42,339 nucleotides of DNA, from the IMG/VR virus record IMGVR_UViG_3300036901_000039, positions 1 to 42,339 of that record. One strand, given 5' to 3'. Of this stretch, positions 1 to 42,339 are shown piece after piece. The stretch is from a virus. Within the stretch, counting starts at the first letter, position 1, and each line of letters opens with the position of its first letter. The notes beneath the pieces were generated by a model, which saw nothing but the letters and a program-made list of their open reading frames with translations, searched no databases and was not told the origin of the DNA. The position numbers were made by a program, and so were the translations under genes.

Positions 1-174
1 AGTCTGAAATTGGTATTTGGTCTTTAGATCGAATAACTGAACACGGGCGTCTACGTCCATGATCCAAAAACGATTAATGTAGTCGATGATCAGATCGTCA
101 GTGATTTGAGCGTTTGATGGACTCTTGATAATGCGACGTACGTAGGTAATGATATCGCTGAGTAAATTGATAAG
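1..174 (-). CDS. Head-tail connector-like protein, N-terminal part (runs off left edge)
   Basis: The minus frame is open from codon 174 to the left edge, giving 58 residues that include IIKSPSNAQITDDLIIDY and VDARVQLFDLKTKYQF. I infer it is the start of the same connector or neck gene whose remainder enters at the right edge (41418-42338), because both are open minus frames at the window ends. No ATG, GTG or TTG occurs in frame after the TGA at 175-177. An AGGTGA Shine-Dalgarno-like stretch just upstream points to a start near codons 1-2, either non-canonical or altered by a small sequence error. Confidence 0.55.
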
Positions 175-223
175 TCACCTATATATTTTAAACTTTAATT
201 TAAAACATATAGGCTTTCTTACG

Positions 224-415
224 CTACTTGCGGTGCATTTTTCCTAATGTCTTAGCTAGATTGGCTCTTTTCTTAAGAGTGGGATTCTTAGAATGCTCTG
301 CCTTCTCTAATTTCTTAGCAGGGATCTTCTGCCCTTCTTTCACATGCAACTCTTTGTGCAAAGCGCCGGGTTTTTTAATCGCATTCGCAATCCAATTCTT
401 TTTTTTCTCAACCAT
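224..415 (-). CDS. Small lysine-rich basic protein
   Basis: This 63-residue protein is very rich in lysine and alanine and contains KKNWIANAIKKPGALHKELH and a C-terminal KKRANLAKTLGKMHRK. Such short basic proteins recur in phage genomes near structural genes. A nucleic-acid-binding or virion-packaged role is plausible but not shown. Its ATG overlaps the TAA of the upstream gene (TAATG), so the two are probably translationally coupled. No enzymatic motif is visible. Confidence 0.7.
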   Translation of the reverse strand: MVEKKKNWIANAIKKPGALHKELHVKEGQKIPAKKLEKAEHSKNPTLKKRANLAKTLGKMHRK

Positions 416-1032
416 TAGAAACTACTCGCTCCCATGAATACAGATTTATTATTACTGACGGGATGCGCATCTAGACGTTGTTTGATAGAGTCTGCGATCA
501 TTGTCCCATAGTATGCACCCGCATGGTCTTCCGCTGTAACAGATTTTTCTTGCATGATCAACCTGTGATATCGACATCCTTTAATACGTTCAGCTAGATA
601 CCTAGGACCCCAAACTGGTTTATTAACCGGCACTTCCCACCATTCAGCAGGACATCCCCCGTAGGGCAGCGTCCAAATGTCAATCGTTTCGCCAATAATC
701 TCTATATTTTCAGCGATAAACTTGACGTATTCCTTGTCAAATTCATAATCTTTGCGAAATTTTTCATTAAAGGGATTCATTTTCCCTGTCTTTGGGTCTA
801 CAGCCATGATTGAGCGTTTTGGCTTTAGCCAAATCCCATCTGCTTTTTGAGCTTCTTTTGTAGAAATTTTAGTCTGAGGTTCGGCTTCTGCTTTTGGCGC
901 TTCATTCATTCTGTCCAATGTCAGAGAATTGATTTCGCCTTTAAACTGATCGAACTGAGTTTCAACTTTATCTAGCTCTTTTTGAGCTTTCCCACTAGAA
1001 ACTTGGGGTTTAGAAAATTCTTTATCTGCCAT
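415..1032 (-). CDS. Probable virion-associated protein, unknown function
   Basis: The protein has 205 residues starting MADKEFSK. I chose this start over an upstream ATG because AGGTAATTAC precedes it at Shine-Dalgarno distance. The first 70 residues are charged and probably helical or disordered. The remainder is mixed, with aromatic clusters such as CPAEWWEVPVNKPVWGPRYL. The gene lies between capsid accessory genes and the connector, which suggests a head or neck component. I do not recognise the family. Confidence 0.7.
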   Translation of the reverse strand: MADKEFSKPQVSSGKAQKELDKVETQFDQFKGEINSLTLDRMNEAPKAEAEPQTKISTKEAQKADGIWLKPKRSIMAVDPKTGKMNPFNEKFRKDYEFDKEYVKFIAENIEIIGETIDIWTLPYGGCPAEWWEVPVNKPVWGPRYLAERIKGCRYHRLIMQEKSVTAEDHAGAYYGTMIADSIKQRLDAHPVSNNKSVFMGASSF

Positions 1033-1088
1033 GTAATTACCTATGTGTTTACATAAATAATCTAATAACATTAAAGAATTTATTGATG

Positions 1089-1520
1089 CTAGTAGGGAGA
1101 GATGTCTCTAAAACTGCCGGGGATGTACGTCTTGTTATGTGAACGCCCAAAATTGATAGGGCCTGAGTTTACATCGCCTATGGCGACTATCTGAGGTTGG
1201 GAGCTGCCTGAAGTGGGATTAGGAGTAAAAAGATCAAAGAATGAAGAGTCGATATTTACTTCAACTTGGTTTGCCGCTGGGACAAATGTCACAAGTCCTG
1301 TCTTTTCATTAAGCTGCCGTTCTCCGAATATCTGTGAAATAAGAAATCTAACTTCTTGTCCTACGACGTAATCATGTGGCACCGTTGTGGTCACAATTGT
1401 GTAAGGCCCATTAGTTATAGCTGCAATATTGAAAACCCTGGGCTTATACCATTCCGGATGAATGGGGGGGTTGTTCTCGGGCGCAATCGGACCGTAAATC
1501 AAAGGGGGATTATATCCCAT
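1089..1520 (-). CDS. Capsid accessory protein with a beta-rich FCCH-like domain
   Basis: The protein has 143 residues. Residues ~35-110 carry the pattern VTTTVPHDYVVGQEVRF followed by a strand-rich stretch, which resembles the small beta domain annotated in phage proteins as FCCH-like. The same module occurs in the neighbouring 1563-2666 protein and more weakly in the large tail protein at 38012-40873. A C-terminal IVAIGDVNSG is also shared with the neighbour (VVAVGDINSG). It probably decorates the capsid or binds other virion parts. It is a partial paralogue of the next gene. Confidence 0.7.
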   Translation of the reverse strand: MGYNPPLIYGPIAPENNPPIHPEWYKPRVFNIAAITNGPYTIVTTTVPHDYVVGQEVRFLISQIFGERQLNEKTGLVTFVPAANQVEVNIDSSFFDLFTPNPTSGSSQPQIVAIGDVNSGPINFGRSHNKTYIPGSFRDISPY

Positions 1521-1562
1521 GTCAACCTCTTAAAAAAGGGGGCTTTTTACACCCCCTAAGAA

Positions 1563-2666
1563 TTAGCCGTAAGTGGCTTTCCAATAGATAACGTTTCCAG
1601 CAGCACCGACAAGCACGCTGGCTGTGTCTGTAGCACCGGCACCATTACCAATTACAAACCCTTGGCTTGTATTGTTAACATAAGCACCACTAATTGCAGG
1701 ACCATTAATGGTTGGAACACCGCCCGAGGATGTCGGGAAGGATGGTGATGGATACAAAGCCCCACCACTATATGCAGTTCCACCGCTATTAATATCGCCT
1801 ACCGCTACAACCTGGGGAAGGCTCTGGCCAACCATAGATGCAACAGTCTGGTTTGTATTAAATGCTGTGTACCCAGTAGATACGGCATTACATACAAATA
1901 TCGTGTTGCTTGTGATCGATGTCACATAGTAGTAAGTAGGAGAACCTGGAATCAGCAGGTTAGGCAGCGTATTAAGCTGTGTTGTACCATAAGCTGTAGG
2001 AATTCTAAAGGCAATTTCCTGACCGACAACAAAGTTGTGGGGATCAGTAGTTGTCACAGTAGTAGTCGTTCCAGTTGTGATTGCACTAATAAATGCAACG
2101 CCGGGTTCGTACAAGAATGGATACAGAACCTGTCTAACAAAAGCACCAGATGGTGACCCACTTAGAGCTGTGTAGTTAGATTGGTTTGTATTCCAAGGGA
2201 TTGTAAATGTCGTTGCACCTGTCACAGTGACTACAAAAGGCATCAGAGAAATCTGAGGCATACCTGTTGTAGAAGTCTGGAAAAGTCCTTCGAGAATTAC
2301 AACCTGTCCTGTAGACAGACCATGAGGAGATGCAGTCGTTACGACAGCAGGATTCGCTTTGCTGATCGAAGAGATCTGCAATTGTGAGCCATACTGAAGC
2401 ATAAGACCAGCAGAGAAAGTACTAAAACCATTCACAGTAACGACATCTGTCGAAAGTACTGGGGTGGCATTAAATACATGCTCTACGCCAAATCCTTGTC
2501 CCATAGCTGCATCCCAATACGCATACGGAATACCGTGCTGCGCTGGGGTTGCAAATACTGAGTAGTTCCACATTTCAATTGTGGTAGGCTGGAAAGGCAA
2601 GTTAACAAACTGTGCATTACCAGTAGAAGTAAAGTTACCTCTAGCCAATTTATCATATTCAGACAT
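1563..2666 (-). CDS. Large capsid decoration or accessory protein, Thr/Ser-rich, FCCH-like repeats
   Basis: The protein has 367 residues, low in charge and rich in Thr, Ser, Gly and Val. Two copies of an FCCH-like motif are visible: TTASPHGLSTGQVVILEG at residues ~110-127 and TTDPHNFVVGQEIAFRI at ~203-220. The latter closely matches the 1089-1520 protein. The gene is 8 nt downstream of the capsid gene in transcription order, which is typical of decoration proteins. The function is inferred from position and composition only. Confidence 0.75.
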   Translation of the reverse strand: MSEYDKLARGNFTSTGNAQFVNLPFQPTTIEMWNYSVFATPAQHGIPYAYWDAAMGQGFGVEHVFNATPVLSTDVVTVNGFSTFSAGLMLQYGSQLQISSISKANPAVVTTASPHGLSTGQVVILEGLFQTSTTGMPQISLMPFVVTVTGATTFTIPWNTNQSNYTALSGSPSGAFVRQVLYPFLYEPGVAFISAITTGTTTTVTTTDPHNFVVGQEIAFRIPTAYGTTQLNTLPNLLIPGSPTYYYVTSITSNTIFVCNAVSTGYTAFNTNQTVASMVGQSLPQVVAVGDINSGGTAYSGGALYPSPSFPTSSGGVPTINGPAISGAYVNNTSQGFVIGNGAGATDTASVLVGAAGNVIYWKATYG

Positions 2667-2674
2667 AGTGCCTC

Positions 2675-3646
2675 CTACGGTCCCGCGCTAGAGCTTAATC
2701 TAGTGCTTAAAAGGTTTCGGATAGCTGTGTCTTGAGTGATCGCTTGCGCTTGCGCGAATTTGACCGCTAAAGTAGCGTTCTGAGCTAACATACCAGAATA
2801 GAAAGGATCTCTATAAATCAGATTCATAGAGTAACCATCTTGGTTGATGTGAGTAATAGCCTGTTTACCGACTACAGTGTTGTAGTAGATATCGTTGCTA
2901 TTTTTAGACGCTGCACGTGCAACTGGAGCTTCAGAAGAAGTAAGGATACGTATGTTAAATACAGATCCGTACTCAGACGGAAGTGCCGAAGCGTTAGTAG
3001 GATATGCCCATTGTGACAAGAAGCCAGATCCTGTTAAACCGTCGAAATCCGTTTGCAATTCAGTTGAACTCAACATGAAGTATGCAGAACGAACGGGTCC
3101 GGTTCCAAAACGATCCATTCCTTCAATACCTGACATAAATTTGTAGGCATTGTTAGTGTCTAAGGTTGTAGCAACTAGGGAAAAATCTGATACCCCTAAG
3201 TTGGTGGGATTGTCACCGTTAGAACCGCCGCCCGCATTGATTTGGGAAGCCGCAGAAACGATGTAGTCGCGGAGGATCAAATCCTCGGCCTGACGCATGG
3301 CAACGGCAAGTCTTTCTGAAATCCAGGCTAATATGCCTTCTTGATCTTGGAGAATTACTTGTTCGTTAATTATGCAGCCAGTACCGAAAAACGCCATTTG
3401 AGCGTCGATAATATCGCGCTGTGGCACTTGGGCTGGGGGATCGATCCCAGAATTGCCCAATTGGACAGTGGGTGGAACCAATGCTCTCGGACGCATAAAA
3501 CGCGTTGTAGTTCCGCCGTTGGCAGGAGCTGACACTTTGTCGCATGTGAGAATATAGTTCATTGTGGGGGTTGGCACATAGAGCATCGCAGGCGCGAGCG
3601 ACTGCAAGATCAAAGGGCCAAGATTACCCGTGGTAGTAATTGACAT
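2675..3646 (-). CDS. Major capsid protein (N4 gp56-like family)
   Basis: This 323-residue protein is recognisable as an N4-gp56-type capsid protein. Residues ~45-135 contain TTRFMRPRALVPPTVQLGNS and the stretch IDAQMAFFGTGCIINEQV, followed by a helix with RLAVAMRQAEDLILRDYI that matches the spine helix region of HK97-fold proteins. Other family-like segments are QAITHINQDGYSMNLIYRDP and a hydrophobic C-terminus. Length and position upstream of decoration genes and downstream of the scaffold fit. AGGTAAACA precedes the ATG as ribosome binding site. Confidence 0.9.
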   Translation of the reverse strand: MSITTTGNLGPLILQSLAPAMLYVPTPTMNYILTCDKVSAPANGGTTTRFMRPRALVPPTVQLGNSGIDPPAQVPQRDIIDAQMAFFGTGCIINEQVILQDQEGILAWISERLAVAMRQAEDLILRDYIVSAASQINAGGGSNGDNPTNLGVSDFSLVATTLDTNNAYKFMSGIEGMDRFGTGPVRSAYFMLSSTELQTDFDGLTGSGFLSQWAYPTNASALPSEYGSVFNIRILTSSEAPVARAASKNSNDIYYNTVVGKQAITHINQDGYSMNLIYRDPFYSGMLAQNATLAVKFAQAQAITQDTAIRNLLSTRLSSSAGP

Positions 3647-3656
3647 TGTTTACCTA

Positions 3657-3775
3657 TTAGTCAATTTCTATGACATGGCGATCCGTGGACGGAAACGTGC
3701 TACGTCCGTTTTCGATCATGTCGGGTATCCGTGACGCTGGATCTGCGAGAAAAGAGGATGGTGCTTTTTAGGCAC
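3657..3775 (-). pseudogene. Short ORF broken by a one-base shift beside the GIY-YIG-like gene
   Basis: The reading APSSFLADPASRIPDMIENG continues to a TAA at 3657. Upstream, the adjacent frame reads VPKK from a GTG at 3775. The two join if the run of five A at about 3765 had one more base, giving a protein of about 40 residues. No complete start is visible upstream. Either this is a sequencing slip in a homopolymer, or the gene lost its start when the 3833-4294 gene was inserted. The proteinlike composition of the second half argues against chance. Confidence 0.4.
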
Positions 3776-3832
3776 ATCCCAAACACTAACGCTGTGTCTG
3801 CGTATTTTTATATATATTAAATAATTGATTTA

Positions 3833-4294
3833 TTAGGCTACTGAACGAGTCTTAGTCTTCTTTAGATGATCTTCAAATATGCCTAATTCCTTGGCATGTT
3901 CGTATCGCATCCAATCTATTCCGTAATATTTATGTCGTGAGTAGTAGTAAATCTCTTGGGGGCTTAAAGAAAACCACTCTCCTCGAATTCTAAACTTTTT
4001 AAAATACCTATGGAGTACGCTTTCATACATTGACGGGACTAATTTAAAAGAAATGTATTTGATTTCGTAATCCATCCAAGATCCGTGATTTATCTCCCTA
4101 AGCCTTTTTTCCGGGTCTCCAGCTGTAATGCCTATTTTGCAAACTTGCGGAGTGCCTTGTATTACATACAGGAATCCACCTGCCTCTTTTCTCCAATCTA
4201 ATGCCCCACAAACTTTATTCACTTTCTGGATCTCTGTCCAAAGATCAATGGGGAAATCATCGAGAGAGTGAAAGTGTCTTATTTCTTCGTGCAT
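3833..4294 (-). CDS. GIY-YIG-like T5orf172/MUG113-domain protein
   Basis: The protein has 153 residues. Residues ~38-110 follow the T5orf172/MUG113 branch of the GIY-YIG fold: GGFLYVIQGTPQVCKIGITA, then DPEKRLREIN, then ESVLHRYFKKFRIRGEWFSL. The conserved KIGIT, R-L and final E-W-F residues are present. Members are predicted nucleases or DNA-binding modules. It sits between capsid and scaffold genes next to a damaged short ORF, which fits a mobile or moron gene. Whether it cuts DNA is unknown. Confidence 0.75.
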   Translation of the reverse strand: MHEEIRHFHSLDDFPIDLWTEIQKVNKVCGALDWRKEAGGFLYVIQGTPQVCKIGITAGDPEKRLREINHGSWMDYEIKYISFKLVPSMYESVLHRYFKKFRIRGEWFSLSPQEIYYYSRHKYYGIDWMRYEHAKELGIFEDHLKKTKTRSVA

Positions 4295-4388
4295 TCACGG
4301 ATAAATAGATCATAAAAATAAAATATTCAATGATTATTTTGTAGAATAGTCTGCGCCATTTTCATGACGCCATGCAAAAGGAACAGCC

Positions 4389-4613
4389 TTAAAGGTTTAG
4401 CCAAACAAATTCGCCTCTTTCACGTGCTTCCTTAGCCATTCTTATCCTTCGGGTAACCCAATTCTCAGGTATTTCATTTATCTGAGCGCTTGTTAGGGTT
4501 CCCAAAGCACAGTGGTCGCATAAGAAAAACATGCGACCACCTATGAGATTAAGAGATCCTTCACGCACTTTGGCGCATTTTGTACATGCGTACATATCTA
4601 CCCTGTTTTTCAA
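4389..4613 (-). CDS. Small zinc-ribbon protein
   Basis: This 74-residue protein has two Cys pairs, CTKC at residues ~10-13 and CDHC at ~32-35. The spacing is typical of a single treble-clef or zinc-ribbon knuckle. A basic, helical C-terminal half follows (RRIRMAKEARERGEFVWLNL). Its start overlaps the scaffold stop (ATGA type), so it is coupled to the structural operon. It is probably a nucleic-acid- or protein-binding adaptor. The function is unknown. Confidence 0.65.
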   Translation of the reverse strand: MKNRVDMYACTKCAKVREGSLNLIGGRMFFLCDHCALGTLTSAQINEIPENWVTRRIRMAKEARERGEFVWLNL

Positions 4614-5278
4614 ATCCTCAATCTAGCTTGCAATTCCTTCATCTTCTGATAGGCATCTTTCTGTCCACTTGGAGAAAAGTTACCTGAAGTGACAAAGGGC
4701 GCTGCTGCAACACCTGATGGTTGGTAATAGGGAGAACGCCTATTCTTATCAATTTGCTCTTGAATAGAGGGTTTGGGTTCTTCTTTTTTGTGGACACCCA
4801 ACGCTTTGATGTTCTTATAGACTAATTTCTGTCTTTCAAATCCTTCTGGCATCTCCAAAATGCTTTCAGCTAGTTCAGGATCTTTGTCCGCAAAAGCTTG
4901 GGCATGTTTCATGACTTCATGGAAGTCGGGATTATTCTTTAACCATTGCCGTTGTCGCTCTTCAGAAAGGGCACGGCTAACGGCTGCATCAATTCGGGTA
5001 TCTGTATCGGCATAAGTTTGCTTTACAACCTTACCCAGTTCCTTTTTAAGCCTTCTGTGATCGACATAGGGCTCGTCACTGTCATCTGTATCATCGTCTG
5101 GAGGAGATACACGGTCTTGAGCTAATTTTTTTAGCTTTTCAACTTCTTCACGAAGCTGGACTTTCTCTTGCTTTTCTCTTTCGAGTTGCTGTCGAATCTG
5201 TGCAAAGTTGAATTCTTTGTCATTCTGTTTTGTAGCTTCTTGAGCTGGGACTTGATTTTCTTGTGGAACTGCGGACAT
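4610..5278 (-). CDS. Probable capsid scaffold protein
   Basis: The protein has 222 residues starting MSAVPQENQ. AAGGA lies upstream at good distance, and the upstream in-frame ATG is rejected because it runs through the divergent promoter region. Residues ~20-65 are a strongly charged coiled coil (QLEREKQEKVQLREEVEKLK). An acidic linker (PDDDTDDSDE) and more helix with NPDF and FADKDPELAESILEMP follow. This composition and its place between portal and capsid genes are typical of podovirus scaffolds. Confidence 0.8.
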   Translation of the reverse strand: MSAVPQENQVPAQEATKQNDKEFNFAQIRQQLEREKQEKVQLREEVEKLKKLAQDRVSPPDDDTDDSDEPYVDHRRLKKELGKVVKQTYADTDTRIDAAVSRALSEERQRQWLKNNPDFHEVMKHAQAFADKDPELAESILEMPEGFERQKLVYKNIKALGVHKKEEPKPSIQEQIDKNRRSPYYQPSGVAAAPFVTSGNFSPSGQKDAYQKMKELQARLRI

Positions 5279-5363
5279 TTTTCCTTTTGCCTTAACGCTG
5301 GCTAGCGTGTTAATGAATAATTTACTATATAGAGTAAATTGTTTATTAACCGCTACGGTACCC
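5279..5363. promoter_or_regulatory. Divergent control region with two perfect dyads
   Basis: Between the minus scaffold gene and the plus gene at 5364 are two inverted repeats. One is ACGCT-GGCT-AGCGT (5295-5308), extended outward by TTA/TTAA. The other is AATTTACT-ATATAG-AGTAAATT (5319-5340), whose centre resembles a -10 box. They look like operators for a repressor that controls the plus-strand cassette, but no binding protein is identified. Confidence 0.45.
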
Positions 5364-5834
5364 ATGAAACTAAATAGACTAGAGACACACGACAGGCTTC
5401 AACATTTCACTAAGGAACAATTCGATATTGGCGAATGCTGCCAGGATTTGATTAACCAGAGGCCATTTGGTGAACATCCTTTCTACATCTTCGCGCACAC
5501 CCGAACAGACGATGATGGCGTTACCAAACGCCTAATCTGGCAGCCAAGACTTACGAAGCCTACAGCACAGACCAACAGTATGCTTTTTAAGGCTTACCCT
5601 GGCACTGACGTGATCAAGGTGGTATGGATGATCCCGGCTCCTGAGTTATGGGCTCAATTCGGCAAAGGATTGATTACAGAGAACAAGACGGTTTATGAGA
5701 GCATCAACGACTTCAAGAACAACAAAGAGAAGTTAGAGCAACGCGAAGAAGATGACTTGTCAGATGATGCGATAGATGCTATATATCGTGATCTAGCAAT
5801 CGCAGCTAAAATGAAGAAGGTTAAAAATGACTGA
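5364..5834 (+). CDS. Conserved phage-type hypothetical protein
   Basis: The protein has 156 residues starting MKLNRLETHDR. An in-frame upstream ATG at 5307 lies inside the dyad region and is less likely. A conserved-looking core spans residues ~30-110, with FYIFAHTRTDDDG, RLIWQPRLTKP, SMLFKAYPGTDVIKVVWMIP and PELWAQFGKG. An acidic tail ends KKVKND. I recognise it only as a hypothetical phage protein. It is divergent from the structural genes and coupled to the next gene through an ATGA overlap. Confidence 0.7.
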   Translation: MKLNRLETHDRLQHFTKEQFDIGECCQDLINQRPFGEHPFYIFAHTRTDDDGVTKRLIWQPRLTKPTAQTNSMLFKAYPGTDVIKVVWMIPAPELWAQFGKGLITENKTVYESINDFKNNKEKLEQREEDDLSDDAIDAIYRDLAIAAKMKKVKND

Positions 5835-6090
5835 TGATGTAACCCTTAAATTAGTCATTAAAACATTTGGTCAAAAGAACAATAAGGATCTTTATGATAT
5901 TATTGAGAGGGCATTATGGGCTTCTCAAGACGTGAGAGACGTTTGTATTTGGGAATTTGAAAGTAGTGCACCTTCAACTGATGAAGACCCAACTTTTAGA
6001 AGATTAAATGAATTGATGAAAGAAGATTTTGAGAAAAACCCTTATAAATCTAAACCACTGAAGTCGGTGGCGTCCCCAATTGTTTCTTAG
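5827..6090 (+). CDS. Small acidic hypothetical protein
   Basis: This 87-residue acidic protein begins at an ATG inside the end of the preceding gene, so the two form a translationally coupled pair. Two amphipathic helices are likely (KLVIKTFGQKNNKDLYDIIE and RLNELMKEDFEKN). The last 13 codons overlap the convergent end of the minus gene at 6050. The function is unknown. Confidence 0.6.
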   Translation: MTDDVTLKLVIKTFGQKNNKDLYDIIERALWASQDVRDVCIWEFESSAPSTDEDPTFRRLNELMKEDFEKNPYKSKPLKSVASPIVS

Positions 6091-6265
6091 ATACTGGAAT
6101 GTAACCTATTGAATCCCCTCTCATTTTTCCTTGAGGATTCTTAACGCCTCTTCCCCAATAGGTGCCCATTCCTAGACTTTCGTTAGGTGTTCGGCCTGAT
6201 TCACCAGAATCAACGCCACGACCAATGAAAGTATTAGCCCTTTTTATCTTCGGCATTTTTGCCAT
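6050..6265 (-). CDS. Small basic structural-region protein
   Basis: The protein has 71 residues from MAKMPKIKR. A second ATG at 6256 is equally possible, and neither has a strong ribosome binding site. It is rich in Gly, Arg and Lys, with GRGVDSGESGRTPNESLGMG and WGRGVKNPQGKM, and is probably disordered. It overlaps the end of the 6234-6494 gene and lies in the run of tiny genes between scaffold and portal. A minor virion protein is plausible, but the function is unknown. Confidence 0.55.
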   Translation of the reverse strand: MAKMPKIKRANTFIGRGVDSGESGRTPNESLGMGTYWGRGVKNPQGKMRGDSIGYIPVSKKQLGTPPTSVV

Positions 6266-6494
6266 AGAATATCTCATCGGGTGAAAAGGCATGAGCTACT
6301 TGTGGGATAGGCCCATCATCTAGATTTCTAGGGGTAAATTTACCGACAGGAGTTCTATGACCTACACCATAGTCATTACCAGCAGAAAGGCAACCGCTAT
6401 GGGATACGTCTTTAGTTGGAGCAGCAAATGACCAAGGATAGGTGCCATTTACTTTTTGTTTAACCGCGATAGGGTCTTTCAATACTTTATTCAT
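6234..6494 (-). CDS. Small conserved-looking phage protein
   Basis: The protein has 86 residues, and TAAGAGG lies six bases before its ATG. It contains DPIAVKQKVNGTYPWSFAAP followed by SAGNDYGVGHRTPVG, with few hydrophobic runs, so it is probably a small soluble or virion-surface protein. It sits between the portal and scaffold genes, transcribed in the same direction. I recognise no domain. Confidence 0.65.
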   Translation of the reverse strand: MNKVLKDPIAVKQKVNGTYPWSFAAPTKDVSHSGCLSAGNDYGVGHRTPVGKFTPRNLDDGPIPQVAHAFSPDEIFYGKNAEDKKG

Positions 6495-6508
6495 AGATAC
6501 CTCTTAAA

Positions 6509-6661
6509 TTACGCCTTTCCCCGGCTCAGGGTCAGAGATGAAGGCGTTAATCTCTCTGCAGCCACTTGGCCATTCAAACAAACTAGAAGGTGCATAGCGT
6601 CTCCGTTCTTAGGCGGTACAGCGATCCATCTATAACACGAGAAGTACACTCTCGTATGCAC
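6509..6661 (-). CDS. Possible 50-residue protein with GTG start
   Basis: A minus frame runs from GTG at 6661 to TAA at 6509 and reads RVYFSCYRWIAVPPKNGDAM with more hydrophobic sequence after it. It fills the only gap in the portal-scaffold run and its composition is proteinlike. No clear ribosome binding site precedes the GTG. The 5' part of this stretch also forms an 8-bp closed stem-loop, so an RNA role cannot be excluded. Low certainty. Confidence 0.3.
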   Translation of the reverse strand: MHTRVYFSCYRWIAVPPKNGDAMHLLVCLNGQVAAERLTPSSLTLSRGKA

Positions 6662-6685
6662 CGTCGCCTCAGCTGCGCGGTCTAT

Positions 6686-6901
6686 CTAGTTTCTATAACC
6701 TGGCTTCATTGGTCTGGCTTTAATTTTACCATCTCCCATCATTTGATCCTTACGAATATCTTCGGATGTATCGGGATATTGGGAGCCTAGATGTCCAGCA
6801 CCCTCAGCAGATGTGTACTGCTTGAGTTTGTTCTTAGATTTCATTGACATGTCAGATGTGTGGGGATATCCACCAAAATCATTAATGCGTCTACCACTCA
6901 T
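6686..6901 (-). CDS. Small polar phage protein next to portal
   Basis: This 71-residue protein has a good ribosome binding site (CGAGGTACTTAT before ATG). It is polar, with MSGRRINDFGGYPHTSDMSM at the N-terminus and KARPMKPGYRN at the C-terminus. It resembles the tiny Gly/Lys/Ser-rich proteins next to it in composition. It lies directly downstream of the portal gene in the head operon, which suggests a minor head role. The function is unknown. Confidence 0.65.
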   Translation of the reverse strand: MSGRRINDFGGYPHTSDMSMKSKNKLKQYTSAEGAGHLGSQYPDTSEDIRKDQMMGDGKIKARPMKPGYRN

Positions 6902-6961
6902 ATAAGTACCTCGAGTTGCTTATAAATTTTATTTTAAACATTATAGAATTGTGGCGCAATA

Positions 6962-9112
6962 TTACTGTTGTTCCATCATTTCCGGTTGTTGCTGCTCTTG
7001 TTGTTGGCCTTGACCCATCTGGCCTTGTCCTTCAGCTTGATTCATCAGCTTGGATAAGAATTCATTGGCGTTAGCCTCTTCATGGGCATGATCTTTCTCT
7101 CTGTCTTCCATGTCAGCGGATTGGTAGTCGAAGGATTGGATTTCGTTTAGCTTAAGCGCAGTTTCGATTTCCCCGTACTTGCCGATGACATCAACCATTT
7201 TTTCAAGAGCTTCCATTTTAGCTTTCGTGGACAGAGCACGGTTTTTCGAAACTTCCGCCATCCTTTCTTCAAGGAGCCCAATGTTCGATTCAAAGCGCCC
7301 GTACCTTTCTTTCGCGGCCGCGATACTATTCGCTGCTTTAGCATATAGCTCCTTGAGTTTCGCCTCTTCCAAGGCATGTTGGATTGTCTGTAGTTCTTGT
7401 TGCGCAGCTTGTGCTTGCTGCTCTTGCTGCTGCAAGAATTGGATAGCTTCTGCTTTGCCAGTGATGTTCATGTGAGGAACGATCATTGAAGGCGGGAAGA
7501 CTTCTCTGCCAAATGCAGCATTGATATCCATGAGAGATTGCGCTTGCATGTTCTGTTGTGTAGGCGTCAAATCACCTTCCTCAACGATAGTTTGGAATCT
7601 ACTAAAGATCTTAGAGTAAAAATAAGGGCTTGGCTCTTCTCCGATCATTAACTGGACTTTTTGGGCATTCCAATTGTTAAGCACAATTTGTAAAAGCCTT
7701 TCCCCCAAGAACTTAAGTGATTGATCCCACTGATCGAAGTACTTTTGGAGAACCATCAAATTGGCAGCTTGCTTAATTAGCGTTGTAAGCGTGCTGGATT
7801 GCTTGTCTTGCTGAGCCGACCAATTCTCCAGGTCAACCCCTGATGTGCCAAAAATGAGGCTTCTAAGCTGGTCGGCAAGGGCAAAGTCAGATTCTGGGAC
7901 AGATGACGGAAGGATTTTCTCAACATCCATCATTTCATAGCCTTCGTTGACTATGATATCCCAGCCTTGTCCTGATTTCTTAAGGTTGTCTTCATTGGCA
8001 ACAGCGCCTACTTTTCTCTTCCAGCCTTGATTGATCGTCGCTTCAGAGATGTCGTGATTAATGATAATGCGGCGATTAAGAAGATAATTCGAATCGCGCA
8101 TAGTGCGAACAAGGCCACGACATCGTAAATCATAATAATTTATGTGAGGTTCATAGTTCCAAAACACAGGTATAAAAGGACAATCATCGAAGCCGAGAGG
8201 ATTATCACCTTGAAACATAAGTTGGTCATTGAGTACTACCGCAAGTTTCCAGCATGGCACTTCAACCGTGACCTCTTCCATGTCTGGAATAGCGTAGAGA
8301 ATCATATCTAAATTTCCGTCACCACCTGCAAAATCGAAGAATTGATTGCGTGATCTGGAATACAACCTTTTCTTTTTCCTCTTCCACTTGTACCATACAT
8401 ACGACAAAACCATGAGGTCATTGCGTGCCATGTTGTAGTTCTCTGGAAGAAAATAGAAGGATCCGTATCTCTGTGGAGATCCAGCCATTGGCGCTATGCT
8501 TTGTATTTTATCGGGGAAGCGGTTCTCGGCTTCTTTCTTTGAGATGTACTCTTGACACCACACGAATTGCGCGTCTGACATGTCAAAGTTGCGGAAATAC
8601 GGATCTACTAGAAATGAATTGTATTCCCACAGTTTCAGTTTTAATTGACCTTGTGCTGGATCATCTCCACCAAAATCAAGGTATGGCTGTAAAAGAACCA
8701 TTCCAGTAACGCAAGCTTGTTCACAAGCTCGTGAAAAGGTCTCATGCAAACCTTCTGCATTGGCCACATGCGTCATTAAACGCGTATATTGATCTGTAGT
8801 CTGCGTATCAGCGCCTTCGCATGGGATGTAGTTAAAAGACTTGCGATGCTGCCTTTGGTAGCCACTAACCATGTTTACGGGCTGTTGCAGCAAGTTGAAG
8901 TAGAATTTACCGTAACTTGATTGGTTGGTTATACCGAAGTGCCTATTAATGAAGTCTTGAGCGCCAGCGTAGAATAAGGTGTCGATGTTCGATTGGTTCC
9001 AGCGAGCTTGTTCGATTGGCTGAAACTTGCTATAGAGGTTGTCTAACCATTGTCTGACGTTCCCTTGATTGGGTTCTAAAGCGTTATTCCAAGGCGGATA
9101 ATAAAAGGACAA
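6962..9112 (-). CDS. Portal protein (podovirus-like, ~716 aa)
   Basis: The length and organisation match P22- and N4-like portals. An N-terminal region with SYGKFYFNLLQQPVNMVSGY is followed by a mixed core containing DPYFRNFDMSDAQFVWCQEY and RTMRDSNYLLNRRIIINHD, and then a long Gln/Glu-rich helical C-terminal barrel region (residues ~560-716). Portals form the dodecameric DNA channel at one capsid vertex. The only start codon after the preceding in-frame TAA is a TTG at 9110-9112 with a weak GGGTG site, which is unusual for a highly expressed structural gene. Confidence 0.85.
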   Translation of the reverse strand: MSFYYPPWNNALEPNQGNVRQWLDNLYSKFQPIEQARWNQSNIDTLFYAGAQDFINRHFGITNQSSYGKFYFNLLQQPVNMVSGYQRQHRKSFNYIPCEGADTQTTDQYTRLMTHVANAEGLHETFSRACEQACVTGMVLLQPYLDFGGDDPAQGQLKLKLWEYNSFLVDPYFRNFDMSDAQFVWCQEYISKKEAENRFPDKIQSIAPMAGSPQRYGSFYFLPENYNMARNDLMVLSYVWYKWKRKKKRLYSRSRNQFFDFAGGDGNLDMILYAIPDMEEVTVEVPCWKLAVVLNDQLMFQGDNPLGFDDCPFIPVFWNYEPHINYYDLRCRGLVRTMRDSNYLLNRRIIINHDISEATINQGWKRKVGAVANEDNLKKSGQGWDIIVNEGYEMMDVEKILPSSVPESDFALADQLRSLIFGTSGVDLENWSAQQDKQSSTLTTLIKQAANLMVLQKYFDQWDQSLKFLGERLLQIVLNNWNAQKVQLMIGEEPSPYFYSKIFSRFQTIVEEGDLTPTQQNMQAQSLMDINAAFGREVFPPSMIVPHMNITGKAEAIQFLQQQEQQAQAAQQELQTIQHALEEAKLKELYAKAANSIAAAKERYGRFESNIGLLEERMAEVSKNRALSTKAKMEALEKMVDVIGKYGEIETALKLNEIQSFDYQSADMEDREKDHAHEEANANEFLSKLMNQAEGQGQMGQGQQQEQQQPEMMEQQ

Positions 9113-9204
9113 AGCGCACCCAATTTAGTGATAATTCGAGTTAAGGCAAATGTATCATTAAATATTTTATTTACGCTACCTAGGTATTCCCCCTAACTTT
9201 TCTC

Positions 9205-9233
9205 TTGTTGATATGTTTAGATTGTGATAAGAT
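9205..9233 (+). promoter_or_regulatory. Sigma70-like promoter for the HTH/ParB-like operon
   Basis: A TTGTTG -35 box is separated by 17 bp from a TAAGAT -10 box, just upstream of the plus operon that begins at 9257. The same TAAGAT -10 appears in the promoter at 32752-32780. Confidence 0.6.
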
Positions 9234-9256
9234 TTCGATCATTGTATTAGATAAGG

Positions 9257-9742
9257 ATGTTTAAAGTAATGTACTTAAGGAAGCAGAAATATTTAACTCT
9301 ATATGAAAGAATTTTTATTGAAGACCACCTTCGTAAAGGACTTAGAGCTTTTTCTATCGCAAAATTACTTGACCGTCCTGCCCTTACTGTTTACAGAGAT
9401 ATAAAACTAAATTCTGTAAACGGCGTCTATAATGGACTGATTGCTCACGAAACAGCTCTAGCCCGTAAGAAAAAAAGCAGCGATGCAAGGAGAACCAAAT
9501 TTTCAGAATCAGATATTCAATACATGAGAGATAAACTTAAAGAGGGGGCAACTCTTGGTTACTTATGTTCAGAATTTAAAATTTCCACGAAAACACTTTC
9601 AAAGTTACTCAATCTGGAAAAGTTAAAACCGGGGCCAAAGCCAGACACACTTGGAATTACTGACCGCCTTTGTGCCCTAGAAGATCAAATGAAGTTATTA
9701 TTTGAAATCATCAAGGAACTTCGGAATGCGACCATCCATTAG
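9257..9742 (+). CDS. Double helix-turn-helix protein, first copy
   Basis: This 161-residue protein has two helix-turn-helix regions. The first, residues ~14-50 (LTLYERIFIEDHLRKGLRAF then IAKLLDRPALTVYRDIK), resembles the HTH_38 domain at the N-terminus of IS30-type transposases. The second is at ~83-118 (SDIQYMRDKLKEGATLGYLC). The C-terminus is LCALEDQMKLLFEIIKEL. It is a tandem paralogue of the next gene but lacks the transposase catalytic domain, so it is probably a DNA-binding regulator. ATG 9269 is an alternative start. Confidence 0.75.
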   Translation: MFKVMYLRKQKYLTLYERIFIEDHLRKGLRAFSIAKLLDRPALTVYRDIKLNSVNGVYNGLIAHETALARKKKSSDARRTKFSESDIQYMRDKLKEGATLGYLCSEFKISTKTLSKLLNLEKLKPGPKPDTLGITDRLCALEDQMKLLFEIIKELRNATIH

Positions 9743-10196
9743 ATTCACATTTGAAGAGCGTAAAAAAATTGAGGGATGGGTCATAGAGGGGAGAACCTGG
9801 GCCTTCATGGGGGATCAATTAAATAGGCACAAGAAAAGCGTTTACAATGAAGTTAAGACTCGCTCCCAAAATGGAATTTACTTAGCTGAAGTTGCACAAC
9901 AAATGGTTGCGGACGCGCAAGCATCTAGAATAAGAAAACTGCAAAAAAAGTTTAATAAAGATGAAGTTGACTACATTCTATCAAGAAGGAGAGAGGGAAT
10001 AGGATCTCGGATAATAGCAAGTGAAATTAATACTTCCGATAAATCAGTTTTACGCATCATCAAGAAATTTGGGGAAAACGAAATAGGTACCATTCCAGTA
10101 ATTGCGTTGCCCGAAAGAGTCGGGGCGTTAGAGCAGCAAGTTACATTATTATTTGAAATCATCAAGGAGATGAAATATGCAAGTCAAAAAAACTAG
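9726..10196 (+). CDS. Double helix-turn-helix protein, second copy
   Basis: The protein has 156 residues starting MRPSIRFTFEERKK. AAGGA lies eight bases upstream, inside the end of the first copy. The same architecture is present: an IS30-like HTH (FTFEERKKIEGWVIEGRTWA), a second HTH (DEVDYILSRRREGIGSRIIA) and the same C-terminal LLFEIIKE helix. The 3' end repeats the DNA of the first copy's 3' end, including the ribosome binding site. It probably pairs with its paralogue as a dimer or acts on a related site. Confidence 0.75.
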   Translation: MRPSIRFTFEERKKIEGWVIEGRTWAFMGDQLNRHKKSVYNEVKTRSQNGIYLAEVAQQMVADAQASRIRKLQKKFNKDEVDYILSRRREGIGSRIIASEINTSDKSVLRIIKKFGENEIGTIPVIALPERVGALEQQVTLLFEIIKEMKYASQKN

Positions 10197-10905
10197 TGAT
10201 TATACAATATTCAAAAAGCTGCCTGGCAATAGGGAGATAGAGCCTGGTAATCTCAAGAAGATCACCGCCTCTCTAAAAATGAATAACATGCTTGAGCTTA
10301 ATCCTATATTGGTAGACAGCGAAATGCGCGTTATGAACGGGCAGCATCGCCTAGAGGCCGCTAAGAATCTCGGCATCGAGGTTTACTACAAGGTGGATGA
10401 AAATATCAAGTCCTCCGATCTTCTTTTATTGCAGACGCAAAAGTCATGGACACTTGAGGACTTCGTTAGGTATCACGCCGCACAAGGCATTAATGCCTAT
10501 GTGGATATTGTAAAGTTATCCGAGAAATACTCAATTAGCATAACTGAGGCTATCCAGTACCTTGGCATTGGTAGAGGAGGCAAAGGTTATATCGCCCTAA
10601 AAGAAGGAAAAACTACTGAGAACATTAAAGAGAAAGAAAACGACCTTAAGGATAAGATATTTAAAATCGAACAAATTAGACGCTTGATTGAAGAAAAGAC
10701 AATCGGAGAAAAAAAGTACTTAATTTCTAGGTATTTTACGAGATCCTTACTAGCTCTTATAGATAACTCATCTTTTGACTTTGATGTCTTTATCCAAAAG
10801 CTTAATTTAGGGCTTGGCAAGGTTCACCATTGCACTACAGTCGATCAATATTACGACATGTTCAAGGCCATTTATAACGTAAGAAATCAAGATCCTATAG
10901 ACTGA
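10177..10905 (+). CDS. ParB/sulfiredoxin-like nuclease-domain protein
   Basis: The protein has 242 residues. Residues ~15-70 form the ParB N-terminal fold, with LKMNNMLELNPILVDSEMRV then MNGQHRLEAAKNLGIEVYYK; the NGQHR box is the family signature. A helical middle (VDIVKLSEKYSISITEAIQY) resembles the ParB HTH region, and a charged C-terminal half follows. Phage proteins of this type act in partition, transcription or DNA nicking. Its start lies inside the second HTH gene, so the three genes are coupled. The role here is not determined. Confidence 0.75.
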   Translation: MQVKKTSDYTIFKKLPGNREIEPGNLKKITASLKMNNMLELNPILVDSEMRVMNGQHRLEAAKNLGIEVYYKVDENIKSSDLLLLQTQKSWTLEDFVRYHAAQGINAYVDIVKLSEKYSISITEAIQYLGIGRGGKGYIALKEGKTTENIKEKENDLKDKIFKIEQIRRLIEEKTIGEKKYLISRYFTRSLLALIDNSSFDFDVFIQKLNLGLGKVHHCTTVDQYYDMFKAIYNVRNQDPID

Positions 10906-10918
10906 TACTATCGGTGTT

Positions 10919-10948
10919 GGGGGATGGGCTGATTGCATCCCCCATTTT
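10919..10948 (+). terminator. Rho-independent terminator of the HTH/ParB-like operon
   Basis: The stem GGGGGATG pairs with CATCCCCC (10919-10926 with 10936-10943) around a 9-nt loop and is followed by ATTTT. It lies 14 nt after the ParB-like stop codon. Confidence 0.75.
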
Positions 10949-10954
10949 AATGCA

Positions 10955-11191
10955 TTATTTGCAACCCAGTTCCTCAGCCAACGCGTCTCTACACATAGCC
11001 AATAACCCGTCTTTAAACTCTTCTAAGGCTTCTTTGGGGCTAGGCTGGGAAATCGTCATAGACGCTACCACTCTGCATAAAACAGAAGCGGAAATCATAG
11101 GGTCGTAGTATTGTATCAACTGGATAATCTTGGTATACAACTCAAGAAACTCAGGGGTGGGGCCGCTTTTTTCAGGGATCATAATTGTCAT
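10955..11191 (-). CDS. Small helical protein, family A member
   Basis: The protein has 78 residues. After a short leader, residues ~14-75 are almost entirely helical: FLELYTKIIQLIQYYDPMIS, then a hydrophobic helix, then PKEALEEFKDGLLAMCRDAL. The layout (helix, turn with Pro, hydrophobic helix, D/E-x-F-K helix ending in Cys) is shared with proteins at 20329-20571, 20558-20785 and 20772-20999. Last gene of the packaging operon, it overlaps the gene before it by 20 nt. The function is unknown. Confidence 0.65.
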   Translation of the reverse strand: MTIMIPEKSGPTPEFLELYTKIIQLIQYYDPMISASVLCRVVASMTISQPSPKEALEEFKDGLLAMCRDALAEELGCK

Positions 11192-11354
11192 GCTCGCTTG
11201 ATAGTCTTCTTAACTCTTCCTTTAGTGATTGTATTTCTCTGCACATTTCTAGTAAAGCTCGAGAAATATTAAAGTCGAGGTCGGCATTACGCCCCGAGTG
11301 ATCCTCGAATGTACTTATGAGATTTTTGATGTCATATTTATGCTGGGTCTTCAA
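11172..11354 (-). CDS. Small coiled-coil protein
   Basis: This 60-residue protein begins MKTQHKYDIKNLISTFEDHS and ends in a predicted coiled coil (EMCREIQSLKEELRRLSSEH). It overlaps the genes on both sides (17 and 20 nt), so translation is probably coupled. The function is unknown. Confidence 0.6.
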   Translation of the reverse strand: MKTQHKYDIKNLISTFEDHSGRNADLDFNISRALLEMCREIQSLKEELRRLSSEHDNYDP

Positions 11355-12021
11355 AAATCACCCTAATCGGCTTGTTTACTGGTTTATAATTCACATTCAT
11401 AAGTGAAGCATTGACAGCGATCATTTTCTTAAGTTCTCCGCCCTTCAATGTAAAATACCGAGTTTCCTCTATTCCATATCCCTCATGAATATGCCCAAAT
11501 ACATGCAACCTAGGTTTTACTCGCGTCAACTCAAGTAAAAGCGCATCGCTTCCTGCATGTGTTCCACATTTAGTTAAATCCTTGCAACAAAAAGGAGGAG
11601 AATGCGTAACAAGGATGTCTGTATCAGAGGGAATCAGCGCCCATTTCTCAGCTAATTCTTTCTCAGTATTCTTAGTAAAGGCCATGCAATGCCGGTTCAT
11701 CCCTTCACAATACAGCGCCCAAGGAGATCCCCATATTTTGAGTCCCTCAAACTCTGTGCCTGAGTCGCAGAGATATTGACATTCACTCCCCAAATACTGC
11801 TGGAATACATCCTCGATTAAATCCGTATCTTGAATGAGAGGGTCATGGTTGCCAGCGATAAAGATCTTGTTTCGGTACGGCTGTTCCCACAGCCAATGAG
11901 CAAAATTCACATACTCTTGATAGGTGTGCCTTTTAGTCAAATCCCCAGCCACAATCAGTAGATCACCGCCCTCTAGTTCTGGGTAGAGGCCATGAAGATC
12001 TGAGATACAGTCAATTATCAT
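11338..12021 (-). CDS. Calcineurin-like metallophosphoesterase
   Basis: The protein has 227 residues. The metal-binding motifs are in family order: D8-x-H10 (SDLHG), G26-D27 (VAGDL), GNHD at residues 57-60, a THSPP motif in the middle and GHIH near residue 175. All ligands for a two-metal centre are present, so it should be an active phosphatase or phosphodiesterase acting on nucleic acid, nucleotide or protein. Comparable genes occur in many phages as accessory functions. It lies in the packaging operon and its substrate is unknown. Confidence 0.85.
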   Translation of the reverse strand: MIIDCISDLHGLYPELEGGDLLIVAGDLTKRHTYQEYVNFAHWLWEQPYRNKIFIAGNHDPLIQDTDLIEDVFQQYLGSECQYLCDSGTEFEGLKIWGSPWALYCEGMNRHCMAFTKNTEKELAEKWALIPSDTDILVTHSPPFCCKDLTKCGTHAGSDALLLELTRVKPRLHVFGHIHEGYGIEETRYFTLKGGELKKMIAVNASLMNVNYKPVNKPIRVIFEDPA

Positions 12022-12023
12022 TA

Positions 12024-12185
12024 TTATCTCTTGGGGGGAGTTGATTTTTTGTCTTTGTATAGGAAATCATTCATTTCATTAACCCATATTTTTTCACAAT
12101 CTCGCATACCCTGGTAGTAACCCAATAAATTAGCTAGAATTACAACCATAAAGCCTACACAGGCAGCAACGATTATCTCGGTCAT
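12024..12185 (-). CDS. Tiny membrane protein
   Basis: This 53-residue protein begins MTEIIVAACVGFMVVILANL, a single transmembrane helix, followed by a short charged tail ending TPPKR. Its ATG overlaps the TGA of the upstream gene (ATGA) and it ends two bases before the metallophosphoesterase ATG, so it is part of the operon. Size and topology would suit a holin-like or membrane-anchoring role, but there is no direct evidence. Confidence 0.65.
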   Translation of the reverse strand: MTEIIVAACVGFMVVILANLLGYYQGMRDCEKIWVNEMNDFLYKDKKSTPPKR

Positions 12186-12583
12186 GAGTCAAAAGCCATT
12201 ACGATTCTAATGTTTCGCTCATCTTCATCAGAAAAAGTACCTGTGAATGAAACTGCCCTGGGCAATACATAAGCGCAAAAGATGTAGAAATAGCAATCGT
12301 CGAGCTTGGCTTTCTTCCAAGGAGCACGTAAAAGCTCATCTAGATAGGCATATGTGCAGCTATGAACGTCATTACACCATTTTTCTTTATCAATTGAGGA
12401 ATCAACAGGGATCCCCCTGCCTTCAAAGTGGCACTCGTCACCGATACCGCCTCTTACACCAGCTAGGAAAGAAAAAACATCATAGTTCCTATCGGTAGGC
12501 AGTAGGCACTCTAAAATGTCTAGCTCTTGCCACTTACCCTTAGCGGTTTTCATTTCAATATGCAATTGAATGTCGCAACCCAT
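12182..12583 (-). CDS. Conserved hypothetical protein (MGCDI-type)
   Basis: The protein has 133 residues starting MGCDIQLHIEMKTAKGKWQE. A GKW segment, NYDVFSFLAGVRG and GRGIPVD follow. I recognise this start-plus-NYDxFxxLAGVRG arrangement as a widespread phage and bacterial hypothetical family without known activity. Several Cys residues (C50, C67, C74 approximately) may be structural. It lies between two tiny membrane-protein genes and shares ATGA overlap with the downstream one. Confidence 0.7.
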   Translation of the reverse strand: MGCDIQLHIEMKTAKGKWQELDILECLLPTDRNYDVFSFLAGVRGGIGDECHFEGRGIPVDSSIDKEKWCNDVHSCTYAYLDELLRAPWKKAKLDDCYFYIFCAYVLPRAVSFTGTFSDEDERNIRIVMAFDS

Positions 12584-12602
12584 TATTTAGTCTCCACACT
12601 AT

Positions 12603-12782
12603 TCATCTTAAACACATTTCTTTAATGCTATCCATCAAACCAGTATACACAATCAGCCAATAAATAGCATAGAAACCGCCACAAAAAAAGTGAAACATCG
12701 CCCATAAAATAGACTTGTTGACCGTCCATGAGAGAACAACGGACAAGACACCCCAAAATACATTAGTTACTTGTACCCTCAT
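12603..12782 (-). CDS. Tiny membrane protein with two hydrophobic segments
   Basis: The protein has 59 residues. Hydrophobic stretches at residues ~5-20 (VTNVFWGVLSVVLSW) and ~25-48 (ILWAMFHFFCGGFYAIYWLI) predict two transmembrane helices. Its ATG overlaps the TGA of the GroES-like gene. The topology is compatible with a small holin, but no lysis gene is next to it, so the function is open. Confidence 0.6.
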   Translation of the reverse strand: MRVQVTNVFWGVLSVVLSWTVNKSILWAMFHFFCGGFYAIYWLIVYTGLMDSIKEMCLR

Positions 12783-13042
12783 TTATCTTTCCATGCCGCT
12801 AATACTTGATCCTCTGTTATCGAAAGATACTCGCTGCCGTCTATTTTAACCTCACGGCCTGTCCCTGGGTATAGATAGACGATATCTAGATAATCGACAT
12901 TGTGATCAACCTCGCTGCCCACTGCAATAACCCTAGCGGTTATCAGTTCTTTACCAGTTGGCACAATAAGTAACAGAGAGGCTTTCGGTGTTTCTAGATT
13001 GACCACTTCAACTATAATTCTTTTGCCCAACGCTTTAATCAT
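12779..13042 (-). CDS. GroES-like co-chaperonin
   Basis: The protein is 87 residues, close to the bacterial length of about 95. It begins IKALGKRIIVEVVNLET, continues through a Leu/Ile/Val-rich stretch at the mobile-loop position (SLLLIVPTGKE), then ARVIAVGSEV, and ends with DGSEYLSITEDQVLAAW, matching the GroES barrel pattern. The GroEL-binding tripeptide is plausibly within LLLIV. No GroEL occurs in the window, so it would work with host GroEL, as T4 gp31 does in capsid folding. It lies directly downstream of TerL in the packaging operon. Confidence 0.8.
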   Translation of the reverse strand: MIKALGKRIIVEVVNLETPKASLLLIVPTGKELITARVIAVGSEVDHNVDYLDIVYLYPGTGREVKIDGSEYLSITEDQVLAAWKDK

Positions 13043-13229
13043 TTATTACCTCACTTGGTTTACTTGGCCGCTTCCAACACTCGAAATAGCATTCGATCTT
13101 TTCAGGGGTATTGTCGCCGTCTTTACAACATTTATTCTCACTCCACTCATCGCAAGGGACGCAGTATTTAGAATCCCACTTATCGGAGTAATCCAGTCTT
13201 GAAGAGCATTTAATGCATGTCCAGCTCAC
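13035..13229 (-). CDS. Cysteine-rich zinc-binding small protein
   Basis: The 64-residue protein starts MSWTCIKCSSRLDYSDKWDS and has CxxC pairs at residues 5-8 and 23-26, plus CCKDG and two later Cys. It is probably a zinc ribbon. It lies between TerL and the GroES-like gene and overlaps the latter by 8 nt. The function is unknown. Confidence 0.6.
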   Translation of the reverse strand: MSWTCIKCSSRLDYSDKWDSKYCVPCDEWSENKCCKDGDNTPEKIECYFECWKRPSKPSEVIND

Positions 13230-13249
13230 CTATTGCCCCACTCTTTACC

Positions 13250-14575
13250 TTATCTAAATCCGTAGTCATTGGGATGTCTCCAATTAGGATCATTTGGTTT
13301 AAGAGCACCTAGCGTCTTAGCGTCAAAATCAAATCGCTGCGGCCTATGTGTATTGACGGCGTATCGAAGAGCGTCAACTGAGTGATCATTTGCCTTCAAA
13401 GGCTCGTCTTCGCCTTTCTCTACACATTTTGGATGCCAGACATAGCCTTGTATTTCTCTTATCAAATTGGTGCATTCAGAGCATATAAATAGCTGCCCGT
13501 CTTTTAGAAGGGATATTGTCTTAACGATACCGTCATTCACTTCGTTATCTGCGTTAACAGGATGCATACCAAGACGCTGCAAATCAATACGGAAAGAAGC
13601 TGCGCTAGGATCTAGATAGATAGATTTAACGCTATACGGTTCAATAAAAGCCCGCAGGTCATTAGCAAACTCCGAGCTGGACTTTTGATATCCTTTCTTC
13701 TTGTAATCCCAATAATACTCTTTCTCTACCCACATCATTGGCTTTTCTTGCGTATACTTCCCACAACAAACCCCAATGAGAAGAGCACAGAACGCATTAT
13801 TTGTTCCATAGTCAACCCCAACGATCCAATAATCTGCGGCTCTTGGTGGCTTGCTAACAACGTGGATATCAGTGTCAAAGAAATCAAATATCGCGCCTTC
13901 TGCAAGTGTCCATTCCCCTAAATAGTTTCTCTTATAGAATACGCCAGACAAGCTATTGCGTATTCGTTCCTTGTAGGATTCCTCAACGTATGGGTTATCC
14001 TCAAGCTTAAACTGCATTTCGTAGTAGTTAGGATCGCCGTCTCTTGCTTTATCTATCCACTGTTTGAGTATATGTGTAGGATACGAGGGATTCATTGTGC
14101 CGAACATGAGCGAATGAGGATTAGAGATACGAGTAGAGAGCATTTCAATAATGACGGGTGGAAATAAAGTCATTTCGTCGGCATATACGATAGACATCGT
14201 TTTGCCCTGTATCGCGCCGACTGCGCCACTGTCTTTAGCTCCGACTGTGCTAATGCGCTTTAATCGCCCTTGCGAGTCTACAAACGTGAGTTCGCGCGAG
14301 CCGGACATCCATTTACAAAATGGCCTAAATATAGCTAGCGGATCAGCTTGACCTATGGGCTTTGGCTCTGTTATGAGGCGAATGACGTTGTCGTAAATAG
14401 TGCTAGATGTATGGCCTATAAACCATATCTGGCTATCGGGGCAGTCATTTACCGCTTGCATTACACGGAACGTATTTGCTATAGTTTTGCCTGATCGCAC
14501 CGAGCCGTGCGCTAGGTTAATCTTTGCGGTAGACTCCATTATGTACTTGACTTGCTTAGGTGCTAGTGTTTGCAT
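13250..14575 (-). CDS. terL: Terminase large subunit
   Basis: The protein has 441 residues. The N-terminal ATPase has Walker A GSVRSGKT at residues 24-31 and a Walker B-type MSIVYADEMT near ~130, followed by a FGTMNPSYP coupling motif. The C-terminal RNase H-like nuclease has its acidic residues in WIVGVDYGTNNAF, IYLDPSAASFRID and NDHSVDALRY. This is the PBSX/Terminase_3 type. It translocates and cuts concatemeric DNA at the portal. AGGAT before the ATG is the ribosome binding site, and the divergent plus cassette starts only 20 bp away. Confidence 0.92.
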   Translation of the reverse strand: MQTLAPKQVKYIMESTAKINLAHGSVRSGKTIANTFRVMQAVNDCPDSQIWFIGHTSSTIYDNVIRLITEPKPIGQADPLAIFRPFCKWMSGSRELTFVDSQGRLKRISTVGAKDSGAVGAIQGKTMSIVYADEMTLFPPVIIEMLSTRISNPHSLMFGTMNPSYPTHILKQWIDKARDGDPNYYEMQFKLEDNPYVEESYKERIRNSLSGVFYKRNYLGEWTLAEGAIFDFFDTDIHVVSKPPRAADYWIVGVDYGTNNAFCALLIGVCCGKYTQEKPMMWVEKEYYWDYKKKGYQKSSSEFANDLRAFIEPYSVKSIYLDPSAASFRIDLQRLGMHPVNADNEVNDGIVKTISLLKDGQLFICSECTNLIREIQGYVWHPKCVEKGEDEPLKANDHSVDALRYAVNTHRPQRFDFDAKTLGALKPNDPNWRHPNDYGFR

Positions 14576-14595
14576 TATCCTATTACGGAAAAATC

Positions 14596-14841
14596 ATGAT
14601 TGAAGATAGAAAAGTCGATTGTATGACCGAAAATGAGACCCATACAATAAGTAATGGCAACGACGATGATAGCCCACACCAAGACAATAAAAAGATCACT
14701 CGAGACGAGCTTATTGACCAGCTGCAAGCACAAGTCGATCATTTTGAGAAGTTGCCTGATCATGTAAGGTTCTCTCCTGTTCTACATGCTGATCTATACT
14801 ATTTTATGCTTATTATACTCAATATTTTAAAGAGAGAGTGA
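14596..14841 (+). CDS. Small helical protein, first of a three-gene cassette
   Basis: The protein has 81 residues from MIEDRKVDCMTENE, with ACGGA upstream. A polar Asn/Asp-rich leader precedes a helical core ELIDQLQAQVDHFEKLPDHV and a hydrophobic helix DLYYFMLIILNILKRE. The core aligns loosely with the next two genes (V/A-D-x-hydrophobic repeat, then LP, then hydrophobic helix), but the final third is missing, so it looks like a shortened paralogue. It lies on the opposite strand between TerS and TerL. The function is unknown. Confidence 0.55.
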   Translation: MIEDRKVDCMTENETHTISNGNDDDSPHQDNKKITRDELIDQLQAQVDHFEKLPDHVRFSPVLHADLYYFMLIILNILKRE

Positions 14842-15089
14842 TGGACATTAGCGACGACTATCATATTCCCCCCGATATTATGGCCATACTCCATGAAGAA
14901 GCCGATCAGATAAAAACACAACTCGAAACGCTTCCTGAAAAAGACGCTTTAGCGGTACTTTTGATCGTACTTTCAAATTATATGTATTATAATTGCAGGG
15001 AGCCTGGGCGTATGATGATACTCGATATCATGTATAACTCTTGCAAAGCCTCATTTGCAGATTGGGATAGGGAGAAAAAGGATGGCTGA
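14841..15089 (+). CDS. Small helical protein, second of the cassette
   Basis: The protein has 82 residues starting MDISDDYHIPPD. AGAGAG lies upstream and the ATG overlaps the previous TGA. The core is EEADQIKTQLETLPEKDALA, then LLIVLSNYMYYNCREPGR, then MMILDIMYNSCKASF. The second helix SNYMYYN and the terminal Cys-x-x-SF are shared with the next gene (SKYLYNF and CRGSF), which marks them as paralogues. The function is unknown. Confidence 0.6.
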   Translation: MDISDDYHIPPDIMAILHEEADQIKTQLETLPEKDALAVLLIVLSNYMYYNCREPGRMMILDIMYNSCKASFADWDREKKDG

Positions 15090-15360
15090 TTATACAGAAC
15101 TCGACGCAGACAGTATGCCGGACGAATATGTCGATTTGATCGATGGCGCAGTTGACCAGCTACTAAATATATTGGTGCAACAGCCTAAGCGTCTGCGATT
15201 TATAGTAGTTCAGGTTTTCGTTTCAAAATATCTTTATAACTTTGTTCTTCCCGATGAGAGAGAGGATTCGTTAACTCATATAGGCACGTGTTGCAGAGGA
15301 TCTTTTAAGCTGGCCGAAGCTTCTCGATTGTCTCATGAGCCACCGGCTCCGCCTGAATAA
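15082..15360 (+). CDS. Small helical protein, third of the cassette
   Basis: The protein has 92 residues starting MADYTELDADSMPDEYVDLI, coupled to the previous gene by an 8-nt overlap. Helices: GAVDQLLNILVQQPKRLRF, then VVQVFVSKYLYNFVLPDERE, then HIGTCCRGSFKLAE. It is a paralogue of 14841-15089. Its last 19 codons overlap the convergent end of the TerS gene, which may limit simultaneous expression. Confidence 0.6.
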   Translation: MADYTELDADSMPDEYVDLIDGAVDQLLNILVQQPKRLRFIVVQVFVSKYLYNFVLPDEREDSLTHIGTCCRGSFKLAEASRLSHEPPAPPE

Positions 15361-15742
15361 CTCTTTGACCCTCAGCGAGTTGCTTCATAATAGCGGTGAA
15401 TTGCTCGGTTAGCTCAGGGGCGATCGTAATCGTTGTATCGTTGTCTTTTTGACCTAGGTAGTTTTTGCCTAGAAATATGGCCATTCCTGCGTTTTTGCGA
15501 GCTAATTTGAACTGCGATCGGCGTAGTGATACTTTTCCGCCAGTTGCAAAGTGATCATAGACGGCTTGGTACTCCATACCATACTTTTGTTGCGCTTTTA
15601 ATCTCAAAGTCTCTCTATTGCAATGAAATACATTAGCAATCTCTTGTTGCGTACATTGTAAATCACACATATCTTCAAACAAATCCCAGTCAATCGGCGT
15701 TGGTGGCCTTCCTATAATATTTCCATTATCACCGATACCCAT
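15305..15742 (-). CDS. terS: Terminase small subunit
   Basis: This 145-residue protein matches a common phage small-terminase pattern. IIGRPPTPIDWDLFEDMCDL is followed by a helix-turn-helix (CTQQEIANVFHCNRETLRLK), then a segment with GKVSLRRSQFKLARKNAGMA and FLGKNYLGQKD. It recognises viral DNA and activates the large subunit. It is the first gene of the minus packaging operon, but it is separated from terL by a plus-strand cassette of about 780 bp, whereas TerS and TerL are usually adjacent. Confidence 0.85.
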   Translation of the reverse strand: MGIGDNGNIIGRPPTPIDWDLFEDMCDLQCTQQEIANVFHCNRETLRLKAQQKYGMEYQAVYDHFATGGKVSLRRSQFKLARKNAGMAIFLGKNYLGQKDNDTTITIAPELTEQFTAIMKQLAEGQRVIQAEPVAHETIEKLRPA

Positions 15743-15793
15743 TCAAAACCCTCACATAAGTCGCTAATACTCCGTCATTACCATTAAATGAAT

Positions 15794-15836
15794 TATTATG
15801 CATTGCTTTTTTCTTCCTCGTTGTGCTATTATGCAT
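15794..15836 (+). promoter_or_regulatory. Early promoter with direct-repeat operator
   Basis: A TTGCTT -35 (15803-15808) is separated by 18 bp from a TATTAT -10 (15827-15832). TATTATGCAT occurs twice, at 15794-15803 and 15827-15836, flanking the -35 and covering the -10, so a protein bound there would block polymerase. It drives the plus operon starting at 15880. Confidence 0.6.
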
Positions 15837-15879
15837 GGCATAACGAAATCAATCGTTAGACAAAACAAAGGAAAAAGAC

Positions 15880-16107
15880 ATGGAAAAAACACTAGGGCAT
15901 TACAAGATAGAGGGACGAAAGAAAGGCGCGCGAGGCGGATGTTTCGCCGGATTTTTAAACGATACGGGGTTGCCTGTATTTGGAGGCCAAAACCTGATCT
16001 ATTGCCCAATTTGGTGGGACACCACTAAGGAAGCCGTTCAAAGTGTGTGCGATAGAATTATGGGTGATTTTCCGGAATATGAGTGCGAGCCGGTACAAAC
16101 GGATTAA
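15880..16107 (+). CDS. Small hypothetical early protein
   Basis: The protein has 75 residues, with AAAGGAAAAAGAC directly before the ATG, a site repeated before the gene at 16155. A Gly/Arg-rich N-terminal half (KIEGRKKGARGGCFAGFLND) is followed by CPIWWDTTKEAVQSVCDRIM. It is first in a probable early operon and is followed by a strong hairpin with T-run. I recognise no domain. Confidence 0.65.
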   Translation: MEKTLGHYKIEGRKKGARGGCFAGFLNDTGLPVFGGQNLIYCPIWWDTTKEAVQSVCDRIMGDFPEYECEPVQTD

Positions 16108-16113
16108 CCAAAC

Positions 16114-16135
16114 GGGGGATTAGTCCCCCATTTTT
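16114..16135 (+). terminator. GGGGGA hairpin with T-run
   Basis: GGGGGA (16114-16119) pairs with TCCCCC (16124-16129) around a TTAG tetraloop and is followed by ATTTTT. It sits between two genes with identical ribosome binding sites, so it may be a partial terminator or an mRNA 3'-end stabiliser. Confidence 0.7.
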
Positions 16136-16154
16136 AACAACAAAGGAAAAAGAC

Positions 16155-16469
16155 ATGAAAAATACGATACCATCATTCGTTAGAGAAGACGCTTTCGTAC
16201 AAGAGTACGCTAACCAGCTCAAAGCTTTAATCAATGAAGTTCCCGAATATGAGTGTGGAGAACGCCGTTTATATGTCGCCTACAACATGATTAAGGCCGT
16301 TGCAGAGGATACAAGCCGTTGGGATGTCTACGCAAACAATCCTGCCGCTAAAAGAGCGGGAAAGAAGGCTGGTTGCGCTACAAGCAAGCATTACAGGGAA
16401 TGTGTTAGAGAGTTGTGGGCTAACGGCTGGCTGCAAGATGAATCTAAAAAACTGAGAATGCCAGCTTAA
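16155..16469 (+). CDS. Small hypothetical early protein, basic helical
   Basis: The protein has 104 residues from MKNTIPSFVRED, chosen because AAAGGAAAAAGAC lies directly upstream as in the preceding gene. The core is YECGERRLYVAYNMIKAVAE and a basic tail KRAGKKAGCATSKHYRECVR precedes WANGWLQDESKK. It has no transmembrane segment. The PEYEC segment also occurs near the C-terminus of the 15880 protein. The function is unknown. Confidence 0.65.
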   Translation: MKNTIPSFVREDAFVQEYANQLKALINEVPEYECGERRLYVAYNMIKAVAEDTSRWDVYANNPAAKRAGKKAGCATSKHYRECVRELWANGWLQDESKKLRMPA

Positions 16470-16477
16470 CAAACGAA

Positions 16478-16498
16478 GGGGGATTCGTCCCCCAATTT
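16478..16498 (+). terminator. Second GGGGGA hairpin
   Basis: GGGGGA (16478-16483) pairs with TCCCCC (16488-16493) around a TTCG tetraloop, followed by AATTT. It is nearly identical to the hairpin at 16114, but its T-run is weak, which suggests a processing or stability element rather than full termination. Confidence 0.55.
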
Positions 16499-16520
16499 AA
16501 ACAAAGGGACATGGAGAGTT

Positions 16521-16898
16521 ATGAAAACATATAGTCAAAAATTAGACCAGGAAACGTTGGAGTATTTTATTAACGGATTCGTTCAAGCAATGTTGTTTAC
16601 TTGCTATGACGATAATGGGGATGCTTTAGACGCTAATTTTAGTGGAGGCGATATCGACCATAAAAGCTTTGAGCTTATTAAATCCCGATGTTTAGCGTTT
16701 CTAGACTTAGCCAATAATTTATTGGATTGTGGCGATTTAGAGCAACACGGCATGGATTTTTATTTCGTTAGCAATGGACTTGGCGTTGGATTCGTTGACA
16801 GGGACAATACGCCGCTTAATCGCGTTCTAACCGTATTGGCTAGGGAATTTAAAGAGCTGCATGTGTGGACAGAAAATGGGGAGGTGTTTTGTGAATAA
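16521..16898 (+). CDS. Hypothetical early protein
   Basis: This 125-residue acidic protein includes LDQETLEYFINGFVQAMLF, a GDIDHKSFELIKSRCLAFLD helix and YFVSNGLGVGFVDRDNTPLN. GGAGAG precedes the ATG. The next gene starts inside its last codons. It resembles anonymous early phage proteins with no domain I can name. Confidence 0.65.
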   Translation: MKTYSQKLDQETLEYFINGFVQAMLFTCYDDNGDALDANFSGGDIDHKSFELIKSRCLAFLDLANNLLDCGDLEQHGMDFYFVSNGLGVGFVDRDNTPLNRVLTVLAREFKELHVWTENGEVFCE

Positions 16899-17361
16899 GG
16901 AATCAATTTTAACCGACATCCGCCAAGGTGAGATGGGCGTTAAGCTAGGAAACGATATTTTAAGTGTGGTCAAGGAATTCGAGCATTACGCACAAGTCAA
17001 CAAGCGTTTCACTGATAAGCTTGAGTCAATGGGCTACAGTGCTTGGATTAGCAAAGACAAATTCAGCATGACCATGTGCGTTAATATCTATGAGCATGAA
17101 GGAAATTCCCGTATTTCGGCGCAGTTTCACTATTACCTTTCTTGCATAGTGGATAAAAAGGCATTCACGTGGGAGGGCATTAAAGCGGAAGTGGAACGAC
17201 ATAATTACCCTCAACGCCTACACCGCGCTAGGGGGCAATTAGAGGTGATTGAAGCTGAAAGAAAAGAGCTTTCTGATCTTATTGAATACATCGATAGCAA
17301 AAAGTTTAAATGCTTCGATTTGAGTTCTCAAGTACGGGAAATCAAGAGATTATTAACATGA
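16891..17361 (+). CDS. Hypothetical early protein with coiled-coil C-terminus
   Basis: The protein has 156 residues from a GTG start that overlaps the preceding stop; GGGGAGG lies seven bases upstream and supports this choice over ATG 16861. A mixed N-terminal domain includes DKFSMTMCVNIYEHEG. The C-terminal half RARGQLEVIEAERKELSDLI is strongly helical. The function is unknown. Confidence 0.65.
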   Translation: MNKESILTDIRQGEMGVKLGNDILSVVKEFEHYAQVNKRFTDKLESMGYSAWISKDKFSMTMCVNIYEHEGNSRISAQFHYYLSCIVDKKAFTWEGIKAEVERHNYPQRLHRARGQLEVIEAERKELSDLIEYIDSKKFKCFDLSSQVREIKRLLT

Positions 17362-17388
17362 ACTGCAAGCAAAATACAAGGTTTAACC

Positions 17389-17616
17389 ATGGTTATTTTT
17401 AGATTTAAGGGACAATCCATAGAGGTGATTAAGCAAGCCTATTTAGATTGTGATTCTTTTGGTGATCCTATTTACATAGCTCCCGCCGAGGATGAGGAAG
17501 GCGGGGAGTACCTGATTTACTGGCTACCTTATGATAATTTTAAGGAGATAGAAAATGAAGATGAAATGTGTAATTGGCAAAGACCATATAAAATTGAGAG
17601 GATTAATATAAAATGA
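17389..17616 (+). CDS. Small acidic hypothetical protein
   Basis: This 75-residue acidic protein contains FGDPIYIAPAEDEEGGEYLI then WLPYDNFKEIENEDEMCNWQ. No strong ribosome binding site is seen, but it overlaps the next gene by four bases (ATGA), which supports its reading frame. The function is unknown. Confidence 0.6.
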   Translation: MVIFRFKGQSIEVIKQAYLDCDSFGDPIYIAPAEDEEGGEYLIYWLPYDNFKEIENEDEMCNWQRPYKIERINIK

Positions 17617-17861
17617 GTTGCGAACCAGACAAGAACCGTAATTATTTGACATGGAATCGCATCAATGGTAATTCCTGCCTAATGCTATTCATTAATGATC
17701 GTGGCATTTACGGCGTTGAAACCAACGGAGATCCGATTTACCAAGGTCAAAAAGGGTTCATGACTCTTTTAAAACAATGCACATCGGTTTTATCAACGGG
17801 CGATGCTGCAAGGGAAACTAATTACTATGCAAGTATACATGGAGTAAAAAATGACTTGTGA
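17613..17861 (+). CDS. Small hypothetical protein
   Basis: The protein has 82 residues and is translationally coupled to both neighbours (ATGA upstream, 11-nt overlap downstream). It contains NYLTWNRINGNSCLMLFIND and YQGQKGFMTLLKQCTSVLST. No domain is recognised. Confidence 0.6.
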   Translation: MSCEPDKNRNYLTWNRINGNSCLMLFINDRGIYGVETNGDPIYQGQKGFMTLLKQCTSVLSTGDAARETNYYASIHGVKNDL

Positions 17862-17994
17862 GCAAACTACAAAGTTTTGGGAGAAAATCTATAAGGCCAA
17901 AGAAGCGTGTAAAAACAGCGGTCACAGCATCCTCGATCATTTCGTGGATATCAACGAAATGATCGAAAAATGCCTTATACCGCTCAAAAGATAG
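17851..17994 (+). CDS. Very small helical protein
   Basis: This 47-residue frame begins MTCEQTTKFWEKIYKAKEAC and ends IEKCLIPLKR. Its start lies inside the previous gene and has ATGGAGTAAAAA before it as a good ribosome binding site. It fills what would otherwise be a gap in a tightly packed operon. Confidence 0.55.
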   Translation: MTCEQTTKFWEKIYKAKEACKNSGHSILDHFVDINEMIEKCLIPLKR

Positions 17995-18053
17995 TGGTTT
18001 ATTTAGGCGAAATTTGCGAATTAAGAATTAAATACGGAGTAAAAGAAGAATGA
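17970..18053 (+). CDS. Possible 27-residue peptide
   Basis: The frame MPYTAQKIVVYLGEICELRI continues to a TGA that overlaps the ATG of the next gene by four bases. This overlap arrangement is the operon's usual junction and is the main support. The ribosome binding site is weak. Confidence 0.35.
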   Translation: MPYTAQKIVVYLGEICELRIKYGVKEE

Positions 18054-18523
18054 CTAAAAAAGATTTACAAAAGGTCGCTAGTGCCATTTCTGGCTATGAG
18101 GGAGTAGATTCCCATGCTTCCGCTCGAGACGACTTTTATTACGACTTGACAAGTGAGTCTGATAAGCTAGAGCAGATCTATCTTTACGCTCAAAATGTTT
18201 ATAGCATGATCTTAAGTGAAGTTGAGTGCAAAAGGATTTTTGAATTTTTAGAAGGGGACTACAATGGTTCACATGAACATTGGCTAGCCTTCAAAAAACT
18301 TGAAGATCCAGAAAAAAAAGACTGGAAGCGCCTAAGCATATGTGTGCCTCAAAAAGATTACCATAAACTTCAATTATTGGCGACAACGCGCAAGCAATCC
18401 GTATCAGCTTTTATACGTTATCTTTTAGACATCCATATCAAGGCTAATTCGTCTTTAATCCCACTTATTGAGATGCTAGTGGAAAAAGGAAAGTTAGATT
18501 CTACGACTGCCAAACCATCTTAG
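18050..18523 (+). CDS. Protein with C-terminal ribbon-helix-helix-like segment
   Basis: The protein has 157 residues. Residues ~95-135 read KRLSICVPQKDYHKLQLLAT followed by RKQSVSAFIRYLLDIHIKA. This is a strand then two helices, as in ribbon-helix-helix DNA-binding proteins. The first 90 residues are acidic and unrecognised. It is the last gene of the early plus operon, so it could be an autoregulator. Its last 23 nt overlap the convergent gene 18501-18716. Confidence 0.6.
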   Translation: MTKKDLQKVASAISGYEGVDSHASARDDFYYDLTSESDKLEQIYLYAQNVYSMILSEVECKRIFEFLEGDYNGSHEHWLAFKKLEDPEKKDWKRLSICVPQKDYHKLQLLATTRKQSVSAFIRYLLDIHIKANSSLIPLIEMLVEKGKLDSTTAKPS

Positions 18524-18716
18524 AGGTAATGACTATTTCTGGGGCTTCCCCGCTCTCGCTGTTTGCCAAGAATCTTTCAGCGAGGGCGTTTACTTTTGCG
18601 GCGACTATTTCATTTTCTTTAGATAGCAATAACGGGCCGTAGCAAATTTCTTTTTCACTTAGGCTGCTTTTCTCGTCTTTGATTTTGATTGTGTATTCGA
18701 TGTATTCGCTAGTCAT
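18501..18716 (-). CDS. Small hypothetical protein
   Basis: The protein has 71 residues with EYTIKIKDEKSSLSEKEICY followed by EIVAAKVNALAERFLANSES, a strand-then-helix pattern. It overlaps the upstream minus gene by 8 nt. It is the distal gene of the repressor-led minus operon. The function is unknown. Confidence 0.55.
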   Translation of the reverse strand: MTSEYIEYTIKIKDEKSSLSEKEICYGPLLLSKENEIVAAKVNALAERFLANSESGEAPEIVITSKMVWQS

Positions 18717-18972
18717 GCTCGAGGTTCCTTTTCCACGCGATTACCACTTCCCCTTTTTTAAGGTGTAGGCCTTTCCATCGAATGCCGTTCCACCATGCCG
18801 ATTTAATGCGTTCTGACGACCATAATTTCACGTGCATGAGATCATAAGGTATAGGCATATAGATTAAGTTATATACCCATCCTAATTCGTCTTTAGGGAC
18901 ATCGGAGTATTTACATGGACGCTCTTTAGAGTTCGTCTTGTCCGTTACTTTCGATTTTGAAACAATTATCAT
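18709..18972 (-). CDS. Small basic hypothetical protein
   Basis: The protein has 87 residues with ELGWVYNLIYMPIPYDLMHV and WWNGIRWKGLHLKKGEVVIA in its aromatic, basic core. The ribosome binding site is weak. About 118 bp without a gene precede it (18973-19089), containing two copies of GTACTTT and nothing else I can name. Confidence 0.55.
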   Translation of the reverse strand: MIIVSKSKVTDKTNSKERPCKYSDVPKDELGWVYNLIYMPIPYDLMHVKLWSSERIKSAWWNGIRWKGLHLKKGEVVIAWKRNLEHD

Positions 18973-19089
18973 TAGAGAAATTGAACCGCTTTGCTGCGAG
19001 AAGGTTTACAAAAAGGGCAGTTTTTTCAAGATTTGTAAAAAGCCAGTAATCTAGAAGTGGTACTTTAGTGTACTTTCTTTTTGAAAAGG

Positions 19090-19346
19090 TCATTTTCTTT
19101 TTGCCTTTTTTTCTGCTTTTTCACATTTCCTATCGCGCTTGATGTCTTTTTTAACTAAGACCCTCTCTTCTTTAGAGGCTACCTTTTTGACTTTCTCAAA
19201 GCCTTTCTTAATCTCTTTGTCCACTACTTGCAGCCTTTTTTCATCATTGGCTTTTTGTAGGTAGTCTTCATATCTTCTTTTTTGTCCGCGTGACGTTTTT
19301 TTTCGTGCTTTTCTTCTTTCTTGTGTTCTTTTTCGTGTTTTGCCAT
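19090..19346 (-). CDS. Lysine-rich protein split by a -1 frame change at an A8 run
   Basis: The ATG frame (MAKHEKEHKKEEKHEKKRHA) stops at 19224. A -1 shift at the run of eight A around 19295 enters a second frame with RRYEDYLQKANDEKRLQVV and a Lys-rich tail EKAEKKAKRK ending at 19090. The fused product would have about 85 residues. The second frame is the more proteinlike and has no good start of its own other than an internal GTG. Either programmed -1 frameshifting at an A-rich slippery site or a homopolymer sequencing error would explain this. Confidence 0.5.
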
Positions 19347-19399
19347 GGAAAAATCCTGTTAAAGTTGTTAATCTATTTTAGGTATATCTAAAAGAATAT

Positions 19400-19573
19400 T
19401 TACTTGTAATAATATTCTATTAGCGCGGCATTGCAATCTTTGCAAACCTGTGCGAATTCGCCGTATTCTTCGTCGGGGTAAAACTCGTTTTTTCTTTCTC
19501 TGAGGAAGTCTTCATCGAGGAGTTTTTCTAAAGGATATTTACGCATTTCGCAAACAAAGCAAGGATCGGTCAT
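19400..19573 (-). CDS. Tiny zinc-ribbon protein
   Basis: The protein has 57 residues starting MTDPCFVCEMRKYPLEKLLD. CFVC near the N-terminus and CKDC near residue 46 make a likely zinc site. Its ATG overlaps the TGA of the preceding gene (ATGA). The function is unknown. Confidence 0.6.
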   Translation of the reverse strand: MTDPCFVCEMRKYPLEKLLDEDFLRERKNEFYPDEEYGEFAQVCKDCNAALIEYYYK

Positions 19574-19725
19574 TTCTTTTTCTTCCTAGCCTCGCTGAGG
19601 GCTATCGCAATGGCTTGCTTTTGGTTTTTAACGGCTGGGCCTTTTTTAGAGCCACTGTGTAGGTCTCCAGCCTTCCATTCTCGCATAACCTTTTTTACTT
19701 TATTCTGCGTCTTGGTTTTGGTCAT
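19570..19725 (-). CDS. Small basic protein with KxxKQAIAIALSEAR motif
   Basis: The 51-residue protein has VKKVMREWKAGDLHSGSKKG followed by VKNQKQAIAIALSEARKKKK. I recognise this as the small DUF6496-like family found in many bacteria and phages, whose function is unknown. Its length and the terminal SEAR signature fit. It overlaps the upstream gene by 26 nt and the downstream gene by 4 nt. Confidence 0.75.
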   Translation of the reverse strand: MTKTKTQNKVKKVMREWKAGDLHSGSKKGPAVKNQKQAIAIALSEARKKKK

Positions 19726-19888
19726 ATTCCCACATTCCCCTTAGTCTGACACCTAGATAGTATTTTCTGCGCTTAATGATAATTTCACCGGATATCATTT
19801 CACTTTTTTCAATCCTTTTAATTTCTGACGGCGAAAGGACAAGATCAAGGTAAACGCTCCCTTCAATCTCTTCTGGGATAAGCTGCAT
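19700..19888 (-). CDS. Small hypothetical protein
   Basis: The protein has 62 residues with YLDLVLSPSEIKRIEKSEMI then GEIIIKRRKYYLGVRLRGMW, an alpha/beta pattern. It overlaps the RusA-like gene by 26 nt and is in the same operon. The function is unknown. Confidence 0.6.
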   Translation of the reverse strand: MQLIPEEIEGSVYLDLVLSPSEIKRIEKSEMISGEIIIKRRKYYLGVRLRGMWEYDQNQDAE

Positions 19889-20285
19889 CGAATTCTTCTA
19901 AAGTGTAAATTTTAATCATGATTTCTTCTTTCTCCCCGTATAGCTTTTCTGAAAATATTTTTGCTACGTTTCTATCGTCGGTTATGATCAAACCTTTTAG
20001 GCAATCTTCATAAAGCTTTTGTAGGTTGGTTGTATCGCACCGTGTAGGAATGATTCTACCGGCCAACATATCGGCTCTACGCTTTTTTGGTGTCTTTACA
20101 GGGGGCTTGAAAGTAAATCGAAAGACTAGGGCAGTGTAGCCATCTAATGGGGCATCTGTGTAATGCTGCTTAATGAAGTAACGGGCGCAACGCTTTTCAA
20201 CTTCTTTAGGATCGTAAAAGCCGTATTTCCCTTTTAGGGGAGCAGTCCAAGGAATGGGTGGAAGTGGTATTCGAATCTCGATCAT
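19863..20285 (-). CDS. rusA: RusA-like Holliday-junction resolvase
   Basis: The 140-residue length fits RusA (about 120-140). An N-terminal IRIPLPPIPWT strand is followed by VFRFTFKPPV and the signature CDTTNLQKLYEDCLKGLIIT with DDRNVAKI. The acidic residues in DTTN, ED and DD correspond to the metal-binding aspartates. RusA cleaves Holliday junctions formed in recombination and would work with the YqaJ exonuclease and ssDNA-binding protein encoded at 22396-23788. Confidence 0.85.
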   Translation of the reverse strand: MIEIRIPLPPIPWTAPLKGKYGFYDPKEVEKRCARYFIKQHYTDAPLDGYTALVFRFTFKPPVKTPKKRRADMLAGRIIPTRCDTTNLQKLYEDCLKGLIITDDRNVAKIFSEKLYGEKEEIMIKIYTLEEFDAAYPRRD

Positions 20286-20328
20286 GTTACCTCGCTACCC
20301 TTTTAATAAGGGTAGGAGGAATTAAAGG

Positions 20329-20571
20329 TTAAGAACTTTTTTCAGAGTTCTTAAAAATACTTATGCAACTTTGCGAATAGCTGACTTTAGACACTTCCAG
20401 GAATTTGTTAAAGTCTGTGGGGAGCATCCCCAATTTTGCGGCAATGACTGAGAATGTGGCCATTAAAGCAGCTAAGCAGGAAACGGTGGGAATTTTGTTG
20501 TCATCCAAACACTTTATGATCAACTCCACTACCATTTTATCAGGAGGAAGTTTCTCTTTATTTTCGTTCAT
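20329..20571 (-). CDS. Small helical protein, family A member
   Basis: The protein has 80 residues. DKMVVELIIKCLDDNKIPTV, an Ala-rich hydrophobic helix (AALMATFSVIAAKLGML) and TDFNKFLEVSKVSYSQSC follow the same helix-Pro-helix-helix plan as its two upstream neighbours. Third of three related genes in a row under the repressor-led operon. The function is unknown. Confidence 0.6.
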   Translation of the reverse strand: MNENKEKLPPDKMVVELIIKCLDDNKIPTVSCLAALMATFSVIAAKLGMLPTDFNKFLEVSKVSYSQSCISIFKNSEKSS

Positions 20572-20785
20572 GGTGAAACTCTTTACATAGATTGTAGATC
20601 TTTAGCATACTATCAAGCTGATTTTTAAATTCCTCGTCACCCATATTACAGTGTACGCATAGAGTAGGGAAAATTTTGCAAATAACAGCCCCAGCAACGG
20701 CTGGGTGTACATCATTTTCTATAATAAGGTTCTCGATAGACACCGTAAAATCATCAATTTTTTTAAAAAAATCATCCGGGTTCAT
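20558..20785 (-). CDS. Small helical protein, family A member
   Basis: The protein has 75 residues starting MNPDDFFKKIDDFTVSIENL, chosen because GAGGAG lies seven bases upstream. The second helix contains HPAVAGAVICKIFPTLCVHC and the third EEFKNQLDSMLKIYNLCKEF. The D/E-E-F-K-x-x-L pattern also appears in the 10955-11191 protein (LEEFKDGL), linking the two loci. The function is unknown. Confidence 0.65.
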   Translation of the reverse strand: MNPDDFFKKIDDFTVSIENLIIENDVHPAVAGAVICKIFPTLCVHCNMGDEEFKNQLDSMLKIYNLCKEFHHERK

Positions 20786-20999
20786 TTTCACTCCTCATAA
20801 CTATAGTATAAGTTTCATACAAAGAATCTAGCAAATATTTTACTTCCATTTCATTAGAATATAAAGAAGTAATATACGTCATGAAAATACTACCAGACGT
20901 GGCTATAATTTCTTGGGCAGTCATGCCCAGCTCTTGAAATATTTCGTGAGTAGCATTCACACATTCTTTTTTTCGTAACTCACGTGCCTGTTCATCCAT
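20772..20999 (-). CDS. Small helical protein, family A member
   Basis: The protein has 75 residues with NATHEIFQELGMTAQEIIAT, SGSIFMTYITSLYSNEMEV and YLLDSLYETYTIVMRSEN. The helical plan is the same as in the two genes downstream. The ATG overlaps the repressor stop by 8 nt, so it is co-translated with the repressor. The function is unknown. Confidence 0.6.
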   Translation of the reverse strand: MDEQARELRKKECVNATHEIFQELGMTAQEIIATSGSIFMTYITSLYSNEMEVKYLLDSLYETYTIVMRSENEPG

Positions 21000-21204
21000 A
21001 TTTATTCTTAGCCTCCCAGTAATACATTAAATCTTTAAACGTAACTTTCCCGTTGGTCACCTGCTCAATACGCTTGATCGTCTTAGGGTGCGGCATAGAG
21101 TGCCAGTGAATCCAGTTTGTAACAGTGTTTCGGGTAACACCGACCATTACGGCAAAGTCTTTGTTTTCGATGCCTTCGGTTTCTAAATAATCTTTTAAAT
21201 CCAT
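20992..21204 (-). CDS. Cro/CI-like helix-turn-helix repressor
   Basis: The protein has 70 residues from MDLKDYLETEG. GAGGAG lies five bases upstream, and a longer frame to 21261 lacks such a site. Residues ~14-35 (FAVMVGVTRNTVTNWIHWHS) form an HTH of the Cro/CI type, followed by MPHPKTIKRIEQVTNGKV as in the classical fold. It has no dimerisation or protease domain, so it resembles Cro or a small repressor. It is divergent from the plus operon at 21395 and probably binds the dyad at 21280-21297. Confidence 0.8.
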   Translation of the reverse strand: MDLKDYLETEGIENKDFAVMVGVTRNTVTNWIHWHSMPHPKTIKRIEQVTNGKVTFKDLMYYWEAKNKYG

Positions 21205-21267
21205 GAGCCTCCTCAAAGAGGTGTATGGTAAAGAAAAGGATTTTTTCTTGCAACCAAACATTTGTGC

Positions 21268-21297
21268 TTGCCGTAAATCACAATGTTTTGGTATTGT
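21268..21297 (+). promoter_or_regulatory. Promoter with overlapping operator dyad
   Basis: The -35-like TTGCCG (21268-21273) and -10-like TATTGT (21292-21297) are 18 bp apart. The inverted repeat ACAAT-N8-ATTGT (21280-21297) overlaps the -10. The divergent repressor gene starts 64 bp away, which fits a lambda-like right operator. Confidence 0.5.
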
Positions 21298-21394
21298 ATA
21301 GACATCTTCAACGCACCGCGATTAACGCAGACACCTTCGAGGACTGTTGCTAAAGCTGGAAAGTTGAGATACAAAAAACACAAGGAGCCGCGAT

Positions 21395-21625
21395 ATGAAG
21401 AGTTTTGTTAGGGACATCGCAAAGTTTGGAGCTTGCACACTCATAGCCGTCATTGGTTTGAACTGTGTCACAGTTACGGCAGTTGTGTCCACACCAGAGA
21501 GAGTAAAGATTGAAATAGACAATGCGCACCGTATTCAGTTTCACAGTGCTAAACTTGGAGTTGAACATAAAATTGGGTATGATAGTTCTCCAATACATAT
21601 TGACCACACGGGATATATTAGATAA
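21395..21625 (+). CDS. Small single-pass membrane protein
   Basis: The protein has 76 residues with AAGGAG before the ATG. A hydrophobic segment at residues ~12-32 (GACTLIAVIGLNCVTVTAVV) could be a transmembrane helix or signal. A polar C-terminal part follows (HRIQFHSAKLGVEHKIGYDS). It is first in the replication/recombination operon opposite the repressor. The function is unknown. Confidence 0.6.
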   Translation: MKSFVRDIAKFGACTLIAVIGLNCVTVTAVVSTPERVKIEIDNAHRIQFHSAKLGVEHKIGYDSSPIHIDHTGYIR

Positions 21626-21649
21626 CAAACACAAAACAAGGAAAAAACA

Positions 21650-21928
21650 ATGAACATGCTAGAAATGAAAAAACTTCTAAAGTCCCAGTTCGCACTGGAG
21701 ATTGATCTTATTGACTTAGTAGAAGAGTGCTTAACGGATATATTCAATGATGTATATGAAGGGAAATCCGCCGTACAGATTTTCCGAAATTCATACGATG
21801 CTTTTGAATTGGAAGGCTGCCTAAGTTCCTTAAAATACATCAGAACTCAAATAGAATCATCTCGCGAATATGCCAAAAAATGGAAAGAAAAGCAAGCTCA
21901 AGAGAAGTTGCTAAAGGAAACAACTTAG
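21650..21928 (+). CDS. Small helical hypothetical protein
   Basis: The protein has 92 residues, predicted all-helical and acidic in the middle (IDLIDLVEECLTDIFNDVYE), with a Lys/Gln-rich tail. AAGGAAAAAACA precedes the ATG. A hairpin at 21948-21973 follows it. The function is unknown. Confidence 0.6.
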   Translation: MNMLEMKKLLKSQFALEIDLIDLVEECLTDIFNDVYEGKSAVQIFRNSYDAFELEGCLSSLKYIRTQIESSREYAKKWKEKQAQEKLLKETT

Positions 21929-21947
21929 AGTATAAACAAGAAAGGCT

Positions 21948-21973
21948 CTCCCCCAAGTTAGTGCTTGAGGGAG
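21948..21973 (+). other. Intercistronic hairpin without T-run
   Basis: CTCCCCCAAG (21948-21957) pairs with CTTGAGGGAG (21964-21973) with one mismatch around a 6-nt loop. No T-run follows, so it more likely stabilises or separates the mRNA segments than terminates transcription. Confidence 0.5.
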
Positions 21974-21997
21974 AAGTGATAACCAAAGGATAGAGAA

Positions 21998-22198
21998 ATG
22001 TCATCAGTCAAAGATAGTACAACCACGTCTGATTTAAGGGAAGATTTCCTTTATCACGCAACGGAAGCCAGCTGGTATATGAATCAGTTTCTACAAGAGA
22101 CTGAGGAAGCCGAGAATTCTTTCGCTAAGTACAAAGAACATGCGATGTACCGAGATGAGTTTAAAAAAAGACTCTGGGAGGAATCGCCATGCGCATGA
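21998..22198 (+). CDS. Small acidic helical protein
   Basis: The protein has 66 residues with YHATEASWYMNQFLQETEEA as its core. AAGGATAGAGAA precedes the ATG. It overlaps the next gene by 10 nt. The function is unknown. Confidence 0.6.
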   Translation: MSSVKDSTTTSDLREDFLYHATEASWYMNQFLQETEEAENSFAKYKEHAMYRDEFKKRLWEESPCA

Positions 22199-22371
22199 TT
22201 AGAAACGAAGAGAAATTGTACGATCGTTACATAAGCTGGCTCGAAGAAAACTACTCTGGGCCACAAATAGATGACGGTGACTGCCTTTCATTTGATGATT
22301 GGTTTGAAGATCTCAAAGACAGCATTTTTGGATGCTACGACAGACAAGATTTAGAAGAAATATACACGTAA
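22189..22371 (+). CDS. Small acidic hypothetical protein
   Basis: The 60-residue, strongly acidic protein contains YISWLEENYSGPQIDDGDCL and DDWFEDLKDSIFGCYDRQDL. GAGGAATCGCC lies before the ATG. Its acidity and size resemble DNA-mimic or inhibitor proteins, but that is only a resemblance. Confidence 0.6.
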   Translation: MRMIRNEEKLYDRYISWLEENYSGPQIDDGDCLSFDDWFEDLKDSIFGCYDRQDLEEIYT

Positions 22372-22395
22372 ACAACAAAACACATAGGTAACAAT

Positions 22396-22932
22396 ATGTC
22401 ATTTTTCCCCGAAGAAGATAAATTCATGGGCAACACCGATTACTTTAAGCCAGGTAAGATTTTAGAAGGCGATGAAGCTAGGATCAGAATTCTCACAAAC
22501 CCAATTGTAGGGTGGGAGAACTGGTCGGAGGACAACAAGCCCACAAGGTTCTTTCCCAATAAGAAACCAAGAGTGGCTCCTAATCCCCTAAAGCCTTGGA
22601 GAGAATTCACGGCAATGATGGTTTGGAATTACGAGTTAGGGCTGCTTCAGATTTGGTCATTCACTCAAAAGAATCTTAAGAAGTCCCTGCAATCGCTAGA
22701 AACTAATAAGGGATCACCGCTTAACTACGATCTCTTTGTCTCTAGACATGGTGAGGGAACAGATACTAGGTACATTCTAAGGCCATCTACGCCTCATAAA
22801 TTAGAGGCACAGATACAATTGGCCCTGGAAGAGACGCAATTCAATTTACATGCTCTCTACGCAGGAAAAGATCCATTCAAAGATTTAGAAGCTGGTAAGG
22901 AGGACGTATATGACTTCAGTTCAGTGGCGTAA
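22396..22932 (+). CDS. Single-stranded DNA-binding-like phage protein
   Basis: The protein has 178 residues. The N-terminal FMGNTDYFKPGKILEGDEAR and RILTNPIVGWENWSEDNKP are followed by AMMVWNYELGLLQIWSFTQK and an acidic tail. I recognise this order (GWExWxEDNKPxR, then VWNYxxxxxQIxxxTQ) from a phage family annotated as ssDNA-binding proteins. The acidic C-terminal end (KEDVYDFSSVA) would fit. The exonuclease starts inside its 3' end, so the two form a recombination pair. Confidence 0.7.
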   Translation: MSFFPEEDKFMGNTDYFKPGKILEGDEARIRILTNPIVGWENWSEDNKPTRFFPNKKPRVAPNPLKPWREFTAMMVWNYELGLLQIWSFTQKNLKKSLQSLETNKGSPLNYDLFVSRHGEGTDTRYILRPSTPHKLEAQIQLALEETQFNLHALYAGKDPFKDLEAGKEDVYDFSSVA

Positions 22933-23788
22933 AGTAGACGGTTTAACACATGACGAATGGCTGTCATGGCGACGCAGTGGGGTGGGTGGCAGTGATGCCC
23001 CCGCCATTATGAATGTAAGCCCCTATTGTACCTACTACCAGAAGTGGGAAGAGAAGGTTTATGACAAAAAGAAGGGAGACAACGCAGCGATGAAGTATGG
23101 AAGAGAAACCGAGAGTATTTCTAGGAATGAGTTCGAGGATAGAATGGGGATCAAAGTTCCCGCTTCTAATGTCGAGAACGTAAAATTTCCTTGGCTTCAC
23201 GCTTCCTTGGACGGCATTGATGAGAGTGGTACGATCGTCGTTGAGATTAAGAAGGCCAACAAAACAGACCATGCCACAGCTATTAATGGGAAGGTGCCTC
23301 TTAAATACGTACCGCAATGCCAGCATATCCTTAATACCATGGGATTAGATGGGATGTATTACTTCTCAAGCCCAGCTGACGGCTCTAAAGGTGTGATTGT
23401 TGAGGTTGCCCGGGATTCTTCTTACATTGACGCATCGCTTTTCCCGGAAGAGCAGAAGTTTTGGGATCGTGTGGTAAATCACCTTCCGCCTGAATTAAGC
23501 GCAGAAGATCCCGTTGACCTAGAGGATACGCGTGAATGCAAAAAGAAGGTCAAGAGGCTTCTAGAGATCCGTGAGATGATAAAACCCCTTGAGAAAGAAG
23601 ACGATGAGATCATGGAATATCTCAAGCTTAATTCCCAAGGGCGCAGTGCAAAAGGACATGGAATCGTACTGCAAAAACAAATCTGTATGGGCGCCATCGA
23701 CTATTCTAGAGTTCCCAATCTGGAAGGCATCGACTTAAGCCCATACAGAAAAAAATCTTTCGAAAAATGGACTGTAAGAGCTATATAG
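22910..23788 (+). CDS. YqaJ-family (lambda Exo-like) recombination exonuclease
   Basis: The protein has 292 residues. The YqaJ N-terminal signature is DEWLSWRRSGVGGSDAPAIM, followed by E-rich MKYGRETESISRNEFEDRMG. The catalytic D and E-x-K lie in LDGID and VVEIKK (residues ~100-115), and YVPQCQHILNTMGLDGMYYF follows. It should resect double-strand ends 5'-3' for single-strand annealing or strand invasion. It overlaps the ssDNA-binding-like gene by 23 nt. The C-terminal third is helical and specific to this lineage. Confidence 0.88.
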   Translation: MTSVQWRKVDGLTHDEWLSWRRSGVGGSDAPAIMNVSPYCTYYQKWEEKVYDKKKGDNAAMKYGRETESISRNEFEDRMGIKVPASNVENVKFPWLHASLDGIDESGTIVVEIKKANKTDHATAINGKVPLKYVPQCQHILNTMGLDGMYYFSSPADGSKGVIVEVARDSSYIDASLFPEEQKFWDRVVNHLPPELSAEDPVDLEDTRECKKKVKRLLEIREMIKPLEKEDDEIMEYLKLNSQGRSAKGHGIVLQKQICMGAIDYSRVPNLEGIDLSPYRKKSFEKWTVRAI

Positions 23789-23849
23789 AGAAGTGTATCC
23801 ATAGTCTCTTTACAATCTTGACTGCTTGCCTGATTGTTATGGTACTCTA

Positions 23850-23877
23850 CCCCTTAGTCCCTGCTAGGGGGTTTTTT
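23850..23877 (+). terminator. Terminator of the recombination operon
   Basis: CCCC(T)TAG pairs with CTAGGGG around a 6-nt loop and is followed by six T. It lies 61 nt after the YqaJ stop codon and overlaps the end of the convergent gene 23864-24025. Confidence 0.7.
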
Positions 23878-24025
23878 CTTTTAGCTGCTTACCCAAATCT
23901 CCCAACAAGTGAAACGCCGCCCTTAGCTTTCGGTTATTTTTTTTATCTCGGGCATCTTTCTGGTGTTTTTCCAGCTCTCTCAAATCGCTTATAAACATAT
24001 CAGTTTGAATTAGTTGCGCACTCAT
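23864..24025 (-). CDS. Small basic helical protein
   Basis: The protein has 53 residues from MSAQLIQTDMFI. TTAGGAGGATTT before the ATG is the best ribosome binding site in this region; the longer frame upstream has none. The sequence DLRELEKHQKDARDKKNNRK and HLLGDLGKQLKEK is helical and charged. It is alone on the minus strand between plus operons. The function is unknown. Confidence 0.6.
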   Translation of the reverse strand: MSAQLIQTDMFISDLRELEKHQKDARDKKNNRKLRAAFHLLGDLGKQLKEKTP

Positions 24026-24086
24026 AAATCCTCCTAAGTAACCTATTAAAAACATATAAAGGATGGAGAATAGCAATGTTTGGGAA

Positions 24087-24116
24087 TTGCCACAAATGAA
24101 AAATTTAAGATAGGAT
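24087..24116 (+). promoter_or_regulatory. Probable promoter of the replication initiator
   Basis: TTGCCA (24087-24092) and TAGGAT (24111-24116) are 18 bp apart. Transcription from here would give a leader of about 180 nt that contains the structures at 24135-24298. Confidence 0.45.
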
Positions 24117-24128
24117 ATCGGTATAAAT

Positions 24129-24190
24129 AAAAAACCCCGAGCTATGAACCTCGGGGTCAGGAGCCTAAGAGAAAACCAATCTCTGGTAAC
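24129..24190 (-). ncRNA. Candidate antisense RNA against the initiator leader
   Basis: On the minus strand CCCCGAG pairs with CTCGGGG (24150-24156 with 24135-24141) and runs into TTTTTTATTT, a textbook terminator with no minus gene upstream. A -35-like TTGACC (24219-24224) and weaker -10-like TATGTG (24197-24202) lie 16 bp apart just upstream. The predicted RNA is about 60-75 nt and complementary to the 5' half of the initiator leader, including the left arm of the large inverted repeat. Confidence 0.45.
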
Positions 24191-24298
24191 GGACATCACA
24201 TAAACGTCAGTTATCTTAGGTCAACGTATAGCAAATACGCAAGAAAAAAGAAAACTTTAATTTCTTGGGTTCTCTTAGGCTCCTACAACCAATAGGAG
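24160..24298 (+). promoter_or_regulatory. Structured initiator leader with ribosome-binding-site switch
   Basis: A 14-bp perfect inverted repeat joins GGAGCCTAAGAGAA (24160-24173) to TTCTCTTAGGCTCC (24270-24283). The last bases of the right arm also form CTCCTA-N7-TAGGAG (24280-24298), which buries the AGGAG ribosome binding site of the initiator. The two pairings are mutually exclusive. Inside the loop a further dyad TAACxGAC...GTCxGTTA is present. The region may also contain the replication origin. Confidence 0.6.
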
Positions 24299-24304
24299 TT
24301 TACC

Positions 24305-25246
24305 ATGTTTTCCAGACCCAATTATACCCAAACACCCAATGAATTCTTCGACGAAATCGCTATGACCCTTAAAGAGGGCGAATTGCGAGTTCTTCTTGTC
24401 ATAATGCGCCAAACATTTGGGTGGGGCAACAAAAGATGGGATCGCATAAGTCTTTCCCAGTTCACCAAAAAGACGGGAATGACCGAGAAATCTGTTATTC
24501 GATCTCTAAAGACCTTGATAGAAAAAAAACTGGTGACCAAGCACCAAAAAGGTCCTTCAAGTAACCAAGAAAGCTGGTACAGTTTAATCGTCGAAGACCC
24601 CTCAGAATTCGAAGATCCTATAGTGATTCAAAATATTTTTACCCCCTGTCCTAAAGACAGGCCCCCCTCTGTCCTAAAGACAGACACAAAAGAAACTCTT
24701 CCAAAAGAAAGAAAAGAAAGCTCGCTAGCGCTCGCAAAAGAAAAGTCGCCTTCGGCTCCTCCCCCCCCTTCTGGCCACTATAAAGAAAAATTTGAAGGAA
24801 AGGTTTGCATAACAGAAGAAAACTTTGATAGGCTCTTGAAGAAGTTTGGGTCTGAGGAGCTTTTGGATGAGTATGCCGAGAAGCTTTACAGGTGGAGCTT
24901 CAATAACGAGAAGGCATTTAAGGTCAAAAAGCGTCATGACATGGTTTTGGAGGACTGGATCGAGAAGGATAGGAAGAGCGTCGCAGCCAAGAAGCCCCAA
25001 GAAGGCACTTTAAATGCCCCACAGCAAGAAAACTGGCGTCTAAACCAGGAAGTAGTCCAAGAATTGAAGATGTGCGGTAAAAAGGTCGCTGAAGGGCTAA
25101 ATTGGTTTTATAAGTTCCATGTACTCAAGGATAAGAACCGTCAGGACTTCGATCTTTCAGGCCTAATAAACCATAAGGATTTCTGTTTGCAGCTAGAAAA
25201 ACACCTGAAATTGCACATCGTCAAACATAGGTTCCCTAATGGGTAA
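24305..25246 (+). CDS. Phage replication initiator, O-like N-terminal domain
   Basis: The protein has 313 residues. Residues ~5-95 match the phage replication protein O N-terminal winged helix: TQTPNEFFDEIAMTLKEGEL, RVLLVIMRQTFGWGNKRWDR, then FTKKTGMTEKSVIRSLKTLI. A Pro/Ser/Lys linker follows, then a helical C-terminal half (residues ~165-313) that could recruit a helicase loader. Such proteins bind the origin, often inside or near their own gene. No helicase gene is seen, so the host helicase is probably used. The ribosome binding site is sequestered as described for the leader. Confidence 0.8.
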   Translation: MFSRPNYTQTPNEFFDEIAMTLKEGELRVLLVIMRQTFGWGNKRWDRISLSQFTKKTGMTEKSVIRSLKTLIEKKLVTKHQKGPSSNQESWYSLIVEDPSEFEDPIVIQNIFTPCPKDRPPSVLKTDTKETLPKERKESSLALAKEKSPSAPPPPSGHYKEKFEGKVCITEENFDRLLKKFGSEELLDEYAEKLYRWSFNNEKAFKVKKRHDMVLEDWIEKDRKSVAAKKPQEGTLNAPQQENWRLNQEVVQELKMCGKKVAEGLNWFYKFHVLKDKNRQDFDLSGLINHKDFCLQLEKHLKLHIVKHRFPNG

Positions 25247-25661
25247 ATACGACGAAATGGAAGGCTATGAGCCTAAAAAGGGGCCACACCCCGATTTTAA
25301 ACTTAACCTATTCAATGCTAAGAGTTTATGTGGAAGGATTCAAAAAGATATCCCCTCCGGAATGCGGATCTATATAGTAGATATTCTGCTCTGGGTAAGC
25401 TTCACCGCCGGCCCTACGGCCAAATATGGAGTCTTTGCGACGCCTATCACTTTGCATCAACCTTCTAAAGACTATGATAGAATTACAGAGAAAATTGTAA
25501 ATTACTATTTTAAATATGTAAAAAACTTTTATAACAAACAGCAATTAGAACTATCTCTGAAAGTTGAGAGTGCCCATCTCGTCCATGGCGATGTTCTCGA
25601 TAACCTTCTCCTCCCCAACAATGAAGTCTTCCATGACTTTGGCGTTGCAGGAGGTGAATAA
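25239..25661 (+). CDS. Hypothetical protein downstream of the initiator
   Basis: The 140-residue frame starts at an ATG overlapping the initiator stop by 8 nt, so coupling is likely. The N-terminal part (EGYEPKKGPHPDFKLNLFNA) is polar and the middle hydrophobic (IYIVDILLWVSFTAGPTAKY). The last 37 codons are antisense to the small lipoprotein gene 25551-25685. The function is unknown and the true end may differ. Confidence 0.5.
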   Translation: MGKYDEMEGYEPKKGPHPDFKLNLFNAKSLCGRIQKDIPSGMRIYIVDILLWVSFTAGPTAKYGVFATPITLHQPSKDYDRITEKIVNYYFKYVKNFYNKQQLELSLKVESAHLVHGDVLDNLLLPNNEVFHDFGVAGGE

Positions 25662-25685
25662 AATGAGTAGTGCAAGAAATTTCAT
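25551..25685 (-). CDS. Small lipoprotein, possible outer-membrane spanin
   Basis: The 44-residue protein begins MKFLALLILFTSC, a short signal peptide with an LFTSC lipobox, so Cys13 could be lipidated. AGAGGAATCAC lies before the ATG. Size and lipidation fit an o-spanin (Rz1-like) or entry-exclusion lipoprotein. Against this, it is not next to a recognised lysis gene and it is antisense to the end of the previous plus gene. Confidence 0.5.
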   Translation of the reverse strand: MKFLALLILFTSCNAKVMEDFIVGEEKVIENIAMDEMGTLNFQR

Positions 25686-25703
25686 GTGATTCCTCTTTAG
25701 GGG

Positions 25704-25732
25704 TTGACGGTAAAATTTAGATATAGCACAAT
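25704..25732 (+). promoter_or_regulatory. Promoter for 25753-26040
   Basis: TTGACG (25704-25709) and CACAAT (25727-25732) are 17 bp apart, upstream of TTAGGAG and the ATG at 25753. Confidence 0.5.
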
Positions 25733-25752
25733 GTATTTTTTTAGGAGTATCT

Positions 25753-26040
25753 ATGAGCAACAATAAAATATTAATTTACTTCAGCCTGTCTCTATTAGTT
25801 ATTAGCTTCTATTTAACAAGCGTTGCCTCGTGTTGGTGTGAAGAGCTGTCCGTTGGGTTTATTGACCATTTTGTGCATGTACATTTAGATTTGGATAGCC
25901 TTAAGGATTATGGGATTCTGGAAATAGAGACTCCAAGCGATACTCCTGCATTCTCTAGATTTGCTCAAGATTTACGTGAGTACGGTCAAGACAGCTCTAG
26001 TGAGTCTGGAACATGTTCCTGGGGACATAACACGGATTGA
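25753..26040 (+). CDS. Small protein with N-terminal membrane or signal segment
   Basis: The protein has 95 residues. ILIYFSLSLLVISFYLTSVA at residues ~6-25 is a transmembrane helix or signal peptide. A short Cys-containing (SCWCEE), acidic extracytoplasmic domain follows, with LDLDSLKDYGILEIETPSDT. TTAGGAG precedes the ATG and it has its own promoter. An envelope-located moron function such as superinfection exclusion is possible but unproven. Confidence 0.6.
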   Translation: MSNNKILIYFSLSLLVISFYLTSVASCWCEELSVGFIDHFVHVHLDLDSLKDYGILEIETPSDTPAFSRFAQDLREYGQDSSSESGTCSWGHNTD

Positions 26041-26042
26041 AT

Positions 26043-26261
26043 ATGTCAAAAGTAGAAGAATTTCCTGTAAAATTTACTGCATTTTACCCTGACAAAGATC
26101 TACCAAATATTATGTATCTGAATGAAGATACGGGTAAAATTTGTTTACTGGAATCAAGAGGTCAATTCTTGAGCGCTAAACTCCAGATTCAAAATGCTAG
26201 CTGTGCCCCCTGTTACGGCTTTACATTGGATATCTATCCAGTATGCGGTTCCAGGTGTTAG
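26043..26261 (+). CDS. Small hypothetical protein overlapping a tail-fibre gene
   Basis: The frame has 72 residues from the ATG at 26043, just after the preceding stop. The first 37 residues look like a real protein (EEFPVKFTAFYPDKDLPNIM). The last 36 codons are antisense to the end of the tail-fibre gene and may be fortuitous read-through. Confidence 0.4.
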   Translation: MSKVEEFPVKFTAFYPDKDLPNIMYLNEDTGKICLLESRGQFLSAKLQIQNASCAPCYGFTLDIYPVCGSRC

Positions 26262-28343
26262 GCCAGTTATGATTACGTTTTTACAGAACGGCGCTCCGTT
26301 AGTTAGAAGACCCGTAAGATCCGTGAAAATGGTGTTAATTCCAACCGTGGTACCTGTGACCGATGCCCCGTTTGACGGTGCTGTACCAGTGCCGTAAGCT
26401 ACTATAATGTTAATTCCGTCGCCCGTAGTGCTATTAGCCATTTGCCCGTTGATCGTCGCTCTTACAGAAGTAAAAGTCGTAGGGGTGATTTTCCAAGAAG
26501 AGCCTAGACCCATCATCACATAAGCGGCTGTCGATGTCGTTCCCGTAGGCGCTGCCGATGTACCGAAATTTGTTGCGACGCTTGGAGTGACTCCTAACTG
26601 TCCCGTGGATGAGTTGATGGAAACGGGTTGTATGTTTGTTGGGGTTACTCCCGTTATCCCGAAAATGAATGCTTTTGATAACTGAGTTGCGCTAGTTCCT
26701 GTAGCAGAACCGAGTCTAAGAACATTCGATTCCCCTACTGTTCCAGTCGCATTAAAAAGAATATTTGATGATTCTGCTCCTGTATATGCAGTTCCGGAAT
26801 TTGGCCCAATAGCAACATTGTTTGAACCAGTTTTTAGCCCATCTAAAGTAGCATAACCAACTCCCATGTTGTTAGATCCAGAAGTGAGAGCATTTAAAGT
26901 TGCAAATCCAAAACCAGAGTTTGCAGTACCAGAAATACTCCCATTTCCACCAGATGCACCTAAAATTGTATTATCATTGGCATCGGTAACATTTAGCGAA
27001 ACGGTCGAACCTGTCGCTGTGAATTTTACGCTAGATCCAGAATTTGAGTTAGCATTCCATGTAATTGTACTCCCTGAAGCTGACCCTGAGTCTCCATTGG
27101 CTGTGATTGAACTTGCAGCTGCATTGGCCCACGCAGGTGGCGATCCAGTCGTGGCAGTAAGAACTTGGCCAGTAGTTCCATCTGCTAAAATGCTTGGAAC
27201 GCCAGATGCTGATGTGATAAGTACACCGTTATTTCCAGTAGATAACGCTGACATCACATTAGCTGCTGAAGCATAAAGAAGGGTATTTATAGCATTGGTG
27301 TTGGGAAAAGTAGTTGTAGTGGGCACAAACGCAGTTCCATTGGATCTAAGGATCGTTCCTGTTCCTGTCGTTGTGTTATTCGCGCCAGTTCCACCATTTG
27401 CTCCAACTAATATTCCACCGAGAGTTTCTGTCGTTCCAGAACCTGCTAATGTCAACCCGGTACTACCTCCAGTCAGAGTAAATGCCGATCCTGATAATGC
27501 TCCACCGCTGTCCCCAGTGATAGAGATTGAACTCGCAGCTGGTGCTTTAAAACTGGGGGTCGCAGTTCCATTGCTAGTGAGTACAAAATTAGTTGTTGAA
27601 GATGAAATTACAGCTAAATTTCCGCCATTATCGCAAAGTACGACTTGTGGGGTATTGCCAGTTACAGGAGTTGCACCAGTGATCCCTTGTATATAAGCTT
27701 TATTAAGGTACCCAGCAGAAGTTCCTGTACCGACTCCAATTCTTAAAACATGTGACTCACCTAGCGTTCCTAGATTCAAATGTCCAATAATAATATTGCT
27801 AGATTCAGAACCTGTATAACTCTGACCTGCTGATGCTCCTATTCCAATATTGTATTGACCGGCAGTTAATTCTTGTAAGCTTTGGAATCCGAATGCACAA
27901 TTAAAATTAACAGCAGTATTAAGTGAAGGTAAAGCGAAGGTGCCGAATGCACTATTTGAATTCCCGTTCCCTGTAGCAAGTAGAGATCCAAATCCCCAAC
28001 CAGTATTGTAATTCCCGGAATTCCCAAGGTTTGCAAATAATTGCAAAGTAGATCCAGTCCCATAAAATTCTGCTGTACCCCCATAACCCAAGGCATGTAT
28101 TGTGATCGTGCTACCAGAAGCGGTGCCTAAATCTGCGTCAAAAGTTATCGACCCCACTGGAATAGGCTGAAATGTAGGCGCTAGACCTGTTCCGTTGGAT
28201 GTAAGCACGTTCGTAGCTGTACCCACATCCGTAGTTACAAGGCGCGTTCCATCGAAATAAACGACGCCGTCAGTATTGGCCATGGAAGAGGCGTCTGTGC
28301 CTCCAGCGACAATTGGTAGTGGATTTGGGCCGTCGTATGACAT
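26154..28343 (-). CDS. Tail fibre or adhesin with two long beta-structure repeats
   Basis: This 729-residue Gly/Ser/Thr-rich protein has an N-terminal SYDGPNPLPIVAGGTDASSM, then two related modules (residues ~60-235 and ~395-560). Each begins with an ASGSTITxxA-type segment and contains YadA-head-like turns (NSAFGTFALPSLN; NSGFGFATLNALTSGSNNMG; SYTGSESSNIIIG and AYTGAESSNILF). A smaller domain with TPGTAYWIDIQCKAV ends it. Such trimeric beta-helical proteins bind the host surface. It is the last gene of the fibre operon. Confidence 0.75.
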   Translation of the reverse strand: MSYDGPNPLPIVAGGTDASSMANTDGVVYFDGTRLVTTDVGTATNVLTSNGTGLAPTFQPIPVGSITFDADLGTASGSTITIHALGYGGTAEFYGTGSTLQLFANLGNSGNYNTGWGFGSLLATGNGNSNSAFGTFALPSLNTAVNFNCAFGFQSLQELTAGQYNIGIGASAGQSYTGSESSNIIIGHLNLGTLGESHVLRIGVGTGTSAGYLNKAYIQGITGATPVTGNTPQVVLCDNGGNLAVISSSTTNFVLTSNGTATPSFKAPAASSISITGDSGGALSGSAFTLTGGSTGLTLAGSGTTETLGGILVGANGGTGANNTTTGTGTILRSNGTAFVPTTTTFPNTNAINTLLYASAANVMSALSTGNNGVLITSASGVPSILADGTTGQVLTATTGSPPAWANAAASSITANGDSGSASGSTITWNANSNSGSSVKFTATGSTVSLNVTDANDNTILGASGGNGSISGTANSGFGFATLNALTSGSNNMGVGYATLDGLKTGSNNVAIGPNSGTAYTGAESSNILFNATGTVGESNVLRLGSATGTSATQLSKAFIFGITGVTPTNIQPVSINSSTGQLGVTPSVATNFGTSAAPTGTTSTAAYVMMGLGSSWKITPTTFTSVRATINGQMANSTTGDGINIIVAYGTGTAPSNGASVTGTTVGINTIFTDLTGLLTNGAPFCKNVIITGLTPGTAYWIDIQCKAVTGGTASILNLEFSAQELTS

Positions 28344-28351
28344 TTAATTAC

Positions 28352-29803
28352 CTAAAGTTGAATGTATTCTTGGATTACTACGATGCCGGCTGTTCCGGAG
28401 CCACCAGGCTGAGCACCGCCTGTAAACTGAATTGCTCCTCCTCCGCCAGCCCCATAACCTGAAGCGTTATTTCCTGCATTTGAACCTGCCGAAGATCCAC
28501 TTAGATAAAACCCAATAGCTCCAGATCCAAATTGTGTATCTGCTCCTTGTCCCGAATATCCCGGCCCACTTGTATTGGCGCTGGTTATCAAACCCCCAAA
28601 TCCAGAACCTCCTCGACTCCTGAAATTCCCACCTGAACCTCCTGAACCTCCAACCCCACCAGGAGCAACCGGATTAGGATTAATTACGGATGAAATCCCA
28701 CCACTACCTCCGACTGTAGTTAAGAGAGATCCCAAACTGGTTGTTCCTCCGGTATTTCCATTTCCTCCAGAAACTCCCGTTCCAGCAGCCCCAATTGTTA
28801 CAGTTTGAGAAGCACCTATTGTTGCGGCAGAGAAAATCCCTTCGGCATATTCTCCAGCTCCTCCACCTCCTCCAGTCCCAAAATTGCCTAAAGCAAATGT
28901 CGGGCAGCCTCCTCCCCCTCCGCCGCCACCTAATTGACGAACAGAGCAATAAACCATTCCGGTAGTTGGGGTGTAGGTGCCATTACCAGTAAATACTTGA
29001 AATCCAGTAGAAAATCCTAAACCTGCACCAGAAATAGTGATGGTATTCCCAGAACCTGATGTTGATACTCCATTGGTTCCTAGGACATTTAGAACTCCCG
29101 CAGAGGGGATAGCTGTACCAGTATTCTCTACGTAACTTGTTGCAATAGTTCCACTAGGCTCGATAGTGATCGTATTGCCAGATCCAAGGGTGGTTATGCC
29201 GCTTGATCCCAGAACATTTAATATCCCGCCAGCTGGCACAGCCGTTCCTGTATTCTCAACGTAACTAACTCCTACATCGCCACTTAGCTCTATAGTGATG
29301 GTGTTTCCAGAACCTGTTGTTGTGATGCCTGTGGAACCAAGGATGTTTAAATTTCCAGCAGATGCTGCGGCAGTTCCTGTATTCTCTGTATAAAGAAGGG
29401 CTAAGCCGCCGGACGGCTCTATAGTCATTGTTGATGTACCGGCATTGCCTACTGTCTTTATGTAAGTTCCGTCGCCTACTAAATCGATATTGTTGTTTGT
29501 AGGGGGTACGATAATCCCATCGTTACCAGTTAGGGTTTCTACGATGTTGCTGCCACCTATTTTGATCCAATTGGCTGAAGTAACCCCACTAGCTGAATTG
29601 AAGCTTTTAAGCTCCCATAAAGTGTTTGTAACGGTATTCAACCATCTCTGTTGTATGGCTAACAAATTGATCGATGTCGATTGCGTGATGTCATTTGCTG
29701 TTGGATCTCTTGCTTGGAAAATATCCACAAAGGGGCTAGAACTAGCTCTTCCTACGGATGAAGCATCAAAGAAATTTGTTGGTGTTGTATTGTTAAATGT
29801 CAT
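28352..29803 (-). CDS. Tail fibre with repeats and glycine-rich tip
   Basis: The protein has 483 residues. The N-terminal part SPFVDIFQARDPTANDITQS resembles the base of the 31893-32672 protein (VRAPSTNDITMYP). Four copies of a ~38-residue repeat follow (VENTGTAVPAGGILNVLGSS with GSGNTITIE). The C-terminal ~190 residues are a polyglycine-rich domain like the host-range tips of T4 gp38-type adhesins, with runs of eight or more Gly. It is probably the exchangeable receptor-binding part. Confidence 0.75.
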   Translation of the reverse strand: MTFNNTTPTNFFDASSVGRASSSPFVDIFQARDPTANDITQSTSINLLAIQQRWLNTVTNTLWELKSFNSASGVTSANWIKIGGSNIVETLTGNDGIIVPPTNNNIDLVGDGTYIKTVGNAGTSTMTIEPSGGLALLYTENTGTAAASAGNLNILGSTGITTTGSGNTITIELSGDVGVSYVENTGTAVPAGGILNVLGSSGITTLGSGNTITIEPSGTIATSYVENTGTAIPSAGVLNVLGTNGVSTSGSGNTITISGAGLGFSTGFQVFTGNGTYTPTTGMVYCSVRQLGGGGGGGGCPTFALGNFGTGGGGGAGEYAEGIFSAATIGASQTVTIGAAGTGVSGGNGNTGGTTSLGSLLTTVGGSGGISSVINPNPVAPGGVGGSGGSGGNFRSRGGSGFGGLITSANTSGPGYSGQGADTQFGSGAIGFYLSGSSAGSNAGNNASGYGAGGGGAIQFTGGAQPGGSGTAGIVVIQEYIQL

Positions 29804-29805
29804 CC

Positions 29806-30909
29806 TTAAAAGACCTCGTAGTTGGTTCCGTCGAAGATCAGAGAAATCGATTCGTAATTTACAAACATCGAGTAGGTCGTTTGTCCATCAATTGTGACGG
29901 TTCCTCCTACAGTAGTTATTGAGATGTTGCTTGTATTAGAAAGTCCTACTTTGTCTTTTATCCTTATGATCCGGCCAGTTGTCGTAGTATTAGGGAGTTT
30001 TACAGTAATCACACCTCCTGTTACATCCGCAGATATGAATTGGTCAGTAGATAGAACTGTATAGGGAGAACTTGCATGAGTAATTGTGGTGAAAGTGCTG
30101 GATGTAAGCGAACTCACAAATCCGTTAGCATCTACGGTAAAATCGGCTGAATTAAAGGCAGACAACCCAATATTGCTGGCATTTGTAGAGGAAATGGCTT
30201 GTGAAGTTTGTACATCTACAGTAAGTGTACTACCAGATCCAACCGTCGTAACTGGAGTAGTACCGGCTGCAACCGCCGCACCAAATATATTAAAGTTTCC
30301 CGCAGTAGGAGATAAAGCTCCTCCACTATTACCTGTTATAGTCTCTGCACCTATTGCCCCAACAAAAGTAACAAATCCATTGGCATCTACCGTGAAGTCT
30401 GCTGAATTGAAATGGGACACGCCATTGTCGCCTACTGTGGAAGAGGCAACGGCCTGGGATCGTTGTACCTGTATTGTATATGTATTGGCTGCTAGGGAAT
30501 CCGTACGTATGACATTAGCTGTTGTTCCTGCGGCAACTTGACCACCTGTTACAGTGACTAAACCTGCGCCATTAGGTTCCACAGGATTTGTCCCGGGAGC
30601 TGTGTGAGCATCGACTTCAAATGCTTCCGTGAAAACTCCTCCTATTACATAGAGTTCATTAGAAGCATTGATCCCTATAGTGGTGCCATCTGTAAGTACG
30701 ACAGCGTCCATTTGGCCATCTTCATTGTGGCCAGGGCCACCCGGAGTAATGAATTCAATAGCACCATTGGCGGCAGAGCCACCAGCTATAGAACCGCTGA
30801 AATTGAAGTTGTGACCATTTGGCGGTGTATCTGGCCCTCCCTCGCTAGAAAGAGTCTCTACGACTGGAGCACCGCTTGTATCGACCGATAAGACGCCTTC
30901 CTGACTCAT
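29806..30909 (-). CDS. Tail fibre-like protein with duplicated modules
   Basis: The 367-residue Thr/Gly/Val-rich protein contains two related modules of ~65 residues, each with a STxxxxGxSxFNSADFTVDANGFV segment interrupted by loops; for example FNSADFTVDANGFVTFVG and FNSADFTVDANGFVSSLT. The C-terminal SISLIFDGTNYEVF is preceded by TGRIIRIKDKVGLS, a shape often seen at phage fibre ends. It overlaps the coiled-coil gene upstream by four bases. Confidence 0.7.
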   Translation of the reverse strand: MSQEGVLSVDTSGAPVVETLSSEGGPDTPPNGHNFNFSGSIAGGSAANGAIEFITPGGPGHNEDGQMDAVVLTDGTTIGINASNELYVIGGVFTEAFEVDAHTAPGTNPVEPNGAGLVTVTGGQVAAGTTANVIRTDSLAANTYTIQVQRSQAVASSTVGDNGVSHFNSADFTVDANGFVTFVGAIGAETITGNSGGALSPTAGNFNIFGAAVAAGTTPVTTVGSGSTLTVDVQTSQAISSTNASNIGLSAFNSADFTVDANGFVSSLTSSTFTTITHASSPYTVLSTDQFISADVTGGVITVKLPNTTTTGRIIRIKDKVGLSNTSNISITTVGGTVTIDGQTTYSMFVNYESISLIFDGTNYEVF

Positions 30910-31532
30910 TTGATAACCTCAGCTCGTAATCGGACCATCGCGTTCTGTAGGATGCAAATGTCCTTGTATTGTTTGTCTTGGCGATCTTGAGTCCTTTGAA
31001 TGGTGTCCTGGATCTTTAGGACTTCGTTCTCTAAAACCATCAAATCCATGGAAACCTTTTGAATTTCATCTTTTAAACTACAAACAGTGAGTTGGATTTG
31101 ATCGAAGATCACTGAGACATCTCTAAGAGTAGGGTAGTTGTCTAAGGCTTCTTTGAAATCGTTGTTTAAGGAGTCGACTTTGTTGTTTTGATTTACAGCG
31201 TGTTTTTCCAGATCATTTTTAACTCCATTTAAAGAATTACAAAGGTGTTCACTTTTAGAATCCTGCCTATTAGATTCGTCTGTTACTCGCTGATTTACAG
31301 TTAGGATTGTGTCTTTGAGCGTTTGAGAGGTTCTGGCCAATGATCTAGAGATCTGAGAAGACTCCTCAGATTCCTTAACGATCTTTTCTAAAGAATTTTT
31401 GAGAGTGGCAAACTCGTTTAAAACTGAATCGTAAGAAGCGATCTTAGTGAAGTAATATTCGATATTTTTGCAGACTAACTTGAACCTGTCTTCTAGCGGT
31501 AGATTCGTTTCAAAGTAAATTACACCGCTCAT
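30906..31532 (-). CDS. Long coiled-coil protein in tail-fibre operon
   Basis: The 208-residue protein is almost entirely heptad-patterned (LKNSLEKIVKESEESSQISR; LKDEIQKVSMDLMVLENEV). It lies between fibre genes and shares an ATGA overlap with the next, so a fibre-shaft, trimerisation or fibre-assembly chaperone role is likely. I see no enzymatic motif. Confidence 0.65.
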   Translation of the reverse strand: MSGVIYFETNLPLEDRFKLVCKNIEYYFTKIASYDSVLNEFATLKNSLEKIVKESEESSQISRSLARTSQTLKDTILTVNQRVTDESNRQDSKSEHLCNSLNGVKNDLEKHAVNQNNKVDSLNNDFKEALDNYPTLRDVSVIFDQIQLTVCSLKDEIQKVSMDLMVLENEVLKIQDTIQRTQDRQDKQYKDICILQNAMVRLRAEVIK

Positions 31533-31538
31533 GAATAC

Positions 31539-31883
31539 CTAAACGTTATTCGAATAAATAGCTTCTACCCAGAATTCCCCTAAAGTCGGCGCCCCTTCAG
31601 ATGTTTCTTTAACCCATATACCCGTCCCTATAGGGAATAGGTTGTCGCCCGTATCAGATTTGTTCATTTGAATATCGAAGAGCTGAAAGGAGTTGGCGGC
31701 GATGCGCAACTTATTATTGATCCCATCTGTAGAAACGTAGATGTCTACATTCGTGCCGTTGTTAAACGAGATGATGCGGGGATTGATAGTGAATACACCG
31801 CCAATCTGCTGGTAACTGGCGTTAATGGCCGTTCCTGCTATCTCCCGAAGATTGTCTATTAAGGCGTACTGTACAAATGGCAT
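31539..31883 (-). CDS. Small tail-associated protein
   Basis: The protein has 114 residues with a beta-rich pattern (ASYQQIGGVFTINPRIISFN; VDIYVSTDGINNKLRIAANS) and a C-terminal GEFWVEAIYSNNV. The DGxxNK...NSFQLFDI stretch resembles small fibre-tip or baseplate-type beta sandwiches. It lies between two fibre genes on the same strand. The function is inferred from position. Confidence 0.6.
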   Translation of the reverse strand: MPFVQYALIDNLREIAGTAINASYQQIGGVFTINPRIISFNNGTNVDIYVSTDGINNKLRIAANSFQLFDIQMNKSDTGDNLFPIGTGIWVKETSEGAPTLGEFWVEAIYSNNV

Positions 31884-31892
31884 TATTTTCTC

Positions 31893-32672
31893 TTAGTTCA
31901 GAACTAAAAATGTAAGAACAAGCGATCCAGTATTTGTTGTCGCTCCAGTTCCGTTCTGGATTACAACTGCAGATGTGCTTGCACTATTTGTCACGCTTTG
32001 AACCGTCAGAGAAGAACCTGTAGTTCCTCCCGTTAGGCTATACAGAACCTGGGTAGTAGATGCCGTAACTGAGCTATTGGTAATTGTGAAGGTGAAGGTT
32101 GCGCCGGCAGCGATGGAAGGAGTTGTAATAGTGATTTGGCCAGAGCGTCCATTTAAGGTAGCTGTGGTCGTTCCTGATGCCGTTCCTGAATTGAGGACAA
32201 GTCCATTACCAGCTGCAGATGACACGAAATTTCCAGCTGTTGCTGTGATATTTCCTAGAGTTGCAGTCAATGTAGTTGTAGCAGCGATAGATCCAGGGGC
32301 AATAAATGCTGAAGGGACGCTAACGGTAATTGTTGATCCCGAAGCTGCCGTAGTTATCTCAGAAGCGGTTCCTGCGATCTTGATATTGCCAACTGCAGGA
32401 GCAGCCGTGCCGGTATCACCTGTTAAGGAAGAAAGCTCAATAGAGCCACCGCCATCCCCTACCCAATTAGGAAGAGTGACGTTGGCGGACGTTGAAAAGG
32501 ATGTAAGGGTGTAAGTGGCGTTATTTACAGTGTCGATCCAGCGCTTGCCGATGGGGTACATTGTTATGTCATTTGTAGATGGTGCTCGCACATCTAGGTG
32601 CGGTACCTCTACGTTTTCTGGTCGATTCCCGAAAGCTACTGTATTTAGGTTAGCACCTGGTTGGAAAGTCAT
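31893..32672 (-). CDS. Tail fibre-like protein, Thr/Ser/Ala-rich
   Basis: The protein has 259 residues. The N-terminal LDVRAPSTNDITMYPIGKRW and NATYTLTSF segments parallel the base of the 28352-29803 fibre, suggesting that both attach to the same tail site. The rest is low-complexity Thr/Ser/Ala beta structure (GNITATAGNFVSSAAGNGLV; TASTTQVLYSLTGGTTGSSL). First gene of the fibre operon. Confidence 0.7.
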   Translation of the reverse strand: MTFQPGANLNTVAFGNRPENVEVPHLDVRAPSTNDITMYPIGKRWIDTVNNATYTLTSFSTSANVTLPNWVGDGGGSIELSSLTGDTGTAAPAVGNIKIAGTASEITTAASGSTITVSVPSAFIAPGSIAATTTLTATLGNITATAGNFVSSAAGNGLVLNSGTASGTTTATLNGRSGQITITTPSIAAGATFTFTITNSSVTASTTQVLYSLTGGTTGSSLTVQSVTNSASTSAVVIQNGTGATTNTGSLVLTFLVLN

Positions 32673-32751
32673 AAAAACCTCTTGATGTGTTAAATTAAAA
32701 TTTAACTTATAAGGTTTTTAATGCGCTACCCTGATCAAATAATTTTGTGAG

Positions 32752-32780
32752 TTGAAAAATATGAGAAAATTTGTTAAGAT
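32752..32780 (+). promoter_or_regulatory. Strong sigma70-like promoter for the membrane-protein pair
   Basis: TTGAAA (32752-32757) and TAAGAT (32775-32780) are exactly 17 bp apart. The ATG of the following gene is 22 bp downstream of the -10. Confidence 0.65.
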
Positions 32781-32802
32781 CTATAGGAAAAAAGGTTGAT
32801 TA

Positions 32803-33129
32803 ATGACCGTACTTGAAGTGATACAGCTAGTTTTGGGTTCTGGAGGAGTAGTTGGAATATTGCTCCTTATTTATAAGTTGGGTCGAGTTATAGAAAGAAT
32901 CGAGTATTTAGGAAGAGACATTTATAAAGTTCACGAAGAAATAGGTGCAACACGGGCGACGTTGCGTGAAGTAAAAAATGAAATATTGGACGTAAAAGAA
33001 CGAGTATCCTTCATTGAGAGCTTTGTTTTTTTTTCGGAAATCCAGGCGGAAAGCAACAATCCGCGGAGCGATGCCGCGAAGAAGATGTGGGAGAGAAGGA
33101 AAATGAAGAAATTAGAGAGTAGGAAATAA
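32803..33129 (+). CDS. Membrane-anchored coiled-coil protein (holin- or spanin-like)
   Basis: The protein has 108 residues. A Gly/Leu-rich transmembrane helix occupies residues ~8-27 (LVLGSGGVVGILLLIYKLG). A long charged coiled coil follows (VIERIEYLGRDIYKVHEEIG then VKNEILDVKERVSFIES) and a basic tail ends it. The topology fits an inner-membrane spanin or an XhlA-like lysis accessory protein. It is on the plus strand, alone with a 21-residue peptide among minus virion genes, under its own promoter. Confidence 0.6.
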   Translation: MTVLEVIQLVLGSGGVVGILLLIYKLGRVIERIEYLGRDIYKVHEEIGATRATLREVKNEILDVKERVSFIESFVFFSEIQAESNNPRSDAAKKMWERRKMKKLESRK

Positions 33130-33194
33130 TGTGCTGGACATTTTTTGGTATTATGATGGTTATTTTAATGCTGACTGATAAATATTGTCGCTAA
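33129..33194 (+). CDS. Tiny 21-residue hydrophobic peptide
   Basis: The frame MCWTFFGIMMVILMLTDKYC plus Arg starts at an ATG that overlaps the TAA of the previous gene (TAATG), with AGGA just upstream. It is one transmembrane helix with a short charged end, as in phage micro-proteins that pair with holins or spanins. It ends inside the stop region of the convergent gene. Confidence 0.45.
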   Translation: MCWTFFGIMMVILMLTDKYCR

Positions 33195-34762
33195 TCTTCT
33201 TCGGGATTTTCCATAGACTTCTTCAGAATGGCCGTTGCAGTTCTATATCCTTCAAGGTTACTTCCTTTTAACGCTTTCAAAGCATCAGAATATGCCCGAC
33301 GGGTCGCTGCCTTGCTCAAATAAAAACCTAAAAGACTTCTCCCGACTTTTTGAGCTGCAATTCCCCCTAAATATTTTCCTAATACTGGGATAAGGAAAGT
33401 AAGAGGGAAAGCTGCCTCATATTTATGGTATTGAGTTTTTGGGATTCCCTTGATAGCTTCTGTCGCAGACTTAAGGTCTTTAGCGAGTTGACCTATTTCA
33501 CTCGCACCTTGCTGCCCCATCATCATAGAAAGTTTTTGCTGCGTTCTAGGATCATTTCCAAGTTTTTCCAAGGATCTAGGGGTTAGGCGTCCTCCGAAAA
33601 ACCCATCCAATTCCTTTAGCGTCTTGGTGGCATTTATATGCTGTTTAAACGCAGCGTTTAGCCTTTCAAACTCATTAACCCATTTACTGTCCTTGCCCAG
33701 GGAATCCCTGAAAGATTGGGCAATAGCTTTATTTTGGGATACCAGGAAATCAGCATATTCTTTTTGGGTTCCTGTCAGTCGGGATGTCTCGTATATCTGA
33801 TTTAATTTTTGGTTATTGGATCTATAAGTTTTAAGAGCTTTAGGCAACGTAGATGGAGGTTTTTTGTAGAAGGCTTTAATTTCTAAAGCTATTTTCTTCG
33901 CATCCTGGTGGGGGTTAGGAACGCCTCTATATTTAGCAGCCGTTTTCTCTAAAAGCTCCTCAACGGGAGTTAAATCAATTCGGGCCTTCGAGCTTTCTGC
34001 GACTTTTTCGAGATGCCCCAATCTCTTAGAAAAAAACCCTTTAAAATCAAAGCCCTGTTCTATTTGCTTAGTAATAGGCATTTGTTCATGTACTTTTGAT
34101 TTAGCAAGATGACCAGCTTCTTTGTTAAGCTTTTCGATAGCTTTCTTCTGAGTCTCTTTCCCGATTAAAGAAATAGAAGTCAATTTAGATTCAATTGCTC
34201 TTGGCTTAGACAGACCACTAGGGAATAATTCTTTCGTTTTACTTGTTAAGGATTTCGCTACTTTAGGAATGGCTTGAGCGCCTTTAATAATTTCCTTCGG
34301 ACTATAAGACCCTAAGAAGTTTGCCGTCTTTTCAATGCCGCCTTCTGGTTCTAAATCATACCCAGTAAGTTTTTGAATTCCTTGTTTGACTAAGCCTGAA
34401 GGAGTCCGATCAATGGACTGTATCTCGTCTTTATAGGAATCGGGGTTTTCAATTAAATTTTGTAATACTTGTAATTTTTTCTCGCCCTCTTCATTTAGAT
34501 TCCCTTTTTGCTTAAGGTCGGAAAGCTTTTCAAAAGTTCTACGTATGCCTTTTTGCGCTTGAATAGTACGTGCCCCTTTTGAATTGAATAATTGCGAAGG
34601 AATAGAATAAAAAGACAAAGCACGATCTATATAACCGAGACCATATTGACCTGCTGTTCTTGCGGTTTTTTCTAGAGTTCCTCTTTCTGGCTTATCAAGA
34701 AAACTTAATGGGTCAGAAGAAGAATTTCCTTCGTCAAGAAAGTCAAGTGGGTCAGCAGCCAT
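33191..34762 (-). CDS. Probable internal virion / ejection protein
   Basis: The protein has 523 residues, highly basic and helical. A short N-terminal repeat (DPLDFLDEGN and DPLSFLDKPE) precedes a Lys-rich body with long amphipathic helices such as KEYADFLVSQNKAIAQSFRD and KEIIKGAQAIPKVAKSL. A C-terminal hydrophobic hairpin follows (LTFLIPVLGKYLGGIAAQKV). Size, basicity and position upstream of the fibre genes match podovirus ejection proteins that enter the host with the DNA. The family is not recognised. Confidence 0.65.
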   Translation of the reverse strand: MAADPLDFLDEGNSSSDPLSFLDKPERGTLEKTARTAGQYGLGYIDRALSFYSIPSQLFNSKGARTIQAQKGIRRTFEKLSDLKQKGNLNEEGEKKLQVLQNLIENPDSYKDEIQSIDRTPSGLVKQGIQKLTGYDLEPEGGIEKTANFLGSYSPKEIIKGAQAIPKVAKSLTSKTKELFPSGLSKPRAIESKLTSISLIGKETQKKAIEKLNKEAGHLAKSKVHEQMPITKQIEQGFDFKGFFSKRLGHLEKVAESSKARIDLTPVEELLEKTAAKYRGVPNPHQDAKKIALEIKAFYKKPPSTLPKALKTYRSNNQKLNQIYETSRLTGTQKEYADFLVSQNKAIAQSFRDSLGKDSKWVNEFERLNAAFKQHINATKTLKELDGFFGGRLTPRSLEKLGNDPRTQQKLSMMMGQQGASEIGQLAKDLKSATEAIKGIPKTQYHKYEAAFPLTFLIPVLGKYLGGIAAQKVGRSLLGFYLSKAATRRAYSDALKALKGSNLEGYRTATAILKKSMENPEED

Positions 34763-35376
34763 TATAATCCCTCAAATTCTAAAGCTAATTTCTCTCTAAC
34801 CTTTTCTTTATCTTTAAATGTTTTGTAAAGTTGGGCCGCTTTAGCTTTATGACTAGGATTAGAAGGATTAAAAGGTTCTTTCTTTCCAGATTTATTTGAA
34901 GAAGAACCTTCCGACTCCGATGATATTTTATTTGTAAAAATATCTTCTAAACCTTGTAGAGCACCAAGAAGTTTTTCATCAGGACTTGTTGGGTCAGTGA
35001 TAATTTTGCTGTATTTTTCAAATTCCCTTTGGTTTCTGACAGGAACTCCAGCAGCTGCTAAAGGAATGAGCGATATACCCAGCTGTTCAAATTGCCCAGA
35101 ATCCCTAGCTGTTTCTCCGCCGAACAGACTCATTATACCTGAGCCCCTACCGAGATTTCCCTTTTCTATGAGTGATCTCATTTTTTTAATAGTATCAATT
35201 CCTGCAACAAACTTTTGATCATCAAAAAGTTTTTTGTCTTCTTTTTTCTTCATTTCCTGAAGTTTTATTTGCTGATCAAATCCAAGTTTCCTTTCGACGC
35301 CCTTTGTCAATCCTTCACCCAAATTCCTGCCCGCTGTAGAGCCAAAACTAGGAATTTCACCGATTATCTGAACCAT
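34762..35376 (-). CDS. Probable minor virion protein
   Basis: The 204-residue protein has a Gly-rich start (IPSFGSTAGRNLGEGLTKGV), a central AAGVPVRNQREFEKYSKIIT segment and a Ser/Lys-rich linker before a helical end. Its stop codon overlaps the ATG of the large ejection-like protein, so they are coupled and probably made in fixed ratio. The function is inferred from position. Confidence 0.6.
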   Translation of the reverse strand: MVQIIGEIPSFGSTAGRNLGEGLTKGVERKLGFDQQIKLQEMKKKEDKKLFDDQKFVAGIDTIKKMRSLIEKGNLGRGSGIMSLFGGETARDSGQFEQLGISLIPLAAAGVPVRNQREFEKYSKIITDPTSPDEKLLGALQGLEDIFTNKISSESEGSSSNKSGKKEPFNPSNPSHKAKAAQLYKTFKDKEKVREKLALEFEGL

Positions 35377-35385
35377 TTTTTACCT

Positions 35386-35922
35386 CTAGAATCCTAGTTG
35401 ACTCATTCCAAATTGAGAAGCACCGCTTATACCGCCCTCAATAAGGGACTGCCAAAACGGCTTCTTCTTAGGGGCTGCAAACTGCTCATAAGGCCGTTGA
35501 CCTAGCAATTCGTGGCTTATTCCCATTAGGTCATGCAGGGCTTGTCTCTGTATGCCCATTCGTTGCGATTGTAGCTGTCCTGCGAAATCTTGGGATGCCT
35601 GATTCATGGTGTTCTTAAATCCGCTGCTCTTTTGAGCTCCCGAGCCCATTCCACTAAACCTAGAAGCCAACCCTCCTTGCAATTCGCTGAACTGCTTAAG
35701 CGCTGGTGCTTCTAGCTGGTCGAACTGGGATTGATCGCCACCAGCAAGCTTTGAAAGATAGCTATCTTGACCCACATGCCCAAACATCTGCTGGAATAGC
35801 TGCATCTGATCCGGGGTGAATTGCTGCATAGAAAATGGCGTTAGACCGCCTTTAGATTTGCCCTTATTAAGAGAGGGAGTCATTCCCTTTCCCATTCCAG
35901 TGCCAGTTGCCATCATGGACAT
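35386..35922 (-). CDS. Probable internal virion protein, Gln/Met-rich
   Basis: The protein has 178 residues. The N-terminal MATGTGMGKGM and Gln/Phe-rich QQFTPDQMQLFQQMFGHVGQ are followed by amphipathic helices and an end with FWQSLIEGGISGASQFG, a possible membrane-active segment. It is the first of three consecutive virion genes of the ejection type. The composition is typical of small podovirus core proteins. Confidence 0.6.
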   Translation of the reverse strand: MSMMATGTGMGKGMTPSLNKGKSKGGLTPFSMQQFTPDQMQLFQQMFGHVGQDSYLSKLAGGDQSQFDQLEAPALKQFSELQGGLASRFSGMGSGAQKSSGFKNTMNQASQDFAGQLQSQRMGIQRQALHDLMGISHELLGQRPYEQFAAPKKKPFWQSLIEGGISGASQFGMSQLGF

Positions 35923-35965
35923 ATAGACCTCATGTTAAATTGAGAGTAGCAGTTTAAATTTATTT

Positions 35966-36015
35966 TTACCAATTGAACTTAACGGCACAACTGGTAAAAT
36001 GGTCAACAAGTTGAC
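35966..36015 (+). promoter_or_regulatory. Promoter with two operator dyads for the regulator/methyltransferase unit
   Basis: TTGAAC (35973-35978) and TAAAAT (35995-36000) are 16 bp apart. An inverted repeat TTACCAATTG...CAACTGGTAA (35966-35997, 9 of 10 matched) spans the promoter. A perfect GTCAAC-AA-GTTGAC palindrome (36002-36015) lies over the start of transcription. This arrangement is typical of a tightly repressed or autoregulated promoter. Confidence 0.6.
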
Positions 36016-36041
36016 TAATTTAATTTATTGTAGGTTTAATC

Positions 36042-36218
36042 ATGAAAGTTGATGCAAAATTAGCACTCAAACCAGAAGTATTCGATTTAATGAAGGAATT
36101 AGCACGTTGTGGAGTGCCAGAATTTAAGGCATTGTCGATTGGTTATTTGATGAGAAAACTAAAGTGCACAGCCTCAAGGGCTAAGCAATATTTAGATATC
36201 CACAATCGTGCTTCATAA
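36042..36218 (+). CDS. Small putative DNA-binding regulator
   Basis: The 58-residue protein MKVDAKLALKPEVFDLMKEL with ALSIGYLMRKLKCTASRAKQ is all-helical with a plausible helix-turn-helix (IGYLMRKLKCTASRAKQYL). It lies between a dyad-rich promoter and the methyltransferase gene, as controller proteins of restriction-modification systems do. It is too short to assign to a family. Confidence 0.55.
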   Translation: MKVDAKLALKPEVFDLMKELARCGVPEFKALSIGYLMRKLKCTASRAKQYLDIHNRAS

Positions 36219-36255
36219 GAACTATTATCAGACGTTACAAGGATTAATTTAGGGC

Positions 36256-37149
36256 ATGGGTAAATTAAATGGCTTGGATTTATTTAGCGGAATCGGCGGC
36301 ATGTCCGTCGGTTTGCAGGAATGGGTTAGACCCATTGCATATTGTGAAATTGACAAATATTGCCAAGGAGTTCTCCTCTCCCTCATGTCCACCAATGCAA
36401 TTTATTCAGCACCCATTTGGGATGATATTCGAAGTTTACCAACCATCATGTTTCCCGATATTGATATCATCTATGGAGGATTCCCATGTCAGGATATCAG
36501 CGTTGCAGGACGCGGAGAAGGCTTGGAGGGAAAGCGAAGCGGACTATTTTTTGAGATCGTGCGCTTGGCCAAAGAAATCAAGCCCAAGTTCATATTCCTT
36601 GAAAATGTCCCCGCCATCACAAGCCGAGGGGGTGTTACTGTCGTTCGAACGCTTGCCGAAATGGGGTATGATTGTCGATGGTGTGTTATATCCGCTGCTT
36701 CCATTGGAGCGTTACACCGTCGCGAAAGGTGGTTCTTATTGGGCTACGCCAAACACCCTGGATGGAATGGCTCTGAGGAGCGAGGAAGCCTTGAAGCACC
36801 AATTCTCCCATGCGCGAAAGGGAAGGACGAAACCTGCGAATCTGAGGGAACAGGTTCATCCTCAATGTTGGCCTCAGAATCTATTTCCAACTCCACAGGC
36901 CAGCGACGGGACGAAGGGGCCGGCAAAGGAATATGTTGCGGGAGGGAACCAAGCCAGCATGAGGAATCTCCCAACAATGGCAGCCCGGGGAATGAACAAC
37001 GATCAACCTGGTGGTCAGTTGAACCCGACGTGGGTCGAGTGGCTGATGGGGTATCCCAGCGGGTGGATAAACTTAGAGCCTTGGGCAATGCGGTGGTACC
37101 TCTTCAAGCGAAAGAAGCGTTCAAAATCTTAATGGGATTTAAATCGTAA
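36256..37149 (+). CDS. C5-cytosine DNA methyltransferase
   Basis: This 297-residue protein has all expected motifs in order: DLFSGIGG (motif I, residues 8-15), GGFPCQDIS with catalytic C78 (motif IV), ENVPA with E116 (motif VI), HRRERWF (VIII, ~154-160) and RALGNAVVP (X, ~274-282). The low-complexity stretch at ~165-250 corresponds to the target-recognition region, so the target is unknown. No restriction enzyme is adjacent, so it is an orphan enzyme that probably protects phage DNA. Almost the whole gene is also open in the +1 frame. Confidence 0.9.
   Translation: MGKLNGLDLFSGIGGMSVGLQEWVRPIAYCEIDKYCQGVLLSLMSTNAIYSAPIWDDIRSLPTIMFPDIDIIYGGFPCQDISVAGRGEGLEGKRSGLFFEIVRLAKEIKPKFIFLENVPAITSRGGVTVVRTLAEMGYDCRWCVISAASIGALHRRERWFLLGYAKHPGWNGSEERGSLEAPILPCAKGKDETCESEGTGSSSMLASESISNSTGQRRDEGAGKGICCGREPSQHEESPNNGSPGNEQRSTWWSVEPDVGRVADGVSQRVDKLRALGNAVVPLQAKEAFKILMGFKS
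36473..37132 (+). CDS. Overlapping +1-frame protein inside the methyltransferase gene
   Basis: The +1 frame is open from 36269 to 37132. The likely start at 36473 gives 219 residues beginning EDSHVRISALQDAEKAW. It contains ERLPKWGMIVDGVLYPLLPL, FPTPQASDGTKGP and the C-terminal GGQLNPTWVEWLMGYPSGW. I recognise the PTPxASD and LNPxWVEWLMGxPxGW motifs from phage proteins annotated separately as methyltransferase-associated. Here both are read from the same DNA as methyltransferase motifs IV to X. No ribosome binding site is seen before 36473, so translation might start elsewhere or by coupling. Confidence 0.55.
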   Translation: MEDSHVRISALQDAEKAWRESEADYFLRSCAWPKKSSPSSYSLKMSPPSQAEGVLLSFERLPKWGMIVDGVLYPLLPLERYTVAKGGSYWATPNTLDGMALRSEEALKHQFSHARKGRTKPANLREQVHPQCWPQNLFPTPQASDGTKGPAKEYVAGGNQASMRNLPTMAARGMNNDQPGGQLNPTWVEWLMGYPSGWINLEPWAMRWYLFKRKKRSKS

Positions 37150-37169
37150 GTTATAAATAATATTTAAAA

Positions 37170-37298
37170 GGTCACTACCCCATTGGTTGGGATGACGCAA
37201 CTAGATCTAGCGCGGATGACGTATTCATTCGCCTTATGTCACTAAGATAAGTCGTCATGGGATTGCGCAGTTCTGGGGTTCGAATCCTCAAGTGGCCA
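37170..37298 (+). tRNA. tRNA-Pro(UGG)-like gene with a 55-nt insertion in the anticodon loop
   Basis: Acceptor GGTCACT pairs with AGTGGCC (37170-37176 with 37291-37297). The T-arm is TGGGG-TTCGAAT-CCTCA and discriminator A is at 37298. The anticodon stem CGCAA (37196-37200) pairs with TTGCG (37263-37267). Between them lies CT, then 55 extra nt (37203-37257), then TGGGA. Without the insertion the loop is CTTGGGA, the tRNA-Pro(UGG) loop, and the RNA is 73-74 nt. The insertion folds into hairpins of its own. Position 8 is A, not the usual T, and no CCA is encoded. Confidence 0.45.
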
Positions 37299-37312
37299 TT
37301 ACAAAGGCATAT

Positions 37313-37570
37313 ATGCAAAAACGAGAATTAGAAGTTGGCGACATTGTCCAGATCGATCCAGAAAAGCACGATTTTGGTGGTTGTTTAATGATTGTCACTG
37401 AACCTAAAGAATGGGGAGCCCAAGGATACCTTCTTATGGATAAAGAAATTACAGGGTTATGTAGATTTATGGGACAGGCATATATTCGTCTGACATGGGA
37501 GAAGATGGAATATGTGGGACATGCTGAATGGATATCTGTACCTAAACCTGACTCAACCATTCAAGATTAA
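37313..37570 (+). CDS. Small conserved-looking phage protein
   Basis: The protein has 85 residues from MQKRELEVGDIVQIDPEKHD. AAAGG is seven bases upstream of this ATG, and an upstream in-frame ATG lies against the tRNA-like end. A compact beta-rich fold is suggested by GCLMIVTEPKEWGAQGYLLM and AYIRLTWEKMEYVGHAEWIS. This family occurs as a hypothetical protein in many phages. Its 3' end overlaps the convergent tail gene by 29 nt. Confidence 0.7.
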   Translation: MQKRELEVGDIVQIDPEKHDFGGCLMIVTEPKEWGAQGYLLMDKEITGLCRFMGQAYIRLTWEKMEYVGHAEWISVPKPDSTIQD

Positions 37571-38015
37571 TGTAGCCTGACATGATGCTTGGAGCGCCAG
37601 CGCCACCTAATACAACAATATTGGTAGGGGTAACATAGAATGAGATTTGCCCGGCTATTGCTACACTACTTGCGTAAATGGCTCCATACCAATTCGTCCC
37701 ATCAGTAAAAGTGCCGTAGGATTTAGGTGATACAAAGGATACCGAATTCCAATTCAGTCCATGAGCTATATTCCCTGTTCCCGCAAAAGGGTACACTTCT
37801 CTTAAGGATTGCTGTTTTTCAGCGGCATTTACAAACCAGGACTCTCCAGTTACTGCCGGACTATTTGTAGGGTATATCCCAATAATCCTTCTATTGACTG
37901 CATTAGCGATATCTACGTAGCTCTTATCTAGTTCAACTGCAAGAGGTTGGGACTCTATTGGAAAGTTTCTTGATGTTCTAAGAAAAGGTACAGATGTAAA
38001 AGTGTGAGTACTCAT
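37542..38015 (-). CDS. Tail-associated structural protein
   Basis: The protein has 157 residues. The N-terminal RTSRNFPIESQPLAVELDKS and the helix DIANAVNRRIIGIYPTN are followed by a beta-rich domain with GLNWNSVSFVSPKSYGTFTD and a C-terminal SGYINLEWLSQV. The arrangement resembles short phage tail-spike bases or tail knobs. It follows the large tail-hub gene with a four-base overlap. The function is inferred from position and fold pattern. Confidence 0.7.
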   Translation of the reverse strand: MSTHTFTSVPFLRTSRNFPIESQPLAVELDKSYVDIANAVNRRIIGIYPTNSPAVTGESWFVNAAEKQQSLREVYPFAGTGNIAHGLNWNSVSFVSPKSYGTFTDGTNWYGAIYASSVAIAGQISFYVTPTNIVVLGGAGAPSIMSGYINLEWLSQV

Positions 38016-40873
38016 GCTAGCACCGAGCTAGGAGTAACATCAATGACAAAGGAGTGGAGTTCGATTTCTTCGAACTGATTACTAAATGTAGTATCTCGCA
38101 TTTGAGCGTCAGACATTGTAAACCCTAACTGGACGGTATCGCCTATAAGGGATGTATTTAGTCTATGCCACATTTGTTTTTGCGGGCTAACACCTGTCTC
38201 TGGCTCTACAAACTGCTGTAGGTTTGTATTAGCTGGAGTAAGTCCGATATTAGTACTTTCTGGGCATGTATAGAGTACGGTACTGTACACCAAGGAATTA
38301 TTTACAGATCCGGGTGTAGGGACAATAAACCCATTGTTATAGGCGGCATTGCTTTGTCCTAACTCATTCTCGCTTAGGAATATAAGTAGGGAAATTTGGC
38401 CATTTGGAGTTGTAGAAAATAAATATTGCTGTGCTCCCAGGCGCGACTTTCTTCCCATTCCCCAAGAAGGCGGAAACTGCCGTGTTTGTATTAGAGGATT
38501 ATACATCCTCTGGATCACCCCTCCTCCAAAATAAGTAGACGACCCAAGGGTGATAGAGGGATTAAGCATGAACGTATTGGCGGTCGTATTAAATACTGAG
38601 TAGATATTGCCATTGACTAAGGCTCCCACTGTACCCAAACAGCCACTAATAACGATATAATCCCCGGCATTTAGGCAGTGATTGGGAGATGTGACATTAG
38701 TCCCAGAAAACCCCTGAATCGTCAGTGAATTTCCCTCATCGGTTCCATCGTCTCTTTCAAGAATAAACCCTTGTTGATTGCCGGCTATGACCTTTGGCTG
38801 CATAAGAGTAGAGGCACCGGCAGACCATGGTTCATTCCAAGAACTCCAAGTGGGATATACAGTCCCGATTGTTGCCCATGTATAGCCAGAAGCCTTTCTA
38901 AACTGCCCGTAGGTCGTATATGCCTCATTGAATATTGCCCAACTGTTGTCCCTGTAGTTGTATTGGAGAGTTTGGTTTGGGTATTTGTATTTTACTTCAT
39001 TGCTTGGATACGTGAAATATACCCATTCATTAATGAAATCACGTTGCGCCGTTACCCTTTGTGATCCATTGTTAGTTAGACTAAATTGGAATATCTGATC
39101 TGGGATCTCAATATCAATACGAGCTGATGAAGTTTGCTCTGTAGCGATTATACCATGCTCACCTGTCGTTAAGACTCCTCTATCCATATTTATAAGGGAA
39201 AAGGTGCTACCAGATCCAAGTTCTGAGTTGATGACGTAAAAGTTGAAAGGAATGATATCATCGCCAGTATAAATGAGGCGTGCTTGCCGAGTGCTGAATC
39301 CCAATATCAAAACGTCTTGGTTAGGCGATGCCGTCAATATAGGCTGAGCATATCCAGCTTCAATGCTTCCACCAAATCCAGTAGAATCCTCAAAATATGC
39401 CGAAGCTGTAGCACTATAAGGATCTACAGACGAAGTTTGATTAAGAGGTGTGAGAATGGGTGTATATACAGTTGTAGGTGATGTTGGGGAGCCTGTAAAG
39501 GAAGCCGTGTAGTAAGGTGTGCCGTTTTGACTGTAAACGATGGCATCTTGCAAGTAGACTTGGGAATTTGCCGAGGATGTTTGGATTACAGGTCCAATAA
39601 ATAGAAGTCTATCCTTAAAGGGTACAATCATGCGGGCCCCAGCTAGGTAATACTGCGCTGCCGGCAGATCCCCGATGGAGTAATTAGATTGAGATAAAGG
39701 CGGAGCAAAGTTAACCCATCCCATATTGCCAGTTAAAACTGGTGGTGTTATCGCACCCGTCGTAGGATCACCGTCGTACCATCTTATGCAGTCTTTAGTA
39801 GGGTCGGATCTATTAGTAAGATATTGCGCGATTCCCCCCGTACCATTAGTAGCTATAGTGGCATTGGGAAATTCTACTGTAACGTTGTTTGCATTTACTA
39901 CAACTGTAACATAGCCTGATTGGAAATTGATCCCTGTTGTAGTGACCACTTCATTGATGAATAGGAAGTCACCGACTACTAATCCATGACCTGTGATCTG
40001 AAGGTTTACAATAGCTGGAGGCCCTCCAGAGGTCACAGTTACGGCGACTATAGGTTTGTATTGCATCCCTATATTTGCCTTGTTAAAGGGAACGTTTATT
40101 CCATTCGTAGCCCAAAGAGCCCCTTGGTAGTTGGTGGTCCAGAACTGTTGATAATCTTGGCCGTTCCAAGTGAGTGGGGTCACAGCGCTCTTTTGCAAAT
40201 ATCCAGGATAATTATAGGGAGCTGAGGCAAGAGGGTTTTTATAAAAGCTTATGTCGTAAATATTGTAAGGGAATGTAGTCAGGATGTTGTAAGAATATAC
40301 AGGGTCAAAGGCGATTGTGCCGGGAAACTGAGTGGCGTTTAGGTTTAGATCTTCTAATCCCATAACAGGAAGATCAGGGTAATACGTCATCGTGACTGTT
40401 GCTGTACCACTTGCTTGGGTCGGGATGTGTATAGCCCCTGTGGCATAGTCAATTGTATTAGGCCCACTCGTCCCTGTAGGAGTAAGATATCCATCCATGG
40501 TAGGATCAGTATAAGTAACGGGACCTGCCGAGCCAACGATCGTCACAGAACCTGGCACAACGTTTCCATTAGCTTGTAGAGAGAAACTAATAGGAGTTGC
40601 ATTTGTGTAGGGGCCAAACAGATTTGCATTCCCCCCAGCATCAAAAGAAATAGTAAAAGATGGATTGGTATTTGCCCCTGTATAGGCTGAGAGAGTGGAA
40701 TTAAAATACCTCGTCAACCTTCCAAGCAGTGAAGTACCACGCTTACGCTTAATACGACCACGCCACTGATAAGCATTGAGAAGAAAAGGGAAAGAATTAT
40801 TGTCGACAGCGAATGGTAAGACATTATTTTGAAGACCTTTAAAATCTGGGCCTACAATGATTTTGTCTCCCAT
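38012..40873 (-). CDS. Large tail hub/nozzle protein (P22 gp10 / T7 gp12-like)
   Basis: The protein has 953 residues. The N-terminal IIVGPDFKGLQNNVLPFAVD, FPFLLNAYQWRGRIKRKRG and a Thr/Gly-rich beta body precede a segment typical of podovirus tail nozzles: RLLFIGPVIQ, DVLILGFSTRQARLIYTGDD and GVLTTGEHGIIATEQTSSAR, followed by WVYFTYPSNEVKYKYPN. It would form the hexameric tail tube end below the connector. An FCCH-like module (ITGHGLVVGDFLFINEV) is inserted at residues ~285-330, as in the head accessory proteins. Confidence 0.75.
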   Translation of the reverse strand: MGDKIIVGPDFKGLQNNVLPFAVDNNSFPFLLNAYQWRGRIKRKRGTSLLGRLTRYFNSTLSAYTGANTNPSFTISFDAGGNANLFGPYTNATPISFSLQANGNVVPGSVTIVGSAGPVTYTDPTMDGYLTPTGTSGPNTIDYATGAIHIPTQASGTATVTMTYYPDLPVMGLEDLNLNATQFPGTIAFDPVYSYNILTTFPYNIYDISFYKNPLASAPYNYPGYLQKSAVTPLTWNGQDYQQFWTTNYQGALWATNGINVPFNKANIGMQYKPIVAVTVTSGGPPAIVNLQITGHGLVVGDFLFINEVVTTTGINFQSGYVTVVVNANNVTVEFPNATIATNGTGGIAQYLTNRSDPTKDCIRWYDGDPTTGAITPPVLTGNMGWVNFAPPLSQSNYSIGDLPAAQYYLAGARMIVPFKDRLLFIGPVIQTSSANSQVYLQDAIVYSQNGTPYYTASFTGSPTSPTTVYTPILTPLNQTSSVDPYSATASAYFEDSTGFGGSIEAGYAQPILTASPNQDVLILGFSTRQARLIYTGDDIIPFNFYVINSELGSGSTFSLINMDRGVLTTGEHGIIATEQTSSARIDIEIPDQIFQFSLTNNGSQRVTAQRDFINEWVYFTYPSNEVKYKYPNQTLQYNYRDNSWAIFNEAYTTYGQFRKASGYTWATIGTVYPTWSSWNEPWSAGASTLMQPKVIAGNQQGFILERDDGTDEGNSLTIQGFSGTNVTSPNHCLNAGDYIVISGCLGTVGALVNGNIYSVFNTTANTFMLNPSITLGSSTYFGGGVIQRMYNPLIQTRQFPPSWGMGRKSRLGAQQYLFSTTPNGQISLLIFLSENELGQSNAAYNNGFIVPTPGSVNNSLVYSTVLYTCPESTNIGLTPANTNLQQFVEPETGVSPQKQMWHRLNTSLIGDTVQLGFTMSDAQMRDTTFSNQFEEIELHSFVIDVTPSSVLA

Positions 40874-40875
40874 GG

Positions 40876-41421
40876 CTAGTTACCTATAGCTAGGTAGTAA
40901 AATCCTGTGGCTCCCGTTCCGGATGTTCTTGTAGAAGTAAAACTGCTAGTCCCAAGCGATGTGGCAGTAAAGCCGCCAGTATAAAGAGTGCTTGTCCCGG
41001 TGATTTGTACATTCCAACAATTGTTAGGGAAAGGCGTTATAAATGAGGTGGGAGTTCCAGAAGATGCGCCAAATCCCCATTTAATGATGATACCCCCAAG
41101 GCAGAATGTACTACCATCTGATCCAGATTGGTATTGACTAGAGCTTTGTGCAGTACTGCCAGAATAGTAAAAAAGCTGCGGCAATCCCAATACTGTATTG
41201 GTGAACATTTGAGGCGGATTAACAGGAGTCGCAGGAACGTAACTTGCATCCTGATTGAATGTAATCGCTTTGTGCTGCCCACCATTATTTAAGTTAAATG
41301 TGATGTGGTCGGTTCCGATTATCCCCAATGTAGATTGGTTGTTAGTCAGCATGTCGGGCTGATCTGTCGAAGGGTTATCATTAGCTGCCGGAACAGCACT
41401 ATCAAAAGAATATAATGTCAT
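40876..41421 (-). CDS. Short tail-fibre protein with gp53-like C-terminal domain
   Basis: The protein has 181 residues. The N-terminal DNPSTDQPDMLTNNQST resembles the attachment region of tail proteins. The C-terminal ~80 residues, LGGIIIKWGFGASSGTPTSF with FPNNCWNVQIT and FYYLAIGN, follow the pattern of the phage gp53-like C-terminal domain found at fibre ends. It lies between the connector and the tail hub. It is probably a short, host-binding or tail-plug fibre. Confidence 0.7.
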   Translation of the reverse strand: MTLYSFDSAVPAANDNPSTDQPDMLTNNQSTLGIIGTDHITFNLNNGGQHKAITFNQDASYVPATPVNPPQMFTNTVLGLPQLFYYSGSTAQSSSQYQSGSDGSTFCLGGIIIKWGFGASSGTPTSFITPFPNNCWNVQITGTSTLYTGGFTATSLGTSSFTSTRTSGTGATGFYYLAIGN

Positions 41422-42338
41422 GTTGTCCCCTGACCGTAATTATTAGAGCCCGATTGAACATTCAGATCGCTAAAGATCGTCCCTGTTCTAGTAGATGTAA
41501 ATTGCCTCTGCGATCGCTTCCAGACCAAAGTTTCTTGCTCTCTAAATAGAGGTTCATAAAACATAAACTGCTCAGTATCGCCAGTATCCGCCAGTATCTT
41601 TCTTGCGGCACCTCTGGCTATATATTCAGCCATGTATCCAAAAGGAATAGCTGAGCCAGTATTTAAAAATGCTGCGGGAGAAAGGTAGGCATCGAGTTCT
41701 ATAAGGTATTGAGTTTCAGGAGGAGGTCGCACTGTAATGCAGTTATTATAATACAATATCGATCTAGGAATGCCTTGCTCATAGAAGTAACATTGTGACT
41801 GAATCGGTGTACCATCTGGGATAGCTGATGGAAAATAAACGTTAGTGGCAATACCCGTAGCATAATTTATAGTATTCTGAGTAGTTGAGTACGGAGTAGG
41901 TAAAGCGCCACCATTAGGTAAAGGAGCATTCCCTAGCGGTGCCGACCCTGGTTGCATGAGAAGTCCATAAAGATCACCTCCATTATTGCCACTCAGAAAC
42001 TGACCACTATCTGCAATCGTGATGTTCTGACCAGTGGAATTTACTGCATTGAAGTAAACCGACGAATAAACGCTAGTAGTCGGGATCGTATCTATGAAGT
42101 CAGTGACAAAGGGAGGATCTTGGTTAACGCCAGTTGCTATAATGCCGGTAATGTCAATATGTCCAGGTATAGCCGGTAAATAGGGCAAATTAAAGGTATA
42201 AGGGCCTTCTGTGCCATTACCGACTCCTACCTGCGGTAGAAACTGGGTGTAATTTGGCCATAGATTGTAAAAAGAGTCTCTTTGTGTATAGAAAGGCACT
42301 TGTATGCCATTTGCATAGCAAGAGGTAGTAAAGCCTTG
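41418..42338 (-). CDS. Head-tail connector-like protein, C-terminal part (runs off right edge)
   Basis: The frame is open to the right edge, 307 codons, and a GTG at 42299 is probably internal rather than the start. Sequence near the edge (NGIQVPFYTQRDSFYNLWPN) continues smoothly upstream. The C-terminal part LDAYLSPAAFLNTGSAIPFG with YIARGAARKILADTGDTEQF and ETLVWKRSQRQFTSTRTGTI is typical of podovirus connector/adaptor proteins that bind below the portal. It shares an ATGA overlap with the short fibre gene. Confidence 0.7.
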   Translation of the reverse strand, partial: QGFTTSCYANGIQVPFYTQRDSFYNLWPNYTQFLPQVGVGNGTEGPYTFNLPYLPAIPGHIDITGIIATGVNQDPPFVTDFIDTIPTTSVYSSVYFNAVNSTGQNITIADSGQFLSGNNGGDLYGLLMQPGSAPLGNAPLPNGGALPTPYSTTQNTINYATGIATNVYFPSAIPDGTPIQSQCYFYEQGIPRSILYYNNCITVRPPPETQYLIELDAYLSPAAFLNTGSAIPFGYMAEYIARGAARKILADTGDTEQFMFYEPLFREQETLVWKRSQRQFTSTRTGTIFSDLNVQSGSNNYGQGTT

Positions 42339-42339
42339 A

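Follow-up and report, generated by a model that had tools for sequence, protein, structure and literature searches.

The initiator leader and its inverted repeat

The window analysed here is the whole of a 42,339-base virus record from an uncultivated phage that encodes a terminase, a portal, a major head protein, a RecE-like nuclease, and a RusA-like resolvase. Its replication initiator is a lambda-O-like protein of 313 aa (24305-25246, plus strand; phrog_678, PHROGs E 2.4e-22). Given that a plus-strand terminator found in our scan (23849-23878) closes the upstream RecE operon and separates it from the initiator, the initiator needs its own local promoter. A divergent gene of 53 aa (23864-24025, minus strand) also lies upstream; it has no PHROGs match and a 71% identical relative in another of the phages described below, G001.

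The leader of the initiator carries a perfect inverted repeat, which the preliminary description gave as 14 bp; the repeat is there and is one base longer, 15 bp, pairing AGGAGCCTAAGAGAA (left arm, 24159-24173, plus strand) with TTCTCTTAGGCTCCT (right arm, 24270-24284, plus strand). It is the sole perfect repeat of at least 14 bp with arms no more than 150 bp apart in the whole 42 kb, and none of 2000 dinucleotide shuffles of the left region reached its score. We found no further copy of the arms in the window at up to one mismatch. The runner-up among short inverted repeats in the window, TCGATCATTTCGT at 17933-17966, has 13 bp with the arms about 8 bp apart.

The right arm has a second potential partner. 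As proposed before, its CTCCT can instead pair with the AGGAG ribosome binding site: CTCCTA (24280-24285) is complementary to TAGGAG (24293-24298), and the Shine-Dalgarno (SD) sequence AGGAG (24294-24298, plus strand) stands 6 nt ahead of the ATG at 24305. The whole hairpin is larger, with 10 bp formed by 24276-24285 and 24293-24302 (TAGGCTCCTA-N7-TAGGAGTTTA, 24276-24302, plus strand; -10.4 kcal/mol). The right arm can therefore pair either with the left arm or, by its 3' part, with the SD.

On the minus strand, an intrinsic terminator (24124-24158) lies directly beyond the left arm, with a stem running from 24158 to 24133 (GACCCCGAGG-loop-CTCGGGGTT) followed by the T-rich TTTTATTTAT; it has the most GC pairs of the terminators found in the 4 kb that we scanned, in keeping with the strong minus-strand terminator noted earlier. 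A putative antisense promoter (24213-24242, minus strand) has a -35 box TTGCGT (24242-24237), 18 bp, and a -10 box TAAGAT (24218-24213). Together, the conserved -10 box and the terminator would set the ends of a putative antisense RNA of about 84 nt (24124-24207, minus strand), complementary to the 5' portion of the initiator leader. It is predicted to form three hairpins: one at the 5' end, one in the middle, and that of the terminator. The left arm would be the target of this RNA, and the right arm has the same sequence as a segment of it. The transcript had been described as carrying no gene, and we likewise see no plausible gene there: the minus-strand reading frame in this region opens with a GTG at 24199, and its likely start is the ATG at 24025, which has an AGGAGG site and lies downstream of the terminator. 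Rfam gave no match at the gathering score, only sub-threshold matches to sRNAs on the minus strand.

A putative sense promoter (24085-24116, plus strand) consists of a AATTGCCACAAATG box, with CAAATG at 24093-24098, placed exactly 12 bp from the -10 box TAGGAT (24111-24116), with a predicted start at about 24123. Both promoters are matches to consensus in the sequence only.

Related leaders with unrelated arms

We found the same leader in 14 further records, 13 IMG/VR contigs and one MAG contig, making 15 with the window. The related records were gathered via TerL; TerL and alignments found some relatives, and the window's initiator or RecE as lone query found none in viral contigs. No close relatives were detected among cultured phages by DNA or initiator protein, aligning TerL to bacterial genomes revealed no prophage, and a DNA comparison of the window leader with the phage and plasmid collections returned nothing. 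An exact search with the window's own inverted repeat returned no match either, as expected because the arms are hypervariable.

The closest relative with a replication region, G001 (L019), has the element in the syntenic place. Its intergenic region, which follows RecE and the 53-aa divergent gene, contains a minus-strand terminator and an SD hairpin ahead of a different initiator, and its arms are CAGGAGAAAACACCC (left) and GGGTGGTTTCTCCTG (right). Three more phages (G004, G005, and G010) have the same architecture in the syntenic place, yet their arms are different again. These leaders have in common a minus-strand motif, AACGnnAGTGATCTTA on the plus strand, that reads as a -10 box TAAGAT with TCTTGnnn 18 bp upstream. 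Ten further members came from scanning with this motif and then without it. Five of the 15 (G017, G034, L099, G040, and G037) were found through the inverted repeat itself and are not independent proof of it. In four records (G006, G007, G008, and G012) the element is absent at the corresponding place.

A DNA pattern scan of genomes yielded one real member, L354, on a small contig binned with an archaeal MAG (reverse strand of contig JAHFRS010000046.1, MAG nzgw58), which is probably misbinned phage DNA. In its leader the left arm occurs twice, as AGCCCCAGACCC and as GCCCCAGACCC. Two other candidates were set aside: in L025 a 12-bp repeat near RecE (14407-14533) comes without a terminator or initiator, and in L100 arms beside a terminator and an O-like gene come without a recognisable SD at the right arm.

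The transcription signals recur across the set. An antisense -10 box, TAAGAT or TAATAT, is found at the matching place in 14 of the 15 leaders, usually accompanied by TCTTGnnn 18 bp upstream of it and by CACTnnCGTTC on the downstream side, and all 15 have a minus-strand hairpin with a T-rich tail, the T tract being weak in G030. Reading of the leaders puts the antisense target within the terminator hairpin, in its loop or its stem, for most members (e.g., G010, G004, G005, G034, L099, and G037); for the window, G001, and G014 it is placed immediately 5' of this hairpin. These positions rest on reading since the automatic hairpin scan merges neighbouring hairpins. On the sense strand, CAAAT(G/A)-N12-TA-rich hexamer, with identical 12-bp spacing, is present in eight leaders.

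Two further motifs were seen in these leaders. A near-palindromic box, ATTTGnnnCAAATG, stands exactly 12 bp 5' of the TA-rich -10 box in the window (24085-24116) and in G001, G004, G005, G010, G013, G014, and L160; within the sense promoter it may serve as a site for an activator or a repressor, and there is no good second copy of it in the window. Between the antisense -35 box and the right arm, L160, L161, L157, L021, and L354 have a conserved AAGATAAAAGAAAACTT(TAA), which could serve the antisense promoter as an UP element or act as a motif in single-stranded RNA.

The arms themselves are unrelated in sequence, except that G013, L160, and L354 share theirs. Because MAFFT could not align unrelated arms, arm pairs were counted in Python. 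Of 210 arm pairs over the 15 leaders, 197 are Watson-Crick, 9 are G-U, and 4 are mismatched; the G-U pairs point to RNA. The arms thus change completely between related phages while complementarity is kept (206/210), the compensatory pattern looked for in relatives. Pairing scores for a phage's own left and right arms range from 14.0 to 20.6 (mean 16.9), as against 9.2 (sd 1.8) for foreign combinations; high foreign scores arise mostly among the three members with shared arms and in a few GC-rich pairs. When partners were permuted, p was about 0.0085 for the five phages found by synteny only (minimum possible 1/120) and 5e-6 for eight phages, and for the 13 distinct members 0 of 200,000 permutations did as well. 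Left arms match the right arm of their own phage, but not the right arms of other phages.

The genes downstream of these leaders belong to several initiator families. They are O-like in the window and L160, DnaD-like in G001, G005, and G013, similar to a DnaD/DnaC fusion in G010, phrog_11233-like in G014, and phrog_4707-like in L099. The downstream gene has a weak HTH match in G034 and no or barely any match to known initiators in G030 and G040. L160 and G013 even have arms in common and differ in their initiators. Given this diversity, it is the leader that is conserved, and the comparison of sequences argues that the control module is retained while the initiator is swapped.

A predicted antisense-RNA switch on translation

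We interpret the element as a cis-encoded antisense-RNA switch on translation of the initiator, a reading that the comparative evidence makes likely (probability about 0.85). The initiator mRNA would start near 24123. In the ON state, the left arm would pair with the right arm, leaving the SD uncovered so that initiator is made. The antisense RNA, running from about 24207 to 24124 on the minus strand and complementary throughout to the 5' portion of the leader, would bind the left arm; the right arm, identical in sequence to the antisense RNA, would thereby be released and fold over the SD, giving the OFF state. The level of antisense RNA is expected to rise with phage copy number, yielding negative feedback on replication. 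We infer that both RNAs are made, and likewise the direction of control and the role in feedback.

Folding models are consistent with this switch. In all 15 leaders, the sequence running from the right arm to the start codon forms a structure that covers the SD (about -9 to -18 kcal/mol). The mean cost of opening the SD is 7.2 kcal/mol, compared to 2.6 for 158 other genes in the same records (p 3e-8). With the native left region, the cost is 3.0 kcal/mol; it is 7.5 when the left region is missing or blocked and 6.5 when the left region comes from another phage (Wilcoxon p 0.001 and 0.0003). In the energy models, the two helices are mutually exclusive in 13 of the 15 leaders, which adds to the pairings, the covariation, and the conserved promoter and terminator signals as what was computed here. 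Both helices are partly compatible in G030 and G010, and G037 and L354 show no gain in the models from the native left region. Several leaders show little difference between ON and OFF once 45 nt of coding sequence is modelled, because the SD pairs with the coding sequence; the result for the switch therefore depends on the 3' end that is modelled. The whole window leader (fold z -7.1) places the left arm on the right arm and leaves the SD unpaired in the centroid, and in the leader from 24230 on, which lacks the left region, the SD is hidden. Covariation, antisense promoter and terminator signals, and folding thus favour the original proposal that occupying the left arm would let the right arm hide the SD, and the models with and without the left region bear out its folding prediction. 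A further match had been proposed, between AUUGGUU in the antisense RNA and AACCAAU in the loop of the SD-hiding hairpin. The match is present, but an equivalent was not seen in the hiding loop of G001, the only relative compared, and it may be incidental.

It is improbable, though less so than the other alternatives, that the antisense RNA acts mainly through a duplex cut by RNase III or through transcriptional interference, the SD switch being minor or absent. Full complementarity to about 84 nt of the leader would suit such a role, and lambda OOP acts on cII mRNA via RNase III (PMC12197685). What this leaves unexplained is the right arm, which is identical to the antisense RNA, pairs with the left arm, and runs into the SD hairpin in 15 of 15 leaders. 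Inverted repeats between divergent promoters are typical operators, and the repeat could in principle be a pair of DNA sites for a phage repressor or initiator rather than an RNA structure; both sites would then change along with the protein. We consider this very unlikely, since the window has no other arm copy at up to one mismatch, the arms contain G-U pairs, and operators explain neither the complementarity to the SD nor the minus-strand terminators. We give equally little credence to transcription attenuation, in which antisense binding would induce a terminator ahead of the initiator as in pT181 and pIP501. The layout is alike, with an antisense RNA, a pre-emptor arm, and a hairpin just before the gene (PMC5703833), but in the leaders that we read the SD hairpin is followed directly by the spacer and the start codon, with no U tract. 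Finally, although a single 15-bp repeat in 42 kb could rarely arise by chance, a functionless repeat is hardly credible given the permutation tests and given that repeats of other sequence occupy the same place in 14 other records.

Relation to plasmid and phage control systems

Antisense control of copy number is a hallmark of plasmids. The translational switch proposed here closely resembles the rep/RNAI system of the staphylococcal plasmid pSK41 in the predicted length of the putative antisense RNA, in its target in the leader, and in a released segment that sequesters the RBS, here in silico. RNAI of pSK41, about 83 nt long, is complementary to the rep leader about 100 nt upstream of the start, and when it binds, a hairpin is proposed to form that sequesters the RBS, with no attenuation of transcription; in pPR9, a pSK41-type control region drives a swapped initiator domain (PMC5703833). 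In contrast to pSK41, the element belongs to phages, has hypervariable arms, and precedes O-like, DnaD-like, and DnaC-fused initiators, and in several members the target lies, by reading, inside the antisense terminator hairpin. The window and L160 leaders have no DNA match in a plasmid collection. Judging from the models, the element would work like the pSK41 switch, yet that comparison showed no homology to the control region of pSK41 or RepA_N plasmids, the window's initiator is O-like, and we do not class it as a member. Competing leader helices also decide Rep synthesis in pT181, with repC and an RNAI of 87 nt, and in pIP501, with RNAIII (PMC5703833). Control in these plasmids is by transcription termination; the phage leaders that we read, in contrast, have no U tract before the initiator.

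Among phages, lambda OOP RNA is likewise a short antisense transcript with its own terminator, and its place is immediately before gene O. Its antisense target is cII, and it acts through RNase III cleavage, whereas the putative transcript here lies within the leader, with the 53-aa divergent gene upstream. To our knowledge, no SD switch is described for lambda O. In phage P1, repL is co-transcribed with kilA. Antisense control had been called rare for a lytic-looking phage, but there is a published precedent: the P1 lytic replicon (repL) is under antisense RNA control according to the title of Heinrich et al. 1995, cited in PMC9948254. As far as that title goes, P1 is similar in having a phage lytic initiator under antisense RNA, putatively so here, and differs in the family of its initiator; with it as precedent, the broad idea of an antisense-controlled phage replicon is not new. 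The literature that we searched contains no paper describing the element, and as far as searched, what appears to be new from these sequences is the element itself, hypervariable and portable between initiators.

We also considered whether these are phage-plasmids. In the seven records searched for them, no integrase or ParA was found, and we set this idea aside; a lone ParB-like gene is present. In the window, two proteins with HTH_38-like domains and this kind of ParB-like protein (phrog_12305) lie in a row at 9257-10905 (plus strand), without ParA.

Comparative sequence evidence thus places a pSK41-like translational switch before the initiator in many lytic-looking phages. A more tentative reading, to which we would give somewhat less than even odds, is that phages without a detectable integrase or ParA run their lytic replication in a plasmid-like manner through a portable antisense module, with swapped initiators, and that the fast-changing arms define incompatibility or superinfection groups. 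If so, phages that share arms (G013, L160, and L354) would block one another's replication, and no such effect is expected between phages whose arms differ, a prediction of sequence-specific exclusion between co-infecting phages. Apart from this reading, the predicted switch poses the question of why a lytic phage should hold back the replication of its own genome, and the leaders provide a ready set of about a dozen natural antisense/target pairs that appear orthogonal.

Elsewhere in the window, the major head protein (2675-3646) has a match in G001 (L018) and in G010 (L030) that is broken into several pieces by gaps of hundreds of bases or longer, possibly reflecting intron or intein insertions.

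Follow-up and report, generated by a model that had tools for sequence, protein, structure and literature searches.

The phage locus described here most probably encodes a single heterodimeric C5-cytosine DNA methyltransferase of the M.EcoHK31I type, with both subunits encoded by one stretch of DNA in different frames, a reading to which we give a probability of roughly 0.88. It lies in a complete IMG/VR virus record of 42,339 nucleotides (IMGVR_UViG_3300036901_000039), hereafter the window. The large subunit, alpha, occupies frame 0 and carries methyltransferase motifs I–VIII and X. The second subunit, beta, is read in the +1 frame and lies wholly inside alpha, so that ~97% of alpha is dual-coded (Table 1).

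Both open frames had been called from the letters of the DNA alone, and the translations given in that sequence-only reading are exact. Specifically, the DNA of the catalytic GGFPCQDIS reads MEDSHVRIS in the +1 frame, and the DNA of SVEPDVGRVADGV...RALGNAVVP reads LNPTWVEWLMGYP...LEPWAM. The same reading had described frame 0 as complete with all motifs, which is correct for motifs I–VIII and X; the motif IX block is carried by the +1 frame at that DNA. Two small same-strand genes flank the pair, one at 36042–36218 (+; 58 aa, no family matched) and the other at 37313–37570 (+; 85 aa, phrog_19062, function unknown), and the larger neighboring ORFs lie on the minus strand.

Table 1 Coordinates of the alpha/beta pair and its sequence features in the window.
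Feature	Position	Strand	Remark
Alpha, C5-cytosine methyltransferase large subunit, motifs I–VIII and X	36256..37149	+	297 aa, frame 0
Beta, nested subunit (putative recognition region and motif IX)	36269..37132	+	287 aa, frame +1
AAGGA, candidate ribosome-binding site of the alpha start, possibly also of the beta start (13 nt downstream)	36239..36243	+	From sequence; putative, spacing suboptimal
Beta start MAWIYL, ATG immediately 3' of a +1-frame TAA	36269..36286	+	M(x)WIYL retained by close relatives at three distinct DNA positions
Alpha motif I, DLFSGIGG (SAM binding)	36277..36300	+	From translation; near-invariant columns
Alpha motif IV, GGFPCQDIS, catalytic Cys78	36475..36501	+	Invariant G75, P77, C78, Q79, S82; +1 frame reads EDSHVRIS
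Alpha motif VI, ENVP	36601..36612	+	Invariant E116, N117
Alpha motif VIII, HRRERW	36715..36732	+	Invariant H154, R156, R158
Alpha residues 171–262, predicted disordered linker in the recognition-domain position	36766..37041	+	pLDDT 39–47 over most of it; conserved part of beta lies on this DNA
Beta PTPQASD motif	36887..36907	+	P209 near-invariant; T208 likewise in a larger alignment
Beta LNPTWVEWLMGYP, taken as motif IX	37019..37057	+	Near-invariant in beta; same DNA encodes alpha EPDVGRVADGVS
Alpha motif X, KLRALGNAVVP	37069..37101	+	Invariant G277, N278

Openness and coding constraint of the two frames

The +1 frame is longer than any obtained by reshuffling alpha. When the synonymous codons of alpha were permuted with the protein and the codon counts held fixed, the longest +1 frame averaged 105 codons and never exceeded 278, so none of 20,000 trials reached the observed 287. 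The longest +2 frame in the window alpha spans 38 codons. Related loci were retrieved from IMG/VR through beta (80 loci) and through alpha (29 loci); both frames match in all of them at the same +1 offset, and the core is open in nearly all. Over 95 distinct genes, the +1 frame contains 530 stops against 1016 expected, compared with 1927 against 1887 in the +2 control frame.

Outside the core codons, +1 stops occur at or above expectation. The core itself holds only 3 in 94 viral relatives, down to 27% identity, against ~586 expected. In 31 close relatives, codons 20–270 are free of +1 stops (about 200 expected), and in 63 distant relatives (27–43% identity) three stops fall in codons 63–260, where about 384 are expected. 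Fifteen close relatives were found by alpha alone, and hence chosen without selection for an open +1 frame; these have no +1 stop in codons 20–260 against about 102 expected. As a negative control, 24 ordinary C5-methyltransferases taken from pair-carrying genomes contain 424 +1 stops versus 407 expected.

Constraint on beta was measured as the similarity of the +1 translations of distant relatives, expressed as a z-score against codon shuffles that leave the alpha protein fixed. Similarity does not depart from the null ahead of codon 63 (z −0.7 to 0.6), rises far above it over codons 63–283 (z 4.7 to 45, values inflated, like the shuffle statistics, by kinship among the sequences), and falls below it after codon ~283 (negative z). 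The +2 frame provides a built-in yardstick for this inflation, and its similarity also increases where constraint is strong, but less. The reverse test places alpha under constraint along its whole length.

Computation thus shows both frames to be under coding constraint, and their relative conservation changes along the gene. Alpha is the better conserved frame at motifs I–VIII and X, whereas beta is conserved better than alpha over codons 161–240, the recognition region. At the motif IX DNA both frames are frozen, with Gly265 of alpha encoded by GGG in 78 of 80 sequences and Gly260 by GGT in 69 of 80. The sequence-only reading had proposed a long, fully nested same-strand pair, and had named routine +1 stops in homologous methyltransferases, or unreduced variability at alpha-synonymous sites, as observations that would overturn it. 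The core is almost stop-free in relatives and the synonymous sites are strongly constrained; any genome that keeps one frame open and conserved keeps the other so too, and the proposal is borne out.

These data leave an almost negligible chance that the open +1 frame is a by-product of the amino-acid and codon composition of alpha. Composition does explain part of the beta N-terminus, since MAWIYL partly follows from NGLDLF in alpha and the shuffles still give it in about 4 of 31. Against a compositional origin stand the synonymous-codon shuffles, the +2 control and the ordinary methyltransferases, together with the frozen synonymous sites and the better conservation of beta over codons 161–240. 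We rejected this explanation on the first three grounds, and it is refuted as far as sequence allows.

Independent starts of beta

Beta has its own conserved starts, as computation shows. In distant relatives, the last +1 stop falls at codon ~61, and next comes an ATG or GTG served by an internal Shine–Dalgarno sequence (typically taAAGGAGttagcaATG), placing the internal beta ATG at alpha codon ~63. A Shine–Dalgarno sequence with ATG/GTG in the +1 frame at codons 55–72 is present in 35 of 52 distant sequences, compared with a shuffle mean of 7.2 and a maximum of 18, and no such combination occurs in the +2 frame of the same 52. In the group to which the window belongs, beta starts at alpha codon 5 with M(A/V/G)WIYL; the window ATG lies 13 nt past the alpha ATG, without a strong Shine–Dalgarno sequence of its own.

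The position of this start varies among loci. An M(x)WIYL start precedes the aligned start of alpha in L084, L089, L016, L088, and L007 (and, with GTG, in L011), and in most of these loci the leucine of NGLDL is encoded by CTC, with TTG or CTG used in the others. Five further loci (L083, L002, L004, L093, and L095) have a beta that opens with MWLYL at codon 17. The same N-terminal peptide at three positions and in three different DNA contexts is hard to explain unless it is translated.

Short betas of the distant group also have a QxxLF-like peptide near the N-terminus (29 of 52 sequences; shuffle mean 2.1, maximum 7), exemplified by MTQKDLF and EQLTLF and found in L063, L077, L035, L027, L111, and others at +1 codons 58–78 relative to the window alpha. 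We take this peptide to resemble the bacterial sliding-clamp-binding motif. The long beta of the window is without it.

The separate starts weigh against programmed frameshifting, in which ribosomes leaving the alpha frame would produce an alpha–beta fusion as the true monomeric enzyme. A fusion would have the merit of uniting motifs I–VIII and IX on one chain, with no computed result in its favor. However, beta is open and constrained over alpha motifs IV–VIII, a stretch of beta for which a fusion formed past motif VIII would have no use, and motif X lies in frame 0. The beta ATG sits right behind a +1 stop, distant relatives have the Shine–Dalgarno sequence, and beta starts upstream of the aligned alpha start in the first five loci named above. 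Programmed frameshifting was rejected because of beta's own starts, some of them upstream of alpha's, and we regard it as very unlikely.

Proposed division of the methyltransferase between alpha and beta

Alpha is recognizable as a C5-cytosine DNA methyltransferase of PF00145 (1.8e-40 over residues 5–171), with motifs I, IV (PCQ), VI (ENV), VIII (RxR), and X (GN). It also matches phrog_363 (3e-65), and its AlphaFold model retrieves M.HhaI by Foldseek (4.7e-15). The profile match to M.HhaI stops after motif VIII. Two features set alpha apart from an ordinary monomeric enzyme: its recognition region is predicted to be disordered, and the motif IX-like block is found only in the +1 frame. Computation therefore places motifs I–VIII and X on frame 0 and the motif IX block on frame +1.

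Beta matches phrog_1008, annotated as DNA methyltransferase, at 3.7e-18 over residues 65–269, and no family in Pfam or NCBIfam. It holds a conserved PTPxASD region and a near-invariant LNPxWVEWLMGYPxGW block. In variants whose beta also bears motif X (Mycobacterium phage Catdawg gp5, Arthrobacter phage ArV1 067b, L140, L237, L248, and L249), the block lines up in register, together with motif X, with motifs IX–X of ordinary enzymes (hhalign E about 0.009), and the betas of ArV1 and Catdawg hit the C-terminal C5 portion of phrog_116 (1.1e-6 and 7.5e-6, respectively). These alignments suggest that the beta block is motif IX and beta the recognition half of the enzyme, a role to which its position, conservation, and precedent also point. 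HHalign of window-type beta against ordinary recognition domains was without significance, and PDB searches with the beta profile or an X-bearing beta returned nothing relevant. The predicted model of beta is weak (pLDDT 62, pTM 0.32), and Foldseek with that model found nothing in the PDB.

Beta could instead be a genuine overprinted protein with its own function, for example anti-restriction or regulatory, and no methyltransferase subunit. The conserved features that distinguish its N-terminus (MxWIYL among close relatives, a QxxLF-like peptide in many distant ones) and a model lacking PDB matches would fit such a protein. We nevertheless consider it improbable: the most conserved block of beta occupies the motif IX position and is absent from alpha, the recognition region of alpha is predicted disordered, the variants with motif X on beta show that beta is methyltransferase C-terminal sequence, and M.EcoHK31I provides a precedent.

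In M.EcoHK31I, whose subunits measure 176 and 309 aa, the small subunit is likewise read from another frame within the gene for the large one, as it is at the window locus. Both M.EcoHK31I proteins are reportedly needed in vitro, to judge by the title of a 1995 paper by Lee, Kam and Shaw. M.EcoHK31I is a C5-methyltransferase (YGGCCR) of two polypeptides, with motifs I–VIII and X and the predicted target recognition domain (TRD) on the large subunit and motif IX on the small subunit only (PMC3404938), and has been employed as a naturally split enzyme (PMC3439449). The window follows this division, with motifs I–VIII and X on alpha and the putative motif IX, LNPTWVEWLMGYP, on beta only (the in-register alignment being modest, E about 0.009; phrog_116 1e-6). 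Unlike in M.EcoHK31I, the recognition region of the window appears to reside on beta, the second frame covers nearly all of alpha, beta almost equals alpha in length, the two starts adjoin, and the locus is a phage locus. Because the placement of the TRD differs, our claim is that the pair works and is laid out like M.EcoHK31I, rather than one of proven membership.

M.AquI is another C5-methyltransferase (CYCGRG) made of two polypeptides, with motifs I–VIII on one chain and motif IX on the other (PMC3404938). Its motif X belongs to the small subunit, in contrast to the window, where motif X is on alpha in frame 0 and the overlap is nearly complete. Within the same family as the window pair, Catdawg gp6/gp5 (L119), ArV1 067a/067b (L120), L140, L237, L248, and L249 are split enzymes of the M.AquI type. 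In these variants, alpha ends soon after motif VIII, and beta, which overlaps alpha, bears motifs IX and X.

Given M.EcoHK31I, this kind of gene pair is already known, and the beta family already stands in public annotation under the name DNA methyltransferase (phrog_1008; BLOOM_56 and BLOOM_57 of phage Bloom). In the open-licence literature searched, we found no published account of this phage gene overlap. As far as that search extends, its wide distribution, the almost total overlap with neighboring starts, and the coexistence of AquI-like layouts are unreported; being confined to open-licence papers, the search is no proof of novelty.

Distribution, possible origin, and significance

A scan of genome contigs with the beta profile retained 80 loci. 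The records are named after Bacteroidetes, Nitrospirota, Opitutae, Akkermansiaceae, Bacillota, Desulfovibrio relatives, Spirochaetia, Planctomycetota, Elusimicrobia, Acidobacteria, Actinomycetota, Neomarinimicrobiota, Patescibacteria, and Proteobacteria, plus one Poseidoniaceae archaeal MAG. The pair is thus present in phages, in contigs whose names refer to more than a dozen bacterial phyla, and in one archaeal MAG; most of the genome records are MAG contigs, which may derive from phages or prophages. In 77 of the 80 loci, beta is offset by +1 from both ends of alpha, and the other three comprise L140 with motif X on beta, L166 with a frame change, and L174, in which motif X was not found. 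In L166 (2602–3400, Bryobacterales MAG), the N-terminal domain of alpha shares one frame with beta and motif VI onward lies in another, either through a frame change or a sequencing error.

Eighty viral contigs were selected solely by the DNA of WVEWLMG. The alpha N-terminus and motif X are found at the nested offset in 67 of them, 65 in one ORF; seven are cut by the contig end, three have motif X on beta, and three are irregular. In none of the 80 is the alpha N-terminus in the WVEWLMG frame. The sequence-only reading had regarded phage proteins with the second-frame motifs as free-standing. This is contradicted by the nested loci counted in both sets and by the best 80 viral +1 matches, all of which overlap an alpha homologue; among 240 loci classified, no clear free-standing protein was found, contig-end-cut ones aside.

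Annotated phages of Acinetobacter, Microcystis, Pseudomonas, Escherichia, and Bacteroides also carry the pair, as do Leptospira and Paenibacillus plasmids. A search of E. coli genomes with the gene of phage ESSI2 gave only two partial matches. Paenibacillus larvae phages such as Bloom have both overlapping CDS annotated as methyltransferase. Most other records examined annotate alpha alone, which leaves many genome annotations one enzyme subunit short.

In a few loci (L099:2290–3741, L101–L103, and L020:1510–2330), alpha contains two extra codons, the first of them TGA, within the catalytic GGFP^CQ. An HNH-endonuclease-like ORF is present at alpha codon ~62 in L099 and L101–L103, and the insertion may be a homing cassette whose target site has changed.

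We infer a heterodimer in which alpha (frame 0) would form the catalytic domain, providing SAM binding, the catalytic cysteine, and motifs VI, VIII, and X, with a disordered linker in place of the recognition domain. Beta (frame +1) would form the small domain responsible for target recognition and supply motif IX. Two neighboring or internal starts on one mRNA would yield both chains, beta being initiated independently, either at the closely spaced ATG seen in the window or, in distant relatives, at the internal ATG preceded by a Shine–Dalgarno sequence. The chains would then combine as a modification enzyme of the phage and methylate its DNA, probably protecting it from host restriction.

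Such a pair may have originated from an ordinary gene by one frame change before the recognition region and a second after motif IX, the original frame having stayed open throughout as a disordered linker. With this origin, the recognition part of beta would be old methyltransferase sequence, and the N-terminal part of beta and the linker of alpha would be overprinted. The suggestion that the second-frame proteins arose by overprinting of methyltransferase genes may therefore apply to those two overprinted stretches. It does not extend to the recognition and motif IX part of beta, which is best explained as ordinary methyltransferase sequence shifted in frame; plain overprinting misses that the two proteins look like halves of one enzyme.

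To our knowledge, same-strand genes that are fully nested and strongly constrained in both frames are rare and mostly restricted to a single viral lineage. More tentatively, and as a possibility we would not yet favor, the pair may be an ancient, obligately dual-coded heterodimer that ranks among the most widespread fully nested same-strand pairs. Dual coding would then ensure that the catalytic and recognition subunits are transferred and expressed together. The N-terminus of beta would carry a docking signal of its own, overprinted on the catalytic motifs of alpha: MxWIYL in long betas and a sliding-clamp-like QxxLF in short ones. Mutations that are silent in alpha can remove beta, which makes a genetic test readily available. 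Methyltransferases cloned from alpha alone may appear inactive or unspecific because beta is absent. With partly overlapping and fully nested pairs, and motif X on either chain, the family offers natural intermediates for studying the evolution of dual coding.
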